Shown here: one piece after another, positions 1 to 64,000 of the stretch
Layout: each line of letters begins with the position of its first letter
How positions within the stretch are numbered: the stretch's first letter is position 1
Assembly: GCA_902527245.1 (NCBI GenBank)
Contig: CABZOI010000005.1
Span: 1-64,000 of the forward strand
Origin: an uncultured SAR92 cluster bacterium
Lineage (GTDB): Bacteria; Pseudomonadota; Gammaproteobacteria; Pseudomonadales; Porticoccaceae
Reading direction: 5' to 3'
Length of the DNA stretch: 64,000 bases
Translations under genes and position numbers: made by a program
The notes under the pieces: model-generated
Databases searched by the model: none
What the model saw: the letters and a program-made list of their open reading frames with translations, nothing else
Told to the model about the DNA's origin: nothing

Positions 1-918
1 ACCTTGATAACCCTCATCAAAGTCAATGTCATCATCATCGTTGTTCGTCAAAACAGCGTGCTTCACATTTGCTGTTCCACCGAACCACTCAATACCATCA
101 TCTTGATTTGCATGAACTTGAACGTAATCAATAAGTGTTCCATGGCCAACCCCTTGCAAGGTTAAGCCGTTGATCTCGTTGTTTGGACCTGCGATCAAAC
201 CACCTTCAGCGATACGAACATAGCGAATGATTCCGCTATCATCAGCTGGATTATTTCCGCCGTACTCTTGAACGAAGTCACCGCCCTCACCAAGGACGTT
301 ACACCACGCTTCGCCATCAGCAAAACAAGCTCCCGTTCCACCTTGGCCATACTGGGGGGCAAAACCTTGAATAACTACACCACCCCACTCACCAGTACCA
401 TCATAATTGTCATCCAAACTACTAAAGGTAATAGGATTGTTAGCATAAGCATCTGCCAATAGCTTGGATCCTCGGGTCACTAGTAGAACCCCATCTGCAG
501 TACCCTTAACCTCCACACCGGGTTCAACAGTGAGCGTTACGCCGTTGGCTAAAATTGACTCATATTGAGTTTGACTGGTGATTTCAACATTTCCATCGCC
601 AACTTTGACAACACCACTAAGTATATAGTCGACGTCTTCAATGAATGTGTAGTCACTATCGATAGTGCCTGTCACAGTACCCTGAGAACAATCATCATTA
701 AATGAAACGAACGAAGCCTCTTCGACCTCAGCACAAAGGCCAGTCTTATCTTCTTCATCATCATCACTGCTATCGGGATTATTGTTGTTAATAATACTAT
801 TATCATCACCCTCAACGTTAACAGTAATATCACCCATACTCTCAACATCGCCATCACAACCTGTAATTGCAACACAAAGCGCGAGGAGAAACCCTAAATA
901 TAACTTATTAATACTCAT
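1..918 (-). CDS. Surface lipoprotein, probable beta-helix fold (3' end outside window)
   Basis: The reading frame is open from an ATG at 918 to the window edge, giving 306 codons of an incomplete protein. A strong Shine-Dalgarno (AGGAAG) lies just upstream. The N-terminus is a lipoprotein signal ending in the lipobox AITGC, with Cys21 as the lipidation site, then an Asp/Asn/Glu-rich low-complexity linker (about residues 35-60). After that come short repeated turns with phrases such as VEPGVEVKG, GEWGGVVIQG and NDDDDIDFDEG, typical of right-handed parallel beta-helix surface proteins. It lies 78 bp downstream of the TonB receptor on the same strand, so the two are probably one operon and partners. 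The ligand is unknown. The acidic clusters suggest cation binding, which is inference. Confidence 0.75.
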   Translation of the reverse strand, partial: MSINKLYLGFLLALCVAITGCDGDVESMGDITVNVEGDDNSIINNNNPDSSDDDEEDKTGLCAEVEEASFVSFNDDCSQGTVTGTIDSDYTFIEDVDYILSGVVKVGDGNVEITSQTQYESILANGVTLTVEPGVEVKGTADGVLLVTRGSKLLADAYANNPITFSSLDDNYDGTGEWGGVVIQGFAPQYGQGGTGACFADGEAWCNVLGEGGDFVQEYGGNNPADDSGIIRYVRIAEGGLIAGPNNEINGLTLQGVGHGTLIDYVQVHANQDDGIEWFGGTANVKHAVLTNNDDDDIDFDEGYQG

Positions 919-996
919 GTTAACTTCCTTTCTAAACATTATTGTTAAGTTTCATTGGGTACAAACCCAAACTTTTACGCACACTTTTCGGTCTTT

Positions 997-3900
997 TTAG
1001 AGTGAATAACTCAGGGAAATATTGACCGATGTTCCCATCTCGTAAAATTCAATATCATTGACATTTTGCATATATGTCACTGGTTCATTTGTGAGATTCT
1101 TTACCTTTGCCTTTAGAGTCCAGCTATCACCAAACGTCTTCTCGTAATTTGCATCAATCACGGCTCTACCTTTTTCAACTATCGGACCCAGAGCAGCTCC
1201 ACGAGCAACTCTAAAAATACGATCATCGAAATAGTTGGCTAACAAGGTAAATTTTTGTGATGTTGGAAAGTGATCAAAACCAATTTGCAGATTTGCCAAA
1301 TACTCGGATTGGCCTTGAAGTTTTCTTCCGTTGGCACCCTCTCCCTCTAATCTGAGCGAAACGGCTCCTAGCTGAACCTCAGAATCTATGAACGAAATAT
1401 TTCCGTTAATAAATAACTCTTTTTCATCATCCTCTAAAGCAATAATCGAGAAATCAAGCTCAATACCGTTCAAATCAGCACCCAATTGATTTCTAAATGT
1501 AATTCCAGCGGCAGAGGTGCCAGAAGCGTCAGCAATCGCCGTTTCGATTGGATTTGTTATGCTTTTATTAAAGAGAGCGAGCGATAAACGGTTCTCTTCT
1601 CCAAAATAGTATTCCAGTCTCGCATCAAAGTTATCAATTTCCGAAACCACTAAGTTAGGCGAACCAAAAATTGGATCGTCTGTTGTCGGATCAAATGATT
1701 GTGAATCCGAGCGCTCTATTAAGCCTGGATATGAAACTGTTTGACTGAAACCAAGCCTAAGTTGAAGCTCATCAGAGATAAGGTAAGAAACATTTAACGC
1801 AGGATAAAAACTATCTGCCTCCAAAAGGTTAGAACTATCCAATTTATTGGGATACCGAATCAGCTGCGAGAAATCCTCATACCTGAACCCCACTTCTGCG
1901 ATCCAGTTATCACCAATCTCATTATTCATATTCACATAATAAGCAGCAATTTCCTCCGATGACTCATACGAATCTGTCGGTGTAGTTGCCCCGCGCAACC
2001 TGAAACGATCAGCCGCAAAGTTTACAATAGATAAAATTTCATCAACCCCTTCAGACATATCTAACGACATTGACTTACTGCCTTGGCGTATGCCAAATCT
2101 GTACAAATCTACTGTCCTGTCTTTTTCCGAGATAAGTGCACCAAACGAGAGTGTCGAGTAGTTTGCTGATCCCCAATCAAATGAGAAGGAATAATCAAAA
2201 CCAATGTCATGACTGACTTCGTTTAAATCTGACCACCTTCTTTGAACTGAAGAGGTTGCTAAAAATCCATCTAGACCGTAATAACCGCGACGATCAGGCT
2301 CTAGTCGGTCAGTCTCTGAATAACCGATTCGCCAGTTCAGTAAGCTTTCAAAATTATTAAAAACTAGGTCATGCTGACCCTCAATACTTTGGGAAAACAA
2401 TTGCCTTTCGGTATATTCTAGAATTACTGAATCAATTACATTTTCTTCATTGTTGTCGAGCGCAGAGGTCTGACGTGTCACATCATCAGTTGATCTCAAA
2501 AGGGTAGTCTTTGAAGATAACTTCCCTGTGTCAAACTCATAACCTACAAATCCATATCCTGAAATTGCAACGTTATCTTTTGTCCTGTCATATTGACCAA
2601 TCAATCCAACTGGATTGGTGAGCTGCGCATCTCCTCGGTAACTGGTTGCTCGGCCATATGAACCTGCAATGTAATACCCTAAAGATCCATCAAATAGGTC
2701 AGTAACATCACCATAAGATCCATCTATTCCAACATCAGGATCCGCAGTGATTGATCTAACATCATAATCAGGCTTCATCGTAAGGGCATAAGCCAAAGCA
2801 ACTTCAGGACGTGTACAGAGGTCGCCTAATACATCAGGATCGCAAATTGTAAGTGTTTGTCCCCCATTTGTTGCTTCAATAACCCCGGTATGAAGATCTC
2901 TCAAGCCAGCATCATATCCCCACTTCTCACCGATGCTATCGCGATAACCTTGCACAGAATCGCCCGTAAATTCAGCATTAGCTCCAATCGAAACCGATAG
3001 ATTTCCACCTCTTTCTTCTGGCATTCCCTTTGTAATAACAGAGATAGATCCACCTGTTGTTGAGGCTAACTCAGAGGCTGAGAATGACTTTTGAACCTGA
3101 ATTGAATCAACAATGTTTGAGGGAAAAAGATCGAGTTGAACATCTCGCCGTAACGGATCTGTACTCGGCATAAGGATATTGTTGAACTTGGTAGATATAT
3201 ATCTGCCATCAAGTCCTCTGACGTTGGCATACTTATCATCGACAACACTTAGTCCAACAATTCGACCTAAAACGGCCGCCACATCACCGTCTCCAAAGCG
3301 TGAAATTTGATCTGCATCGACAGCACTGACGATCGTAGACGCATACCGTTCTAAACTTTCAGCATCTTCTGTCGGGTTAAAAACACCCAGGGTAACAACT
3401 TCCTCGAGTTTCTGCGAAGTCACAGGCTCCGAGAACGACTCCTTTGAGATTTCTGCTAATTTAAATGTTGCGTTAACGCCGAGATCAGCAAATACAGTCA
3501 ATTCTGGGCTTTCACCCATCTCATATCCGTCTACAGTCGCCTGCAACCGATATATTCCACGGGGCGCTTCCATTGAGTAGAGGCCATTTTCGTCAGTAAC
3601 CGCTTTGATGACATCGGCAGGGTCTGAAATCGTTACACCTTCAAGAGGAATACCATCTTCGGATGTCACTAGGCCAGCGATAAATCCGAGAGCTGTCTCG
3701 CCTTCATCAAAGACGTTCAGCGTAACTTCTGGATCAACTTCAACATCTCGTGTATAAGTTGCTGTAATTTCTACCTCACCATTAACAGGTAGATCAAAAG
3801 TAAACAATACTGCATTGTCATCAGAAATAAGATAGCCTCTGTGAGGCCCCGGAGATAAGTTAGTTTGTATTATTCCTTTCTTATCAGAGACGCCTACTAT

Positions 3901-4035
3901 TTTTCCATCTATCGAAACTTTTATAAATCTGAGAGGTGCGTCTTCCAAAAACACAAGTATTGAGGTGTTGGCGAAACTAAGAGACGAGAAAATAAAAAGT
4001 GATAACAACAGAAAAAATCTAAGATTCAGAATCAT
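997..4035 (-). CDS. TonB-dependent outer-membrane receptor with N-terminal carboxypeptidase-regulatory-like domain
   Basis: This is a 1012-residue outer-membrane active transporter if it starts at the ATG at 4035; a TTG five codons upstream (4050) is also possible. A signal peptide comes first. A CarboxypepD_reg-like beta-sandwich follows at roughly residues 100-180 (GLVTSEDGIPLEGVTISDP...), then a plug domain at about 225-340 (VAAVLGRIVGLSVVDD, NVRGLDGRYIST, TTGGSISVITKG), then a 22-strand barrel with a C-terminal aromatic-rich strand ending ISLSYSL. The gene is downstream of phoU on the same strand and has its own PhoB-box-like repeat (4093-4110), so it is probably induced by phosphate starvation. 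The substrate cannot be read from sequence; an organophosphate or metal-phosphate complex is a guess from context. The lipoprotein gene follows. Confidence 0.9.
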   Translation of the reverse strand: MILNLRFFLLLSLFIFSSLSFANTSILVFLEDAPLRFIKVSIDGKIVGVSDKKGIIQTNLSPGPHRGYLISDDNAVLFTFDLPVNGEVEITATYTRDVEVDPEVTLNVFDEGETALGFIAGLVTSEDGIPLEGVTISDPADVIKAVTDENGLYSMEAPRGIYRLQATVDGYEMGESPELTVFADLGVNATFKLAEISKESFSEPVTSQKLEEVVTLGVFNPTEDAESLERYASTIVSAVDADQISRFGDGDVAAVLGRIVGLSVVDDKYANVRGLDGRYISTKFNNILMPSTDPLRRDVQLDLFPSNIVDSIQVQKSFSASELASTTGGSISVITKGMPEERGGNLSVSIGANAEFTGDSVQGYRDSIGEKWGYDAGLRDLHTGVIEATNGGQTLTICDPDVLGDLCTRPEVALAYALTMKPDYDVRSITADPDVGIDGSYGDVTDLFDGSLGYYIAGSYGRATSYRGDAQLTNPVGLIGQYDRTKDNVAISGYGFVGYEFDTGKLSSKTTLLRSTDDVTRQTSALDNNEENVIDSVILEYTERQLFSQSIEGQHDLVFNNFESLLNWRIGYSETDRLEPDRRGYYGLDGFLATSSVQRRWSDLNEVSHDIGFDYSFSFDWGSANYSTLSFGALISEKDRTVDLYRFGIRQGSKSMSLDMSEGVDEILSIVNFAADRFRLRGATTPTDSYESSEEIAAYYVNMNNEIGDNWIAEVGFRYEDFSQLIRYPNKLDSSNLLEADSFYPALNVSYLISDELQLRLGFSQTVSYPGLIERSDSQSFDPTTDDPIFGSPNLVVSEIDNFDARLEYYFGEENRLSLALFNKSITNPIETAIADASGTSAAGITFRNQLGADLNGIELDFSIIALEDDEKELFINGNISFIDSEVQLGAVSLRLEGEGANGRKLQGQSEYLANLQIGFDHFPTSQKFTLLANYFDDRIFRVARGAALGPIVEKGRAVIDANYEKTFGDSWTLKAKVKNLTNEPVTYMQNVNDIEFYEMGTSVNISLSYSL

Positions 4036-4092
4036 GAAATAAATTCTCAAAAATAATATTTGAGAATTGAAACAGTCTTAGATGACGATTGA

Positions 4093-4110
4093 GTGAAACT
4101 TATATTACAG
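4093..4110 (-). promoter_or_regulatory. Candidate PhoB box upstream of the TonB receptor
   Basis: On the minus strand the 18-mer CTGTAATATAAGTTTCAC matches the E. coli Pho-box consensus (CTGTCATAWAWCTGTCAY) at 15 of 18 positions, with two 7-bp half-sites separated by 4 bp. It lies 57 bp before the chosen start of the receptor gene and just after phoU. The TGTAAT half-site is shared with the sites upstream of phoB, pstS and the porin remnant, which supports it as the local form of the motif. Confidence 0.65.
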
Positions 4111-4135
4111 AAATATTACTATTTAGATTATTAGA

Positions 4136-4816
4136 TTAATCGTGTCTTATGTCTTTCCCTTGAACAACAAAAACAATCTGTTCACAAAGGTTTTTAGTAT
4201 GATCTCCTATCCGCTCAAGAGATCTGACAACCCACAGAATATTTATGACATGTGTGATGCTTTTGGGATCCTCCATCATGTATGTCATCAGCTCGCGAAG
4301 GGCAGTTTTATATTCAAGATCTATCTGTACATCCTGATTGAATGTTTTCATCGCAGCTTCTGCATCGAATCTCGCAAATGCAGTTAGTGCATCGGAGAGC
4401 ATTTTTGAGACTGACGCTCCGATATGTCGCACTTCTGGATAGCCGCTTTTCTTATTATCCTCGCCAGACAAAATAATTGAGTGATTCGCTATTTTTTTTG
4501 CCTCATCTCCGATTCGCTCGAGATCATTAACAGCCTTAGTAACAGCCATTACTAGCCTTAAATCACTTGCTGCGGGTTGCCGTCTTGCAATCACCAAGAT
4601 ACACGAGTCATCAAGGTCTTTCTCCATCTGATCAATAAATTTTTCCTGATCAATAACATCCTTAGCTAATTTACTATCTCCTTCGTGTATCGATAAGATC
4701 GCGTTTTTCAATTGTTGTTCGACCTTTCCTCCCATCTCCATTAGACGAGTGCGAATCTCCTCCAATTCTTCATCGAACTGAGTCATTATGTGATTTTCAA
4801 AAGATAGCTCTGTCAT
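4136..4816 (-). CDS. phoU: Phosphate-specific transport accessory protein PhoU
   Basis: PhoU is a cytoplasmic, two-bundle helical protein that connects the Pst transporter to the PhoR kinase and represses Pho signalling when phosphate is plentiful. The 226-residue product has the usual length, and both PhoU repeats show the metal-binding E/D-rich motifs (NDLERIGDEAKKI and RSLERIGDHTKNL). The start at 4816 is chosen because GGAG lies 5 bp upstream; the ATG at 4837 lacks such a site. It is the last gene of the pstSCAB-phoU run, 42 bp after pstB. Confidence 0.96.
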   Translation of the reverse strand: MTELSFENHIMTQFDEELEEIRTRLMEMGGKVEQQLKNAILSIHEGDSKLAKDVIDQEKFIDQMEKDLDDSCILVIARRQPAASDLRLVMAVTKAVNDLERIGDEAKKIANHSIILSGEDNKKSGYPEVRHIGASVSKMLSDALTAFARFDAEAAMKTFNQDVQIDLEYKTALRELMTYMMEDPKSITHVINILWVVRSLERIGDHTKNLCEQIVFVVQGKDIRHD

Positions 4817-4858
4817 CTTATCTCCACTCTGTAACAAAAGTGTAACATAAAGTAGATA

Positions 4859-5749
4859 TCAACCGAATCTCCCCGTTATATATGCCTCTGTTAATTTATG
4901 TTCTGGCATAGTAAATACGGTTTCTGTTGGATTTACCTCAATCAATTTACCTAGATGAAAATAAGCAGTTCGATGAGAAACTCTGGCTGCTTGTTGCATA
5001 CTGTGGGTAACAATCGCAATGGTAAAATTTTGACTTAACTCTTCAATCAACTCTTCAATGCGAGCTGTCGCTATCGGATCTAACGCAGAACACGGCTCAT
5101 CCATTAAAATAACCTCTGGTTCGACTGCAATTGCTCTTGCTATGCATAACCTCTGTTGCTGACCACCGGAAAGGCCAGTTCCAGGTTGGTGTAATCTATC
5201 CTTTGCTTCCTCCCAAAGACCCGCTTTTTTTAAACTGTTCTCGACTAGCTCATCCAAGTCGACTTTTGAATCTGCGAGGCCATGAAGTCTCGGGCCATAA
5301 GCCACGTTCTCAAAAATAGATTTTGGGAAAGGATTTGGTTTTTGAAAGACCATTCCCACTCTTGCCCTTAACTCCACAACGTCCAACTTAGGATCGTAGA
5401 GATTTTCACCATCCATTGTTACCTCTCCACTGACCACGCAGGAATCAATGGTGTCATTCATACGATTCAACGTTCGTAAAAATGTTGACTTGCCACAACC
5501 TGAAGGACCTATCATTGCAATGACTTCGTTTTTCTTAATGTCCATATGAACATCAAAAATCGCTTGTTTATCACCGTAAAACACATTCACATTGCGAACT
5601 GACATTTTTGCATCTTCAACTAAATTATTGCCAATAGTCGAATAGCTCTCCATTGACAGTAAATCCTTCTCAACATCCAAAACTTGTTCAGAAATTTTTG
5701 GATCTGCTCCATCAGTTGAAATTGATTGTGATAGTTTTGAATTACTCAT
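4859..5749 (-). CDS. pstB: Phosphate ABC transporter ATP-binding protein PstB
   Basis: This is the ATPase subunit of the high-affinity phosphate importer, on the cytoplasmic face. The 296-residue protein has Walker [10 protein letters not shown] at 81-89, the ABC signature LSGGQ at 193-197 and Walker B ILMDEP at 214-219, followed by the H-loop histidine (VTHSMQQA). It is about 40 residues longer than E. coli PstB because of an N-terminal extension rich in Ser and Asp; a very strong Shine-Dalgarno (GGGGAGG, 4 bp from ATG) supports the long form. It lies 13 bp downstream of pstA. Confidence 0.97.
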
Positions 5750-5762
5750 TATACCTCCCCAA

Positions 5763-7037
5763 TTACCAGCGCCTCTCTAAACGCTTTCTCAAGTATACAG
5801 CAATAAAATTCATGACCATTAAAAAAGACAGCAAGATAATAATGGCCGCGGAAGTTTTCTCAACGAAAGCTCTTTCTGGACTATCTATCCACAAAAATAT
5901 TTGCACAGGTAAAACTGTGGCAGGATCAGTGAAACCCCCTGGAATATCCACTATAAAAGCAACCATGCCAATCATCAGCAAAGGAGCAGTTTCACCCAAG
6001 GCTCGCGCCATTCCAATAATTGCACCCGTTAACATGCCAGGTAAAGAGAGTGGTAACACGTGATGTAATGTTGTTTGAAACTTTGAAGCACCAACTCCCA
6101 GCGCAGCTTCTCGGATTGAAGGTGGGACAGACTTAATCGCAGCTCTACTGGTAATAATTATTGTAGGTAGTGTCATAAGTGCCAAAACAATGGCACCGAG
6201 CACTGGGATGGATCGGGGTATCCCAAAAAAATTTATAAAAATAGCAAGGCCTAACAATCCAAAAATTATCGAGGGCACCGCTGCTAAATTATTTATATTT
6301 ACTTCAATTAAGTCAGTCCATTTATTTTTAGGCGCAAACTCTTCTAAGTATATTGCTGCGGTAACTCCCATGGGAAATGACATCAATAAAGTTAAAACAA
6401 GCGTAAAAAATGATCCTATTAGTGCACCCTTTATACCTGCCTGCTCGGGTTCTCTAGAATCTCCCCTTTCAAAGAACTTTGTATTAAATTTAAGAGCTAT
6501 TAAACCCTTGCTATGAAGTTGATCTATCCACTTTATTTGCTCTGAGGTTAATCTGGCAGAGAAAGGGTCATCATCGAGCCAACTCTTGTAATATGTATCT
6601 ATATCATCATCTGCCAGAATCCAAAGGGTCTCTTTAGTTCCCCATAAATTTGGGCTCTGAGTCAATTGATCTCTGAAATCGAATCCCGCACCTTCACTAA
6701 CTAAATTATTAAGTTTCCTTTTTTCTCCGCGCTTAGTAACCTCCGGGAAAAGATCTCTCAGCGATTTTTTTGCAAAATTCTGCCAATTTGCAAAAATAAG
6801 TTCTTCTGTATCATTTACATCCAAAACACCAATAGCGTCTGGATCATACTCTATTTCTAGCTGAATATAGGTCGCTCTAAATGCTCCAGACCCTTTGGAT
6901 ATAATATCGACAAAGAGAAGAACGACAGCAGCTAAACCCAAAATAACGCCCAATTTTCCAAACCATTGGAAGTGACGCTCTGAACGATTTCTCTTTGCAA
7001 GAGATTCTCTAATCTTTTTACGATTATCTTTACTCAT
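5763..7037 (-). CDS. pstA: Phosphate ABC transporter permease PstA (long form)
   Basis: One of two inner-membrane permease subunits of the phosphate importer. At 424 residues it is much longer than E. coli PstA (about 296). A first membrane segment (about 28-48) is followed by a ~150-residue periplasmic domain and then a standard six-helix ABC permease domain (about 205-420), with the EAA coupling loop around [17 protein letters not shown]. Long PstA forms occur in many marine and alphaproteobacterial Pst systems. The gene overlaps the end of pstC by 8 bp, so translational coupling is likely. Confidence 0.95.
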
Positions 7038-8418
7038 ATTGTTCTCTGTATTTTTTTACTATCTGTAACGCAAAAATATTAAGCATCAAAGTAACAACGA
7101 AAAGCATTAAGCCTAGAGCAAATGCAGCCAGTGTTTTGGCGCTATCAAACTCTTGGTCACCTGTGAGTAGTGTCACTATCTGGACAGTAACCGTTGTAAC
7201 AGCATCAAGGGGATTTATAGAAAGGTTGGCCGCAAGACCAGCCGCCATAACTACTATCATCGTCTCACCAATTGCCCTTGAAATTGCAAGAAGAATACCA
7301 CCTACTATTCCAGGCAACGCTGCAGGAATAACTACTCGTTTAACAGTTTCGGAGTGTGTTGCTCCCATTGCCAAAGAGCCATCACGCATGCTTTGTGGAA
7401 CTGCGCTTATGACATCATCAGCAATCGATGATATAAAAGGGATTATCATTATTCCCATTACTGCACCTGCAGCAAGTGCACTCTCTGATGCAATATCAAG
7501 TCCTACTGACTCGCCAAAATCTCGAAGAACTGGAGCCACTGTAATTGCAGCAAAGAAGCCATATACTACGGTGGGAATGCCTGCAAGAATTTCAAGTGTT
7601 GGCTTCGCAAATGCTCTTACACTCGTATTTGCATACTCAGCAAGATATATTGCAGACATTAAGCCTATCGGTACAGCAATAACCATCGCCACGAGAGAAA
7701 TTAAAATGGTTCCAACAAAGAGAGGAACTGCGCCAAAACTGCCAGATGAACCCACTTGATCCTCTCTGATAGCAGTTTGCGGACTCCACTCCAAACCAAA
7801 AATGAAATCAAATAGAGGAACTTTTCTGAAAAATTGGATTGATTCAAATAAAACCGAAAAAATAATCCCAATAGTAGTAAAAATCGCAATGCAAGCGGAG
7901 GCTAATAACATCCTTTCCATTATTGTCTCGACTACAGGTCGAGCGTTAAAATTTTCTGAAACTCTACGAAAACCCCAGTAAACAAGGATACTTGCCATAA
8001 AGATAGATAAACACGTTATCGACCATTGAGATATAACACTCAACTGTCGCATTCTCACAGCAGCATCGAGCTGCCATGAGGGTACTGAATCATTCTTTAT
8101 TATCCCTCCAGAGATGCTCATGATTTTGTTAATCATGAGCTGATAATCAGAGGTATTTAAAGGAACATACTCTTTCGGAATTTTTTCAACCACAAGCCTC
8201 TCAATAACCAACTGATCCAATGAGATCCAAAGACTAATAAAAAGTAATACGGGAACTAAAGTTAGCAATACAGAGTAAGTTCCATAGTAACTCGGCAAGG
8301 AGGAAAGCTTTCTTATACCCCCAAGTTTTCCTGCGATAGATATAGATCTATTTTGGCTTGAGTAAAATGCAAAGACTGCAATTACGAATAAAAAAAGCAC
8401 GAGCGTGCTAGTTTGCAT
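7030..8418 (-). CDS. pstC: Phosphate ABC transporter permease PstC (long form)
   Basis: The second permease subunit, 462 residues against about 319 in E. coli. The extra N-terminal region carries two or three membrane helices (about 1-20, 45-65, 130-150) and a short extracytoplasmic segment. The conserved ABC permease domain spans about 240-455, with the coupling motif QSMRDGSLAMGATHSETVKR. It sits 64 bp after pstS, separated by a strong RNA hairpin, and overlaps pstA at its 3' end. Confidence 0.95.
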   Translation of the reverse strand: MQTSTLVLFLFVIAVFAFYSSQNRSISIAGKLGGIRKLSSLPSYYGTYSVLLTLVPVLLFISLWISLDQLVIERLVVEKIPKEYVPLNTSDYQLMINKIMSISGGIIKNDSVPSWQLDAAVRMRQLSVISQWSITCLSIFMASILVYWGFRRVSENFNARPVVETIMERMLLASACIAIFTTIGIIFSVLFESIQFFRKVPLFDFIFGLEWSPQTAIREDQVGSSGSFGAVPLFVGTILISLVAMVIAVPIGLMSAIYLAEYANTSVRAFAKPTLEILAGIPTVVYGFFAAITVAPVLRDFGESVGLDIASESALAAGAVMGIMIIPFISSIADDVISAVPQSMRDGSLAMGATHSETVKRVVIPAALPGIVGGILLAISRAIGETMIVVMAAGLAANLSINPLDAVTTVTVQIVTLLTGDQEFDSAKTLAAFALGLMLFVVTLMLNIFALQIVKKYREQYE

Positions 8419-8435
8419 GGAGTGTATTCCTTTTC

Positions 8436-8466
8436 AAGTAGATCCTGAACAAATCAGGATCTACTT
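8436..8466 (-). other. Intercistronic RNA hairpin between pstS and pstC
   Basis: A perfect 13-bp inverted repeat (AAGTAGATCCTGA, 5-nt loop, TCAGGATCTACTT) directly follows the pstS stop codon. No T-run follows on the transcribed strand, so it is unlikely to be a full intrinsic terminator. Such hairpins commonly protect the upstream message from 3' exonucleases, which would let the binding protein be made in excess over the permeases. Confidence 0.7.
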
Positions 8467-8482
8467 TGTCAGACTAAAAAAC

Positions 8483-9541
8483 TTATTGCAATGCTTCTTT
8501 CCCAGTCATTGGAATTAAATCTCTGGTGTTTTTAGCAGCTAAAAATCTTTCCTCCTCTGGAAGCGGTATCATTCCTTTATCAGCAAGATAACCATCTTCG
8601 CCCCAAGCTCTCTCGCTTGTAAATTCTCGAAGAAATCCTTCTATTCCTGGAACAACGCCTATGTGAGCTTTTTTAACATAGAAATACAGAGGTCTTGATA
8701 TTGAGTAGGATTTGTCAGCAATAGAATCAAAAGTTGGATCGATTGATTCAATTTTCGAAGCTTTTACCTTATCTGCATTTTGATCGAGAAAACTAAATCC
8801 AAAAATACCTAAAGCATCCGGATTAGCGTTTAGTTTTTGAACGATTAAGTTATCATTCTCACCCGCCTCGATGTAATGTCCGTCTTCTCTTATCGTATGA
8901 CATATTCGTTTATATTCATTTTTATCAGACTTCTTGAGTTTCGCAATCCAATCGAAGGTTTTGCATCCTCCCTCTAATCCGAGTTCAGCAAATGCATCAC
9001 GCGTGCCAGACGTTGGTGGAGGTCCAAAAACCTCGATTTCAAGATCTGGTAAGTCTGAGTTCACCTCTTTCCATGAAGTATATGGATTTTCTATCAACTC
9101 TCTCTCTTTTTCAGTTGGAACCATCTCAGCAAGCGCAAGAAACAGATCTTTTCGAGAAATATTAAGAGCTGCAGCTTTTAGAGCATTAGCAATGACAATT
9201 CCATCATATCCGATTTGAACTTCTATAATTTCCTCTACACCGTTCTCTATACACCTCTCGAACTCTGATTTTTTCATTCTCCGAGACGAATTAGTAATAT
9301 CTGGGTGATTAACACCAACTCCTGAGCAGAAGAGCTTCATCCCGCCACCAGATCCAGTAGACTCAATGGTGGGAGTTAGGTTGCCGCTTGATCGTCCATA
9401 TCTCTCAGCAACTACTGTAGAAAAGGGATAGACCGTTGACGAACCGACTACTTGAATTCCGTCTCGTGACATTGCATACGAACTGAGCAGTGCACTCAAA
9501 AGAATACTAAACACTGAAAGAATTGACATGATCGATCGCAT
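8483..9541 (-). CDS. pstS: Periplasmic phosphate-binding protein PstS
   Basis: The substrate-binding subunit of the phosphate importer, 352 residues with a cleavable signal peptide (about 1-24). Phosphate-binding segments are visible: GSSTVYPF at 33-40, STGSGGGM at 61-68 and PTSGTRDAF. It is the first gene of the leftward pst operon, with Shine-Dalgarno GGAG 9 bp before the start. The PstS-type extended family (with inserts such as ENPYTSWKEVN) is widespread in marine proteobacteria. Regulation by PhoB is expected; a degenerate array of PhoB half-sites lies upstream. Confidence 0.96.
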   Translation of the reverse strand: MRSIMSILSVFSILLSALLSSYAMSRDGIQVVGSSTVYPFSTVVAERYGRSSGNLTPTIESTGSGGGMKLFCSGVGVNHPDITNSSRRMKKSEFERCIENGVEEIIEVQIGYDGIVIANALKAAALNISRKDLFLALAEMVPTEKERELIENPYTSWKEVNSDLPDLEIEVFGPPPTSGTRDAFAELGLEGGCKTFDWIAKLKKSDKNEYKRICHTIREDGHYIEAGENDNLIVQKLNANPDALGIFGFSFLDQNADKVKASKIESIDPTFDSIADKSYSISRPLYFYVKKAHIGVVPGIEGFLREFTSERAWGEDGYLADKGMIPLPEEERFLAAKNTRDLIPMTGKEALQ

Positions 9542-9599
9542 ATTTATTTCTCCAAATTTTTAGAATTTTTGTATTACTTTACTTCACATTAATTAGTTT

Positions 9600-9628
9600 A
9601 TGGCAGAAATATTTTAAAAATATTACAA
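9600..9628 (-). promoter_or_regulatory. Possible PhoB half-site array upstream of pstS
   Basis: On the minus strand three 7-bp elements (TTGTAAT, TTAAAAT, CTGCCAT) recur with 4-bp spacers, the 11-bp pitch of PhoB binding. The outer two resemble CTGTCAT; the middle one is poor. It ends 58 bp before the pstS start. Weaker than the other Pho boxes here, but pstS is the most regularly PhoB-controlled gene in the family. Confidence 0.45.
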
Positions 9629-9648
9629 AAACCATTTTTTCCCTCTTT

Positions 9649-9666
9649 TTGTAATAAAATTGTCAC
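9649..9666 (+). promoter_or_regulatory. Candidate PhoB box upstream of the porin remnant
   Basis: The + strand 18-mer TTGTAATAAAATTGTCAC matches the E. coli Pho-box consensus at 15 of 18 positions. A TATATT hexamer lies 10 bp downstream (9677-9682), the expected -10 position for a PhoB-activated promoter. It points at the porin fragment and not at pstS. Confidence 0.6.
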
Positions 9667-9691
9667 ATATATTAAATATATTTTTCATTTT

Positions 9692-10036
9692 ATTGACAAA
9701 AAAGACCTCACTCGAATTGTCTCTCAATACAAAATTGGGAAATTTCAGATTGGTTTAATGTATCAGGATACTGATGACAATGTTGATCTAAATAATGAGA
9801 CAGGATTTTTTGGAAGCCTCTCATATAAATCATCAAGTAAAACTACTATTAAGGCTCAATTTGGTTCGCTTAATGGCGACACTCATGATGAGGACACATT
9901 TTCAATTGGGGCTGACCATAAGTTTGCTAAAAACACAAAGGTTTTTGCTTTTTATACACAAAATGAAGACACTATGTCTGATTCAGAGAAAGATGAGTTT
10001 TCTTCTTTGGGCGTAGGATTAGAGCACAAATTCTAA
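9692..10036 (+). pseudogene. C-terminal remnant of a Gram-negative porin
   Basis: The frame is open from before 9692 and encodes the last ~114 residues of a 16-strand Gram-negative porin: alternating amphipathic strands (QYKIGKFQIGLMYQ, TTIKAQFGS, TFSIGADHKF, KVFAFYTQNE) and the terminal signature GVGLEHKF ending in Phe. No signal peptide or N-terminal barrel is present, and the in-frame ATG at 9758 has no ribosome-binding site. Porin homology appears to start within about 30 bp of a Pho box, so most of the gene seems to have been deleted while promoter and terminator stayed. The location next to pstS suggests a former phosphate-type (OprP/OprO-like) porin; that identity is inferred from context. 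Confidence 0.65.
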
Positions 10037-10055
10037 TTAGCTTACATTTTACAAA

Positions 10056-10083
10056 GGGAGCCGCGAGAGCTCCCTTCTCTTTT
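10056..10083 (+). terminator. Intrinsic terminator after the porin remnant
   Basis: GGGAGC, a 7-nt loop and GCTCCC form a G+C-rich stem followed by a T-rich tract (TTCTCTTTT). It lies 20 bp after the porin stop codon on the same strand. Confidence 0.75.
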
Positions 10084-10196
10084 AAATTTTACTCTGTCTA
10101 AGTCCACCATAGAGCTCGATCACATCAGATTTCACTCATAATCAACATTGATCTGTGATAATCTCAACAACATGGCTGATGCTCTCTAAGGCGCAT

Positions 10197-11831
10197 ATGA
10201 CTAAAAAAGAATACGATAAATTTGATAAAGCAAATGCAAATTTCCAAGCGTTAACTCCTCTTAGCTTTATTGAAAGATCTGCAAAAGTATTTCCAAATCA
10301 TCCCGCTGTAGTTTACGGAGAGATTCAGTACTCATGGCGCGAGCTCTTTGATAGGACGATAAAACTTGCCTCTGCATTAACAAAGTTTGGTATTAAGAAA
10401 GGTGATACGGTTTCAATACTCTCGGCGAACACACCAGAAATGATCGAAGCACACTTTGGTGTACCAATGTCAGGAGCTATTCTTAATACGATTAATACTC
10501 GATTAGATTCAGAGACTATTGGTTACATTTTGAATCATAGCGACGCAAAAGTATTTATAGTCGATTGTGAGCTCGCGCCAGAAGCAGCGAAAGCAGTAAA
10601 GACAATAAAAAATCAGAATATATTTATTGTTGATATTTTAGATTATCAAAATTCTCAAGCGCCTAAATCCATCGGTAATATTTCGTATGACGAATTTATC
10701 GAACATGGTGATGTGAAATTCCCTTGGCAGCTTCCTAATGACGAGTGGGATGCAATTAGTCTGAATTATACTTCAGGCACGTCAGGCAAGCCGAAAGGTG
10801 TGGTTTACCATCATCGAGGGTCATATCTTATGTCAATGGGTACAATTACGGATTGGAATCTACCAAAACATCCTAAATATCTTTATACCGTACCTCTTTT
10901 CCACTGTAATGGCTGGGGTCATGCATGGACGATGGCAGCACTAGCAGGGACAATGTTTTGCACGAGAGCAATCATTCCAGAAGAAATATTTAACTCAATC
11001 ACTACCCACAAAATAACCCATTTTGGTGGAGCGCCAATTGTACTCAATATGTTACTAAACTCGCCTGCCGCAAGAGATTTTAAATGTCGACGTCCAGTAG
11101 AAATCATGACTGCAGGTGCACCACCTCCAGCATCCATTCTCCAAGGTATCGAGCGGCTTGGATTCAATGTCACTCAGGTTTATGGTCTCACAGAAACATA
11201 CGGCCATACCGTCATGAGCACATGGAATTCTGACTGGAATGATTTACAAAATGATAAAAAAGCTCAACTGAAGGCGAGGCAAGGAGTTGGGATGATTCAT
11301 ACTTCAGGTTTGAAGGTTGTTGATCTAGACTCAGGAGAGCAAGTAGCACAAGATGGAATACATACGGGTGAAATTCTCATTCGAGGAAACACTATTATGA
11401 AGGGGTATCTAAAAGATTTGAGCACTACAGAAACTGTTTTTAAAAATGGTTGGTTCCACACTGGTGATATCGCAGTCATGCATCCAGATGGATACATAGA
11501 AATAAAGGATCGATTAAAAGATATCATTATTTCAGGTGGGGAAAATATTTCGTCAGTTGAAATAGAAGATGTGCTACATAAACACGAATCGATATCGCTT
11601 GCTGCAGTTGTTGCTTTACCAGACGAAAAATGGGGAGAAGTACCTTGTGCATTCATAGAATTGATTAACGGTAAGTCATTATCTGAAGATGAGATAGAGT
11701 CATTTTGTCGAGAGCATCTTGCTGGATTCAAAAGACCGAAAAAAGTGATTTTTTGTGAATTGCCAAAAACCGCGACCGGTAAGATACAAAAATATGAACT
11801 TCGAATGCGTGCAAGAAGCACTCAATGCTAA
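10197..11831 (+). CDS. AMP-forming acyl-CoA synthetase (medium/long-chain or DmdB-like)
   Basis: A cytoplasmic adenylate-forming ligase that activates a carboxylic acid to its CoA thioester. The 544-residue protein shows the AMP-binding P-loop LNYTSGTSGKPKG, the A5 region VYGLTETYG, WFHTGDIAV (A7) and the catalytic lysine motif PKTATGKIQKYELR near the C-terminus. The ATG at 10197 is preferred to 10155 because AAGG lies just upstream and family homology begins there (NFQALTPLSF). The sequence is of the broad group that includes DmdB (methylmercaptopropionate-CoA ligase) and fatty acyl ligases; substrate cannot be assigned. A crotonase follows 78 bp downstream. Confidence 0.88.
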   Translation: MTKKEYDKFDKANANFQALTPLSFIERSAKVFPNHPAVVYGEIQYSWRELFDRTIKLASALTKFGIKKGDTVSILSANTPEMIEAHFGVPMSGAILNTINTRLDSETIGYILNHSDAKVFIVDCELAPEAAKAVKTIKNQNIFIVDILDYQNSQAPKSIGNISYDEFIEHGDVKFPWQLPNDEWDAISLNYTSGTSGKPKGVVYHHRGSYLMSMGTITDWNLPKHPKYLYTVPLFHCNGWGHAWTMAALAGTMFCTRAIIPEEIFNSITTHKITHFGGAPIVLNMLLNSPAARDFKCRRPVEIMTAGAPPPASILQGIERLGFNVTQVYGLTETYGHTVMSTWNSDWNDLQNDKKAQLKARQGVGMIHTSGLKVVDLDSGEQVAQDGIHTGEILIRGNTIMKGYLKDLSTTETVFKNGWFHTGDIAVMHPDGYIEIKDRLKDIIISGGENISSVEIEDVLHKHESISLAAVVALPDEKWGEVPCAFIELINGKSLSEDEIESFCREHLAGFKRPKKVIFCELPKTATGKIQKYELRMRARSTQC

Positions 11832-11909
11832 TCACATTATTCTAGACTCAAAATATTAAGAACTTATAATGGGCAGTAATCAAGCTCATGCCAATAACAA
11901 GGAAAAATA

Positions 11910-12710
11910 ATGCTCGACAAGATTGATAGCTTTGAAATTGAAAATCTGATGCTCTCTGCGGATGAAAATGGAATTGTTCAAGTAGTGCTTTCAAGAGCGG
12001 AAAAACGTAATGCACTTAATGCTCAAACGATTGAAGAACTAATAGAAGTATTTTCAAGACTTCCGAGAATGGGAGCAAGAGCGATTGTTTTAAAAGCAGA
12101 GGGAGATCATTTTTGTGCTGGACTCGATCTAATTGAACATCACAACGAACAAAGACGACCTGAAGAATTTATGCATGTTTGTCTCAGATGGCATGAAGCC
12201 TTTAATAAAATGGAATATGGTGGTGTACCAATTATCGCAGCGTTGAAAGGTGCTGTTGTTGGAGGCGGACTTGAACTTGCATCCTCAGCGCATGTTCGAG
12301 TTGCAGATCAATCAACCTATTTTGCGCTACCAGAGGGCCAAAGAGGTTTGTTTACTGGTGGAGGCGCAACGATTCGCGTGGCAGATTTAGTTGGTAAAGC
12401 CAGAATGATTGATATGATGCTTACAGGTCGTGTATATAAAGAACAGGAAGCATTGGATGTTGGGCTATGTCAGTATCTTGTTGAGGATAGCGAAGCGATG
12501 GCGATGAAAGTAGCACGGGCTGCAGCTGAAAATCCTGTTCTATCAAATTTTGCAATATGTTCAGCAATAAGCCATATGCAAAATATGTCAGCTTTGGATG
12601 CTGCTTACTCAGAGGCCGTTGTTGCTGGAATAGTGAATACTCAACCCGAGTCAAATGCTCGACTAGAGGCATTCGCAAATAAAACCGCACCTAGGACACG
12701 ACCAACCTAA
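11910..12710 (+). CDS. Enoyl-CoA hydratase/isomerase (crotonase) family protein
   Basis: A 266-residue crotonase-fold enzyme acting on a CoA thioester. The oxyanion-hole segments HFCAGLDL (67-74) and VVGGGLELA (116-124) are intact. Both acid/base glutamates of enoyl-CoA hydratases align (Glu122 and Glu142, the latter in LPEGQRG), so hydratase activity is plausible. It probably shares a transcript with the acyl-CoA ligase, suggesting a short catabolic pair for an unsaturated acid. It meets phoR tail to tail with a 14-bp gap and no visible terminator. Confidence 0.85.
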
Positions 12711-12724
12711 CCGCTGTATCAAAA

Positions 12725-13996
12725 TCACTCCAGATAAGGCAACCAAACAGAAAAAGTTGCGCCTTGATCAATATTTCCGTTGATTTCCAAACGTCCTCCA
12801 GATCGATTGATCGCATGTTTTGCAATAGCTAAACCCAGACCACTTCCGGCCTTCCCAAAGTTTCTACTCCTATCTCCTCTAAAAAATCGCTCGGTGAGTC
12901 TGGGAATGTCATCTTTAGAAAAACCAATCCCATCGTCTGTAATTGTTATAACCACGCCAGCAGCCTCTATCTCCAAAGAAATTGATACATTTACTCCCTC
13001 GGGGTTGTGCTTGACGGCGTTAAATACAATATTACCCAGAGCGGCTCGAATGCCTTTTATATCTCCAACAAATTCATGTGCGGGTACATTCAAATTAAAA
13101 ATATGATTGTTGTTACCAATTCTTTTCGCCTCAGCAACCAATTCACTAATTAATTCGTTAAGCTTGAAACGCTCAGCGAAAATTTTGACGGATGACTCTT
13201 CCATTGTAGATAGAGTAGTGAGGTCATTTGCAAGAGACTCCATTCGGTCAACCTGCTTAAGCATGTGTGTTGTGGCTAACTCCTCCGCAGGCGACTTATT
13301 GGGTACATCCTCGAATGATTCCAAATAACCCCTAAAAACAGTTAGGGGAGTTCTCAATTCATGAGATACATTACTCACAAATTCTGACTTGATCTTATCA
13401 ATTTTAGAAAATTTTGTTACATCGGTAATCACTAGGACCGTATCCGTAACTCCAACCTTCGATGCTGAAATTTGAAGAGTCTGTTCAATATTACGGGGCA
13501 ATACTACTTCAATTGAGTCAGTAAAGTCGTTTTGTGAAATATATGTTACAAACTTTGGATCCCTGACTAAATTGAGAATCGAGACGCCCCTGTCACTCTT
13601 TCTTAGACCCAAGAACAGCATTGCAGATTGATTCCATGAATCTATCGTTCTGTCTGGATTTAAAATAATTATTCCATCATCTATCGATTCCAACACTTGG
13701 GTAACTCGTCTTACAGCAGACGATAATTTTTCTTGGGCTTTTTTATGTCGTTTTTTTTGACGATTGAGTGTATCTAAAATCTCACCCCAAATACCGTCGA
13801 TCGTTGGTGGAATGCCTCTCATTCCGCCATCTATCCACTTAAAAATTTTTACAGCCTTTCGGACGAACCACAAAAGGTAAAGAAGTGATGCGAAAAAAAC
13901 GAATTCAAGAAATGAATTCATTCCCCAGCCAAATAATGAAGCTACAAAAAAAATACGGGTAGCTCGCCAAATTTCTTCGCGTAATCCTGGACGCAA
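12725..13996 (-). CDS. phoR: Phosphate regulon sensor histidine kinase PhoR
   Basis: Membrane-bound kinase/phosphatase of the phosphate two-component system, 423 residues. Two N-terminal membrane helices (about 14-48) lack a real periplasmic domain, as in PhoR. A PAS domain (about 95-190) follows, then the H-box NVSHELRTP (phospho-acceptor His212), N-box around Asn326 and the G-boxes DDGIGF and GSGLGLA. It lies 16 bp after phoB in an operon. The start is a TTG at 13996 without a clear Shine-Dalgarno, so translation may depend on phoB. Confidence 0.95.
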   Translation of the reverse strand: MRPGLREEIWRATRIFFVASLFGWGMNSFLEFVFFASLLYLLWFVRKAVKIFKWIDGGMRGIPPTIDGIWGEILDTLNRQKKRHKKAQEKLSSAVRRVTQVLESIDDGIIILNPDRTIDSWNQSAMLFLGLRKSDRGVSILNLVRDPKFVTYISQNDFTDSIEVVLPRNIEQTLQISASKVGVTDTVLVITDVTKFSKIDKIKSEFVSNVSHELRTPLTVFRGYLESFEDVPNKSPAEELATTHMLKQVDRMESLANDLTTLSTMEESSVKIFAERFKLNELISELVAEAKRIGNNNHIFNLNVPAHEFVGDIKGIRAALGNIVFNAVKHNPEGVNVSISLEIEAAGVVITITDDGIGFSKDDIPRLTERFFRGDRSRNFGKAGSGLGLAIAKHAINRSGGRLEINGNIDQGATFSVWLPYLE

Positions 13997-14012
13997 CTGT
14001 ATTACTCTAAAA

Positions 14013-14711
14013 CTATGTATTTATGTGAGTAGAAAATCTATACCCTGCTCCCCTCACAGTCTGCACATAGTTTTCGTGTCCTGCAATAGAAATTGCTTTT
14101 CTAAGACGTCTTATATGAACGTCCACGGTTCTCTCATCCAAATAAACATTGCGTCCCCAGACGTAATCAAGGATTTGATCTCTGGTATATACACGTTCCT
14201 GATGCGTTAAAAAAAATTGTAATAGCTTGTATTCTGTTGGACCCAGCGGAATTATTTTTTCATTAATACTCACACGGTGACTTATTGGGTCAAAAGTCAT
14301 GCCGCCAACTTTAATAACGTCTTTTAAATTTTTACCTGAAGTTCTTCGCAGGATTGCTTTTACTCTGGATACCAGCTCTCTCGGTGAAAAGGGTTTTGCA
14401 ATATAATCATCAGCACCTGAATCCAATCCAGAGATTTTGCTCGCTTCTTCAACTTTTGCAGTCAGCATAATTACCGGTATATTTATATTTAATTCATCTC
14501 GTCTTAATTTGCGCAAAAATTCAATACCCGAAGTTCCTGGCATCATCCAATCAAGCAAAATGAGATCGGGTGGTGTATCTATAATTATGGGATATGCTTG
14601 CTTTGCATCTTCCGCTAATTCGACTTTAAACCCCGCTGCATCGAGTGCTATTTGCAACATATCCCTTATAGCTGGCTCATCATCAATCACAAGAATGCTT
14701 TGTTTAGCCAT
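14013..14711 (-). CDS. phoB: Phosphate regulon response regulator PhoB
   Basis: Transcription factor that activates phosphate-starvation genes when phosphorylated. The 232-residue OmpR-family protein has the receiver acidic pocket (Asp10, Asp11), phospho-acceptor Asp54 (LLDWMMPG) and Lys106. The C-terminal winged helix carries the recognition helix ERTVDVHIRRLRKA. First gene of phoB-phoR. Three tandem PhoB half-sites upstream imply autoregulation. Confidence 0.97.
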   Translation of the reverse strand: MAKQSILVIDDEPAIRDMLQIALDAAGFKVELAEDAKQAYPIIIDTPPDLILLDWMMPGTSGIEFLRKLRRDELNINIPVIMLTAKVEEASKISGLDSGADDYIAKPFSPRELVSRVKAILRRTSGKNLKDVIKVGGMTFDPISHRVSINEKIIPLGPTEYKLLQFFLTHQERVYTRDQILDYVWGRNVYLDERTVDVHIRRLRKAISIAGHENYVQTVRGAGYRFSTHINT

Positions 14712-14745
14712 AGTAATAAATCACAATTAGTTAAATTTCTATTAA

Positions 14746-14774
14746 ATTACACTCACATTACACAAATATTACAA
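14746..14774 (-). promoter_or_regulatory. Three tandem PhoB half-sites upstream of phoB
   Basis: On the minus strand TTGTAAT, GTGTAAT and GTGTAAT occur with 4-bp spacers (ATTT, GTGA), an exact 11-bp pitch. This is the arrangement PhoB dimers bind, 34 bp before the phoB start. It supports positive autoregulation and defines TGTAAT as the local half-site. Confidence 0.7.
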
Positions 14775-14874
14775 TCTTGACTTGTAGAAAACATCAAACT
14801 GCAGATTTGTTAATTATATTTCTGCTGACTTTACGTTAGAATTGAGCATCATTTAATTATTCTCGTGAGTAGCC

Positions 14875-15231
14875 ATGGATCTAGAAAAAAACCAAATGAA
14901 TTCAGACAATCTGTACAAAGAGGAAACTTTTACAGATCAAAGTGTGGGTTCTATACGTCAGTTGACACCCGTAAAAGCGGACGGATCGATTGATTCATCA
15001 AGAGACATACTTTTTTTTGGTTCGGCACAGATTATGACTGGTATGGGGCCTCTGCCCATAAATTTCGAACTCTCAGGAGCAACCGTTGGCGAGGCTGCTG
15101 ATGACTTTGCGTCAAAATCCGAAGTTGCGATAAAAGAAACAGTAGAGGAGCTCGAAAAGATGCGTCGTGATCAGGCATCACAAATTGTAGTCCCAGGTAA
15201 ACAACCTCCAACGCCAGGGATTATCACTTAA
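14875..15231 (+). CDS. Conserved-looking small hypothetical protein
   Basis: A 118-residue soluble protein that I cannot assign to a named family. It has a polar N-terminus, a central segment with the phrase IMTGMGPLPINFEL, a predicted helix rich in Glu/Lys (EVAIKETVEELEKMRRDQAS) and a short Pro-rich tail. No signal peptide or membrane segment is seen. It is transcribed divergently from phoB; a GTGAG lies 5 bp before the ATG. It meets the GntR regulator tail to tail. Confidence 0.7.
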   Translation: MDLEKNQMNSDNLYKEETFTDQSVGSIRQLTPVKADGSIDSSRDILFFGSAQIMTGMGPLPINFELSGATVGEAADDFASKSEVAIKETVEELEKMRRDQASQIVVPGKQPPTPGIIT

Positions 15232-15232
15232 A

Positions 15233-15928
15233 TTACCAATCACCAATAATAAAGTCTTCTCTAAGATAATAATTATAAATAACGCTCGTCACTTTTTTAT
15301 TTGTTATCCGGCGCTCTTTAATTAAAAGACTAGCGTGATCATTTTTTTCAAAATCTTCTAAATAATGTATCTCAGATGCACTAAGACTAACCGCTTGGAT
15401 GTTTTTACTTACTGTGTCAGATGGTAGTGACCACTCTAAATATCCTTCAGGTGATATTTTAGAAAATTTTTGTTTAATAAAGGCTGAATAGTACTCAGGT
15501 AAAACGTACACATACTGTAATCTTTCGGGTCTCACATCATTGTTATACAAAAATACACCTTTAATCATTGAAAATTCGTTCGCTCTTAGGAAATCTTGTT
15601 GCAAACGTTGATCTGAAAGGGTCTCTTTTAAATCAAGGACTTTTAATGTAACCGTTGAACTATCAGAAAAATTCAAACTTGGTGAAGGAACAGAAATCAA
15701 AGTGGGTTTATCTAGTTTACTCTTTACAAAAGACCCTTTACCTGGCGATCTCGCGATTAATCCCGCATTATCCAAATCTACCAACGCTCTTCGAGCTGTC
15801 ATTCGACTCACCGCAAATTCTATCGAAATTTCAGATTCAGAAGGTACTCTCGATCCGGGTTTCAATATACCGTTATTTATCTTCGTTTCTAGAGCCTGTC
15901 TAATAACGAGATATCGTGGAATGTCCAT
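15233..15928 (-). CDS. GntR-family transcriptional regulator, HutC subfamily
   Basis: A 231-residue regulator. The N-terminal winged helix-turn-helix (about 1-68) has the typical PGSRVPSESEISIEFAVSR and GKGSFV wing, followed by a UTRA ligand-binding domain (about 85-225). The HutC subfamily normally senses a small metabolite; no hut or other obvious catabolic target adjoins it. Two near-identical palindromes of the HutC operator type sit upstream, one only 7 bp before the start codon, so autoregulation is likely. No Shine-Dalgarno fits in that space, suggesting a leaderless message or a start further in. Confidence 0.88.
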   Translation of the reverse strand: MDIPRYLVIRQALETKINNGILKPGSRVPSESEISIEFAVSRMTARRALVDLDNAGLIARSPGKGSFVKSKLDKPTLISVPSPSLNFSDSSTVTLKVLDLKETLSDQRLQQDFLRANEFSMIKGVFLYNNDVRPERLQYVYVLPEYYSAFIKQKFSKISPEGYLEWSLPSDTVSKNIQAVSLSASEIHYLEDFEKNDHASLLIKERRITNKKVTSVIYNYYLREDFIIGDW

Positions 15929-15935
15929 ATATTAT

Positions 15936-15949
15936 ATTGTATATACAAT
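15936..15949. promoter_or_regulatory. GntR/HutC-type operator palindrome 1
   Basis: ATTGTATATACAAT is a perfect 14-bp palindrome centred 15 bp upstream of the regulator's start codon. It has the TTGTATATACAA core typical of HutC-subfamily operators. Confidence 0.7.
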
Positions 15950-16022
15950 TTAATTTAATATACATACATATACAATAAAATTCAATAAAAACAATATTTT
16001 TATATTTATATAATAAATATAA

Positions 16023-16034
16023 TTGTATATACAA
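16023..16034. promoter_or_regulatory. GntR/HutC-type operator palindrome 2
   Basis: TTGTATATACAA repeats the same 12-bp core 86 bp from the first palindrome, next to the stop codon of the GIY-YIG gene. A degenerate third copy (TTGTATATGTATG on the minus strand, near 15963-15975) lies between them. Cooperative binding or looping over the regulator's own promoter is possible. Confidence 0.65.
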
Positions 16035-16301
16035 CTATACATTTAAAAGGAGCAACTTTTTTGCTTTAGATAATTTTTTTATTGAGGCTTCTCTCTTCAA
16101 AGCACTGCTATGAGTGTGCCCTGACTCCACAAAAACAATATTTTTAGGAACTTTCCCACGAAAAAACTTTGCTTGAGTCTTTTTCTGTTTATGCGCTTCA
16201 AATCTCTTTTGGGGATCTTTCGAAATACCGGTATAGAGGGAATCATCGTTTGATCGGATAATATAAACACTCCATTCGCCGTTCACAGCATAATTTCCCA
16301 A
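16035..16301 (-). CDS. GIY-YIG domain protein, YhbQ/UPF0213-like
   Basis: An 88-residue single-domain GIY-YIG protein: VYIIRSNDDSLYTGIS carries the two-strand signature, with the conserved Arg in PQKRFEAH and a basic helical tail. This small class (YhbQ-like) is common in gammaproteobacteria; nuclease activity is expected from the fold but its role is poorly defined. The start is uncertain: TTG at 16301, or GTG five codons later (16286), with homology beginning soon after. Confidence 0.8.
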   Translation of the reverse strand: MGNYAVNGEWSVYIIRSNDDSLYTGISKDPQKRFEAHKQKKTQAKFFRGKVPKNIVFVESGHTHSSALKREASIKKLSKAKKLLLLNV

Positions 16302-16387
16302 TTTTGTGCGTTGAAATTTAATTTAATCGAACTTTGCCTATTAAAAACTCTATAATCTTTTTTAGATTTTAAAGGATAGTAACTAAA

Positions 16388-17203
16388 ATGAGCATTGATC
16401 TCCATTCGCATACAGATCAGTCTGACGGATCACTCTCGCCTCAAATGTTAATCGAGCTTGCAGAGAAAAATGGTGTCCAAATGTTATCAATTACGGATCA
16501 CGATACCGTATCTGCTTATCACTTAATCAATAATGTTCCCAAAAATATGCATCTGATTAAAGGCGTGGAGATCTCATGCTCTTGGAATAATGCAACAATC
16601 CATATCTTAGGACTTAATATCAATATAACTGAGGAATATTTACTAAAAAACCTAGAAATTCAATCAAAACAAAGACTTATTAGAGCAGGCAAGATTGCGA
16701 AAATCTTAGTAAAGCTTGGCATAACAGATCCTCTGACCCGAGTGATGGAGCTCGCAGGTAATAATATTGGACGTCCCCATTTCGCACAGTATCTTTTGGA
16801 GATAGGGAAAGTAAGAACCCGAGAAGAGGCATTTAAAAAATATCTGGGAAATGGAAAGCCGGGTGATGTTAAATTTGAATGGATGGAGACGAAAACTGCT
16901 ATTGAATGCATTAAAAATGCTGGAGGCATCGCTGTTCTAGCTCATCCAGCCGCATATAAGTATACCAACACAAAGCTTAATAGGCTGCTTAAGGAATTCA
17001 AAGAATTTGGAGGCCAAGGCATTGAGGTAATATCAGGATCGCAGACCAGCGCTATAACCAATAATTTAACAAGTTTAGCTATTAAATATGATTTCTTTGG
17101 ATCACAAGGGTCAGATTTTCATGAATATAAAAATGGATACTCATCCCTTGGAAAATGTGTGCCTTTGTCTCCCTCAATCCAACCAGTTTGGAATTTGTTT
17201 TAG
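16388..17203 (+). CDS. rnm: PHP-domain phosphoesterase, RNase AM (YciV/TrpH)
   Basis: A 271-residue PHP-domain enzyme. Metal-binding motifs are visible: DLHSHTDQSDG (residues 4-14), TDHDTV, the H in LAHPAAYK and the SDFHEYK motif near the C-terminus. E. coli RNase AM (YciV) hydrolyses 3',5'-bisphosphonucleotides and trims RNA 5' ends; the length is close to the usual 280-290. A TATAAT-like -10 (16351-16356) precedes it and AAAGGA provides the ribosome-binding site. Confidence 0.85.
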   Translation: MSIDLHSHTDQSDGSLSPQMLIELAEKNGVQMLSITDHDTVSAYHLINNVPKNMHLIKGVEISCSWNNATIHILGLNINITEEYLLKNLEIQSKQRLIRAGKIAKILVKLGITDPLTRVMELAGNNIGRPHFAQYLLEIGKVRTREEAFKKYLGNGKPGDVKFEWMETKTAIECIKNAGGIAVLAHPAAYKYTNTKLNRLLKEFKEFGGQGIEVISGSQTSAITNNLTSLAIKYDFFGSQGSDFHEYKNGYSSLGKCVPLSPSIQPVWNLF

Positions 17204-17287
17204 AAGCAACGTTTTCCTCGTTTCTATGACCCGATTTCATGTGTATAATCCCGGTCTCGCGACTTTTGACGGATAAAACACAAGTAA

Positions 17288-17710
17288 ATGGCTAACTTTT
17301 TTGCATTTTTGAGCGAACAGTGGATATTAACTGCCTCATTTCTTACTTTTACCTTTCTATTTTTTTTCACAGAACGAAAAAAAAGCGGAAAATCCATTAA
17401 TAATTCAATGCTTGTCTCAATGATGAACAAAAAAGAAGCTATTTTAATTGATGTTAGAGAAACAGCGAGTTACTCAGCAGGACATATCTTTGGCGCAATA
17501 AATATACCCCATAATAAAATGTCGACTCGAGTCAGCGAACTTGAGAAATATAGAAGTAAAATAATTGTCCTCGTTGATCAGATGGGTCAACATGCTGGAG
17601 CACTAGGGAAATTACTTACTAAAGACGGATATAAGGTAAGACGCTTGAGTGGAGGTATGACTGAATGGACATCAAACAGCATGCCCACAGTAACTGGGAA
17701 AAAAGATTAA
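17288..17710 (+). CDS. Membrane-anchored rhodanese-like protein, YibN type, cysteine-less
   Basis: A 140-residue protein with one N-terminal membrane helix (about 13-29) and a cytoplasmic rhodanese fold (DVRETASYSAGHIFGAINIP, then GGMTEW near the end). The loop that normally holds the catalytic Cys reads VLVDQMGQHA, and the whole protein has no cysteine, so sulfur transfer is excluded. E. coli YibN, also beside secB, similarly has an Asp at the normal Cys position. secB follows 32 bp downstream; grxC, which usually lies between, is absent. Confidence 0.85.
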   Translation: MANFFAFLSEQWILTASFLTFTFLFFFTERKKSGKSINNSMLVSMMNKKEAILIDVRETASYSAGHIFGAINIPHNKMSTRVSELEKYRSKIIVLVDQMGQHAGALGKLLTKDGYKVRRLSGGMTEWTSNSMPTVTGKKD

Positions 17711-17742
17711 ATTAAAACTGAAATTATAGAATAGGTATCCAA

Positions 17743-18252
17743 ATGGCTGATGAAACTACAAAGCCCGCTGAAGCGGCATCAAGTGAAGACTCGGGTCCAG
17801 TTTTCGCTATACAACGCATTTATTTAAAAGATCTATCATTTGAAACGCCGATGGGTCCATCAGTGTTTCAGAAACAGTGGCAACCAAAAGTTAACCAAGA
17901 TCTCAATACCAAAAATACTAAACTTGAAGATGATTTGTATGAAGTCGCATTGAGACTTACACTCACTGTTACTGACGGAGAGGATACCATCTATCTTTTG
18001 GAAGTTAAGCAAGCGGGTATTTTTGCAATCAAAGGACTCGAAGCCAAGCAACTCACGCACATTATCAACACAACCTGCCCAAATATATTGTTCCCTTATG
18101 CAAGGGAAGTCGTTGACAGCGTGCTGTCTAAAGGGTCATTCCCTGCTTTGATGCTGCCACCAATAAATTTCGATGCGCTTTTTGCATCGGCACTAAAACA
18201 GGCTGAAGAAGAGAGTAAGGCTAGTAAGGACGAGACGGAAACAAAGCATTAA
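17743..18252 (+). CDS. secB: Protein-export chaperone SecB
   Basis: A cytoplasmic homotetrameric chaperone that keeps secretory precursors unfolded and hands them to SecA. The 169-residue protein carries the family core: FAIQRIYLKDLSFETP, QAGIF and LFPYAREVVDSVLSKGSFPALMLPPINFDALF split across the C-terminal half. An acidic N-terminus and a Lys/Glu-rich tail flank the core. It lies downstream of the rhodanese gene and ends 13 bp from the convergent ntrC. Confidence 0.96.
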   Translation: MADETTKPAEAASSEDSGPVFAIQRIYLKDLSFETPMGPSVFQKQWQPKVNQDLNTKNTKLEDDLYEVALRLTLTVTDGEDTIYLLEVKQAGIFAIKGLEAKQLTHIINTTCPNILFPYAREVVDSVLSKGSFPALMLPPINFDALFASALKQAEEESKASKDETETKH

Positions 18253-18265
18253 CCAACACGGCACA

Positions 18266-19678
18266 TCAAGAGTCTAGCTCATACTCTTGAAGTTTCCTCG
18301 TCAACGTATTTCTTCCCCATCCCAAGAGTATGGAGGCGTCTCTTTTTCGCCCATTTGTGTGAGACAAAGCTAGTTCTATCATGGTTTTTTCAAAATCTGG
18401 GACTGCTTTACTCAAGATATTCTTGTTCCCCTCTCTCAACTCTTTTTCAGCCCATGTTTTGAGTCCAGATTTCCAATTCCCAAAGTTTTGTTCAACTAAC
18501 TCGGCATTGTCAGGCCTTATTTCTGGAGGAAGATCGGATAAAAGAACCTCTCGTCCCGCAGCCATGACAGTGAGCCATCGACACATATTCTCTAGTTCCC
18601 TCACGTTACCTGGCCATTGAAGCGTTGAAAAAAACAACTCCACATCCCTAGACAAAAATTTTGGCTCCATATTTAACTCACTCGCCGCAAGAGAGAAGAA
18701 GTGTTTGGCTAATTGAGGAATATCCTCTTTTCTTTCTGATAATTTTGGAACGTGTACTCTTATGACATTTATCCTGTGAAAAAGATCTTCTCTGAAGATA
18801 TTTTCGCTTACTAATTTCTCTAAATTTTGATGTGTTGCCGCTATTATCCTTACGTCTACTTGGATTGGCGTCCGCCCACCAACTCGATAAAACTCACCAT
18901 CAGCTAGGACTCTTAATAACCTAGTTTGCGCTTCAGAGGGCATATCTCCGATTTCATCAAGAAATAAGGTACCGCCGTTTGCTTGCTCAAAGCGACCCTC
19001 TCGTCTTTGAGTCGCTCCCGTAAAAGCTCCCTTTTCATGACCAAACAGCTCTGACTCGATAAGATCCCTTGGTATAGCAGCGACATTAAGTGCAATGAAT
19101 TTTGCTTGTTTCCTTGGACTGTGTTTGTGCAAGGCATGAGCAACCAACTCTTTTCCTGTACCGGAATCTCCATTTATTAATACGGTTATATTTGAGTTAC
19201 TCAGTCTGCCTATCGCTCTAAAGACCTCCTGCATTGCTGGCGCTTCACCAATAATTTCCGGTGTGTTATCAGGTCCAGTTTTATCGTCTATATCACTTCT
19301 ATTCTCTAAAGCTAACGTCATAGCTCTCTGAGTAACATCAACTAACTCCGCCAAATCAAAGGGCTTGGGTAAATACTCAAATGCTCCTCCTTGATAAGCT
19401 GAAACAGCACTATCCAAATCAGAATGTGCAGTGGTGATGATTACCGGAATATCAGGATTTTTACCATGAATTTTTGAAAGCAAAGCAAGACCGTCTATTC
19501 CTGGCATACGAATATCAGAAATGATTACATCGGGTGTTGAAATCTCAAGAGAACCTAGAAGCTGATCACCAGTCTCAAACGTTCTCACTTGCATCTCTCC
19601 CTTGATGAGCGCTTTCTCCATTACCCATCGAAGAGAACGATCATCTTCTGCTACCCATATTACTGAATCACGACTCAT
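18266..19678 (-). CDS. ntrC: Nitrogen regulation response regulator NtrC (sigma-54 activator)
   Basis: Activates sigma-54 promoters under nitrogen limitation. The 470-residue protein has a receiver domain with phospho-acceptor Asp55 (ISDIRMPG), an AAA+ domain with Walker A GDSGTGKE (170-177) and the sigma-54 contact loop GAFTGA (217-222). A C-terminal Fis-type helix-turn-helix ([20 protein letters not shown]) completes it. It follows ntrB with a 1-bp gap. Confidence 0.97.
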
Positions 19679-19679
19679 A

Positions 19680-20774
19680 CTATTCTCCTAAGGGTAAGTA
19701 AATAGAGAAAATAGTATCTCCTGGCTCAGAAGAACATTCTATTGTCCCTTTATGTCTTGTCACTGCGGTTTGAGCAATTGTTAGCCCCAAACCAGTACCT
19801 CCGCTGCGCTCACTTACAAGAGGGAAAAAAATCTGCTCAGTCATGTCCGGCGTTATGCCAGGACCATTGTCAATAACATCTACCCTACATACAAACCGAT
19901 AACGGTTATCTGAAATTGTGTAGTTTCTTTGCACTCTGGTTCTTACAGTAATTTTCGGTTGTTGAATGTCAGCTTCATGAAGAGCTTGCAATGCATTTCT
20001 AGACACATTCAAAACTGCCTGAATCAACTGTGATTTATCACCGTTCAATTCTGGAATACTAGGGTCATAATCTCTCGTAAACTGGAAGTTACCATGAGTT
20101 TCCGCCTCTAAAAGACTAGTCACATGCTCTGTTACTTCATGAATATTTAACTTTTCAAATTTTAGTGTGTGGTGAGGCTCCAGAAGCCTGTCCACGAGGT
20201 CTTTTAACCTATCCGTTTCGGTTGTAATGATTTTTGTTAATTCTCTAGACTCCTCATCCATACCATGCTGAACAATTTCTTGATCTAATAATTGTGCCGC
20301 ACCCCTGATTCCCCCAAGAGGATTTTTGATTTCATGAGCCAGGCCTCTAACTAAACTTTTTGAGGTATCATGAGCAGACAAAAGGGCATGCTCTCTGTTG
20401 ATCCTCACAAAATGATCAATAGGATGCATTTCTATAAGAAGCCTTTTGGTTTCACCAACATCAATTGGAGTAAACGAACAATCAATCTTGGAGCTTTTGC
20501 CAGTGATCTTCGAGTTAATTTTTTCGTGCCTTCTCGTGTGAGGAGTTCCTGAATCAACTAACTCTCCCAAGGTCTTTTTAAAGCCAATTTGATCTTCTAG
20601 TAGATCGAATATGGTCAGGGTACAGAGCTTTGAGCGAGTCATCTGAAATAGAGACTCTGCAGCCGAATTAGCATATAAGATCGTCAAATCTAAATCAGAT
20701 AAAAAAACTGCACCATAAAGGTTATCCAGAAGCGCTTCATGTAAATTGTCGGTTTTGACTAACATGGTTCTCAA
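19680..20774 (-). CDS. ntrB: Nitrogen regulation sensor histidine kinase NtrB
   Basis: Soluble kinase/phosphatase partner of NtrC, normally controlled by PII. The 364-residue protein has an N-terminal PAS domain (about 10-120), the phospho-acceptor His147 in GLAHEIKNPLGG, and the ATPase boxes DNGPGI and GGTGLGL. It is separated from the glutamine synthetase by 163 bp that contain NtrC-like sites, so it may have its own promoter in addition to read-through. Confidence 0.96.
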   Translation of the reverse strand: MRTMLVKTDNLHEALLDNLYGAVFLSDLDLTILYANSAAESLFQMTRSKLCTLTIFDLLEDQIGFKKTLGELVDSGTPHTRRHEKINSKITGKSSKIDCSFTPIDVGETKRLLIEMHPIDHFVRINREHALLSAHDTSKSLVRGLAHEIKNPLGGIRGAAQLLDQEIVQHGMDEESRELTKIITTETDRLKDLVDRLLEPHHTLKFEKLNIHEVTEHVTSLLEAETHGNFQFTRDYDPSIPELNGDKSQLIQAVLNVSRNALQALHEADIQQPKITVRTRVQRNYTISDNRYRFVCRVDVIDNGPGITPDMTEQIFFPLVSERSGGTGLGLTIAQTAVTRHKGTIECSSEPGDTIFSIYLPLGE

Positions 20775-20835
20775 AGGTAAAAAACTCTCTTCAGCTCAAC
20801 GTAAATAGAGAATTATGGCTTTATTTTACCTTGAT

Positions 20836-20852
20836 TGCACCTTTTTAGTGCA
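20836..20852 (-). promoter_or_regulatory. NtrC-binding-site-like palindrome upstream of ntrB
   Basis: TGCACCTTTTTAGTGCA matches the NtrC consensus (TGCACC-N4-TGGTGCA) at all but one defined position. It lies 61 bp before ntrB, the place where the glnL promoter region of enteric bacteria has an NtrC repressor site. Autoregulation of ntrBC is the likely role. Confidence 0.65.
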
Positions 20853-20872
20853 CAAATATATTGTGCACTAAA
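20844..20872. repeat. Long perfect inverted repeat overlapping the NtrC site
   Basis: TTTAGTGCACAA and TTGTGCACTAAA are perfect 12-bp arms around a 5-bp ATATA centre. The left arm overlaps the NtrC-like site. TGCAC and GTGCA half-sites are 9 bp apart here and not 7 as in the NtrC consensus, so it could be a second, differently spaced NtrC site or an operator for another protein. No T-run follows on either strand. Confidence 0.6.
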
Positions 20873-20937
20873 AGATACATATCACGAAGTAAACAAACTG
20901 AATAAAAACTCCATAAACATTAATAGAGCGTTCTAAA

Positions 20938-21945
20938 TTACAGTGCTTCTTTTGTAGTCTTAATTATTGCAGCAGCTACCTTATAGGGGTCAGCATTAGA
21001 AGCAGTTCTCCTATCTTCCAATCTTCCCTTCCATCCGTTTTCCACTGTTCCTACAGGAATTCGAATAGAGGCTCCCCTGTCCGACACACCATAGCTAAAT
21101 TGATCGTAAGCTTGAGTCTCATGCTCACCGGTCAATCGTTGTTCATTGTCAGCGCCATAAACACTCATATGCCTGTCTATGTGTTTACCAAAATTATCAC
21201 AAATACTGTTAAACACGGATTCATCACCACAAGTTCTCATGACACCATTCGAGAAGTTTGCATGCATGCCTGAACCATTCCAATCTAATTTACCAAATGG
21301 CTTGGGATGATAATCGATTGAAAAGCCATATTTTTCACCAGTTCGCTCCAATATGTACCGTGCAACCCAAGTCTCATCACCCGCCGCTTTTGCACCTTTG
21401 GCAAACACTTGGAATTCCCATTGCCCAGCTGCAACTTCAGCATTGATTCCTTCCACATTGATACCTGCTTCAAGACATAGATCTAAATGCTCCTCCACAC
21501 ACCCTCTGCCATGAGCATTTGAGGCGCCAACAGAGCAATAGTAGGGTCCTTGTGGCCCTGGGTATCCATTTGGAGGAAACCCTGGAGGTAATTTTGTATC
21601 GACGTCAATCAAAAAATATTCTTGCTCAAATCCGAACCAAAAATCGTTGTCATCATCATCGATAGTCGATCTTCCATTACTGGCATGAGGAGTTCCGTCT
21701 GCATTTAATACTTCCGTCATAACCAAAAATGCATTGACCCTATCTGGGTCGGGGAAAATTGCTACTGGCTTCAGTAAACAATCCGATGAATTTCCAGGCG
21801 CTTGCTCTGTCGAGCTGCCGTCAAACGACCACATAGGACATTCTTCTAATGTTCCGCCAAAATCTGTCTCTATTCTTGTTTTGCTTCTTAAGCTTTGAGT
21901 TGGCTCATATCCATCCAACCAAATGTATTCTAGTTTTGTTTTCAT
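20938..21945 (-). CDS. glnII: Glutamine synthetase type II (GSII, eukaryote-like)
   Basis: Makes glutamine from glutamate, ammonia and ATP. The 335-residue length and motifs (WLDGYEPTQSLRSKTR, WSFDGSST, GYPGPQGPYYC, GQWEFQV, DWNGSGMHANFSN, EDRRTASNADPY) are those of GSII, not of the ~470-residue GSI that usually sits next to ntrBC in gammaproteobacteria. GSII lacks the GSI adenylylation tyrosine loop, so GlnE control would not apply. The ATG at 21945 is preferred to a TTG two codons upstream. A sigma-54 promoter lies 136 bp upstream, as known for rhizobial glnII. The symbol follows rhizobial usage. Confidence 0.93.
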   Translation of the reverse strand: MKTKLEYIWLDGYEPTQSLRSKTRIETDFGGTLEECPMWSFDGSSTEQAPGNSSDCLLKPVAIFPDPDRVNAFLVMTEVLNADGTPHASNGRSTIDDDDNDFWFGFEQEYFLIDVDTKLPPGFPPNGYPGPQGPYYCSVGASNAHGRGCVEEHLDLCLEAGINVEGINAEVAAGQWEFQVFAKGAKAAGDETWVARYILERTGEKYGFSIDYHPKPFGKLDWNGSGMHANFSNGVMRTCGDESVFNSICDNFGKHIDRHMSVYGADNEQRLTGEHETQAYDQFSYGVSDRGASIRIPVGTVENGWKGRLEDRRTASNADPYKVAAAIIKTTKEAL

Positions 21946-22080
21946 TATCAAGGTTCTCCGTTTACTTCGTTTTGCTTTTGGTGATTGCTAGGCTTTGGAA
22001 GGACTAATTAACATGATGTAAATATATAAATCTTCGATATTGCCCCAGCGAATGCGTAAACAACGCATGCCTTAATTGGG

Positions 22081-22096
22081 TGCAATTGCCATGCCA
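22081..22096 (-). promoter_or_regulatory. Sigma-54 promoter of the glutamine synthetase gene
   Basis: On the minus strand TGGCATGGCAATTGCA contains the -24 GG and -12 GC elements with exactly 10 bp between them, close to the consensus TGGCACG-N4-TTGCA. It predicts a start of transcription near 22070 and a 5' leader of about 125 nt. Confidence 0.8.
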
Positions 22097-22189
22097 ATAG
22101 AATATGATTTAACACAGTTAAAAGTTAACAATAAAATCAACAGCTTATATTTTGGAGAGTTAACTTTTCGGTGATACTGCGATTCATTA

Positions 22190-22226
22190 TGGTGCTTTTT
22201 TCAATAAGATGCCTTACTTTGGTGCA
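22190..22226 (-). promoter_or_regulatory. Candidate NtrC enhancer region for the glutamine synthetase promoter
   Basis: On the minus strand TGCACCAAAGTAAGGCA (22210-22226) has one perfect NtrC half-site and a degenerate partner. A second GCACCA half-site lies at 22190-22195, 30 bp away, about three helical turns. The sites are 94-130 bp upstream of the sigma-54 element, a normal enhancer distance. The rest of the 301-bp gap (21946-22246) holds nothing else I can name. Confidence 0.45.
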
Positions 22227-22246
22227 AAATAGGAGTTTCTACTGAA

Positions 22247-22534
22247 ATGGATTACCTAAATCTTGAGAATTTAAAGCTATTGAGCTCGCACCTAAAAATT
22301 ATTGACTTACGTCATCCTAATGAAGCATCTAGTTTAGGAATTAATCAAACAAATATTGAAGTACTCTCAATACCCTATTATTTACTGAAAACTAACCTAT
22401 CAAATTTAAATAAAGAGACTCATTATGCTCTGTATTGCAAAGACGGAATTATGAGTAGACTTCAAGCAGGAATTTTAAAAGATAAAGGGTTCACCAAAAT
22501 ATCTGTTATACGAGATCTCTCTGAGCAAACCTAA
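22247..22534 (+). CDS. Stand-alone ThiI-type rhodanese domain
   Basis: A 95-residue protein that corresponds to only the C-terminal rhodanese domain of ThiI: IDLRHPNEA, SIPYYLLKTNLSNL, ALYCKDGIMSRLQAGILKDKGF. The persulfide-forming Cys is present (in YCKDGIMS, equivalent to the YCDRGVMS loop of E. coli ThiI). The THUMP and PP-loop parts of ThiI are missing, and no remnant is visible upstream. TAGGAG 11 bp before the ATG suggests it is a real gene. In Pseudomonas, thiI lies next to glnA, as here. Thiazole sulfur transfer is the likely retained role. It overlaps tag by 29 bp, tail to tail. Confidence 0.8.
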   Translation: MDYLNLENLKLLSSHLKIIDLRHPNEASSLGINQTNIEVLSIPYYLLKTNLSNLNKETHYALYCKDGIMSRLQAGILKDKGFTKISVIRDLSEQT

Positions 22535-23081
22535 AGCAACCAGGCTCATGATCATTTACTAATCCCATCGCTTGCATATACGCATAGCAAATTGTAGGAC
22601 CAAAAAACTTAAACCCTTTTCCCCTCATATCATTACTAACTTCTTTTGACAAATCCGTGTATGGAGGAACATGATTACCTTTGTTCCAATCTCTTAGCAC
22701 GGGAGTAAAATCCACAAATCCCCAAATGTAGTTACTAAAACTCCCATATGTTTTTACAACCTTTTTAAATGCGATTGCATTGTTAATTGCACTTTTGATT
22801 TTCAACTCATTACGAACAATATTTGGATTTGCCAATAACCTTTTGACATCATGAGACTCATACTTTGCAATCTTCTCATAATCAAAGTTATCGAATGCTT
22901 TTCTATACGCTTCTCGCTTGTTAAGTATTGTAATCCAAGAGAGTCCGGCTTGAGCTCCCTCCAACACAATAAACTCATAAAGTTTCTTATCTTCAAAACA
23001 AGGCACACCCCACTCATTATCATGATAAGCCACATAAAGAGCAGAGCTTAAATCACACCAACCGCATCGTATTTTTTTCAT
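22506..23081 (-). CDS. tag: 3-methyladenine DNA glycosylase I
   Basis: Removes 3-methyladenine from alkylated DNA. The 191-residue protein has the family start RCGWC, YHDNEWGVP, the catalytic-pocket Glu (LEGAQAGLSW) and the C-terminal zinc ligands DHEPGC, which pair with the N-terminal Cys/His. The length matches E. coli Tag (187). The 3' end overlaps the convergent rhodanese gene. Confidence 0.95.
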   Translation of the reverse strand: MKKIRCGWCDLSSALYVAYHDNEWGVPCFEDKKLYEFIVLEGAQAGLSWITILNKREAYRKAFDNFDYEKIAKYESHDVKRLLANPNIVRNELKIKSAINNAIAFKKVVKTYGSFSNYIWGFVDFTPVLRDWNKGNHVPPYTDLSKEVSNDMRGKGFKFFGPTICYAYMQAMGLVNDHEPGCFRFAQRDLV

Positions 23082-23139
23082 ATTATCGTTAAAGCCCTGA
23101 TAAATTAGGTATAGATATGTTATCCCACAAGGGGGTAGT

Positions 23140-24129
23140 ATGTGTATATCAGTAATCGAGCCTAACGATATGAGAAAACAGTTCCCCGCGATAAAACCAT
23201 ATGATACATACAGACTCGAAGTAGATAATGGTCATAACCTTTACGTGGAGGAGTGTGGCGATCCAAAAGGAATTCCAGTTATATTTATTCATGGTGGTCC
23301 TGGCGGTGGCATCAGAGAGTCTGATCGATGTTTTTTCAACCCAGAAACATACAGAATCATACTATTTGATCAGAGGGGCTGTGGACAATCTACTCCTCAT
23401 GCTGAGTTAGCTCATAATAATACTCACAATCTTTTATCTGATATCGAAAAGATTCGCACAATGTTTAGCATTGATAAGTGGTTGGTTTTCGGGGGATCTT
23501 GGGGCTCCACACTAAGCTTGGTTTATGCGCAAAACTATCCTAAACATGTGTTGGGACTAATTCTTAGAGGCATTTTTCTTTGCAGACCCCACGATATTTC
23601 ATGGTTTTACCAAGATGGAATCTCTCGGATATTCCCCGATTACTGGGAAGACTACATCTCAATAATTCCACCCAACGAAAGACAAGATATTTTAACTGCA
23701 TTCTATAATCGATTGACTGGTAAGAATGAAATAGAACAAATGGCAGCTGCCAAAGCATGGTCATTGCTAGAGGGGCGATGTGCAACGCTAAAGCCAAATG
23801 TAAACTTCGCATCTCACTTTGAAACGCCTCACACTGCTCTAGCGATGGCGAGAATTGAATCACACTACTTTATAAATAATGCATTCCTGGAGCCAGGACA
23901 AATTGAAAACAACATTGACCAAATAAGACACATACCCACAACGATTGTGCATGGAAGGTACGACATGGTTTGTCCTGTTTACCAGGCTTTCGATCTTGCA
24001 AGAAATTGGCCGGAGGCGGAATTAAAGATTATTGCTGATGCGGGGCATTCCTCCAGCGAACCGGGCATAGTGCATGAATTAGTCTCAGCAACAGAACAAT
24101 TTGCACATACTCACTTAAAAAGAGATTAA
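23140..24129 (+). CDS. pip: Proline iminopeptidase (alpha/beta hydrolase, S33)
   Basis: Releases N-terminal proline from peptides in the cytoplasm. The 329-residue protein shows the oxyanion motif HGGPGG (51-56), the nucleophile Ser120 in GGSWGS, the catalytic Asp in HGRYDMVCP and His in DAGHSS. A strong Shine-Dalgarno (AAGGGGG) supports the start at 23140, although family homology begins at Met11. dtd starts 2 bp after the stop codon, so the two are probably co-transcribed. Confidence 0.93.
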   Translation: MCISVIEPNDMRKQFPAIKPYDTYRLEVDNGHNLYVEECGDPKGIPVIFIHGGPGGGIRESDRCFFNPETYRIILFDQRGCGQSTPHAELAHNNTHNLLSDIEKIRTMFSIDKWLVFGGSWGSTLSLVYAQNYPKHVLGLILRGIFLCRPHDISWFYQDGISRIFPDYWEDYISIIPPNERQDILTAFYNRLTGKNEIEQMAAAKAWSLLEGRCATLKPNVNFASHFETPHTALAMARIESHYFINNAFLEPGQIENNIDQIRHIPTTIVHGRYDMVCPVYQAFDLARNWPEAELKIIADAGHSSSEPGIVHELVSATEQFAHTHLKRD

Positions 24130-24131
24130 CC

Positions 24132-24569
24132 TTGCTTGGTCTGATACAAAGAGTCAAGTCAGCATCAATTTCAATAGATAAGAGTATTGTTAGCTCAATC
24201 GATAAAGGATTACTACTTTTCTTGGCGGTTCAAAAAAACGATTCGAATGAACAAGCATCGAAACTGTTAGATAAAATCTTGAATTATCGAATCTTTCCCG
24301 ATCAAGACGGAAGAATGAATAAGTCTTTAATGACAATACAGGCAGATTTACTTGTGGTCTCTCAATTTACTCTTGCCGCTTCAACAGCCAAAGGTCTTCG
24401 CCCAAGCTTTTCATCTGCGGCGAAACCAGATGAAGCAAAAAAAACTTATGATTACTTTTTAAGTCTTTGTGATCATATGTATCCAAAATACAAAAGTGGT
24501 GTCTTTGGTGCAGATATGCAAATTAGTCTAATTAACGATGGTCCTGTGACCTTTATGCTTGAGACTTGA
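24132..24569 (+). CDS. dtd: D-aminoacyl-tRNA deacylase
   Basis: Hydrolyses D-aminoacyl-tRNAs, a translation proofreading function. The 145-residue protein has the two cross-subunit motifs SQFTLAAS and NDGPVTF. The start is a TTG (LGLIQRV follows), which gives the standard length. It begins 2 bp after pip and ends 2 bp from the convergent mpl. Confidence 0.95.
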   Translation: MLGLIQRVKSASISIDKSIVSSIDKGLLLFLAVQKNDSNEQASKLLDKILNYRIFPDQDGRMNKSLMTIQADLLVVSQFTLAASTAKGLRPSFSSAAKPDEAKKTYDYFLSLCDHMYPKYKSGVFGADMQISLINDGPVTFMLET

Positions 24570-24571
24570 CT

Positions 24572-25939
24572 TTAATCAAGCTCTTTCTTGATGAGCTCTC
24601 TCAATCCCGAAAAGTCTCCATTCGACATTATGACAATGTTGCTTTTGGTAGTCTTTATCTGATGAGTAATTTGAATTATTTCAGAGATGTTCGCTGCAAA
24701 ATATACTTCAGCTTTTGCCTTTTTTAATTCTGCAGACATAGACCTTTTAACATCCTGCCCTTCATACCAAATAACTGAATCGGCAGGACTCAAGGCTTTT
24801 GCCATCTCCTTATCATGCAACCCTGATTGCATAGTTCGTGAGCGAGGCTCAATAACTGCAATTATCTGATCATTTCCAATCTTTTCCCGTAGGGAAGATA
24901 ATGTCTTGAATATTTCTGTTGGATGATGTGCAAAATCGTCATAAATAACATAATCTTCACAGCTTGCAAGAATTTCCATCCTTCTTTTAACACCTTGGAA
25001 TCTGGCTAGGGCAAGGCTTATAGTCTCCAACTCAATGCCTATCAAACTAGCTGCAGATGAAGCAGAAACAGCGTTTTGCACATTATGTTCGCCTAAACAG
25101 CTCCAAGTAACTTCAATCTCTTTAACATTTTTTGAATCACGTCGATCCAAAATATTAAATTCTGAACCATCGGAATTTTTCAAAATATATTGCCAAGTTA
25201 AGTCATCACTTGCGCCATAGAATACTTTGTTACTCCAACATCCCTCATCAATCACATCTTTAACGTTATCATCAGAATTGTTGATAATTACATGGCCATT
25301 ATTTGGCAAAATTCTTAGAAGATGATGAAACTGTTTTTTGATATCGCGCAAACTATCAAAGATATCAGCGTGATCAAATTCAAGATTGTTAATTATCACA
25401 ACAGATGGGTTGTAATGTATGAATTTTGATCTCTTGTCAAAAAATGCGGTGTCATATTCATCGGCCTCTATCACAAAATATTCGCTATCAGCAAAACGAG
25501 CCGAAACACCTATATTCTTTGGAATACCTCCAATTAAAAATCCTGGATTGTATCCCGCTTCAATAAGAATGTGCACAAGCATACTTGCAGTCGAGGTTTT
25601 CCCATGAGTGCCTGAGACAGCGAAAACAAATTTATCTCGTAATAAGTTTTCGTTAATCCATTGAGGCCCTGAAATAAAAGGTATTTGCATCTCGAGAATG
25701 TGTTCTACGCATTCATTACCCCGAGACATTGCATTTCCCACGATTACTAGATCCGGCTTCGGTGACAGCTGGGAACTGCTGTATCCCTCAAAGACTTCAA
25801 TCTCCAATCGATCAAGCTGTTCACTCATGGGAGGATATATATTCTGATCACTTCCCGTCACTCTATACCCCATAGCTTTAGCTAAAAGGGCTAGGCTACC
25901 CATAAACGTTCCACAAATGCCTAAAATATGTACATGCAT
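24572..25939 (-). CDS. mpl: UDP-N-acetylmuramate:L-Ala-gamma-D-Glu-mDAP ligase
   Basis: Cytoplasmic murein-recycling ligase that reattaches recovered tripeptide to UDP-MurNAc. The 455-residue protein has the Mur-ligase N-terminal motif HILGICGTFMG, the ATP loop SGTHGKTST (about 108-116), central ENNLEFDHADIF-type metal motifs (written INNLEFDHADIF) and the C-terminal domain with YDDFAHHPTE. That last motif separates Mpl/MurC from MurD-F. It lies 16 bp after the dehydrogenase gene on the same strand. Confidence 0.95.
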   Translation of the reverse strand: MHVHILGICGTFMGSLALLAKAMGYRVTGSDQNIYPPMSEQLDRLEIEVFEGYSSSQLSPKPDLVIVGNAMSRGNECVEHILEMQIPFISGPQWINENLLRDKFVFAVSGTHGKTSTASMLVHILIEAGYNPGFLIGGIPKNIGVSARFADSEYFVIEADEYDTAFFDKRSKFIHYNPSVVIINNLEFDHADIFDSLRDIKKQFHHLLRILPNNGHVIINNSDDNVKDVIDEGCWSNKVFYGASDDLTWQYILKNSDGSEFNILDRRDSKNVKEIEVTWSCLGEHNVQNAVSASSAASLIGIELETISLALARFQGVKRRMEILASCEDYVIYDDFAHHPTEIFKTLSSLREKIGNDQIIAVIEPRSRTMQSGLHDKEMAKALSPADSVIWYEGQDVKRSMSAELKKAKAEVYFAANISEIIQITHQIKTTKSNIVIMSNGDFSGLRELIKKELD

Positions 25940-25955
25940 AAGATCGCCTAAAAAA

Positions 25956-26915
25956 TCAACAAACAGAGTTGATTTTTTCTCCCTTTAAAAATTTACCAAC
26001 TGTGCCTGCAACTTGCTCAACAAGTCTTTGTCTTGCCTCTAGTGAAATCCAAGCAGTGTGGGGAGTAATTATTAAATTTGGCAATGAATCATCTAGCAAC
26101 GTATTACCTTCGCATGGTGGCTCTTGACTTAATACATCCAGACCTGCACCTCCTATTTCACCCTTGACAAGAGCATCTCGCAGACTCAATTCATTCACTA
26201 ATTTTCCTCGAGCAGTATTTATTAATATAGCAGTGGATTTCATCAGTTTGAGCTCTTTTTTATCGATTAAATTGACATTATCTTTTGTCAAGGGACAATG
26301 AAGAGTGACTATATCGCTCTGCTGAAGCAATACTTTAAATTCAAGTCTATTGTCGTGCGTAAAGCTATGCCTCTCTGGGAAAAGTGCATATTTCACGTTC
26401 ATGCCAAAAGCTAGTCCAACTGAGGCAACTGCCCTTCCAAGTTCGCCAGCACCGACAACACCTAAAGTTTTGCCTGCTAACTCCTTAACAGAATAGTCCA
26501 TCACACAGAAGGAGTTACTCCTTTCCCACCGGCCATCTGTAGCAGCTTGAGAATAATCAAAAATCCGAGTAGTAAGCGCTAAAATCAAAGCCCAAACGTG
26601 TTGAACAACTGAGTCAGTGCAATAAGCTACTGCATTCGACACACAAATATTTTTATCACTAGCCGCCTCAAGATCAATTATGTTTGTTCCTGTTGCAAAC
26701 AATCCAATCAGTTTTAAATTTGCTGCTTGCTTTATATTTTCATTTGATAGCTCGACTTTGTTCGTAAGAACAACATCAGCATATCTGATTCTTTCATTTA
26801 CCTCATCAAAGGAAGTATTGCCATATATCTGCCAAGAAATTGGAAGAGACAATAGGATAGATGTATCTAAATCGTCTGGACCGATTGTATCGAAATCCAG
26901 TATCACGCCTTTCAT
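25956..26915 (-). CDS. D-2-hydroxyacid dehydrogenase, glycerate dehydrogenase-like
   Basis: A 319-residue NAD(P)-dependent dehydrogenase. The Rossmann dinucleotide site is GVVGAGELG (about 153-161), and the catalytic triad is visible: Arg in NTARGKLV, Glu in SQEPP and His in TPHTAWIS. The overall pattern (CTDSVVQHVWALILAL, GRWERS) is closest to hydroxypyruvate reductase/glycerate dehydrogenase (HprA), so hydroxypyruvate or glyoxylate is a likely substrate. The assignment within the family is not certain. Confidence 0.87.
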   Translation of the reverse strand: MKGVILDFDTIGPDDLDTSILLSLPISWQIYGNTSFDEVNERIRYADVVLTNKVELSNENIKQAANLKLIGLFATGTNIIDLEAASDKNICVSNAVAYCTDSVVQHVWALILALTTRIFDYSQAATDGRWERSNSFCVMDYSVKELAGKTLGVVGAGELGRAVASVGLAFGMNVKYALFPERHSFTHDNRLEFKVLLQQSDIVTLHCPLTKDNVNLIDKKELKLMKSTAILINTARGKLVNELSLRDALVKGEIGGAGLDVLSQEPPCEGNTLLDDSLPNLIITPHTAWISLEARQRLVEQVAGTVGKFLKGEKINSVC

Positions 26916-26951
26916 AACGCATATTATTCGTTTAAAGGAATGATTATAGAG

Positions 26952-27818
26952 TTATTTTGGCGGCAAAAGAACTAGCTTAGAAGTGGATCGGATATATTTT
27001 TGATAATCTGCGTCATCGCCCCATTTATTGTTTGCTAACCTGTCAAGAAGAGGGATACCACTTACCTTCGTTAACAAAAAGTAGACAAATACAGGGGATA
27101 TCAAGGTGAGCATCTGTATTCCAGACAAAACAGGAAACGCTATAAATGCAACGCCTAGCCAAAGCAAAATCTCACCAAAATAATTAGGATGCTGAGACCA
27201 AGACCATAATCCATTAGAAATAAATCTATCTTTGTTCTCTGGGACTTTTCTAAATTGCGTCTTCTGATGGTCTGCAATCACTTCGATAACAAAACCCAAA
27301 CACCAAAGCACTATCCCTAAAATTCCTAGCACTCCAAGATCAAGTTTATTACTTGATGTAATCGCTGCAAGAGCAGCACAGAGAGTAACTAAAACCCATA
27401 AACCACCTAAAGTCCACGTCATTAAAAACCAAACAAATCGGTGTTTCATGACCTCAAAGCGCCTATCTTGCCCATCTCTTTTTACCCGAGTAAAAAGAAA
27501 AGAGCCTAGTCGGATTGCCCAAATCAAAACCATAATCGAGATGATAATATCTCGGGCATGAAGTTCTGGGGTTAGCAAGCACGCTAAAATTACGGTTGCC
27601 ACATAAGAGATAGAACCTGTCAAGTCGAAGTAATGCTCTGTTGAAAAAATAAAAGAGGGCACAAAAATCAACCAATGCAAAACAAAACCCACCATTCCAC
27701 ATAGAACAAACAGAGGTAATCCATCAATTAAAATACTGTTGAAGCTACCCGCAAATAAAAACACGGCTCCTAAAAAAAGAGAAATAAGAATTCCTAAAAA
27801 ACTTTTAGATACCGACAT
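26952..27818 (-). CDS. DUF1295 integral membrane protein (steroid 5-alpha-reductase/isoprenylcysteine methyltransferase fold)
   Basis: A 288-residue inner-membrane protein with six or seven hydrophobic helices. The C-terminal signature RFISNGLWSWSQHPNYFGEILLWLG (split as NGLWSWSQHPNYFGE) is diagnostic of the DUF1295 family. The fold binds NADPH or SAM at the conserved His/Asn/Glu segment, but no bacterial substrate is established. A GAGGGT Shine-Dalgarno precedes the ATG. The neighbouring genes give no functional hint. Confidence 0.85.
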   Translation of the reverse strand: MSVSKSFLGILISLFLGAVFLFAGSFNSILIDGLPLFVLCGMVGFVLHWLIFVPSFIFSTEHYFDLTGSISYVATVILACLLTPELHARDIIISIMVLIWAIRLGSFLFTRVKRDGQDRRFEVMKHRFVWFLMTWTLGGLWVLVTLCAALAAITSSNKLDLGVLGILGIVLWCLGFVIEVIADHQKTQFRKVPENKDRFISNGLWSWSQHPNYFGEILLWLGVAFIAFPVLSGIQMLTLISPVFVYFLLTKVSGIPLLDRLANNKWGDDADYQKYIRSTSKLVLLPPK

Positions 27819-28021
27819 AAGTTACCCTCAGACACACTCTTATTATTGTTGCGCTTTTAGTGGTAGTTTACGAAATAAGTGGTTCAAACAGATGACAATC
27901 TATCCTCACGCAACACTTGAATTTTGAATAACTGTAATTAATTGACTGTATTTGAACATATAGAAGAAGCATAATATCTGTATACAATATAATCCCTGAT
28001 AATAAACAAGAGAATTTCTTT

Positions 28022-30568
28022 TTGAAGCTTTATGATTATGCTGTTATAGAGAAGCCAGTTATTGCACTCTCTTTCATGTTTTTAATCACGATCCTACTCT
28101 CAATTGGGTTGAAAGATTTTAAGCTCGATGCGTCAGCAGATTCACTGACACTAGAGAGAGATGCAGATTTGGAATTTCATCGTCAAGTCTCGACTCGTTA
28201 TGGCACGGATAACTTCCTTGTAGTTACATTCAAACCAAACAATGGGTCATTATTTGATGATGCTAATCTTGACACGATCAAAATCATGAGTGAAGAACTA
28301 TCAAAGGTAGATGGTGTTTTGGATGTAAGCTCGATTGTAAATGTGCCACTACTTTACAGCCCAAAAATTACAATAGAAGATTTAGCGGATGAACCACGAA
28401 CATTGTTATCTAAAGGTATTGATAAAAATTTAGCTATAACAGAATTCCTCGAAAGCCCGATATATAGGGATAATATATTAAGTGAAAATATTGAGATAAC
28501 GGCAATATTACTCACGATTGCTATCGATAAAAAATACATGGCGCTTGCGGAGAATCGAGACAACTTAAGGCAAAGGGCAAATGAAGTCGGTTTAACAACA
28601 GAAGAAACCAAACAACTCGACATTGCTAATACTACATTCAATGACTATCAAACAATTAGGTATGAGTTAGATCATGAAAGGGTTAGGCAAGTGAGACTGA
28701 TTCTGGATCAATACAGTGATCGAGGGACAATTTTCCTCGGTGGCCCTGACATGATAACAGCTGACCTGATCAGTTTTATAAAAAAAGATCTTGTGATCTA
28801 TGGGATAGGAATTGTCATTTTCATGCTCATCATTTTATCGCTGATTTTTAAAGAGTCTGAATTCGTAATCCTTCCATTAATTTCGTGTACAAGTTGTGTC
28901 TTGATTGTTTTAGGCAGTTTAAGCTGGCTTGGCTGGAAATTAACTATTATCTCTTCAAATTTTATTCTTCTTTTAATTATCTTAACGTTAGCAATAAACG
29001 TCCACTTGATCGTGCGATTTAGAGAACTATCTAATATTGGTAAAAAACTTCAAACAAAAAGTAATGTTCAATTGGTTGTCAAAACTATGCTTAAACCATG
29101 TTTTTATACAATGCTTACCACGATTGTTGCATTTTTGTCCTTAGTTACGAGTAATATCAGGCCAGTTATCGATTTTGGCATAATGATGACTATTGGCGTA
29201 TCTTGCGCATTCTTGACAGTTTTTGTCGTGATCCCCGCGACTCTTTGTTTATTTTGTGATAAACATTTTAAAACAAGAAAAGATTTATCACTTAACATCA
29301 CACATAAATTGGCGATGGTTACTGAAAAATATGGCATACAAATTATTGCAATATCTCTTGGTCTCTGCGCATTTGGAATAATCGGAATCTCTCAACTGAA
29401 AGTTGAGAATAAATTCATAGACTTTTTCCACTCAAGTACCGAAATACATCAAGGGATGAAAACAGTAGATCAGTCCCTAGGGGGAACAACTCCATTGGAC
29501 GTTATTATCAATGCTCCTGAATTTTCAATCAATGCGGACGATCTACTAGTCGATTTTGGAGCAGGTGAACAAACTGACTTTTCTGAGTATGAAAATTCTT
29601 TAGATTTCGACGAGTTTGTCGAATTTGATGATTTCTCAGACTATGGCATGGATGAGAATGACTTAGCGAATTTAGAACCAAGTTATTGGTTTTCCTCTGT
29701 TGGCTTAAGTGAATTAGAAACATTACATAACTACATGGAGAACTTACCAGAGATTGGAAAAGTAACTTCGCTTGTACAACTAAATAAAATTGGTACCGAT
29801 TTGAGCAATCGAAAACTCAATGATCTTGAACTTTCACTTTTACGCCAAAATCTAGACGAAGAGGTAACAAAGCAATTAATTACTCCTTTTTGGCATGAAG
29901 AAACTGATGAAGTCCGAATTCAAGCAAGAATTGTGGAAGGCAGTGAGAATCTCAATAGAAAAGCGCTAATAAGTAAAATAGAGAATTATGCATACAAAGA
30001 ACTCAATCTCGAAAAAGATCAAGTGAGACTTTCAGGCATATTTGTGCTCTATGAAAATATGTTGAACTCTCTTTATAAATCACAGATCCAAACGTTAACT
30101 TCAGTGCTACTAGCAATTTTTGCAATGTTTATGCTTCTGTTTAAATCAATAAAACTATCTTTGATCGCAATAACACCTAACATTCTCGCTGCAATAGTAA
30201 TTTTAGGAAGTATGGGAATCTTAAATATCCCCCTTAATATGATGACGATAACAATTGCTGCGATAACGGTTGGAATAGGTGTCGATCACGCTATTCACTA
30301 CATCTCCAGATTTAAAGTGGAATTCAAGAAACATCAAAAATATACGGTGGCACTCAAAAATGCTCATACAAGCATCGGACAAGCGTTATTCATAGCTTCA
30401 GTTACTATAATAGCGGGCTTTTCGATCCTTACATTTTCCAATTTTGTGCCCTCTATCCATTTTGGAATTCTCACTGGCATGGCGATGACTCTTGCATTAG
30501 TAGGATCGCTAACACTAATGCCAAAATTAATACTACTCACAAAACCTTTTAAAGTTACAAAGAATTAG
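28022..30568 (+). CDS. RND-superfamily (MMPL) exporter
   Basis: An 848-residue inner-membrane transporter with two repeated halves. Each half has one N-terminal helix, a periplasmic domain and a bundle of five helices (about 245-425 and 690-845). The proton-relay segment ITVGIGVDHAIHYISRF lies in the second half. A very acidic periplasmic insert occurs around residues 515-555 (many Asp/Glu, few basic residues). It resembles predicted RND exporters of the HAE3/MMPL group, which often carry lipids or hopanoids; the cargo here is unknown. The start is TTG. gpmI follows 6 bp downstream, probably as an operon by proximity only. Confidence 0.85.
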   Translation: MKLYDYAVIEKPVIALSFMFLITILLSIGLKDFKLDASADSLTLERDADLEFHRQVSTRYGTDNFLVVTFKPNNGSLFDDANLDTIKIMSEELSKVDGVLDVSSIVNVPLLYSPKITIEDLADEPRTLLSKGIDKNLAITEFLESPIYRDNILSENIEITAILLTIAIDKKYMALAENRDNLRQRANEVGLTTEETKQLDIANTTFNDYQTIRYELDHERVRQVRLILDQYSDRGTIFLGGPDMITADLISFIKKDLVIYGIGIVIFMLIILSLIFKESEFVILPLISCTSCVLIVLGSLSWLGWKLTIISSNFILLLIILTLAINVHLIVRFRELSNIGKKLQTKSNVQLVVKTMLKPCFYTMLTTIVAFLSLVTSNIRPVIDFGIMMTIGVSCAFLTVFVVIPATLCLFCDKHFKTRKDLSLNITHKLAMVTEKYGIQIIAISLGLCAFGIIGISQLKVENKFIDFFHSSTEIHQGMKTVDQSLGGTTPLDVIINAPEFSINADDLLVDFGAGEQTDFSEYENSLDFDEFVEFDDFSDYGMDENDLANLEPSYWFSSVGLSELETLHNYMENLPEIGKVTSLVQLNKIGTDLSNRKLNDLELSLLRQNLDEEVTKQLITPFWHEETDEVRIQARIVEGSENLNRKALISKIENYAYKELNLEKDQVRLSGIFVLYENMLNSLYKSQIQTLTSVLLAIFAMFMLLFKSIKLSLIAITPNILAAIVILGSMGILNIPLNMMTITIAAITVGIGVDHAIHYISRFKVEFKKHQKYTVALKNAHTSIGQALFIASVTIIAGFSILTFSNFVPSIHFGILTGMAMTLALVGSLTLMPKLILLTKPFKVTKN

Positions 30569-30574
30569 AAAAAT

Positions 30575-32125
30575 ATGGCTAGTAATACTTCACAGGTAGT
30601 GCTATTTGTTCTCGATGGATGTGGGCATAGCGATAAAAAGCAATTCAATGCAGTAGCTGATGCAAAAGTGCCTATCTGGGATGATCTCTGGTCGAAAACC
30701 TCACTAGAAAAATGTCTTATTGAGACTTCAGGAGAAAGTGTTGGTTTGCCAGATGGGCAAATGGGTAATTCAGAAGTGGGACATACGACAATTGGAGCAG
30801 GAAGGCCAATATTTCAAAGTCTCACTCGAATAAACAAATCTATCCAAGAACAATCTTTCCACTCAAACAGTGCATATTGCAACTCGATTGACAAGGCAAT
30901 TAAGAGTAATGGATGTGTGCACATAATTGGATTACTCTCTCGGGGTGGCGTGCACAGTCATGAAAATCACATAAATGAACTTATTACGTTGGCCGCATCT
31001 AGAGGCGCGAAAGAAATTAAGGTTCATGCTATTTTGGATGGAAGAGATACTCCACCAAAAAGCGCAAAAGAATCTCTGACCAAAACAGAGAGTATCTGTC
31101 GAAAGTTTGGTATTGCAAAGATAGTATCTATTATTGGTAGATATTACGCTATGGATAGAGACAATCGATGGGAGAGAACCCAAAAAGCATACAAATTGAT
31201 CGCAACAGGAGAAAGCGAATATGTAGCGGGTAGTGCTATTGAAGCTTTAGAGAGCGCATATGCTCGAGGTGAGACAGATGAATTCGTTCAAGCAACCCAA
31301 ATAAGTGAAACAAAAAACAAATATGTCATCAAAAAGATTGATGCGGTCATATTCGCTAACTTCAGACCGGACAGAGCAAGACAACTTACCCATGCATTTG
31401 TAGACGAAAAATTCGAAAGTTTTGATCGAGGATGCAACGCTAAACTTAATAATTTTGTGATGACTACTGATTACGGCTCAGGTATCAAGATCTCATGTGC
31501 TTTCCCAAAGATAAAACTTAAAAATTGTCTTGGGGAAGTACTTGAACAAAATAATCGAAAACAATTAAGAATAGCAGAGACAGAAAAATATGCGCACGTA
31601 ACATTTTTCCTCAATGGTGGACGAGAGATGACTTATGAGGGCGAAGATCGAATGCTTATTGCCTCACCAAAAGTATCAACTTATGACATGCAACCAGAAA
31701 TGAGCGGGGATAAAGTTACTGAGGAGCTCATTAAAGCAATTAGATCTCAGAAATATGATGTCATAATATGCAACTATGCAAATTGTGACATGGTGGGTCA
31801 TACAGGAAATTATCAAGCGGCCATTAAATCAGTTGAGGCCGTTCAAAAATTTGTTGAAATGGCCTTAGCGGAATTATCAAAAAATAATGGTGAAGCTTTA
31901 ATAACCGCAGACCATGGGAATGTAGAAATTATGTTTGATAAAATCACACAGCAAGAGCACACGCAACATACCACTTTACCTGTCCCTCTCATATATTATG
32001 GATCGCAAAACATTAACCTAAAAAAAACGGGTTCTCTGGCTGATATTGCTCCAACTATTCTCGATATGTTGAACATAAAAAAACCAACTGAGATGACAGG
32101 ATCAACCTTAATCGATAATAACTAG
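30575..32125 (+). CDS. gpmI: 2,3-bisphosphoglycerate-independent phosphoglycerate mutase
   Basis: Interconverts 3- and 2-phosphoglycerate in glycolysis/gluconeogenesis with two Mn ions. The 516-residue protein has the metal Asp14 (VLDGCG), the phospho-acceptor Ser66 in QMGNSEVGH, LDGRDTPPKSA, IIGRYYAMDRDNRWER and the C-terminal TADHGN and NYANCDMVGHTG metal sites. Length is standard (about 510-515). In Pseudomonas and E. coli, gpmI lies beside envC/ctpA; here ctpA follows directly and envC is missing. Confidence 0.97.
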   Translation: MASNTSQVVLFVLDGCGHSDKKQFNAVADAKVPIWDDLWSKTSLEKCLIETSGESVGLPDGQMGNSEVGHTTIGAGRPIFQSLTRINKSIQEQSFHSNSAYCNSIDKAIKSNGCVHIIGLLSRGGVHSHENHINELITLAASRGAKEIKVHAILDGRDTPPKSAKESLTKTESICRKFGIAKIVSIIGRYYAMDRDNRWERTQKAYKLIATGESEYVAGSAIEALESAYARGETDEFVQATQISETKNKYVIKKIDAVIFANFRPDRARQLTHAFVDEKFESFDRGCNAKLNNFVMTTDYGSGIKISCAFPKIKLKNCLGEVLEQNNRKQLRIAETEKYAHVTFFLNGGREMTYEGEDRMLIASPKVSTYDMQPEMSGDKVTEELIKAIRSQKYDVIICNYANCDMVGHTGNYQAAIKSVEAVQKFVEMALAELSKNNGEALITADHGNVEIMFDKITQQEHTQHTTLPVPLIYYGSQNINLKKTGSLADIAPTILDMLNIKKPTEMTGSTLIDNN

Positions 32126-32262
32126 ATAATTTTGATTTATGATAAAAGAGTGCTTTTGTAGTTACAAAGGATAAACCTTAGACTCATAACGCGAAGTATA
32201 TAAGAAGGTGTAATTTTTAAATCATTGTCCAAACCAATCAAACCTGCTGTTCGAGAACAATT

Positions 32263-33555
32263 ATGAATAAAGATATAAAAAAGAAAGGCTTTATAGGTAT
32301 ATTTTTAATCTTGCTGTTGTCTCCCTTTGCAATCAAAGCTGAGGAGAGCGATAAAAACTCCAATTCAAGACTGCCAGTGAAAGAGATCAATAACTTCACG
32401 CAAGTTTTTGAGCAAATTCGCACAGGGTATGTAGAGGAAATCACAGATGTCCAGCTTTTGGAGAGCGCGATCCAAGGAATGCTGGAGAATTTGGATCCTC
32501 ATTCTGCGTACTTAAGCGATAAAAAATATACAAATTTACAAGAAAATGCATCTGGAGAATATGGAGGACTTGGTATTGAGGTCATTGGTGAAAAAACTGG
32601 CATTAGAGTTATTGCACCAATTGATGATGGACCAGCTTTTTTGAACGATATAAGAGCAGGGGATCTGATTGTTGAAATAGATAAAGCTCCTATTGGCAAA
32701 ATGAATATACGACTAGCTATTGATAAATTGAGAGGTAAAAAAGGTACAAAAATAGAACTTACAATATTAAGGGAGGGTCTGAATCAAATGATATCCAAGA
32801 CTCTTATTAGAGATACAATACAAATTAGTTCAGTGCGAAGTCGACTCTTGCATCCAAACGTTGGATATATTCGGATAGCGCAATTTCAGATTTCCTCAGA
32901 TGAAGATTTTCTAGATGAATATGAAAAGCTTATTGAACTTAATGGTAAAGGACTGGAAGGCCTTATTATTGACCTCCGAAATAATCCTGGTGGCCTAGTA
33001 CCTCCCTCCATAACAATTGCAGATATGTTGTTAAGTGACGGACAAATCGTATATACCCAGGGAAGATTATCTTCTGCAAATCAGGAGTTCTATGCTGATC
33101 CATTCGATATTACAAAAGGTATTCCTATTGCGGTACTAATTAATGAAGGAAGTGCTTCAGCCTCTGAAATTGTCGCTGGGGCTCTACAAGATAATAATAG
33201 AGCAGTGATACTTGGAACTCGAAGTTTTGGCAAGGGTTCAGTTCAAACTGTAGTCCCTATCAATGAGTCAAGCGCTGTAAAACTTACGACAGCTCTTTAT
33301 TTCACGCCAAGCGGCAAATCAATCCAAGCAGCTGGCATTATTCCCGATATCGTTATTGAGCCTGCTGAGATAAGACTGTATGAAACATTTGAGAGGGCAA
33401 GAGAGGAGAATCTGTCCGGTCATTTGAGTACTGATCCAAAAGTTTCCTCCGATGAAACAGACAAAAATACTAAAGAGAACAGCACGATCAAAGATAACCA
33501 ACTATATGAGGCATTAAACATTCTCATTGGAACCATTTTGCTATCGGATAATTAA
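32263..33555 (+). CDS. ctpA: Carboxyl-terminal processing protease (S41)
   Basis: A periplasmic serine protease that trims or degrades exported proteins from the C-terminus. The 430-residue protein has a signal peptide (about 1-26), a PDZ domain (about 95-175) and the S41 catalytic domain with Ser299 (GSASASE) and Lys324 (SFGKGS). The C-terminal tail is polar and low in complexity. It lies 137 bp after gpmI with no recognisable gene between. Confidence 0.94.
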   Translation: MNKDIKKKGFIGIFLILLLSPFAIKAEESDKNSNSRLPVKEINNFTQVFEQIRTGYVEEITDVQLLESAIQGMLENLDPHSAYLSDKKYTNLQENASGEYGGLGIEVIGEKTGIRVIAPIDDGPAFLNDIRAGDLIVEIDKAPIGKMNIRLAIDKLRGKKGTKIELTILREGLNQMISKTLIRDTIQISSVRSRLLHPNVGYIRIAQFQISSDEDFLDEYEKLIELNGKGLEGLIIDLRNNPGGLVPPSITIADMLLSDGQIVYTQGRLSSANQEFYADPFDITKGIPIAVLINEGSASASEIVAGALQDNNRAVILGTRSFGKGSVQTVVPINESSAVKLTTALYFTPSGKSIQAAGIIPDIVIEPAEIRLYETFERAREENLSGHLSTDPKVSSDETDKNTKENSTIKDNQLYEALNILIGTILLSDN

Positions 33556-33570
33556 GTAAAATCAAATCAA

Positions 33571-35817
33571 TTATTCAGATTTCAAATAATCTACCCTTTG
33601 GAATCCCCTGGGTAACTTATGGCCTCTTCTTCCACGTTCACCGACGTAATGTTCCAAATCACCATATTTTAGCGAAAGATATCTTTTCCCTGAATATACT
33701 AAAAGGGAAGTACCTTGCCCAACAATGGCATAATCTACTACCCACTCCTCACCTCTCTTTAATCGAGCACTCGGAATATTGATAATCTTATTTCCTTTAC
33801 CTTTAGCAAGCTTGGGAACGTTACTTATATCGAAAACCAACATTCGCCCTTCATTGCTCACAGCAACAATCAATGAATTTTCGTCGTAGATTAATTTTGG
33901 CTGAACAACTTGTGCATATGGAGAGATTTTTACCACAGACTTACCTGCTTTGTTCTTAGTATGCAGATCAGTGATCGTCGTTCTGAAGCCATAACCTGCG
34001 CTTGTTCCGACAAAAACTTCCTTTTCATCCTCTCCCATTATCAAACCAGTCAAAGTGGCACCAGTAGGGAGATTTAATTTTCCGCTTGCAGGCTCACCCT
34101 GTCCTCTAGCCGAGGGTAAGGTATGGCTGGGGACAGCATAAAATCTACCAGTGGAATCCTGAAGATAAACATTTTGGTTGCTTCTACCAATTACTGAAGC
34201 AAGCAAAGAATCACCAGACTTAAAATTAACTGCTGTTGGATCAATGTCATGCCCTTTTGCAGCTCGTATCCAACCAGCCTTCGATAAAATAATCGTAATC
34301 GGCTCTACGCTCATTAAATCAGTCTCAGAAAACGCAATAGCTTCGCCTCTTTCTACCAGAGGAGATCTTCTATCATCTCCAAAGTCTTCAGAAACTGCTC
34401 TTAGTTCTTTTTTCATTAAAGTCTTCAATCGAGACTCTGATTCTAAAGTCAATTCCAGTTCAGATTTTTCTTTCGCCAACTCATTTTGCTCAGATCGTAT
34501 TTTAATTTCCTCGAGTCTCGCGAGCTGTCGCAACTTGGTATCAAGCACATAATCGGCCTGCAAATCACTAAGATTAAAACGAGAAATTATTTCTTTCTTC
34601 GGCTGATCTTCCTCTCGTATTATTCTCACGACTTCATCAATATTCAAAAAAGCAATTAACAAACCATCTAAAAGATGCAATCGATGTTTAAGCTTTTCAA
34701 GACGATAGCTCAATCTCTTTTTTGTGATATTTTTCCTAAATTTCAACCATTCTTTTAGAATTTGATTAAGAGTCATTACTCTTGGCAATCCATCCAAGCC
34801 AATGACATTTAAATTTACTCGGTAGCTTTTCTCCAAATCTGTAGTGACGAATAAGTGATCCATCAATGCATTAGCATCAACTCTGTTTGATCTAGGCACG
34901 ATAACTAATCTTACTGGATTCTCGTGATCTGACTCATCTCTCAAATCCTCTACCAAAGGGAGTTTCTTTGCTCTCATTTGGGATGCAATCTGCTCAAGTA
35001 TTTTGGATCCAGAGGCCTGAAAAGGAAGTGCATTAATAATAATCACACCATCCTCTTTACTCCAAACTGCTCTCATTTTAATAGAGCCCCTACCTGACTC
35101 ATAACAACTCTGTATATCAGCTTTAGAGCTTATAATTTCTCCACCCGTTGGAAAATCAGGCCCTTTTATAAAATCATAAATAGCATCATTCTCTGCTCTT
35201 GGATTATCTAAAAGGTAAAGGCACGCATTTACAACTTCAATTAAATTATGAGGAGGAACATCTGTTGCCATTCCGACTGCAATACCTGTAGATCCGTTCA
35301 ACAGAAGATTGGGTACTTTTGCTGGGAAGATAATTGGTTCTTCGAGAGTAGCATCAAAATTTGGCTTCCACTCCACAGTTCCATCACTTACCTCTGATAG
35401 AAGGATATTTGCATAAGCAGATAACTTTGACTCTGTGTAGCGCATAGCAGCAAATGACTTAGGATCATCAGGGGATCCCCAATTTCCTTGACCGTTAATC
35501 AGTGGATACCGGTAAGAAAATGATTGCGCCATTAGGACCATAGCCTCATATGCTGCACTATCGCCATGAGGATGAAATTTACCGATAACATCACCAACAG
35601 TGCGCGCAGATTTTTTAAATTTAGCCGTTGATTTTAATCCTAACTCACTCATTGCATAAATGATGCGGCGTTGCACTGGCTTAAGTCCGTCACCAATATG
35701 TGGCAATGCACGATCGAGTATTACGTACATTGCATAGTCAAGGTAAGCCTCTTCAGCAAAGTCTCCAACTGATTTGGTCTCGTATCCTTTATTACTAAAA
35801 GTTACAACATCAGACAT
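33571..35817 (-). CDS. parC: DNA topoisomerase IV subunit A
   Basis: Cuts and rejoins DNA to decatenate daughter chromosomes, with ParE. The 748-residue protein has the quinolone-region [13 protein letters not shown] with Ser and Glu at the positions linked to drug susceptibility, the active-site Tyr in [10 protein letters not shown] and C-terminal beta-pinwheel blades (about 500-740). It follows parE by 23 bp in the order parE-parC. Confidence 0.97.
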
Positions 35818-35840
35818 TCGAATCCTCTATTCGATAAGGT

Positions 35841-37736
<1,896 letters not shown>

Positions 37737-37752
37737 TCAGCCTCGTCTAAGA

Positions 37753-38322
37753 TTAGGAAAAAAGAAAATCATAAATTTTTGGCAAATACTTCTCATAACT
37801 CACAAACCGATGCTCTCCCCCTTGAACGATGATTATAGAGGCTCCATTATAATATTGAACAGCGTCTTTATAATTTAAAACCTCGTCTCCAGTTTCCAGC
37901 AAAATTAGATATTGGCCATGCTTCATGATTTTTTTACAAGTTACTTTTTTATATTCGCTAATATGATGTTTTTAAAAAACCCATGTTTCATCTGATAGGT
38001 AATTTCTATTTTGACCGATATAATTTGATAATCCTCGAGATGGGTTTACCGCAGGATTCACAAATGCACCTTTGATGGAATACTTCTCTACCAAATAAGT
38101 ACCTAAAAACCCGCCCATTGAGCTCCCGAGCAGTGAAATGGAGTCAATATACTTATTGACTATTTTTTCAATTTGAATGAGTGCCTCTTTGGCATAAGGT
38201 GAAAGCTGTGGGCAAATAAAATTAATATTCGGCGCGTTTTTTTTTAACCATTCTCTGGTTTGCCTTGCTTTTTTTGACCCTGGTCCACTATTAAACCCAT
38301 GCAGATAAAGTAGTGTAAACAT
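37753..38322 (-). pseudogene. yqiA: Esterase YqiA interrupted by an in-frame stop codon
   Basis: The frame encodes an alpha/beta hydrolase of the YqiA family. It has LYLHGFNSGPGSKKA at the start, nucleophile LLGSSMGGF, NPAVNPSRGL and GQNRNYLSDETWVF, then a TAA at 37972-37974. The same frame continues without any shift through YLILLETGDEVLNYKDAV (the catalytic Asp region) and QGGEHRFVSYEKYLP (the catalytic His region) to a second stop at 37753-37755. Total length would be 190 codons counting the interrupting TAA, against 193 in E. coli. The first 116 residues alone lack Asp and His and cannot be active. Order parE-yqiA-cpdA-yqiB-nudF is the conserved one. Confidence 0.85.
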
Positions 38323-38382
38323 TTATGAAGTCTCTATTTTTTTGATTATTAGGAATGTTTTTATAATTTACTCTGTCTTTTC

Positions 38383-39153
38383 TTAACCTGTTAATTTAGC
38401 TGAGACATAGTTTACACCAGTCTCAAGAGTACCATCGTCAAACAAATGTAGCCATCGATAACCAGGCAAAGTCTCTGAAATTTCATACTTTTGACTATTC
38501 GGCTCAAACTGAAAACAACTTGAAGGGGTTGTATATACTGCAATGTCTTTACATATCCCCTCAAACTTTTGATGCACATGCCCTGTAAAGATACCTTTTA
38601 TATTTTTATGATTCGATAAAATTTTAAAAAAATCTGAGTGATTTTTGACACGATGCTTATCTAACCATCTTGATCCAACTAAGGCAGGGCAATGGTGCAT
38701 TGCGATTATAATAAATTTATCTTTCATTTTTACCAGCTGCCTTTCAAGCATTTGTAACTCATCAGCATGAATATAACCAACCGGTGAGTTCGGCTGAGAA
38801 GTATCCAAAGTGATTACTGACCAATTTTGCAAAGCCATAGATATTATTCTCGGGAAATCTTTCAAATACTTGATCATGTCAGTAACGTTGTCGTGATTGC
38901 CAGGTAACCAAATAATTTTCTTATCTCGACATTTAAGAATTTTATTCAGTATCTTGTATGATTTATAACTTTCTATTCCAGACAAATCACCCGATAAAAT
39001 GATGATATCCTTATGCCATCGCAATCTATCAATATCATCCAAAATTGCATTAAAAGTCATAACCGGATTAACGTGATTTACAAGACATTGCGGCGTTTTG
39101 CCAAAATGAAGGTCCGTTATTTGCAGCAAACGGATTTTTTGAACCTCACTCAT
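38383..39153 (-). CDS. cpdA: 3',5'-cyclic-AMP phosphodiesterase CpdA (calcineurin-like)
   Basis: Hydrolyses cyclic AMP. The 256-residue protein contains the metallophosphoesterase motifs in order: ITDLHFG (D-x-H, about 13-17), LSGDLSG, WLPGNHDN, AMHHCPA and TGHVHQ. It overlaps yqiB by 4 bp and is followed by yqiA, the usual operon. Naming rests on this synteny and motif set; a general nucleotide phosphodiesterase is the alternative. Confidence 0.92.
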   Translation of the reverse strand: MSEVQKIRLLQITDLHFGKTPQCLVNHVNPVMTFNAILDDIDRLRWHKDIIILSGDLSGIESYKSYKILNKILKCRDKKIIWLPGNHDNVTDMIKYLKDFPRIISMALQNWSVITLDTSQPNSPVGYIHADELQMLERQLVKMKDKFIIIAMHHCPALVGSRWLDKHRVKNHSDFFKILSNHKNIKGIFTGHVHQKFEGICKDIAVYTTPSSCFQFEPNSQKYEISETLPGYRWLHLFDDGTLETGVNYVSAKLTG

Positions 39154-39584
39154 GCCCTAGTTTGGAGCTCTCTACACAATGTCGCTTTTAAAAGAAGTTC
39201 TCCAAGAAACGCATTCCACTGCCATTTTTCATCTCTAGATTGATTATGCTTCTTCTCTGAAAGCTCCCATGGGATTGTCCTGTCAGAACACCACTCGATC
39301 ACTTCTAACATCTTGGCATCTTCATAGTATCTCATTTGTAGCTCAATTTTCGGTAGCCATTGGATATCAGTTTGACTGAAATTTAATAAAATAACGCTCG
39401 TATAACGCGATACTCGTAATACTTTTAGATGCATTTCAAGATTTTCTTTTTCTGCTATTGAAAATACCTGCTCGTTATCAATCTTTCTAGAGTCAAAACC
39501 TAGCCTATTTATTCTTCTATAATTCTGCTCACACTCGCTGTGAATTCGATTTAAATCTGTCTTAGTTTTATTACTATTAATCAC
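39150..39584 (-). CDS. yqiB: DUF1249 protein YqiB
   Basis: A 144-residue soluble protein of unknown function, conserved in gammaproteobacteria between cpdA and nudF. Family features include ECEQNYRRINRL near the N-terminus, SRYTSVILL, YYEDAKMLEV and EKWQWNAFLGELL at the end. The only possible start is the GTG at 39582-39584, the last copy of an 8-bp tandem repeat; an in-frame stop precedes it, and no ribosome-binding site is visible. Confidence 0.88.
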   Translation of the reverse strand: MINSNKTKTDLNRIHSECEQNYRRINRLGFDSRKIDNEQVFSIAEKENLEMHLKVLRVSRYTSVILLNFSQTDIQWLPKIELQMRYYEDAKMLEVIEWCSDRTIPWELSEKKHNQSRDEKWQWNAFLGELLLKATLCRELQTRA

Positions 39585-39632
39585 TTAATCACTTAATCAC
39601 TTAATCACTTAATCACTTAATCACTTAATCAC
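39577..39632. repeat. Seven tandem copies of an 8-bp repeat at the yqiB start
   Basis: TTAATCAC is repeated seven times without error (GTGATTAA on the coding strand). The repeat forms the yqiB 5' region and supplies its GTG start codon in the copy nearest the gene. The sequence beyond (TCAATAAAATTAATCATT) is a decayed continuation. Confidence 0.95.
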
Positions 39633-39648
39633 TCAATAAAATTAATCA

Positions 39649-40260
39649 TTAACACAAAGCGGCTTCTTGCCTGTACTTCTCTAACCATTGTAATGCAATA
39701 ATACTAGCTGCACTATTGAAATACCCACCATAGAGACCTTGCATCGCTTCATCAAATGACCATACATGTAACTTTATGTCTTCATTTTCTGATTCAAGAC
39801 CGAAATGTCCTGATTTATTTATCAAATCTGCATATCCACAAAATAAATTCATTTTTTCATCCGAAACACCTGCGCTAGGAAGGTAGCTTATAATCGGACA
39901 TAATTCAGAAACACAGATGCCTGTCTCCTCAAGAACTTCACGTTTTGCAACCTCTTCCAATGACTCATCTCTCCCAACCATGCCTGCAACAATTTCGAAT
40001 TGCCATGCATTGAAGGAACTCTTTATGGCACCTACTCTAAACTGCTCAATAATGCCAACTAGATCATTTTTTTCATCATAAAGAATTACACCCACGGCCT
40101 CCTCTTTTTCGATTAATTCTCTAGTTACATAAGAACTCCAGCCACCCTTGAACAATTTAAAGCAACATTTGACCTTTCTAAATTTAAGGAACCCATCATA
40201 AATACGCTCTTTCGAGATAATTCTTACATCTTTATCTCCATATGTATGTCCTGTTGTCAT
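39649..40260 (-). CDS. nudF: ADP-ribose pyrophosphatase (Nudix)
   Basis: Hydrolyses ADP-ribose and related nucleotide sugars to AMP and sugar phosphate. The 203-residue protein has the Nudix box GMVGRDESLEEVAKREVLEETGI (split as GRDESLEEVAKREV and LEETGI, about 93-115) and the ADP-ribose recognition segment YLPSAGVSDEKMNLFCGY just after it. It is the first gene of the nudF-yqiB-cpdA-yqiA run and divergent from tolC, as in E. coli. Confidence 0.95.
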   Translation of the reverse strand: MTTGHTYGDKDVRIISKERIYDGFLKFRKVKCCFKLFKGGWSSYVTRELIEKEEAVGVILYDEKNDLVGIIEQFRVGAIKSSFNAWQFEIVAGMVGRDESLEEVAKREVLEETGICVSELCPIISYLPSAGVSDEKMNLFCGYADLINKSGHFGLESENEDIKLHVWSFDEAMQGLYGGYFNSAASIIALQWLEKYRQEAALC

Positions 40261-40408
40261 AATTTTTTATCCAATATAATAAGAATTAATGTAAACACCA
40301 TAAATATAACTCCGTTATACCTTTAAGCTACTTATAAAACTAATGATCTGATAAAATAACCATCATTAACGTAACCAAGTGAATAATAGTAAAAGAAAAG
40401 GCAACCAA

Positions 40409-41797
40409 ATGACTAAATTCATCACCCTTTTAATATGTCTTTTAATTTTTATCCAATCATCTTGGTCAGAGACAATCAGTAATATATACGATCTTGCCGT
40501 ACAAAATGATCCAGTCATGAAAGCAGCAAGAGCAAATCTTAAGGTAGGTAAGGAAACCGAGAATATAAGCAAATCTCGACTGCTTCCTTCTCTATCCTCC
40601 TATGCTGATATCACAGAGTCAGAGAGAAATAGCAGCGCATCTCAAGTTTATTCATTTATTTCGGCAGACCCATTTTTCAGCCGCAGCTTCTCAGATACTG
40701 AAACAACTTCATACGGTGTCTCATTGAATCAAGCTGTTTTTGATTTACCTGCTTGGTACCAATTTAAGAGTGGAAAAGCACTTAGTGAGAGTGCCAAGGC
40801 TCAATTTGCAGCTGACCAACAGAATTTAATCATTAGAGTAACTAATGCGTATTTGAGTGTACTTAGAGCTTTTGATAATAATGAAACGAGAAAAGCCGAG
40901 CAAAGAGCTATCTTTAGACAACTCGAACAAACTAAAGAACGATTTGAGGTTGGGCTGTTACCAATAACAGATGTTCATGAGGCCCAAGCAATATTTGATG
41001 ATGCCCTAGTAAATAGTTTGGAAGCCAAAGGCGCGTTGGCAATTGCTTTTGATAATCTTGAAGTGCTTACTGGAGAGCGATATGACAATCTTTCAGGATT
41101 GAGTGAAAAGTTTAATGCGGAAAATCCAACCCCGCTGGATGCAAATTCTTGGGTAACGTTTTCTTTAGAAAATAACTTCAATATTAAGGTGGCAAAATTT
41201 GGGAAGGACTCTTCTTACAATCAAGCGAAGGCTGCAGCGGCCGAGCTGTATCCAAGGTTGACTGCGAGTGCGAGGTATTCAGACTCTGAAACAGAAGGCT
41301 CTCAAATAAGTTACATTCCATCCCTCTCAAGTTCAAACATCTCATCACTTAGTGATGGTCATAGTTTTAATTTGTCTTTTACAATGCCAATTTGGTCTTA
41401 CGGCTTGAATGCCTCAAGCAGACAGGCAAAACAACGGTCTATTGCCTCAGAACAAAGCTATGAAGCTGTGAAACGATCAACTGCTCAAAGTGCACGAGCA
41501 CAACATCAGCTCGTCATCACTAACGCTGCCCGAGTTAAAGCTAGAAAACAAGCTATCACCTCGGCAGAAAGTGCATTAAATGCAACTCAAGCAGGATACG
41601 AAGTGGGAACGAGAAACATCGTAGATCTTTTGAGTGCACAGCGGGCTCTTTTTCAAGCAAAACGTAATTATGCAAATTCTAAATATGACTATATTTTCGC
41701 TATGATGAGTTTAAAAGAGGTGGCTGGCCAACTATCTCCTCAAGATATTTATCAACTGAATGCATGGCTTGATCCGAAAATCTCAGTTACGCGATAA
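40409..41797 (+). CDS. tolC: Outer-membrane efflux channel TolC
   Basis: Trimeric outer-membrane duct for drug efflux and type I secretion. The 462-residue protein has a signal peptide (MTKFITLLICLLIFIQSSWS) and two outer-membrane efflux repeats, each with long coiled-coil helices (for instance the region with AYLSVLRAFDN and QAGYEVGTRNIVDLL). Start at the ATG 40409 is chosen for the signal peptide and the AAAAGG site; a GTG ten codons upstream is possible. The 3' end overlaps waaA by 11 bp, tail to tail. The 118-bp gap to nudF must hold both promoters. Confidence 0.95.
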   Translation: MTKFITLLICLLIFIQSSWSETISNIYDLAVQNDPVMKAARANLKVGKETENISKSRLLPSLSSYADITESERNSSASQVYSFISADPFFSRSFSDTETTSYGVSLNQAVFDLPAWYQFKSGKALSESAKAQFAADQQNLIIRVTNAYLSVLRAFDNNETRKAEQRAIFRQLEQTKERFEVGLLPITDVHEAQAIFDDALVNSLEAKGALAIAFDNLEVLTGERYDNLSGLSEKFNAENPTPLDANSWVTFSLENNFNIKVAKFGKDSSYNQAKAAAAELYPRLTASARYSDSETEGSQISYIPSLSSSNISSLSDGHSFNLSFTMPIWSYGLNASSRQAKQRSIASEQSYEAVKRSTAQSARAQHQLVITNAARVKARKQAITSAESALNATQAGYEVGTRNIVDLLSAQRALFQAKRNYANSKYDYIFAMMSLKEVAGQLSPQDIYQLNAWLDPKISVTR

Positions 41798-43046
41798 GAT
41801 CTTCAATCTTTCCAGTTAATAAGCTCAAGGCACCAATATTATCTTCCACTGCCTTTAAAGCTGCGCGGCCAGATTTATTTTTATACGCCGGATCGTTTAA
41901 TAGTTTTGATATTTCAATTTCTAAAGAATTTTGACTAGCACATGTTTTTAGCCCACCAGATTCCTCAAGAATTTTATTGACTGATGAAAAATTGAAAGTA
42001 TGTGGACCAACTAAAACGGGAATCTCCCATATAGCGGCCTCTATCGGATTATGCCCGCCAGTTTTAATAAAGCTACCCCCTATAAAAGCAATATCACTGA
42101 CGCCATAGAGAGATTTTAACTCTCCCATAGTATCTCCAAGTATCACATCAGCCTCCGAAAATTGTTTATCTACAGATCGTCTCTTAATTGAGAATCCACT
42201 TCTATTTAGCATATTACTAACAGATTCAAATCTTTCAGGATGCCTAGGTACGAGTATAAGTACTAACATTGAGAATTTTCTTCGTAGATTTCTAAAAATT
42301 TCTAATACTATTTTATCCTCACCATCATGGGTACTTGACGCAATCAACACAGTTTTTTTATCCAGCTGTTCACGTATTACAGCTGCATTTTCTCTATCCT
42401 TTTTTTCTATGATCACATCAAACTTTATATTGCCTGTTCTAATCATCTGGCCTCGAGATACCCCCAACGCCTCAAATCTTTTTAAGTCATCTTCGTACTG
42501 GGCACACACAAGAGTTATCATTGCAAACATAGGTGATGTCAGAAACGAAAAAGAGCGGTAAGTTCGATATGACTTTAGAGACATTCGGGCATTTGCTAAC
42601 ACGACAGGTATTTTTTTTTGGGTGCAATAATTGATTGTATTTGGCCATAACTCAGTCTCCATGAGAATGAGAATCGCGGGATTAATACACTTCATGAACC
42701 GGTTAATAGAGCCATTGAAATCATATGGTATATAAAAATGGTTCACTGAAGATCCAAAACTATTGAGGACTTGTTCAGATCCTGTTGGTGTTGTGGTTGT
42801 GACTAATATCGTTCGACCCCTAAAACTCTTCTGGAGGTTTTTGATCAGAGGAATAGCGGCCATTACCTCACCAACCGAAACAGCATGAATCCAAATTATA
42901 TTCTTCTGATTGATTTTGGGAATAAATCCCAACCTTTCTCTCCATCTGTACCAGTATTCTCTTGACTTAAATCCTCTCACTATCAAATGCAAAAAAATCA
43001 ATGGAGCTAATAAATAAAGTATTAAAGAATAAAAATATCGGGCCAT
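41787..43046 (-). CDS. waaA: 3-deoxy-D-manno-octulosonic acid transferase
   Basis: Adds Kdo to lipid A precursor at the inner membrane, a required step in LPS core assembly. The 419-residue protein has an N-terminal membrane anchor, the acceptor-site Glu60 in HAVSVGEVMAA, AMIT..CAQYEDDLKRF and the GT-B nucleotide-sugar segment GGHNPIEAA. It lies downstream of a glycosyltransferase gene and ilvE on the same strand. Confidence 0.96.
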   Translation of the reverse strand: MARYFYSLILYLLAPLIFLHLIVRGFKSREYWYRWRERLGFIPKINQKNIIWIHAVSVGEVMAAIPLIKNLQKSFRGRTILVTTTTPTGSEQVLNSFGSSVNHFYIPYDFNGSINRFMKCINPAILILMETELWPNTINYCTQKKIPVVLANARMSLKSYRTYRSFSFLTSPMFAMITLVCAQYEDDLKRFEALGVSRGQMIRTGNIKFDVIIEKKDRENAAVIREQLDKKTVLIASSTHDGEDKIVLEIFRNLRRKFSMLVLILVPRHPERFESVSNMLNRSGFSIKRRSVDKQFSEADVILGDTMGELKSLYGVSDIAFIGGSFIKTGGHNPIEAAIWEIPVLVGPHTFNFSSVNKILEESGGLKTCASQNSLEIEISKLLNDPAYKNKSGRAALKAVEDNIGALSLLTGKIEDLIA

Positions 43047-43069
43047 ATGGTTTTAAAAATACAGTTATT

Positions 43070-43807
43070 TTATCTCCAGTATTCGCCAACCCAGTCAGCT
43101 GGCTTGAACTTGCGATACCATTTACCACTGTGCCCATTGAGCGCATCATGAGGATCAGGTTTACCATGAAAAACTATTACGCGTGAGTTAATGGGAATTA
43201 AAGTATCCCTTGCTACAACGAACGAAAAACGACGAATGCAGTGACGTTTAAAACTGCGACACCAATCCACAGGCCAATACTTTAAACAATTTTTCTTTGC
43301 CATCATATCTGATAAATATTCTTGTTCATTCCGAAAAGTCTTTTTGATCGACTCAAAAGAATTTTCAAACACCGACAACACCTCTTTATGGGCTCCAACA
43401 GTAAATCGATATACTGACGAATTGCCAGTTAAATCACTCTTAACCCAATCTTTAATTATTAAAAACGAACCCTCTATTTCAAAAAGATCATCAAGACTTC
43501 CAACAATAATTAAATCCAAGTCCAAACATAGGATGTCACCAGTAATGTCATAAAGTGATTCTTGAAAAACTGCTAGCTTATTCCATCCACGCTCTGGTCC
43601 AGACAATTCCACTGAAATTTTTGGGATGGGAAAGCACTCGATATTACTCATCAAACCTTTAGCGTCGTCGGTCAAACATATGAATCGGAATGGTTTAGAT
43701 AAATTTCTAGCGACCATTGAATAAAGCTTATTCACATAATCGGCACCGTACTTCGATCCCCATTTCATGCAGAGAATGTTAACTTTCGTCTCATTTTGAT
43801 GGTTCAC
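43070..43807 (-). CDS. Putative glycosyltransferase (GT-A fold, DxD motif)
   Basis: A 245-residue cytoplasmic protein with an early GT-A like pattern (NILCMKWGSKYGADYVNKLY), FICLTDD, the metal/nucleotide-sugar motif CLDLDLIIVGSLDDLF and a C-terminal FHGKPDPHDAL. The pattern recalls GT8-like enzymes. Its location between ilvE and waaA suggests a sugar transfer in LPS core synthesis; this is inference and no specific sugar can be named. Confidence 0.75.
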   Translation of the reverse strand: MNHQNETKVNILCMKWGSKYGADYVNKLYSMVARNLSKPFRFICLTDDAKGLMSNIECFPIPKISVELSGPERGWNKLAVFQESLYDITGDILCLDLDLIIVGSLDDLFEIEGSFLIIKDWVKSDLTGNSSVYRFTVGAHKEVLSVFENSFESIKKTFRNEQEYLSDMMAKKNCLKYWPVDWCRSFKRHCIRRFSFVVARDTLIPINSRVIVFHGKPDPHDALNGHSGKWYRKFKPADWVGEYWR

Positions 43808-43829
43808 TAGATATTTCCTGAAAATTTAA

Positions 43830-44756
43830 TTAATTGACTGAATCTAACCAGTGCATGTAATCTGGAATAGCTCCTTTTACCACATCAAAATATTTGGACT
43901 GAAGTAGTTCTGTAATTTTACCTCTTTTACCAGATCCAATAACTCTTCCATCATATTCTGTTATAGGCACCACCTCAGCAGCAGTTCCAGTAAAAAACGC
44001 TTCATCACAAATGTAAACATCATCCCGTGTTATTCTTTTTTCTCTGATTTCTAATCCCTGATCTGCCGCAAGTGTGAAAATTGTAGCTCGAGTGATTCCA
44101 TTCAAACATGAGGTTAATTCGGGTGTGTATAAGATTCCATCCTTAACCATAAAAAAATTTTCACCACTACCCTCTGCAACAAAGCCTTCAGTGTCGAGCA
44201 TCATAGCTTCATCACAGCCTGAATCTAAAGCCTCTCGCAGCGCCATCATCGAATTAATATAATTGCCACTGGCTTTAGCTTTGCACATAGTAATATTTAC
44301 ATGATGCCTGGTATATGACGATGTACGAACTTTGATACCTCTTTCAAGCGACTCTGGAGACATATAAGAGGGCCACTCCCATGCCGCAATTCCCACATGG
44401 ACTTTAAGACCTTCAGCTCTTAAGCCCATACCTTGAGAACCCAGAAAAACTAACGGTCTTATATATGCCTCACTGAGACTATTTTTTTTCACTATTTCTA
44501 ACTGAGCACTGTTAATTTCATCTTCAGAATAAGGTATCTCCAATTGCAATATCTTAGCGGAATCAAATAAACGACGAGTGTGATCTTTTAGTCTGAAAAC
44601 ACATGTACCATTTTTTACAGTATTGTAAGCTCTCACTCCCTCGAATACAGACAATCCATAGTGCAGTGAATGCGTCAAAAAATGGGTATTGGAATCTCTC
44701 CAGTCTTTTAAAACTCCATCCATCCATATATATCCATCTCTATCTGCAAATGACAT
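43830..44756 (-). CDS. ilvE: Branched-chain amino acid aminotransferase
   Basis: PLP enzyme for the last step of Ile, Leu and Val synthesis. The 308-residue class IV protein begins with WMDGVLKDWRDSNTH, includes HYGLSVFEGVRAY and the PLP-lysine in CKAKASGNYINSM, and ends with DEAFFTGTAAEVVPI and GKRGKIT. Divergent from ilvD, which makes the keto acid substrates. It heads a leftward run with the glycosyltransferase and waaA. Confidence 0.96.
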   Translation of the reverse strand: MSFADRDGYIWMDGVLKDWRDSNTHFLTHSLHYGLSVFEGVRAYNTVKNGTCVFRLKDHTRRLFDSAKILQLEIPYSEDEINSAQLEIVKKNSLSEAYIRPLVFLGSQGMGLRAEGLKVHVGIAAWEWPSYMSPESLERGIKVRTSSYTRHHVNITMCKAKASGNYINSMMALREALDSGCDEAMMLDTEGFVAEGSGENFFMVKDGILYTPELTSCLNGITRATIFTLAADQGLEIREKRITRDDVYICDEAFFTGTAAEVVPITEYDGRVIGSGKRGKITELLQSKYFDVVKGAIPDYMHWLDSVN

Positions 44757-45050
44757 TTGGCTTTCCTTATTATCTAGATTTCTATTAATTGTAAAAATTT
44801 AAACCATTATGACTCAATGATATAGTTTAGCTAAATATTATAATGTGTCAGGCAAAAAAAAATTAAATGGTTTTACTGATTATTACAACTTTATTAAAGT
44901 GAAAGATAAGATAAGCCTCTAGGTCAATAAAAATACCAAATTTTTATGTCCCATTTCCCAGAAAACATATCGCAAGGTATACTCATGCGCTAAAACCAAA
45001 TAGATGCAAGATACTCCAAAAATAATAAATGAAATATGAAAATCTAATAC
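44757..45050. other. Divergent ilvE-ilvD intergenic region
   Basis: This 294-bp AT-rich gap must hold the promoters of both genes. A TATACT hexamer near 44979 could be a -10 for ilvD, but its -35 is poor. I see no attenuator-like leader peptide with a run of branched-chain codons and no clear hairpin terminator. Confidence 0.4.
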
Positions 45051-46886
45051 ATGCCTGAATATAGATCTAATACAACCATGAAAGGAAGGAACATGGCAGG
45101 AGCCAGGGCTCTGTGGCGAGCTACTGGTTTAAAAGATGAAGATTTTCAAAAGCCTCTTATAGCTATTTCAAACTCTTACACACAATTTGTGCCTGGTCAT
45201 GTTCATCTCAAAGACATGGGGGACTTAGTTGCATCAGAAATTAAAAAAGCCGGTGGGATAGCACGCGAATTCAATACAATTGCTGTAGATGATGGAATTG
45301 CGATGGGGCACGATGGAATGCTCTATTCATTACCCTCCAGAGATGTTATCGCAGATTCAGTTGAGTATATGGTAAATGCACATTGTGCAGACGCACTGGT
45401 TTGTATCTCAAACTGCGACAAAATAACACCGGGTATGCTCATGGCTGCAATGCGTTTAAACATACCTACGATTTTTGTTTCGGGTGGGCCGATGGAGGCA
45501 GGTAAAACAAAATTAGCAAATCATAATCTAGATTTAGTAGATGCGATGGTAATAGCAGTTGATGAGAGCGCAAGTGATGAAAAAGTTGAAGAGTTTGAAA
45601 GATCAGCTTGTCCAACTTGTGGGTCCTGCTCTGGTATGTTCACAGCAAATTCCATGAACTGTCTGACAGAGGCTCTCGGTTTGTCATTGCCCGGCAATGG
45701 TTCTCTTTTAGCAACTCATTCAGCGCGGAGAGACCTCTTTTTGTCCGCAGGCAGAACGATTGTGTCACTTGCCAAAAAATATTATGAAAGTAATGATGAA
45801 TCTGTTCTTCCTCGATCTATTGCAAATGTAAAAGCTTTTGAAAATGCAATGACACTTGATATTGCAATGGGGGGATCTACCAACACAATTCTTCATCTTC
45901 TTGCTGCAGTTCATGAGGGAATGATTGATTTTTCTCTCGCAGATATAGATAAACTCTCACGAAAAGTACCACAGCTCTGCAAAGTTGCACCAAGCACTCC
46001 TAATTATCACATGGAAGACGTTCACAGAGCTGGCGGAGTGATGGGAATACTAGGCGAGCTTAACAGAGCAGGTCTGATACATAATGATTTGCCAACTGTT
46101 CACTCTGCATCACTAAAAGAAGCACTAGAGAAATGGGATGTCATGGTTACTCATGATGAAAAGGTAAACGAATTTTATAAAGCTGGCCCTGCCGGCATTC
46201 CAACGCAGACAGCTTTCAGTCAAAGCACTCGATGGCCGTCTGTAGACGCTGATCGGGCCACTGGCTGTATTAGAAGCATTGAAAATGCTTACAGCGAGGA
46301 AGGAGGATTAGCAATCTTAACTGGCAATCTAGCGCCAGATGGATGCGTGGTTAAAACAGCTGGTGTCGATGAATCCATTCATATTTTTGAAGGACCTGCA
46401 TTTGTTACAGAAAGCCAAGAAGAAGCGGTGGATGCGATACTTAATGAACTTGTAAAACCGGGAGATATTGTTTTAGTGCGATATGAAGGGCCAAAAGGCG
46501 GACCTGGAATGCAAGAAATGTTATATCCGACAAGTTACTTAAAATCAAAGAACCTCGGCAAATCATGTGCTTTAGTAACAGATGGCCGATTTTCTGGAGG
46601 GACATCAGGCTTATCTATTGGTCATGTAAGTCCTGAAGCTGCTGCAGGAGGAGTGATTGGATTAGTAAAGAATGGAGACTTAATAAAAATAAACATTCCA
46701 ATGAGATCTATAAGCCTAGCTGTCTCTGAGGATGAGCTGGATTCAAGAAGGAAGGAACTCGAAAATTATGGATGGAAGCCTAAAAAACCTAGACCTCGAA
46801 ACGTAACTCCAGCCCTCAAGGCATACAGCAAGCTTGCCACTAGCGCAGACAAAGGCGCAGTTAGAGATTTATCACAGCTTGATTAG
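45051..46886 (+). CDS. ilvD: Dihydroxy-acid dehydratase
   Basis: Fe-S enzyme that dehydrates dihydroxy acids to 2-keto acids in Ile/Val synthesis. The 611-residue protein has the cluster-binding cysteines in [10 protein letters not shown] and [16 protein letters not shown] and the C-terminal [21 protein letters not shown]. Length equals the E. coli enzyme (616). No strong ribosome-binding site precedes the ATG. Confidence 0.97.
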
Positions 46887-46898
46887 TTTTGGCTAGGA

Positions 46899-48440
46899 CT
46901 AGGCTTTACCGCAGCTTTTGACTTTTGCTCCAGCATTTCTCAACTTTCTGTAACGGTCATCTTCAAACGAAGCATATTTAATCCATTGCTTTGGAGATCT
47001 TTGACTTTTTCTATCTTTCGAGTGTTTTACCGCATTGTTGAATGCTTTAACCGCATCTTTAAAACAATACATGTTAGTTAGAGCCATTCCCATCTTATTA
47101 TAGTTTGCAGCTTTGTGCTTACCGGCTCCTTTTTTCTCTGCCAATAGTGAGGCTCGGTAGGCGTTTTTGTCTTCCCCTAAATCGAGATAAATTGATGCAA
47201 TTCTAAATTGGATTTCACCAGAATCAGATAATTTAGACGCCTTTTCATATGATTGAAGTGCACTTCTTAATTCATAAGCTTGATACCAAGAATCCGCTAA
47301 AAGCTTATAATTATCTGAAGTCTCTTCTAAAATTTCATCTTCAATACCCGCCTCTATAATTTTTGCAGCTCTGTAAGGCACATCTGCGCCCTGATAAAAT
47401 CCCGCAATATTTTTTATATCTGACTCAGATTTTAATTCTCCATTCAAATAAACTACTTCATATGCAACAAGCTGATCCAAATCACGCTCTTGCATTCCGT
47501 ACATCCCTCCCAGTTGCTTCCAATAACTCCACTTGGGATAGTGCTCAACGAGCTTTTCAAGAATTTCACCAACTTTCTTGAACTCGCTTCGGTCATAATA
47601 GATAGGGAACTGTATTTGCCAGAATCCTTCTTTGGGAACTTCTCCTTTCAACTCTGCATCGGCAATACCAATCTTTGTCATTTCCAAGGCTTGATCTTTC
47701 TTTTCTAATACATTGTATAACTGGGCCATCATCAAACGATCAGATGCTCCCACGCTAAAAGCTTGAGCTTCCCAAATCTCGTATTGCGTTATTGCCTCTA
47801 AGTATCGCTCTTGTTGAGCATAAAACTGAGCTAAGGTTCTTCTAGTATCTAGACGAAAGGCATCATCCTCACCAGGAGAATTTACAATATACTCGTAGTA
47901 AACGATTGCCTTTTTAAAATCATCCAAAGAATAGTAGGTATACGCAAGATAATTCCAAACCTGAATCTTTTCATAGTCCGAGGCACATGTTTTCTCCTTG
48001 CGATCTATATTCAATAGCGCTCTCTCTCCATCTTTCCAGAATCTGCCTGCATCTTTCATATATTTATCAATAGTTACTTGAGAAACCTTAAGTTCTTTAT
48101 ACTGTGCCTCAAACAAAGCCTTTTCATCTTTGGTTTTAGCATTCTGGATATCTTCTTTCATTTTTTTATTCAAGCTTTCTGCTTGAGAAGCAGCATCCTC
48201 AGCTGCCTGCGCTAAAAAGACAGGTCCTTTTTCTCCAATAACTTTATCAAGCGCGCTACTGCAAGTCTTACCAACCGATTCCCTTTTCCTAGTTTCCACG
48301 TTCTTATATTTCTTTTCTTCTTCCTGTGCGAAGACACCTAAACCTTCTATTGGGAGTTGAGCAACAGGGAGCGCAGCGATAGAAAAAAATGCTGCCATTG
48401 CGTAACAACTAGATCTTAATAATTTAAAGTAATGTGCCAT
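46899..48440 (-). CDS. Periplasmic TPR-repeat protein of the TonB2 operon
   Basis: A 513-residue exported protein; the ATG at 48440 is chosen because it gives a signal peptide (KLLRSSCYAMAAFFSIAALP) and begins 10 bp after the tonB stop, whereas the longer frame would overlap tonB. Helical TPR units run through the body (for example YLEAITQYEIWEAQA, FKDAVKAFNNAVKHS), preceded by a Lys/Glu-rich coiled coil (about 90-150). TPR proteins at this position occur with DUF3450-ExbB-ExbD-TonB clusters of marine gammaproteobacteria and are thought to support TonB function in the periplasm; mechanism not established. Confidence 0.85.
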   Translation of the reverse strand: MAHYFKLLRSSCYAMAAFFSIAALPVAQLPIEGLGVFAQEEEKKYKNVETRKRESVGKTCSSALDKVIGEKGPVFLAQAAEDAASQAESLNKKMKEDIQNAKTKDEKALFEAQYKELKVSQVTIDKYMKDAGRFWKDGERALLNIDRKEKTCASDYEKIQVWNYLAYTYYSLDDFKKAIVYYEYIVNSPGEDDAFRLDTRRTLAQFYAQQERYLEAITQYEIWEAQAFSVGASDRLMMAQLYNVLEKKDQALEMTKIGIADAELKGEVPKEGFWQIQFPIYYDRSEFKKVGEILEKLVEHYPKWSYWKQLGGMYGMQERDLDQLVAYEVVYLNGELKSESDIKNIAGFYQGADVPYRAAKIIEAGIEDEILEETSDNYKLLADSWYQAYELRSALQSYEKASKLSDSGEIQFRIASIYLDLGEDKNAYRASLLAEKKGAGKHKAANYNKMGMALTNMYCFKDAVKAFNNAVKHSKDRKSQRSPKQWIKYASFEDDRYRKLRNAGAKVKSCGKA

Positions 48441-48450
48441 ATTAGATTTA

Positions 48451-49056
48451 CTACTTAGCCATGTTAAATGTGAACTTATATAATACACCGGGAACCTCCT
48501 GCCCAACCCCATCTACAACTCGAGGGTTATATTTAAGTTTTAAGGCAGCTTTCATCGCGGCACGCCCGAAGCCCCAACCCTCTGGATCTTCTTCCAGTAA
48601 CTTAGGATCTCTAACCCCGCCCGTCGTGGTGATAATAACCTCAATAACTGCATATCCTTCTTTACCCCTGCTCTGTGCTCTCCTGGGATACTGCGGCTGA
48701 GGAACATAAACTGGAATATAATCCGAATCTCTGGCAAAGGTTCCTAAACTCGCATTTAAGGATGTTGAAACCTTCGGAGCTGCCATACTTACAGCATTAT
48801 CAGGAACCTCAAACTCAATTTGGTCTTCTGGTATGTCTGGTGGGGGAGTCTCCGGCTCATCAGGTTTTTCGACTTCTGTCTTTTTAACATTTTCAGTTAG
48901 CTCCCTCTCTACATGAAGAAAGTCTGGTATTTTGATTGCTTTCTCCTCATCCATATCCTTATTGCCGGAGTCGATTAGCTTGAACATTACAAACACCAGA
49001 CCGAAAGTAATAAACAATCCAAGAACCGAAGAAAGGCTTAATCTGATAGCATTCAT
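48451..49056 (-). CDS. tonB: TonB-family energy transducer (TonB2 type)
   Basis: Links the inner-membrane proton-driven complex to outer-membrane receptors. The 201-residue protein has one N-terminal membrane helix (about 12-30), a Pro/Glu-rich periplasmic linker (EKPDEPETPPPDIPEDQ) and a C-terminal TonB domain (YPRRAQSRGKEGYAVIEVII ... LKYNPRVVDG). It is shorter than classical TonB, as in TonB2 systems. It lies 12 bp after exbD. Confidence 0.94.
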   Translation of the reverse strand: MNAIRLSLSSVLGLFITFGLVFVMFKLIDSGNKDMDEEKAIKIPDFLHVERELTENVKKTEVEKPDEPETPPPDIPEDQIEFEVPDNAVSMAAPKVSTSLNASLGTFARDSDYIPVYVPQPQYPRRAQSRGKEGYAVIEVIITTTGGVRDPKLLEEDPEGWGFGRAAMKAALKLKYNPRVVDGVGQEVPGVLYKFTFNMAK

Positions 49057-49068
49057 AAAAATTAATAC

Positions 49069-49473
49069 CTAATCATTCTCAACTGAAATTGCAACAGGCG
49101 AGATACCAATATCTCTCGCTATGTCAGCCACTTTCGCAACCGACTCAATGCTGGATTCGTTATCTGCTTGTATAACCATACCGCTAAGAGGATTTTCGTT
49201 GTACATTCTCGTTAGGCTAAGCTTTAATGCATTTTCATCCAGCCGTTTTTTATCTACCCAAAACTCATCAACTTCAGTGACTGCAACAAGAATAGTTACT
49301 TTTTTATAAGGATCCTCTGTAACGGTATCAATTTTAGAAACAGTTGGACCAGGAAGCTTGATAAAAGTTGCAGTGACAATAAAGAATATCAGCATTATAA
49401 ACACAACATCCAACATAGGAGTTAAGTCTATTGTTTGGCCTTGTGATTGTGCCTTTGCTGTTCTATTTCTCAT
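49069..49473 (-). CDS. exbD: Biopolymer transport protein ExbD
   Basis: A 134-residue inner-membrane protein with one helix bearing the functional Asp in IDLTPMLDVVFIMLIFFI and a periplasmic C-terminal domain (VSIQADNESSIESV-like segment VIQADNESSIESV). Works with the ExbB subunits to harvest the proton gradient for TonB. Fourth gene of the operon. Confidence 0.95.
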   Translation of the reverse strand: MRNRTAKAQSQGQTIDLTPMLDVVFIMLIFFIVTATFIKLPGPTVSKIDTVTEDPYKKVTILVAVTEVDEFWVDKKRLDENALKLSLTRMYNENPLSGMVIQADNESSIESVAKVADIARDIGISPVAISVEND

Positions 49474-49497
49474 GGCTTATTACGTTGGTAAGGTCTC

Positions 49498-50037
49498 TTA
49501 TCTTTCTCTAAGTCTTCTATCTATAATTAAGTTATCTTCTAAATAATGTTTCTTTTTTTCGGCTGCACGTTCCACTAATGTCATGGCAAATAATCCAGAA
49601 AGCGCAGCTACCATTCCCGCCATTGTTGGAATAGTTGCCTTTGAAACACCTCCTGCCATTGCCTTAACATCTCCGCCACCAGTGAAGGCCATAACATCAA
49701 AAACAGTTATCATACCAGTAACAGTTCCGAGCAATCCAAATAGTGGTGCTACCGCGATAAGGGTCTTAATCATCATCATGTTATTATCAATTTGCAGGGC
49801 AGCCTCCGAAATAACCTTTTCTCGAATTTGTAGAGCAAATTTTGACCTGCGATCCTTCCTTCCAGACCATACATCTATCTTAATCTTGAGAACTCTTGGA
49901 CAAGATTTCGTCAGATACCAGACCCTCTCAAAAATCAGAGTCCACATAAAAAAGAGCAATATCACAATCATCCAGAGCACGTTACCTCCAGAATCCATGA
50001 ACTTACCCATTTCGGCAAGTGTATCAACGAAAAACAT
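49498..50037 (-). CDS. exbB: ExbB-type proton channel protein (short)
   Basis: A 179-residue MotA/TolQ/ExbB-family protein with three membrane helices; conserved segments are LIAVAPLFGLLGTVTGMITVF and GVSKATIPTMAGMVAAL (each shown in part of the C-terminal half). Pairs with the adjacent ExbD. It starts 3 bp after the larger ExbB-like protein, suggesting coupled translation. Confidence 0.95.
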   Translation of the reverse strand: MFFVDTLAEMGKFMDSGGNVLWMIVILLFFMWTLIFERVWYLTKSCPRVLKIKIDVWSGRKDRRSKFALQIREKVISEAALQIDNNMMMIKTLIAVAPLFGLLGTVTGMITVFDVMAFTGGGDVKAMAGGVSKATIPTMAGMVAALSGLFAMTLVERAAEKKKHYLEDNLIIDRRLRER

Positions 50038-50040
50038 CGA

Positions 50041-51408
50041 TTATTTGCTCTCTAAAGAACCCGCTACTATACCTGCAGATTGCTCTTCCAAAACATGAAG
50101 AATTTTCTGCGCTTTGCTATTAACCAGCGTGTGCATGAGGACAGTGGGTATCGCTACCACAAGGCCCAAAACAGTTGTGATTAAAGCTTGAGAGATACCT
50201 CCAGCCATCGCCTTGGGATCTCCCGCTCCAAACAGTGTAATCATCTGGAAAGTGATAATCATTCCCGTTACGGTTCCTAACAATCCCATTAGCGGAGCAA
50301 CCATAGATATTACTTTAAGATAATTGAGACCAGACTCGATCTTTGGACGCTCTCTCAGCACCGCTTCATGCAGTTTTAACTCAAGTGATTCCGCATCAAG
50401 AGTCGCATTTTCATCAGCCACCTTTAACACTCTACCAAGCGGATTATTTTCATTTGCTTGCTGAGACCGTAACTGGGATTTAACTTTTGATGCGACACCA
50501 GAGAGAATAACAAATCTAGTGATAGCCAAAATAATCGCTATAAAGAACACGATAGTGATAATTAGGCCAACTATCCCACCAAACTGCCATCTTTCATATA
50601 ATGTCGGAGTGTTAATGAGTGCCTTCAACAAACCTCCTCCTAATGGGCCGCTGGGGTCTATGCCAACCTTAGTAAAACCTGAGTCAGCAGATTGGAGATC
50701 CTCTGCCCCACCACTGTATCCAGACGGCTGTCTGGCTAATTCTGACACCAAGCCTGTTTCAGGGCTGTACTCAAGATATTTCCCATCAGACAACAAGTTA
50801 TAAGTACCAATACGCACAACTTCCATCTCTGCTTGTTGGCCATCTGCCATCAAAACATTCCGATTAAATTTTACAATTTTAGAACTTTCAATCATTTCTC
50901 TTTTGTGCTCGAACCATAGTTGTTCAATTTCTTCAATACTTGGCAACCTTGTATCGCTACTCATTTTGTCTATAAGTTCGCTTAAAAACTCGGTTCGTCC
51001 GGTATATTGAGCACTCACGATGGATTGTTCTAATTTCGCTCTTATATCTCCAGCGGCTCCAGTTAAATGTCCAAATAATTCCTTTAAAGAGCCTAGTCTT
51101 TTATCTTTTTGCTCTCGAAGCTTTGCTATTTGAATGTCATTATCCCTAATGGTTTTTTCTAAGCGATCAGAACGACGCTCTTCCGCAGCTTCAGTATCCC
51201 TGGCTTGCTTTAAGAGTTGAGACTGTCTCCGTTGATCTCGGACAAAATCTGCTTCTCGTTTCCTAGCCTCCGCTGTTTCAGAGATAGACGAGCTTTCTAT
51301 CATGTCCAGTAATTCATTGAGCGTTTTGGCGTCTTGACTAAAGGCAGTAACAGCAAACAAGATAGATGCGAGCGCAACTGTCACATTGAATAATTTAAGA
51401 ATCTTCAT
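50041..51408 (-). CDS. Large ExbB-like protein, TtpC type
   Basis: A 455-residue protein with a signal peptide, a long periplasmic coiled coil (about 25-120, rich in Arg/Glu/Gln), a periplasmic domain and a C-terminal MotA/TolQ/ExbB channel domain (about 265-455, VAPLMGLLGTVTGMIITF, GGISQALITTVLGLVVAIP). It matches TtpC of Vibrio TonB2 systems, which is needed in addition to ExbB2-ExbD2-TonB2. Overlaps the DUF3450 gene by 4 bp. Confidence 0.92.
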   Translation of the reverse strand: MKILKLFNVTVALASILFAVTAFSQDAKTLNELLDMIESSSISETAEARKREADFVRDQRRQSQLLKQARDTEAAEERRSDRLEKTIRDNDIQIAKLREQKDKRLGSLKELFGHLTGAAGDIRAKLEQSIVSAQYTGRTEFLSELIDKMSSDTRLPSIEEIEQLWFEHKREMIESSKIVKFNRNVLMADGQQAEMEVVRIGTYNLLSDGKYLEYSPETGLVSELARQPSGYSGGAEDLQSADSGFTKVGIDPSGPLGGGLLKALINTPTLYERWQFGGIVGLIITIVFFIAIILAITRFVILSGVASKVKSQLRSQQANENNPLGRVLKVADENATLDAESLELKLHEAVLRERPKIESGLNYLKVISMVAPLMGLLGTVTGMIITFQMITLFGAGDPKAMAGGISQALITTVLGLVVAIPTVLMHTLVNSKAQKILHVLEEQSAGIVAGSLESK

Positions 51409-52226
51409 CTTGCCACCTCCGGAGCGGTAATTGGCATTTCCATAACATCTTGAGTATTGACCTTCCTGGCAATCCGTATCCCCTGATCAATTGGCCTACG
51501 GTATTCAGAGCCCAGCGTCTCCCATGAACTGGTATCCTTGTTCCAAGCTCCTGATTGCGACTTATCTTTGGTCTGATACATTAAGGCAACGCGTCCAATT
51601 CGCAGCATATCTACCTCGACCTCGGTACCATCAGAATTTATATCAACTAAGTCTCTGTAAGACTCGATCGATAAACTATAGTCAGACTCAATATCATATA
51701 ATTCTAGAATTTGTCGAAACTTCTCCGCAGCAGAAAACTTAGCACTATCAAGATTTATTTCAAGGTCAGAGACTGCATCAAGCCTAGCCTCTTTTTTAAA
51801 TGGCATGTCTAGCTGAATAAAATCCTCCAAGCTTGACAGCATTGATATCATGAGTGGGGTTACGCCTCTTTCAATTACTGTGGCATTAGAGATAGATTCT
51901 TTCAACTCTTCCATAATTCTTTTTTGACTAGCTATTTGTCTTTCAAGCTGAGAATTATAAACGCGCAAATTCTCAATCTGTTTGTTAACTTGCTTGAATT
52001 CTTGTAACAACGAGTCTGTCTGATCAGCAATTCTGTCGACTGTGATCTGAGATGCTTTTGCATTCTGTACCTTCTCAGCCCCAGCTGATAGTACGTCATC
52101 GACTGTAACCTTTGGAGTGATTGATATTGGCTCTACTTCACCTTCTTGCGATAACACCTTTCCAGCCAACGAAAGGCTTAAAATAAAAGATGTCAAAGTA
52201 TATATAAATAACGATTTTGTTTTCAT
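51405..52226 (-). CDS. DUF3450 periplasmic coiled-coil protein of the TonB2 operon
   Basis: A 273-residue exported protein: signal peptide (about 1-26), a coiled coil (about 60-115) and a C-terminal globular part with SIESYRDLVDINSDGTEVEVD and IGRVALMYQT. DUF3450 genes nearly always precede the TtpC/ExbB gene in such operons. First gene of the six-gene run. The phrase pair with the next protein (both have a DG...E/D...RIG motif) suggests related domains. Confidence 0.9.
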   Translation of the reverse strand: MKTKSLFIYTLTSFILSLSLAGKVLSQEGEVEPISITPKVTVDDVLSAGAEKVQNAKASQITVDRIADQTDSLLQEFKQVNKQIENLRVYNSQLERQIASQKRIMEELKESISNATVIERGVTPLMISMLSSLEDFIQLDMPFKKEARLDAVSDLEINLDSAKFSAAEKFRQILELYDIESDYSLSIESYRDLVDINSDGTEVEVDMLRIGRVALMYQTKDKSQSGAWNKDTSSWETLGSEYRRPIDQGIRIARKVNTQDVMEMPITAPEVAR

Positions 52227-52480
52227 GATTCCCTCAACTTGGGTATGTCTGCTATTAAAAATTCCGAAAATTATTCTATAGATTATTATTTTTAAAAAAT
52301 CGGGCTGTCTTTTTATCAGTCTGAGCCCAAGAAATCAATTATCTTTGCGCTTTAATCCATAATTAATCCGCCATTCACCTTGTTAAAATAACATGCTGAG
52401 TGAACATTTTGTACTGTAATTAGCAACAACTAGACTACAATTTCGCATATCGAGGGTAAATTTTAGGTAGATGTTTTGCT
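52227..52480. other. Intergenic region between folA and the TonB2 operon
   Basis: This 254-bp gap holds the promoter for the leftward DUF3450-TonB2 operon. I see no Fur-type inverted repeat (GATAATGATAATC-like) and no clear terminator for folA. A weak GGGCT/AGCCC inverted repeat with a long loop occurs near 52303-52329. Confidence 0.4.
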
Positions 52481-52981
52481 TTAACTTAATTTTTCCAATG
52501 TGACGAACTTATATTCTAATTCATTTGCCGTCATCCGTTCTGAATGATCAACACTTGTCCATATTTTGTAGTCAATAACAGGAAAAAATGCATCGCCATC
52601 AATAATCAAGTCAACCAACGTGACATAGATTCGGGAGACATCATCGAAAAACATACGATAAATTTGCTCTCCCCCAACTATCATTATTTCTTCAGATCCT
52701 CTGCTTTTGGCAAAATCTTCAGCCATGCGAAGCGCATCAGATTTATTATTAGCTAAAAAGATTTGATCATGTGATAGTTGCTGAGTTCGACTAAGAACGA
52801 TGTTATCTCTTTCAGGCAATGCACGTCCAATAGAATCAAATGTATTTCTTCCCATTATGATTGGTTTATTAATCGTGTGTTTCTTAAAGTGCTTCAGATC
52901 CTTAGGTAAATGCCAAGGAAGTTGATTTGCTACTCCAATAACATTATTCGCTGACATAGCTACTATCATTGATAATTTCAT
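52481..52981 (-). CDS. folA: Dihydrofolate reductase
   Basis: Reduces dihydrofolate with NADPH. The 166-residue protein shows IVAMSANNVIGVANQLPWHLP, the active-site acid in the first helix (PKDLKHF follows), IMGRNTFDSIG and the nucleotide segment IMIVGGEQIYRMF. Its ATG overlaps the thyA stop codon by one base, so the pair is translationally coupled and functionally linked: ThyA makes dihydrofolate, FolA recycles it. Confidence 0.97.
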   Translation of the reverse strand: MKLSMIVAMSANNVIGVANQLPWHLPKDLKHFKKHTINKPIIMGRNTFDSIGRALPERDNIVLSRTQQLSHDQIFLANNKSDALRMAEDFAKSRGSEEIMIVGGEQIYRMFFDDVSRIYVTLVDLIIDGDAFFPVIDYKIWTSVDHSERMTANELEYKFVTLEKLS

Positions 52982-53895
52982 TATACTGCCACTGGAGCTG
53001 ATATTGCACTGTGATGCTGATAATCTTCTAGATGGATGTCCTCAAATGAAAAATCAAATAAACTCTTGACGCTATCATTTATTGTTAAATTTGGAAGAGC
53101 AAATGGTTCTCTCGATAATTGTTCATGAACTTGCTCTAAATGGTTAAGATAAAGGTGAGCATCTCCGAATGTATGTACGAAATCTCCCACTTCATAACCT
53201 GATACTTTAGCAATCATGCAAGTCAATAACGCATAAGATGCTATGTTAAAAGGCACTCCCAAAAACACATCTGCACTTCTTTGATAAAGTTGAGAACTTA
53301 ATTTTCCGTCAGCAACATAAAATTGGAAGAGGGTATGGCAAGGAGGCAATCCAGATTTTACCATCACGGGTATGTCTGCGGGATTCCATGCTGAAACAAT
53401 CAACCTTCGAGAGTTAGCATTATTTTTTAAGTCAGTCATTAGCTGTTTTAGTTGATCAATACCTCCAAAATCTCTCCATTGTTTACCATAAACTGGGCCC
53501 AAATCACCAAATTGAAGAGCGAAATCTTTATCTTCTTTTATTTGCTTCACGAAACATTTCATATGTTCACGCCACTCTGGGGAGTAAATTTTATAATCGT
53601 CTTGCTGATTTGTTTCTCGAAGCCAATTTTGATAGGGCCAATCATTCCAAATACCCACTCCATTATTCACAAGATAACGGATATTTGTGTCACCACGAAT
53701 AAACCAAAGCAATTCATGAGCGATACTTTTGAAATGAACTTTTTTAGTTGTCAGTAGCGGAAATCCCTCTGAAAGATCAAATCGCATCTGATATCCGAAA
53801 ATGCTCTTCGTTCCTACACCTGTTCGGTCCATTTTCTCAATACCGTTTTCAAGGATATATTTCATTAATGTGTGATACTGAATCAATTTGATCAC
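52981..53895 (-). CDS. thyA: Thymidylate synthase
   Basis: Makes dTMP from dUMP with methylene-tetrahydrofolate. The 304-residue protein has the active-site Cys186 ([13 protein letters not shown]), [19 protein letters not shown] and [11 protein letters not shown]. It is the long form with an insert around residues 93-125, as opposed to the 264-residue E. coli type. Overlaps lgt by 4 bp and folA by 1 bp. Confidence 0.97.
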
Positions 53896-54650
53896 TCTTT
53901 AACTTTTATCGAATAGAGATTTCGTAAAAACCAAAGTCCTAACAAAATCATCGGGATACATAATAATTGACCTCTTGTCATCCAATCAAACATTGGAAGT
54001 AAAGCTTGTTTATTTAAAAATTGAGCATCGGGTTGTCGAACGAACTCTACTAAAAATCTAAAAAATCCATAGAAAACTAAGAATATTCCTGCCACTTGTC
54101 CTGAAGACCTGGGCCTCCTGGCAAAAATATGAACAATAATGAAGAGCAATATCCCCTCCAAAAATGCCTCATAAAGCTGTGAGGGATGACGAGGCAACCT
54201 CAATGGGTCTGCGGGAAATATCATTGCCCAAGATACGTCAGTTGCTCGGCCATATAACTCCTGGTTAACGAAATTACCAAGTCTCCCAAAAAATAATCCT
54301 GCCGGAACAAGAGGCGCAACAAAATCAGCTAAACTCAAAAATTTAATCTTATTAGCGCGACTATATAAAAATATCACTGCGGTAACGCCCAAAAGACCAC
54401 CATGAAATGACATACCTCCTTCCCAGATTCTTAGAAGCAAAGTTGGATCAGCCATCCAGCGATCAGCACTATAAAAAAGCATGTAACCAATTCTCCCACC
54501 AAGAATGACTCCAAGTACACCGTAAGCAATTAAATCCTCCACTTTACTTTTTTGAATGGGAGACCAGGGCCGTTGGCTATTTCGTTTTGCTAAGAAAATT
54601 GCACAAATGAAACCAGATAGGTATGCAAGTCCATACCAACGTATATCCAA
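53892..54650 (-). CDS. lgt: Prolipoprotein diacylglyceryl transferase
   Basis: Inner-membrane enzyme that adds diacylglycerol to the lipobox Cys of prelipoproteins, the first step of lipoprotein maturation. The 252-residue protein has about seven helices and the motifs [22 protein letters not shown] and [14 protein letters not shown]. First gene of lgt-thyA-folA, a common gammaproteobacterial order. Confidence 0.96.
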
Positions 54651-54766
54651 TGGACCAATCGAGATTGCAATAGGATCAATGCTTGGGTAACTAATGAAAA
54701 TAATTCTTCCTTATTAAACTAATTATTTAATTTCTTTTTACAATAGCTAAATTGCAGAGTGGAGAG

Positions 54767-55261
54767 TCAAACAGTCAAATTCTTTTCCATCGCTGAATTT
54801 ATTTTCGCAAATTCTTGAAGAGCTTGTTGATAAACCTTCTGCTTAAAAGCTATTACAGCTGTCAAAGGATACCAATAATTTACCCATTGCCATTCATCGA
54901 ACTCGGGACTCTCTGTCATATCAAGTTTTATCCGAGATTCGTCAGCTAATAACTTCAAGAAAAACCATTTTTGCTTTTGCCCTACGCATATAGGTTTTGT
55001 GCGCTTTCTTTGCATGTTGCGTGGAATTCTATATTTAAGCCATTGCCTCGACTCTTGCAACACCTCTACATCACTTTTGTTTAGCCCAACCTCCTCATTC
55101 AATTCGCGGTATAAAGCCTCTCGCGGTATTTCATTGCTATCTATGCCTCCTTGAGGAAACTGCCATGATGCTTGTCCAATTCTCTTTGCTAAAAGAACTC
55201 TACCCTTGCCATCACTAAGTATTATTGCGACGTTAGATCTATAACCATTCTTGTCCAACAA
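54767..55261 (-). CDS. rppH: RNA pyrophosphohydrolase RppH
   Basis: Removes pyrophosphate from mRNA 5' ends and so starts decay. The Nudix box spans about residues 39-61 (PQGGIDSNEIPREALYREL, NEEVGL), after the RppH-typical RIGQASWQFPQGG. The frame extends upstream to an ATG at 55315, but a GGAG 7 bp before the TTG at 55261 and the family start (DKNGYRSNVAII) favour the TTG, giving 164 residues. It is 116 bp upstream of lgt. Confidence 0.93.
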   Translation of the reverse strand: MLDKNGYRSNVAIILSDGKGRVLLAKRIGQASWQFPQGGIDSNEIPREALYRELNEEVGLNKSDVEVLQESRQWLKYRIPRNMQRKRTKPICVGQKQKWFFLKLLADESRIKLDMTESPEFDEWQWVNYWYPLTAVIAFKQKVYQQALQEFAKINSAMEKNLTV

Positions 55262-55356
55262 CTTTAAACTCCAAAGTCCTTTCGATTTCATACATCTTAT
55301 AGGGTTTGGAATCATTCGAGAAGTATCAGAAATAAAATTTAATCGCTTTTAAATTT

Positions 55357-55776
55357 TTAAAAGACAACTTTTGAGCGGCCTATTTTTTTCTCTGAAATCT
55401 TTGATTTGTTATGCAAACGTTTTTGCTTTTGTCGAAAAGACGGTTTCGTGGGTTGACGCACTGCATGAACACGAGAATGAAAGTAAATAAGATCAACTAA
55501 CCTTAATATCGCATCTTTATGATTTTTCTCTTTCGTTCTGTATCTCTGGGCCTTTATGACTAATATACCTTCTTTATTTATCCTCTTGTCTAGACTGTTA
55601 AATATTTTCTGTTTTAGAAGAGTTGGTAGAGAAGATTTTTTTATATCAAATCTTAGATGGATTCCAGTAGAGACTTTATTAACATTTTGCCCGCCAGGCC
55701 CCGAAGATCTAATAGCAGATATCTGAACCTCTTCTTTCAAAAGTGCGGAAAGCTGTTCTTTATTCATTTGAATCAT
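55357..55776 (-). CDS. arfB: Alternative ribosome-rescue factor ArfB
   Basis: Releases peptides from ribosomes stalled at mRNA ends. The 139-residue protein has the catalytic GGQ (residues 28-30, SSGPGGQNVNKVST) and a basic C-terminal tail rich in Lys/Arg/Gln that enters the empty mRNA channel. Met1 or Met4 can be the start. It overlaps the DUF1653 gene by 17 bp. Confidence 0.95.
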   Translation of the reverse strand: MIQMNKEQLSALLKEEVQISAIRSSGPGGQNVNKVSTGIHLRFDIKKSSLPTLLKQKIFNSLDKRINKEGILVIKAQRYRTKEKNHKDAILRLVDLIYFHSRVHAVRQPTKPSFRQKQKRLHNKSKISEKKIGRSKVVF

Positions 55777-55990
55777 TTGATCTTTTTATAAATTCAAACC
55801 GGGGTAACTTTTCCCCATTAATCTCAACCACCTCGTGAAACATTGCTTTTGGTCGAACCCAGAGATCAAAATTACCATAGAGGGGTCTGTATAGGACCAA
55901 TTCTTCCTCAGTTTCACTATGAGTAACAAAATCAATGACCTCATATAATTTACCTTTAAAATGACGATAAATACCCTTGTGCAATTTCAT
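55760..55990 (-). CDS. DUF1653 family protein
   Basis: A 76-residue protein with the family pattern GIYRHFKGKLYEVIDFVTHSETEE and LVLYRPLYGNFDLWVRP (quoted in parts: GIYRHFKGKLYEV, YRPLYG, LWVRP). The fold is a small beta-barrel; function unknown. Overlaps the FAH-family gene by 4 bp and arfB by 17 bp, so it is part of a tight operon. Confidence 0.9.
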   Translation of the reverse strand: MKLHKGIYRHFKGKLYEVIDFVTHSETEEELVLYRPLYGNFDLWVRPKAMFHEVVEINGEKLPRFEFIKRSNDSNE

Positions 55991-56667
55991 TGTTTGCCTT
56001 TAAAAAAAGAGACTTTGGCACTTGCATTGAGGAGGTTGGGAATTTCTAACCTCAATTCATCATTACTCGTTAGTGCACCCACACCAAAGGGAGTCCCGGT
56101 CAGAACCAGATCTCCTGGCAATATAGAAAAATATTTACTCGCGTAACATAATATCTCATCTATCCTAAAAATCATCGCGCTAGTATCACCTCGCTGTCGC
56201 TCTTTACCATTTATGAATAACTTAAATTGTATGTTATTTAAATTTGTAAAATGATTAGGCGAAATGAAATTTGTTGTAGGACAAGATCCATCAAAACCCT
56301 TTGATTTTTCCCAAGGTAGCCCCTCAGATTTAAGCTTATTCTGCAAATCTCTGTATGTGAGGTCTAGGCTTAACCCTATCCCTATTATGGCTTTCATTGC
56401 CTCATCTTCAGAACAATTCTTTAATTCCTTTCCGATCAACAACGCTAATTCTGTTTCAAAATGGCATGCTCCAAAGGAACTATCTATTTTGAGTTGTCCG
56501 TCGAGCTCTACCAAACTTGTCGATGGTTTTAAGAAAAGGACAGGACTTTCTGGGAAACAATTTCCCAATTCTGAGATATGTTCACTAAAATTCCTGCCCA
56601 CACAAATTATTTTGCCCAGAGGCAGAGGAGCACACTTATCATTTATTTTGTGCCTGTAGTTACTCAT
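55987..56667 (-). CDS. Fumarylacetoacetate hydrolase family protein (YcgM-like acylpyruvase)
   Basis: A 226-residue metal-dependent hydrolase/decarboxylase. It has the start KIICVGRNFSEHISEL, metal-binding FETELALLIG, the substrate segment SKGFDGSCPTTNF and the end GDLVLTGTPFGVG. Closest to YcgM/FAHD1-type acylpyruvate or oxaloacetate hydrolases. It lies 21 bp downstream of an FAD-linked oxidase; both may act on 2-oxo/2-hydroxy acids. Confidence 0.87.
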   Translation of the reverse strand: MSNYRHKINDKCAPLPLGKIICVGRNFSEHISELGNCFPESPVLFLKPSTSLVELDGQLKIDSSFGACHFETELALLIGKELKNCSEDEAMKAIIGIGLSLDLTYRDLQNKLKSEGLPWEKSKGFDGSCPTTNFISPNHFTNLNNIQFKLFINGKERQRGDTSAMIFRIDEILCYASKYFSILPGDLVLTGTPFGVGALTSNDELRLEIPNLLNASAKVSFFKGKQ

Positions 56668-56688
56668 TCTATTTATCCAGAGCTTTGT

Positions 56689-58065
56689 CTATATTAATTT
56701 ACCTGGATTCAATATAGCGTTAGGATCAAAAATCTTTTTTATGGATTTCATTAAATTAATCTCATCTTCAGATCTCGAGAACCTTAGAGATTCTTTTTTA
56801 AGCAATCCTACTCCATGCTCTGCACTGATGCTGCCCTCATATTTTGAAATCAGCTCACCCAAAGACATGGAGACCCCATCACAAAAAGACTTAAATTGAA
56901 GCGTGGACAAATTTTTTGGCTTTAGAATATTTAGATGTATATTTCCATCACCAATATGGCCGTACCATATAATTTCAAAGTCAGGATAATTTTTCTGTGT
57001 TAGCTGACTAACATCATTTAAAAAATCAGCCATTTTTGATATCCGAACGGATATATCATTTTTATATGGTTGGAAATGCCAAAGCGTTTCGGAGATATCT
57101 TCCCGCAATCTCCATAAAGCCCTGGCTTGGTCGATACTTTGGCTTATTACACCATCGGTAATAAGTTTCTCATCAACACATTTTGAATACACCTCAAATA
57201 CAGTTTCTGTTTCTATTTCCGTGTTTTCTAACTCTACTAATGCGTAAAATGGTGATTCAGTATCAAAGGGTCGTTGATACTGGTGGGCTCCTACAACTCT
57301 ACTCAAAGCATTATTGCAAAAAAACTCAAATGCGTTAACTTGCAACATTGATTTACATATTTTGAGCACCTCAGTTAAGTAAGCAAATTTTTCAACCCCA
57401 AACACGCAAACTGTTGATGGCTTAGGAGGTTCAGTTAACTGCAAGGTCGCCTCATAAATAATTCCTAAAGTGCCTTCAGATCCGATGAACAAGTGTCTAA
57501 AATCATATCCTGTATTATTTTTTACTAATGACTTGTTTAAATTCAGAATATCTCCTGAGCCAGTTACTACTCTAAGCCCAAGTATCCAGTTTCTTGTCAT
57601 TCCATACCGAATCACATTTATACCACCTGCGTTGGTCGCTATGTTCCCACCGATCTGACTCGAACCAGAAGATGCAAAATCTACAGGATAAAACAAATGA
57701 TTCTCTGCAGCAGCAACTTGAATCTGCTGTGTCGTAACCCCAGCCTCTGCCGTAATAGATCGGTCATCCAGATTTATCTCTTTAATAATATTCATTTTAT
57801 CCATGGAAACCACCAATTCAGAATTATTTGCAACTGCGCCTCCACATAATCCAGTGCGTCCTCCAGAGGGTACGACTTTTAAAGAATATTTATTCGCAAA
57901 CAAAATAATATCTTGTAGTTGTTTTACAGATCTTGGAAAGACTACTGCCTTCGGATTTCCTTCCCAAATAGTTGTTCTATCTACACCATAACTTTGCAAT
58001 TCAGAGTCACAATAACTGACGTTCTCCGAGCCAATGACCCCGGCTAATCTTGAAACTATATCCAT
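56689..58065 (-). CDS. FAD-binding 2-hydroxyacid dehydrogenase (GlcD/D-2-hydroxyglutarate type)
   Basis: A 458-residue flavoprotein: an FAD-binding PCMH domain (about 35-215; VVPSGGRTGLCGGA, IGGNIATNAGGINVIRYG, GSEGTLGIIYEATL) and a C-terminal FAD-oxidase domain with the metal His motif GHIGDGNIHLN and SAEHGVGLLK. This architecture oxidises D-2-hydroxy acids such as D-lactate, glycolate or D-2-hydroxyglutarate; substrate not determined. First gene of the run with the FAH-family gene, DUF1653 and arfB. Confidence 0.9.
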   Translation of the reverse strand: MDIVSRLAGVIGSENVSYCDSELQSYGVDRTTIWEGNPKAVVFPRSVKQLQDIILFANKYSLKVVPSGGRTGLCGGAVANNSELVVSMDKMNIIKEINLDDRSITAEAGVTTQQIQVAAAENHLFYPVDFASSGSSQIGGNIATNAGGINVIRYGMTRNWILGLRVVTGSGDILNLNKSLVKNNTGYDFRHLFIGSEGTLGIIYEATLQLTEPPKPSTVCVFGVEKFAYLTEVLKICKSMLQVNAFEFFCNNALSRVVGAHQYQRPFDTESPFYALVELENTEIETETVFEVYSKCVDEKLITDGVISQSIDQARALWRLREDISETLWHFQPYKNDISVRISKMADFLNDVSQLTQKNYPDFEIIWYGHIGDGNIHLNILKPKNLSTLQFKSFCDGVSMSLGELISKYEGSISAEHGVGLLKKESLRFSRSEDEINLMKSIKKIFDPNAILNPGKLI

Positions 58066-58294
58066 CCTCTCCGTTCAATCCTCACATCACTAAAATATAA
58101 AAGTGGCTTGTCTTCCTATTAACTTCAAACAAAATTAGCCAATTAGCTCAAAAAGCAATAAAATACGTGATTATTGCTTAATTGTAAGCGATATTTTCTC
58201 TGTAGAGCACTTAGTATTTATAGAGATATGTGGCTAGCCCGTGAAAAGGCTGGGAATTTTAACGCCTTAAACGGTAACAAAAAGTGAGGTAATT
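58066..58294 (+). other. Upstream region and leader of cspA
   Basis: This 229-bp AT-rich region precedes the cold-shock gene. It contains GTGAGG 5 bp before the ATG and an AGCC/GGCT inverted repeat near 58234-58250. A long structured 5' leader is usual for cspA genes, but I cannot define a cold box or transcription start from sequence. Confidence 0.4.
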
Positions 58295-58507
58295 ATGTCA
58301 GGGGAAAGAGTTTCTGGCACTGTAAAGTGGTTTAATGATAGCAAAGGATTTGGATTCATAGAGCAGGAGGGTGCAAATGACGTATTTGTTCATCATAGCG
58401 CAATCCAAGCAGAGGGATTCAAATCTCTAAAAGAAGGACAGAAGGTTACGATGGAAGTGACTGAAGGAGAGAAAGGTCTCCAAGCCGAAAATGTAATCGC
58501 TGAGTAG
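58295..58507 (+). CDS. cspA: Cold-shock protein (CspA family)
   Basis: A 70-residue RNA chaperone of one OB-fold domain. Both nucleic-acid-binding motifs are present: KGFGFIEQ (RNP1) and DVFVHHSAI (RNP2). The paralogue letter cannot be assigned. A strong terminator follows 20 bp after the stop codon. Confidence 0.95.
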
Positions 58508-58527
58508 AAGCTGTTCATTAAAAAAAA

Positions 58528-58550
58528 CCCCAGCTGAGCTGGGGTTTTTT
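58528..58550. terminator. Bidirectional intrinsic terminator between cspA and rpmG
   Basis: CCCCAGC, a TGA loop and GCTGGGG form a perfect 7-bp G+C-rich stem flanked by A7 on the left and T6 on the right. It can terminate cspA rightwards and rpmB-rpmG leftwards. Confidence 0.92.
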
Positions 58551-58560
58551 ATTGTTGTTC

Positions 58561-58728
58561 TTATTTAATCTTCGCTTCTTTATAAATGACGTGCTTCCTG
58601 ACTTTTGGATCATATTTCTTAATCTCCATTTTTTCAGGCATGTTTCTCTTGTTTTTATCGGTCGTATAAAAGTGACCTGTTCCAGCACTGGACACCAATC
58701 GTATTTTTTCTCTCGCTGATTTTGCCAT
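58561..58728 (-). CDS. rpmG: 50S ribosomal protein L33
   Basis: A 55-codon gene: [20 protein letters not shown] at the start, then [20 protein letters not shown] and a basic end ...[10 protein letters not shown]. It is the cysteine-free form of L33. It begins 9 bp after rpmB, the usual order, and ends before the shared terminator. Confidence 0.96.
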
Positions 58729-58737
58729 AAAATTACC

Positions 58738-58974
58738 CTAAATATTTTCTCCACGATCTCTTAGATCTGCCAAAACAGTTTCTATTCCTTTTTTATCAAT
58801 AATTCGCATCCCTTTCGCACTCACCCGTAATTTGACAAACTTCTTTTCTGTTTCAACCCAAAATCTATGGGTATGCAAGTTTGGTTCAAACCTTCGTCTG
58901 GTTCTATTTTTCGCATGAGAGACATTGTTGCCTGCCATTGGCTTCTTTCCTGTTACTTGGCACACTCTTGACAT
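58738..58974 (-). CDS. rpmB: 50S ribosomal protein L28
   Basis: A 78-residue basic protein with the family start [36 protein letters not shown] and [15 protein letters not shown]. Length equals E. coli L28. Operon with rpmG; divergent from coaBC. The radC gene found near here in E. coli is absent. Confidence 0.97.
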
Positions 58975-59153
58975 ATACGATCACTCCTCGAAAACAAAAC
59001 AATGCGGCGTCATTAATAGACATCAATAAAAAGAGGGGCTTTATACCAGATGCAGTAATTTATATCAATTCCCGATCGTAGATTTCAAATATGAGCTACT
59101 TACCATATCAATGTATAATACAACCTATATCAAAAGATAAACTGCATTTACAA

Positions 59154-60350
59154 ATGGACACATTAATTGACAAAAACATAATAGTCGCCGTGACAGGAGG
59201 TATTGCTGCATATAAAAGTGCTGAAATTGTAAGACAATTTACACGAGTTAACGCTCATATTCGAGTGATCATGACGCCAGGTTCGAAAGAGTTCATTCGT
59301 CCACTGACATTGCAAGCTCTATCGGGAAATCCCGTATATTCTGAGCTACTAGACGAAGAAGCAGAAATGGGAATGAGTCACATTGAACTCGCAAAATGGG
59401 CTGACCTCATTTTGGTAGCTCCAGCGAGCGCAGATTTCATAGCTGACTTCACTCATGGTAAGGCTGATAATCTACTCGGGGCCGTTCTGCTGGCAACAAG
59501 TGCAAAAGTAGTGATTTGCCCGGCCATGAATGCTTCAATGTGGCTACATCATGCGACAAAAGCGAATGTGGAGACATTACTCAGCCGCGATATAAAAATT
59601 ATTGGCCCAGACATCGGCATCCAAGCCTGCGGTGATACTGGACCCGGCAGAATGAGCGAGCCAACACACATTTTTGAGCAGTGTGCACAATGTTTTAATG
59701 AAAAGATTTTTGAGGGAATTAAAATAATAATAACGGCTGGTCCAACAAGAGAGTGGCTCGACCCGATCCGATTTATATCGAATCAAAGTTCTGGGAAAAT
59801 GGGATACGCCATTGCTCAGGCAGCAGTAGATGCGGGAGCAGAAGTTCTGCTAGTTTCAGGGCCAGTGGACTTGATACCACCTAAAAAAGTTCAGTTTCAC
59901 TCTGCTATGACTGCTCAAGGAATGCTAGATCTCGTCTTAGAACATGTAGCTAATGCACATATATTTATTTCCACAGCTGCTGTCGCCGACTATGCTCCCA
60001 TTAATATCGCTAAAAATAAAATCAAATCCGATACTAAAACAATATCTATTACACTTAACAAAAATAAGGACATCGTTAAAACAGTCGCAACAGAATATCC
60101 AAATGTCTATGTTGTAGGTTTTGCCGCAGAAACAAACAATATTTCGGATTATGCTAGGAGTAAATTAGTCTCCAAAAAATTAAATGCCATAATAGTAAAT
60201 GATGTGTCGAGGAGTGATATTGGATTCAACAGTGATGATAATGAAGTCACTTGGATCGATAAAGAAACCGAGTTAGAGATCCCAAAAATGAGTAAAACAC
60301 AATTAGCGCATAAATTGATTGAGCTGATAAATCAGAAAATCAAAAATTAA
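59154..60350 (+). CDS. coaBC: Bifunctional phosphopantothenoylcysteine decarboxylase/synthetase
   Basis: Two steps of coenzyme A synthesis in one protein. The N-terminal CoaC half has VAVTGGIAAYKSAE and CPAMNASMW (FMN and substrate lid, about residues 8-180), and the CoaB half has ITAGPTREWLDPIRFISNQ and SGKMGYAIAQAA, with FAAETN. The start at 59154 (398 residues) fits the family; the frame extends to an ATG at 59091 without homology. The dut gene that usually follows is missing. Confidence 0.95.
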   Translation: MDTLIDKNIIVAVTGGIAAYKSAEIVRQFTRVNAHIRVIMTPGSKEFIRPLTLQALSGNPVYSELLDEEAEMGMSHIELAKWADLILVAPASADFIADFTHGKADNLLGAVLLATSAKVVICPAMNASMWLHHATKANVETLLSRDIKIIGPDIGIQACGDTGPGRMSEPTHIFEQCAQCFNEKIFEGIKIIITAGPTREWLDPIRFISNQSSGKMGYAIAQAAVDAGAEVLLVSGPVDLIPPKKVQFHSAMTAQGMLDLVLEHVANAHIFISTAAVADYAPINIAKNKIKSDTKTISITLNKNKDIVKTVATEYPNVYVVGFAAETNNISDYARSKLVSKKLNAIIVNDVSRSDIGFNSDDNEVTWIDKETELEIPKMSKTQLAHKLIELINQKIKN

Positions 60351-60471
60351 ATGATTTATTAATTTGCTTCGAAACATCCTAAGCAAAGTTATAACCATCA
60401 GAGATTTTAAATGTTTATTAAAAGCTATTTTCACCATAAACTAAGACAAAACTCTTGAGTTAAATTTCAAA

Positions 60472-61053
60472 ATGGCAGGTAAAACCGGAAACAGGCGTCA
60501 AGAAATCTTGCAAACACTCGCAAGAATGCTTGAAAAGCAAAACACAAAAATTACGACTGCATCATTAGCGTCAGAATTAGACATATCAGAAGCTGCGCTA
60601 TATCGTCATTTCCCCAGCAAAGCGAAAATGTTTGAAAGTCTAATAGACTTTGCAGAGGAAACAATATTCTCACGAATTAAAAGCATCTCTTCAGAAAGTG
60701 ACGATTCATTGAATAAATGTAATCGAATCATAAATCTAGTGCTCAACTTTTGCTCGAAAAATCCAGGGATAACTCGTTTATTGATAGGCAACTCTCTGGT
60801 CAGTGAATACGCGTCTCTAAATACAAGAATTAAATCAATCCACGAAAAGCTTACACAGAACTTCAAAGCTATCTTGGCTGTAAGACAAAACAATATGGGT
60901 GACCTGATAAAATACTCTGTCGATGACTTGGCAAATCTTTTCACTAACTTGATTGAGGGTAAAATTAACTCATTTGTTAGAAGTGATTTCAACAAAGATC
61001 CATTGACGAATTTCAATAGCCAGTGGCAAATGATCAAAGATGGAATAGAGTAA
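60472..61053 (+). CDS. slmA: Nucleoid occlusion factor SlmA (TetR family)
   Basis: Binds specific chromosomal sites and blocks FtsZ assembly over the nucleoid. The 193-residue protein has a TetR helix-turn-helix (about 25-50; TTASLASELDISEAALYRHF) followed by the SlmA-typical KNPGITRLLIG and the all-helical core. Position between coaBC and pyrE matches the E. coli order and supports the name over other TetR proteins. Confidence 0.9.
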   Translation: MAGKTGNRRQEILQTLARMLEKQNTKITTASLASELDISEAALYRHFPSKAKMFESLIDFAEETIFSRIKSISSESDDSLNKCNRIINLVLNFCSKNPGITRLLIGNSLVSEYASLNTRIKSIHEKLTQNFKAILAVRQNNMGDLIKYSVDDLANLFTNLIEGKINSFVRSDFNKDPLTNFNSQWQMIKDGIE

Positions 61054-61058
61054 CAAGC

Positions 61059-61703
61059 CTAATTAACTCCAAATTTCTCTCTATATTCTGAAATATTTGA
61101 TAATAACTGCTTCGATGATTCGTGTTGTGTGACGTGCCGTATAATATCGTCAATGTCTACAATGCTCACAATTGGAATTTCATAATCTCGTTGAATCTCT
61201 TGTATCGCAGAGTATTTAGTAAGGCCCTTTTCCTTTCTATCTAAGCCCACTATGATACCAGTGACATTTGCACCTGCTGAGGCAATTAGATTTATTGACT
61301 CTTTTATAGCAGTGCCTGCTGTAATTACGTCGTCAACTATTACCACGTTACCACTGAGCTTCGCACCAATCGTCAGCCCAGCTTCCCCGTGCTTTTTTTC
61401 CTCTTTCCGATTAAAACAATAAGGTATATCAATTTTATACTCTTCACTCAGGGCAATTGCTAAGCCTGAAACCAATGGTATGCCTTTATAGGCTGGTCCA
61501 AATAACATATCAAAATTTAAATCCGATTCTGAGAGGGCGGCCGCGTAACAATTAGTTAAATCTTTTAAAGCTCTACCCGAATTGAACTTGCCGGCATTAA
61601 AAAAATAGGGAGATATTCTTCCAGATTTTAGCTTGAAAGTCCCGAATTTCAGAGCTCCGCAACTCAGGGCTGTCTCAATGAAATTCTCTTTATAACATGT
61701 CAT
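61059..61703 (-). CDS. pyrE: Orotate phosphoribosyltransferase
   Basis: Makes OMP from orotate and PRPP in pyrimidine synthesis. The 214-residue protein has LKSGRISPYFFNAG at the N-terminus, FNRKEEKKHGE (flexible catalytic loop) and the PRPP motif VVIVDDVITAGTA. It is 10 bp downstream of rph, the rph-pyrE operon order of E. coli. Confidence 0.97.
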   Translation of the reverse strand: MTCYKENFIETALSCGALKFGTFKLKSGRISPYFFNAGKFNSGRALKDLTNCYAAALSESDLNFDMLFGPAYKGIPLVSGLAIALSEEYKIDIPYCFNRKEEKKHGEAGLTIGAKLSGNVVIVDDVITAGTAIKESINLIASAGANVTGIIVGLDRKEKGLTKYSAIQEIQRDYEIPIVSIVDIDDIIRHVTQHESSKQLLSNISEYREKFGVN

Positions 61704-61713
61704 ATTTAAATCT

Positions 61714-62421
61714 CTAAGATTTAGTTTGTAATTCCAACAACTCTTGTATTCCCACTTTAGCTAATTCCAACATCCCGTTTAGTTCACTAGAACTAAAAGG
61801 ATCATGTTCAGCAGTGCCTTGAATTTCAATAAATAAACCACTTTCATTCATGACCACGTTCATATCTGTCTGGGCACTTGAGTCCTCAACATAATCCAAA
61901 TCAAGTACTGGTATATTATTTACTATCCCAACAGATACAGCGGCAATTTGATTAGTCACGGGGCTTTCTATCACTGCTTCGCTGACAACGAGGCTATTCA
62001 TTGCATCATTTAATGCTACCCATGCACCTGTAATTGAGGCAGTTCTTGTACCTCCGTCTGCTTGAATCACATCACAATCAATAAATACAGTCCGCTCTCC
62101 GAGTCTGGACAAATCTACAGCTGCTCTCAATGAGCGCCCTATTAGGCGCTGAATTTCTTGAGTGCGTCCTTTCTGCTTTCCTCTAACGGACTCACGATCC
62201 ATTCTAGCTTTAGTAGATCGAGGAATCATGCCGTATTCTGCAGTTATCCAGCCAGAATTTTTACCCCTTAAAAATCTAGGCACAGACTCCTCAATACTTG
62301 CAGTGCAAAGCACTTTCGTTCCTCCAATCTCAATTAGAACAGATCCCTCCGCAGTGCTAAGGAAATCATGGGAAATTTTAAAATCTCTCAAATCGTGAGG
62401 TTGGCGTCCATCATGTCTCAA
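61714..62421 (-). CDS. rph: Ribonuclease PH
   Basis: Phosphorolytic 3' exoribonuclease that trims tRNA ends. Family segments include [89 protein letters not shown] and [18 protein letters not shown]. The start is taken as the TTG at 62421, with GAGAGG 9 bp upstream, giving 235 residues (usual 238). The frame runs to a possible start at 62493, but the extra 24 residues have no family match. Confidence 0.95.
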
Positions 62422-62511
62422 AACTAATATCCTCTCATTTTTTACACTAAGTGTATCACCTATGAGCATTGCTTTGATAATATAAGCACACACACTTAAT
62501 AGGGAGAATTA

Positions 62512-63375
62512 ATGCCAAATAGTATGACTGCATTTAGCCGGATTGATGTTAACAGTGAGTTCGGCTCATTAATTTTTGAATTAAAATCAGTAAATCACCG
62601 ATTTATAGAAATTAACTTTAAAATTCCAGAGCTTTTCAAAAAGCTTGAACTTCAAATGCGTGATCTTTTAAAAGAGGCGTTAGTAAGAGGTAAGGTTGAA
62701 TGTTCAATTATCATCAATGAAAACACGGTACTCAGTGAAACAAAAATTGATCAAGCGCAGCTTGAAAATTACTTGGACTTGATGCAAAAGGTCAAAAGTA
62801 AAGTAGGAGAACCAGACAAAATTTCTATCACTGATGTTCTGAATCTCCCAGGGGTTTTAAATCAGAAACCCGTAGAGTCAAATGGCCTAGAAAAGTTCTG
62901 CCTTGAAGGGTTCAAAGAAACTATAAAAAAATTAAAAGAGTTCAGAGAAATAGAAGGTAAAAAATTAAAAAAAGATATAACTGAAAAAATTAAATTCATA
63001 GATGTCCATCTAGAAAGTTTAGAGAAAGAGCTCCCAAGACTACTTGACTTGAATAGAAAAAGACTAGAAAAAAGGATATCCGATCTAGCAGTGCAAATTG
63101 ATAGAGATAGACTCGATCAAGAAATGGTACTTTTGGCAAATCGTTCGGATATTGACGAAGAGATTGTTAGGTTAAGATCTCACAGTAGTGAGGTGATAAG
63201 GCTTTTAGATACCGATAATGCAATTGGCAGAAAATTGGATTTTCTAATGCAAGAGATGAACAGAGAAGCCAATACCATTGGCTCAAAATCACTGTCTGAA
63301 TTCACCAGTAAAGTTGCAATTGAATTGAAAGTTTTAATAGAACAAATCAGAGAGCAAGTTCAAAATATTGAATAA
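62512..63375 (+). CDS. yicC: YicC-family endoribonuclease
   Basis: A 287-residue protein of the YicC family, reported in E. coli to be an endoribonuclease affecting small-RNA turnover. Conserved pieces: NSMTAFSRIDVNSEFGSL at the start, ELKSVNHRFIEINFKIPE, LLKEALVRGKVECSI and the end segment REANTIGSKSLS. AGGGAG lies 9 bp before the ATG. Divergent from rph, the normal arrangement. Confidence 0.95.
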   Translation: MPNSMTAFSRIDVNSEFGSLIFELKSVNHRFIEINFKIPELFKKLELQMRDLLKEALVRGKVECSIIINENTVLSETKIDQAQLENYLDLMQKVKSKVGEPDKISITDVLNLPGVLNQKPVESNGLEKFCLEGFKETIKKLKEFREIEGKKLKKDITEKIKFIDVHLESLEKELPRLLDLNRKRLEKRISDLAVQIDRDRLDQEMVLLANRSDIDEEIVRLRSHSSEVIRLLDTDNAIGRKLDFLMQEMNREANTIGSKSLSEFTSKVAIELKVLIEQIREQVQNIE

Positions 63376-63381
63376 TTAAAC

Positions 63382-63624
63382 CTAATGATCTCTATGAATC
63401 TGATCGATATAGCCATGGTCAGACATACACTCACCAAAAGATACTAACGTCTCATCACTCATAGTGATTTCATTGGCTTCAGGCAATCGTGAAGCAACTG
63501 ACGAGCAATATTTTGATAGCTCAGCCGCTTCCTCTCCAGGGGTCAATGGCCCGAGCAAACAACCCCCAAGAAAAAGTGCACTTAAACTCGATAAAAACGT
63601 TAATAATTGGTGTTTAATTCTCAA
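63382..63624 (-). CDS. Small putative lipoprotein
   Basis: An 80-residue protein with a lipoprotein signal (hydrophobic stretch LLTFLSSLSALFLGGC, lipidation at Cys22). The mature part is about 58 residues, acidic, with two further cysteines (CSSVASRLPEA, GECMSDHGY) that could form a disulfide. I do not recognise the family. It ends 7 bp from the convergent yicC. Confidence 0.65.
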   Translation of the reverse strand: MRIKHQLLTFLSSLSALFLGGCLLGPLTPGEEAAELSKYCSSVASRLPEANEITMSDETLVSFGECMSDHGYIDQIHRDH

Positions 63625-63651
63625 AATTTGTTCCTAAATCAGATCACCTGA

Positions 63652-64000
63652 TCAGACAGCATCTAAAAAATTGCGCACTACATAAATACCTTGAGCTTTC
63701 GCAATTATTTGTTCAGCCTCATCTCGAATAATAACTTTTGTTTCAAATTTATGCTGTCCAGAGGATTCAAGATCTTGCCTCAATGCCCTTACAGCAATCT
63801 CATCAAACTCCAATTCACCATATATCCCGCTATTTGCTGGATTTATGAAATTGATTTCCAAATTTGCAACAACTGGTTGAAATTGTGAGCTTTCACAATT
63901 GTGCATAACAACTAAACCACCTAAATACTCTGCCGTCATCCAGATTGGGCCTGCATGCATAATGTTTAAGTGATTTTTAGTATAATCACACAAAGGGGTG
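63652..64000 (-). CDS. Hotdog-fold thioesterase-like protein (5' end outside window)
   Basis: The frame is open at the window edge; 115 codons are present and the true start is beyond it. TPLCDYTKNHLNIMHAGPIWMTAEYLGG resembles the central helix of DUF4442/PaaI-type hotdog thioesterases (conserved N-H-x5-HAG region), followed by the beta-sheet QPVVANLEINFINPANSGIYGE. The likely activity is hydrolysis of an acyl-CoA; substrate unknown. Confidence 0.75.
   Translation of the reverse strand, partial: TPLCDYTKNHLNIMHAGPIWMTAEYLGGLVVMHNCESSQFQPVVANLEINFINPANSGIYGELEFDEIAVRALRQDLESSGQHKFETKVIIRDEAEQIIAKAQGIYVVRNFLDAV

Follow-up and report, generated by a model that had tools for sequence, protein, structure and literature searches.

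The window, by which we mean the whole stretch of 64,000 nucleotides analysed here, stems from an uncultured SAR92 cluster bacterium. On its forward strand, at 22247-22534, it codes for a free-standing ThiI-type rhodanese (sulfurtransferase) domain of 95 amino acids with a single cysteine. The ORF was confirmed in the window; it starts with ATG and is preceded by a putative ribosome-binding site (AGGAG, 22231-22235, forward strand, 11 nt before the start codon). The protein scores 81.3 bits (E 4.4e-23) with the NCBIfam model TIGR04271 (ThiI_C_thiazole; curated cut-off 70 bits), covering profile positions 17-100 of 101. This family assignment is far above chance. The Pfam Rhodanese model is matched with 24.6 bits (cut-off 22.2 bits), and there is no other Pfam match. 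Homologs from relatives reach 76.4 bits (L061) and 104.9 bits (L100) with TIGR04271. A wide search of 369 genomes from across the class with the same model gave 12 matches over the cut-off, the domain being free-standing only in the genome to which the window belongs (the source genome); weaker matches resemble generic rhodaneses. With the GlpE and PspE models, the 95-residue protein gave no match at E up to 1, and the TusA fold (PF01206) was not found in it.

An AlphaFold model of the protein has a mean pLDDT of 81.3. When it was used as a Foldseek query, solved rhodaneses were matched with a TM-score of about 0.7, and the closest of these include the rhodanese domains of CoA-persulfide reductases. 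The persulfide loop (C64 to S70, 22436-22456, forward strand) reads CKDGIMS and thus shows the CxxG[IV]MS signature of the ThiI C-terminal domain, with its persulfide cysteine. C64, the only cysteine in the protein, corresponds to Cys456 of Escherichia coli ThiI, the residue that is charged with persulfide by IscS (PMC2854127, PMC5372745). Across 18 homologs from the SAR92 clade, C64, G67, I68, M69, S70 and the motif R22-H23-P24-x-E26 are invariant. An earlier, sequence-only reading of this DNA had described the protein as the C-terminal domain of ThiI and nothing more, with the Cys loop included. The TIGR04271 score and the intact C64 bear this out.

In Pseudomonas, Cellvibrionaceae and Porticoccaceae, the loci share the gene order secB-ntrC-ntrB-glnA-thiI-typA-tag, within the reach of each locus. 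In SAR92 loci, the thiI slot holds the rhodanese part only. The gene was thus correctly placed by the sequence-only reading at the ancestral thiI position, but the adjacent glutamine synthetase (20938-21945, reverse strand) is not the GlnA-I found there in relatives. It is of the GlnII type, as indicated by a match to NF041605 (379.7 bits, under the cut-off of 500 for this model), and by synteny it lies in the GlnA-I slot. In the genus of the source genome, GlnII occupies the exact place between ntrB and the thiI slot that GlnA-I holds in other SAR92 bacteria and Pseudomonas. The enzyme is 97-98% identical between genus members (neighbors 53-89%). This looks like a replacement in place. Further genes in the conserved order of SAR92 and Pseudomonas loci code for homologs of NtrB (19680-20774, reverse strand), NtrC (18266-19678, reverse strand) and SecB (17743-18252, forward strand). 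A second rhodanese, at 17288-17710, precedes secB; it has 140 residues with an N-terminal hydrophobic stretch and is YibN-like. On the other side, DNA-3-methyladenine glycosylase I (Tag; 22506-23081, reverse strand; PF03352, 250.9 bits) is encoded convergently. The 3' ends of tag and of the rhodanese gene overlap by 29 bp (22506-22534), and the same two genes likewise overlap convergently in a relative (L003).

The domain is homologous to that in ThiI of Gammaproteobacteria (TIGR04271), has the same loop cysteine and lies in the same slot, flanked by glutamine synthetase and, in relatives, by typA. In contrast to these proteins, it lacks the NFLD, THUMP and PP-loop domains and cannot make 4-thiouridine (s4U), and there is no ThiG in the genome. 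Absences in the source genome, a draft assembly (1.9 Mb, 94.3% complete), were judged by family-profile searches. TIGR00342, which represents the THUMP/PP-loop core and detected it in 12 of 14 control genomes, gave no match in this assembly, so that the separate core gene considered by the sequence-only reading was not found. Likewise, tblastn with ten full ThiI proteins revealed no core remnant, neither in the window nor in the surroundings of 16 further free-standing genes. On these results and those for the relatives given below, a split ThiI with its core elsewhere in the genome was rejected. The core search was genome-wide for 58 relatives and confined to the locus for most of the 13 genomes reached through their loci. 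Among the 58, the two genera that carry the free domain (g1, that of the source genome, and g11) have no core over the TIGR00342 cut-off, the matches in g11 being short PP-loop stretches inside other proteins. Judging from gene absence, s4U formation is likely to have been lost in the SAR92 clade. ThiI is lost completely in the lineages g6 and g10 and in one further genome (G005).

The free domain occurs in 20 distinct genomes of the SAR92 clade (Porticoccaceae). These are the source genome, two relatives from the same genus and 17 further genomes of the clade (G068 and G012 are identical and were counted once). HTCC2207, MOLA455 and BACL16 fall in or next to genus g11. In the TypA tree, where the rows G004, G024 and G043 remain long, the 20 genomes form one group (support 100/99, found in 100% of the bootstrap trees). 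ThiI therefore underwent a single reduction, placed at the root of the SAR92 clade. Horizontal acquisition is disfavored, as the gene is in the ancestral slot and its carriers fall together in the TypA tree; the tree of the domain, with 90 columns, is too short to decide on this point.

Comparisons among SAR92 species without thiG gave dN/dS values of 0.07-0.20 for the domain (p from 5e-6 to 4e-14). When the copy in the window was compared with those of its genus relatives, the value was about 0.28 (p 3e-5), with dS near saturation. Therefore, the free domain is a working gene under purifying selection. This agrees with the sequence-only reading, which had considered it a functional gene and not debris: dN/dS is well below 1, and the disrupted frames in close relatives that would have spoken for decay were not seen. 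The frame is intact in the two relatives from the genus and in the 17 further genomes, and the active-site cysteine is kept in the SAR92-clade genomes that carry the domain. Within the genus, the rhodanese protein is 53% identical, compared to 71-98% for six neighbors. There, the gene is constrained yet evolves faster than these six.

ThiG (PF05690) was not found in the source genome, in two relatives from its genus or in four g11 genomes. The source genome has one weak match (24 bits, profile positions 137-212) within a frame of 495 residues, which looks like IMP dehydrogenase. Among the 13 other distinct SAR92 genomes with the rhodanese alone, ThiG was detected in only 2 (G064 and G069). It is thus missing from 18 of the 20, the source genome included. 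In these 18 genomes, full-length Thi4 was not found either, the matches being restricted to 40-60 residues of the Rossmann fold. The sole ThiS-family protein found in the source genome is MoaD. Its single TPP riboswitch (C6:104998-105093) is followed by genes for a TonB-dependent receptor, a protein weakly matching Thiamine_BP, a transporter of the PnuC family and a kinase that weakly matches thiamine kinase, and from its gene content this operon reads as one for thiamine uptake. At L282:1241-5093, a TPP riboswitch heads a compact operon for thiamine uptake (TonB-dependent receptor, thiamine-binding-like protein, PnuC-family transporter, kinase), and HTCC2207 (L283) has this operon as well. 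In G064 and G069, the ThiF-family protein has a C-terminal rhodanese of its own, and because of this the ThiI domain need not be the sulfur donor even in these two genomes. ThiF-rhodanese fusions are seen in the thiazole clusters of SAR92 genomes at L182:5514-6626 and L183:8375-9487. In several other family members, the ThiF-family frames beside thiG are 370-420 residues long, a length that suggests a fusion to rhodanese in these genomes also. In the ThiG tree, the two SAR92 copies group with genus g12; they may represent either an old retention or a re-acquisition.

We propose the following course of events. In the SAR92 common ancestor, the THUMP/PP-loop part of ThiI would have been deleted in place, and the leftover C-terminal rhodanese domain would have gained its own start. 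C64 would be loaded with sulfur, for which IscS, the donor to full ThiI, is the most likely source. The acceptor would be neither tRNA U8, because the s4U-forming domains are gone, nor ThiS, because there is no thiazole synthase. We consider it quite probable that the protein is a persulfide carrier to such another acceptor. As acceptor in molybdenum-cofactor synthesis, the adenylated C-terminus of MoaD is the leading candidate, because the source genome has moaD and a moeB lacking a rhodanese domain but no TusA, which was not found in its genus or in genus g11 either. The moa cluster of the source genome contains homologs of moaC, moaD, moaE, moeB, moeA and moaA, with fdhD nearby; moaE, moeA and moaA are presumed from their sequences. 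For the MoaD thiocarboxylate, E. coli takes the sulfur from TusA and humans take it from the rhodanese domain of MOCS3 (PMC5372717). The ThiI rhodanese is missing from all four family genomes that have no ThiS/MoaD protein (29/0 versus 4/4, Fisher p 0.001, uncorrected for kinship), but this association goes back to two or three independent losses. It also counts against the proposed explanation that the rhodanese gene shares no operon with iscS or with moa genes, that the protein evolves fast in the genus of the source genome, that the window codes for the YibN-like rhodanese and that other rhodaneses may exist. Moreover, MoaD and MoeB occur in three g10 genomes that have no TusA and no ThiI rhodanese, and MoaD sulfuration is therefore possible without the domain. 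Thus, MoaD may be named as the acceptor only tentatively. It is rather doubtful that the ThiI rhodanese became an independent carrier which replaced TusA in molybdenum-cofactor synthesis after the s4U and thiazole jobs had been lost.

According to the sequence-only reading, formation of tRNA 4-thiouridine may have been lost and the thiamine function kept. The domain would then pass sulfur to ThiS-AMP, as in Salmonella. The loss is likely, the core being absent, but the thiazole role is contradicted. The rhodanese domain of Salmonella ThiI alone is sufficient for thiazole synthesis (Martinez-Gomez 2011, as cited in PMC10654098), Wigglesworthia and Serratia symbiotica combine a free rhodanese frame with thiG, and thiG is present in G064 and G069. 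However, a search for thiazole genes left the source genome and 17 other rhodanese-only SAR92 genomes without ThiG and Thi4, MoaD is the sole ThiS-family protein of the source genome, whose one TPP riboswitch precedes the uptake operon, and ThiF brings its own rhodanese in the two exceptions. Because of this inventory, a thiazole role is not tenable for the SAR92 lineage, as far as gene content tells, and we regard it as very improbable. A domain that outlived thiazole synthesis might instead be a decaying relic that drifts to loss, fastest in the genus of the source genome. Its low identity and higher dN/dS within this genus would fit, as would the complete loss of ThiI in the related lineages g6 and g10. 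Such decay is nevertheless improbable, given an intact frame and active-site cysteine in all 20 genomes and a dN/dS of 0.07-0.20 between species without thiG.

The domain might also stand in for TusA in tRNA 2-thiouridine synthesis, with MnmA receiving the sulfur. In E. coli, the mnm5s2U34 relay begins with TusA as the acceptor of sulfur from IscS (PMC2854127), and it is this protein that the genus of the source genome and g11 lack. Yet g6 and g10 have neither TusA nor the ThiI domain and still show PP-loop matches of MnmA-like length, while genus g4 is devoid of TusA and has a full ThiI in three of its four genomes. This makes a role in 2-thiouridine synthesis decidedly unlikely. Of 37 family genomes, 24 lack TusA, carriers of a full ThiI among them, and sulfur delivery to MnmA and MoaD in Porticoccaceae therefore probably differs from that in E. 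coli. A general sulfane-sulfur rhodanese such as GlpE or PspE, active in thiosulfate/polysulfide metabolism or persulfide detoxification and having no dedicated biosynthetic acceptor, would be consistent with the single-domain fold and with the CoA-persulfide reductase domains among the nearest solved structures. It is unlikely, as the sequence is still ThiI_C-specific (TIGR04271 over cut-off) and fails to match the GlpE and PspE models.

Reduction of ThiI to its rhodanese domain with retention of thiazole synthesis has been described for insect symbionts (Wigglesworthia, Arsenophonus of Ornithoica, Candidatus Pantoea; PMC10654098). The SAR92 protein shares this reduction. The symbionts are, however, separate and host-bound lineages that kept the thiazole pathway, whereas the SAR92 organisms with a reduced ThiI are free-living and thiG is absent here. 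Rhodanese-only ThiI is thus known from symbionts, while the version without a thiazole synthase is new; no report of a SAR92 case was found in the literature on SAR92 thiamine and truncated thiI. The carrier proposed here would resemble E. coli TusA, which serves both the molybdenum cofactor and s2U, in being a small IscS-charged protein that delivers to MoaD or MnmA, but the sequences are unrelated and the source genome has no TusA. With the C-terminal domain of MOCS3/MoeZ, it has in common that both are rhodaneses, and MOCS3/MoeZ gives sulfur to a MoaD-type protein; that domain is fused to an E1-like adenylyltransferase, whereas ours is free-standing and MoeB has no rhodanese.

ThiI has two known jobs, s4U formation and thiazole synthesis. 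Because selection keeps the sulfur-carrying domain in many species that lack the downstream enzymes of either job, there is probably a third, as yet undescribed use of it. A leftover thiI is an unsafe sign of thiamine synthesis; in these SAR92 bacteria, thiamine seems to be imported. With cultured SAR92 strains, HTCC2207 for instance, the role of the domain can be tested. One further frame of this type was seen in MAG NP51, which has thiG: at L107:4600-5094, a ThiI-type rhodanese frame of 165 residues extends from stop to stop. This MAG is close kin of L064, which has a full ThiI, and the frame may stem from a broken thiI or from faulty assembly.
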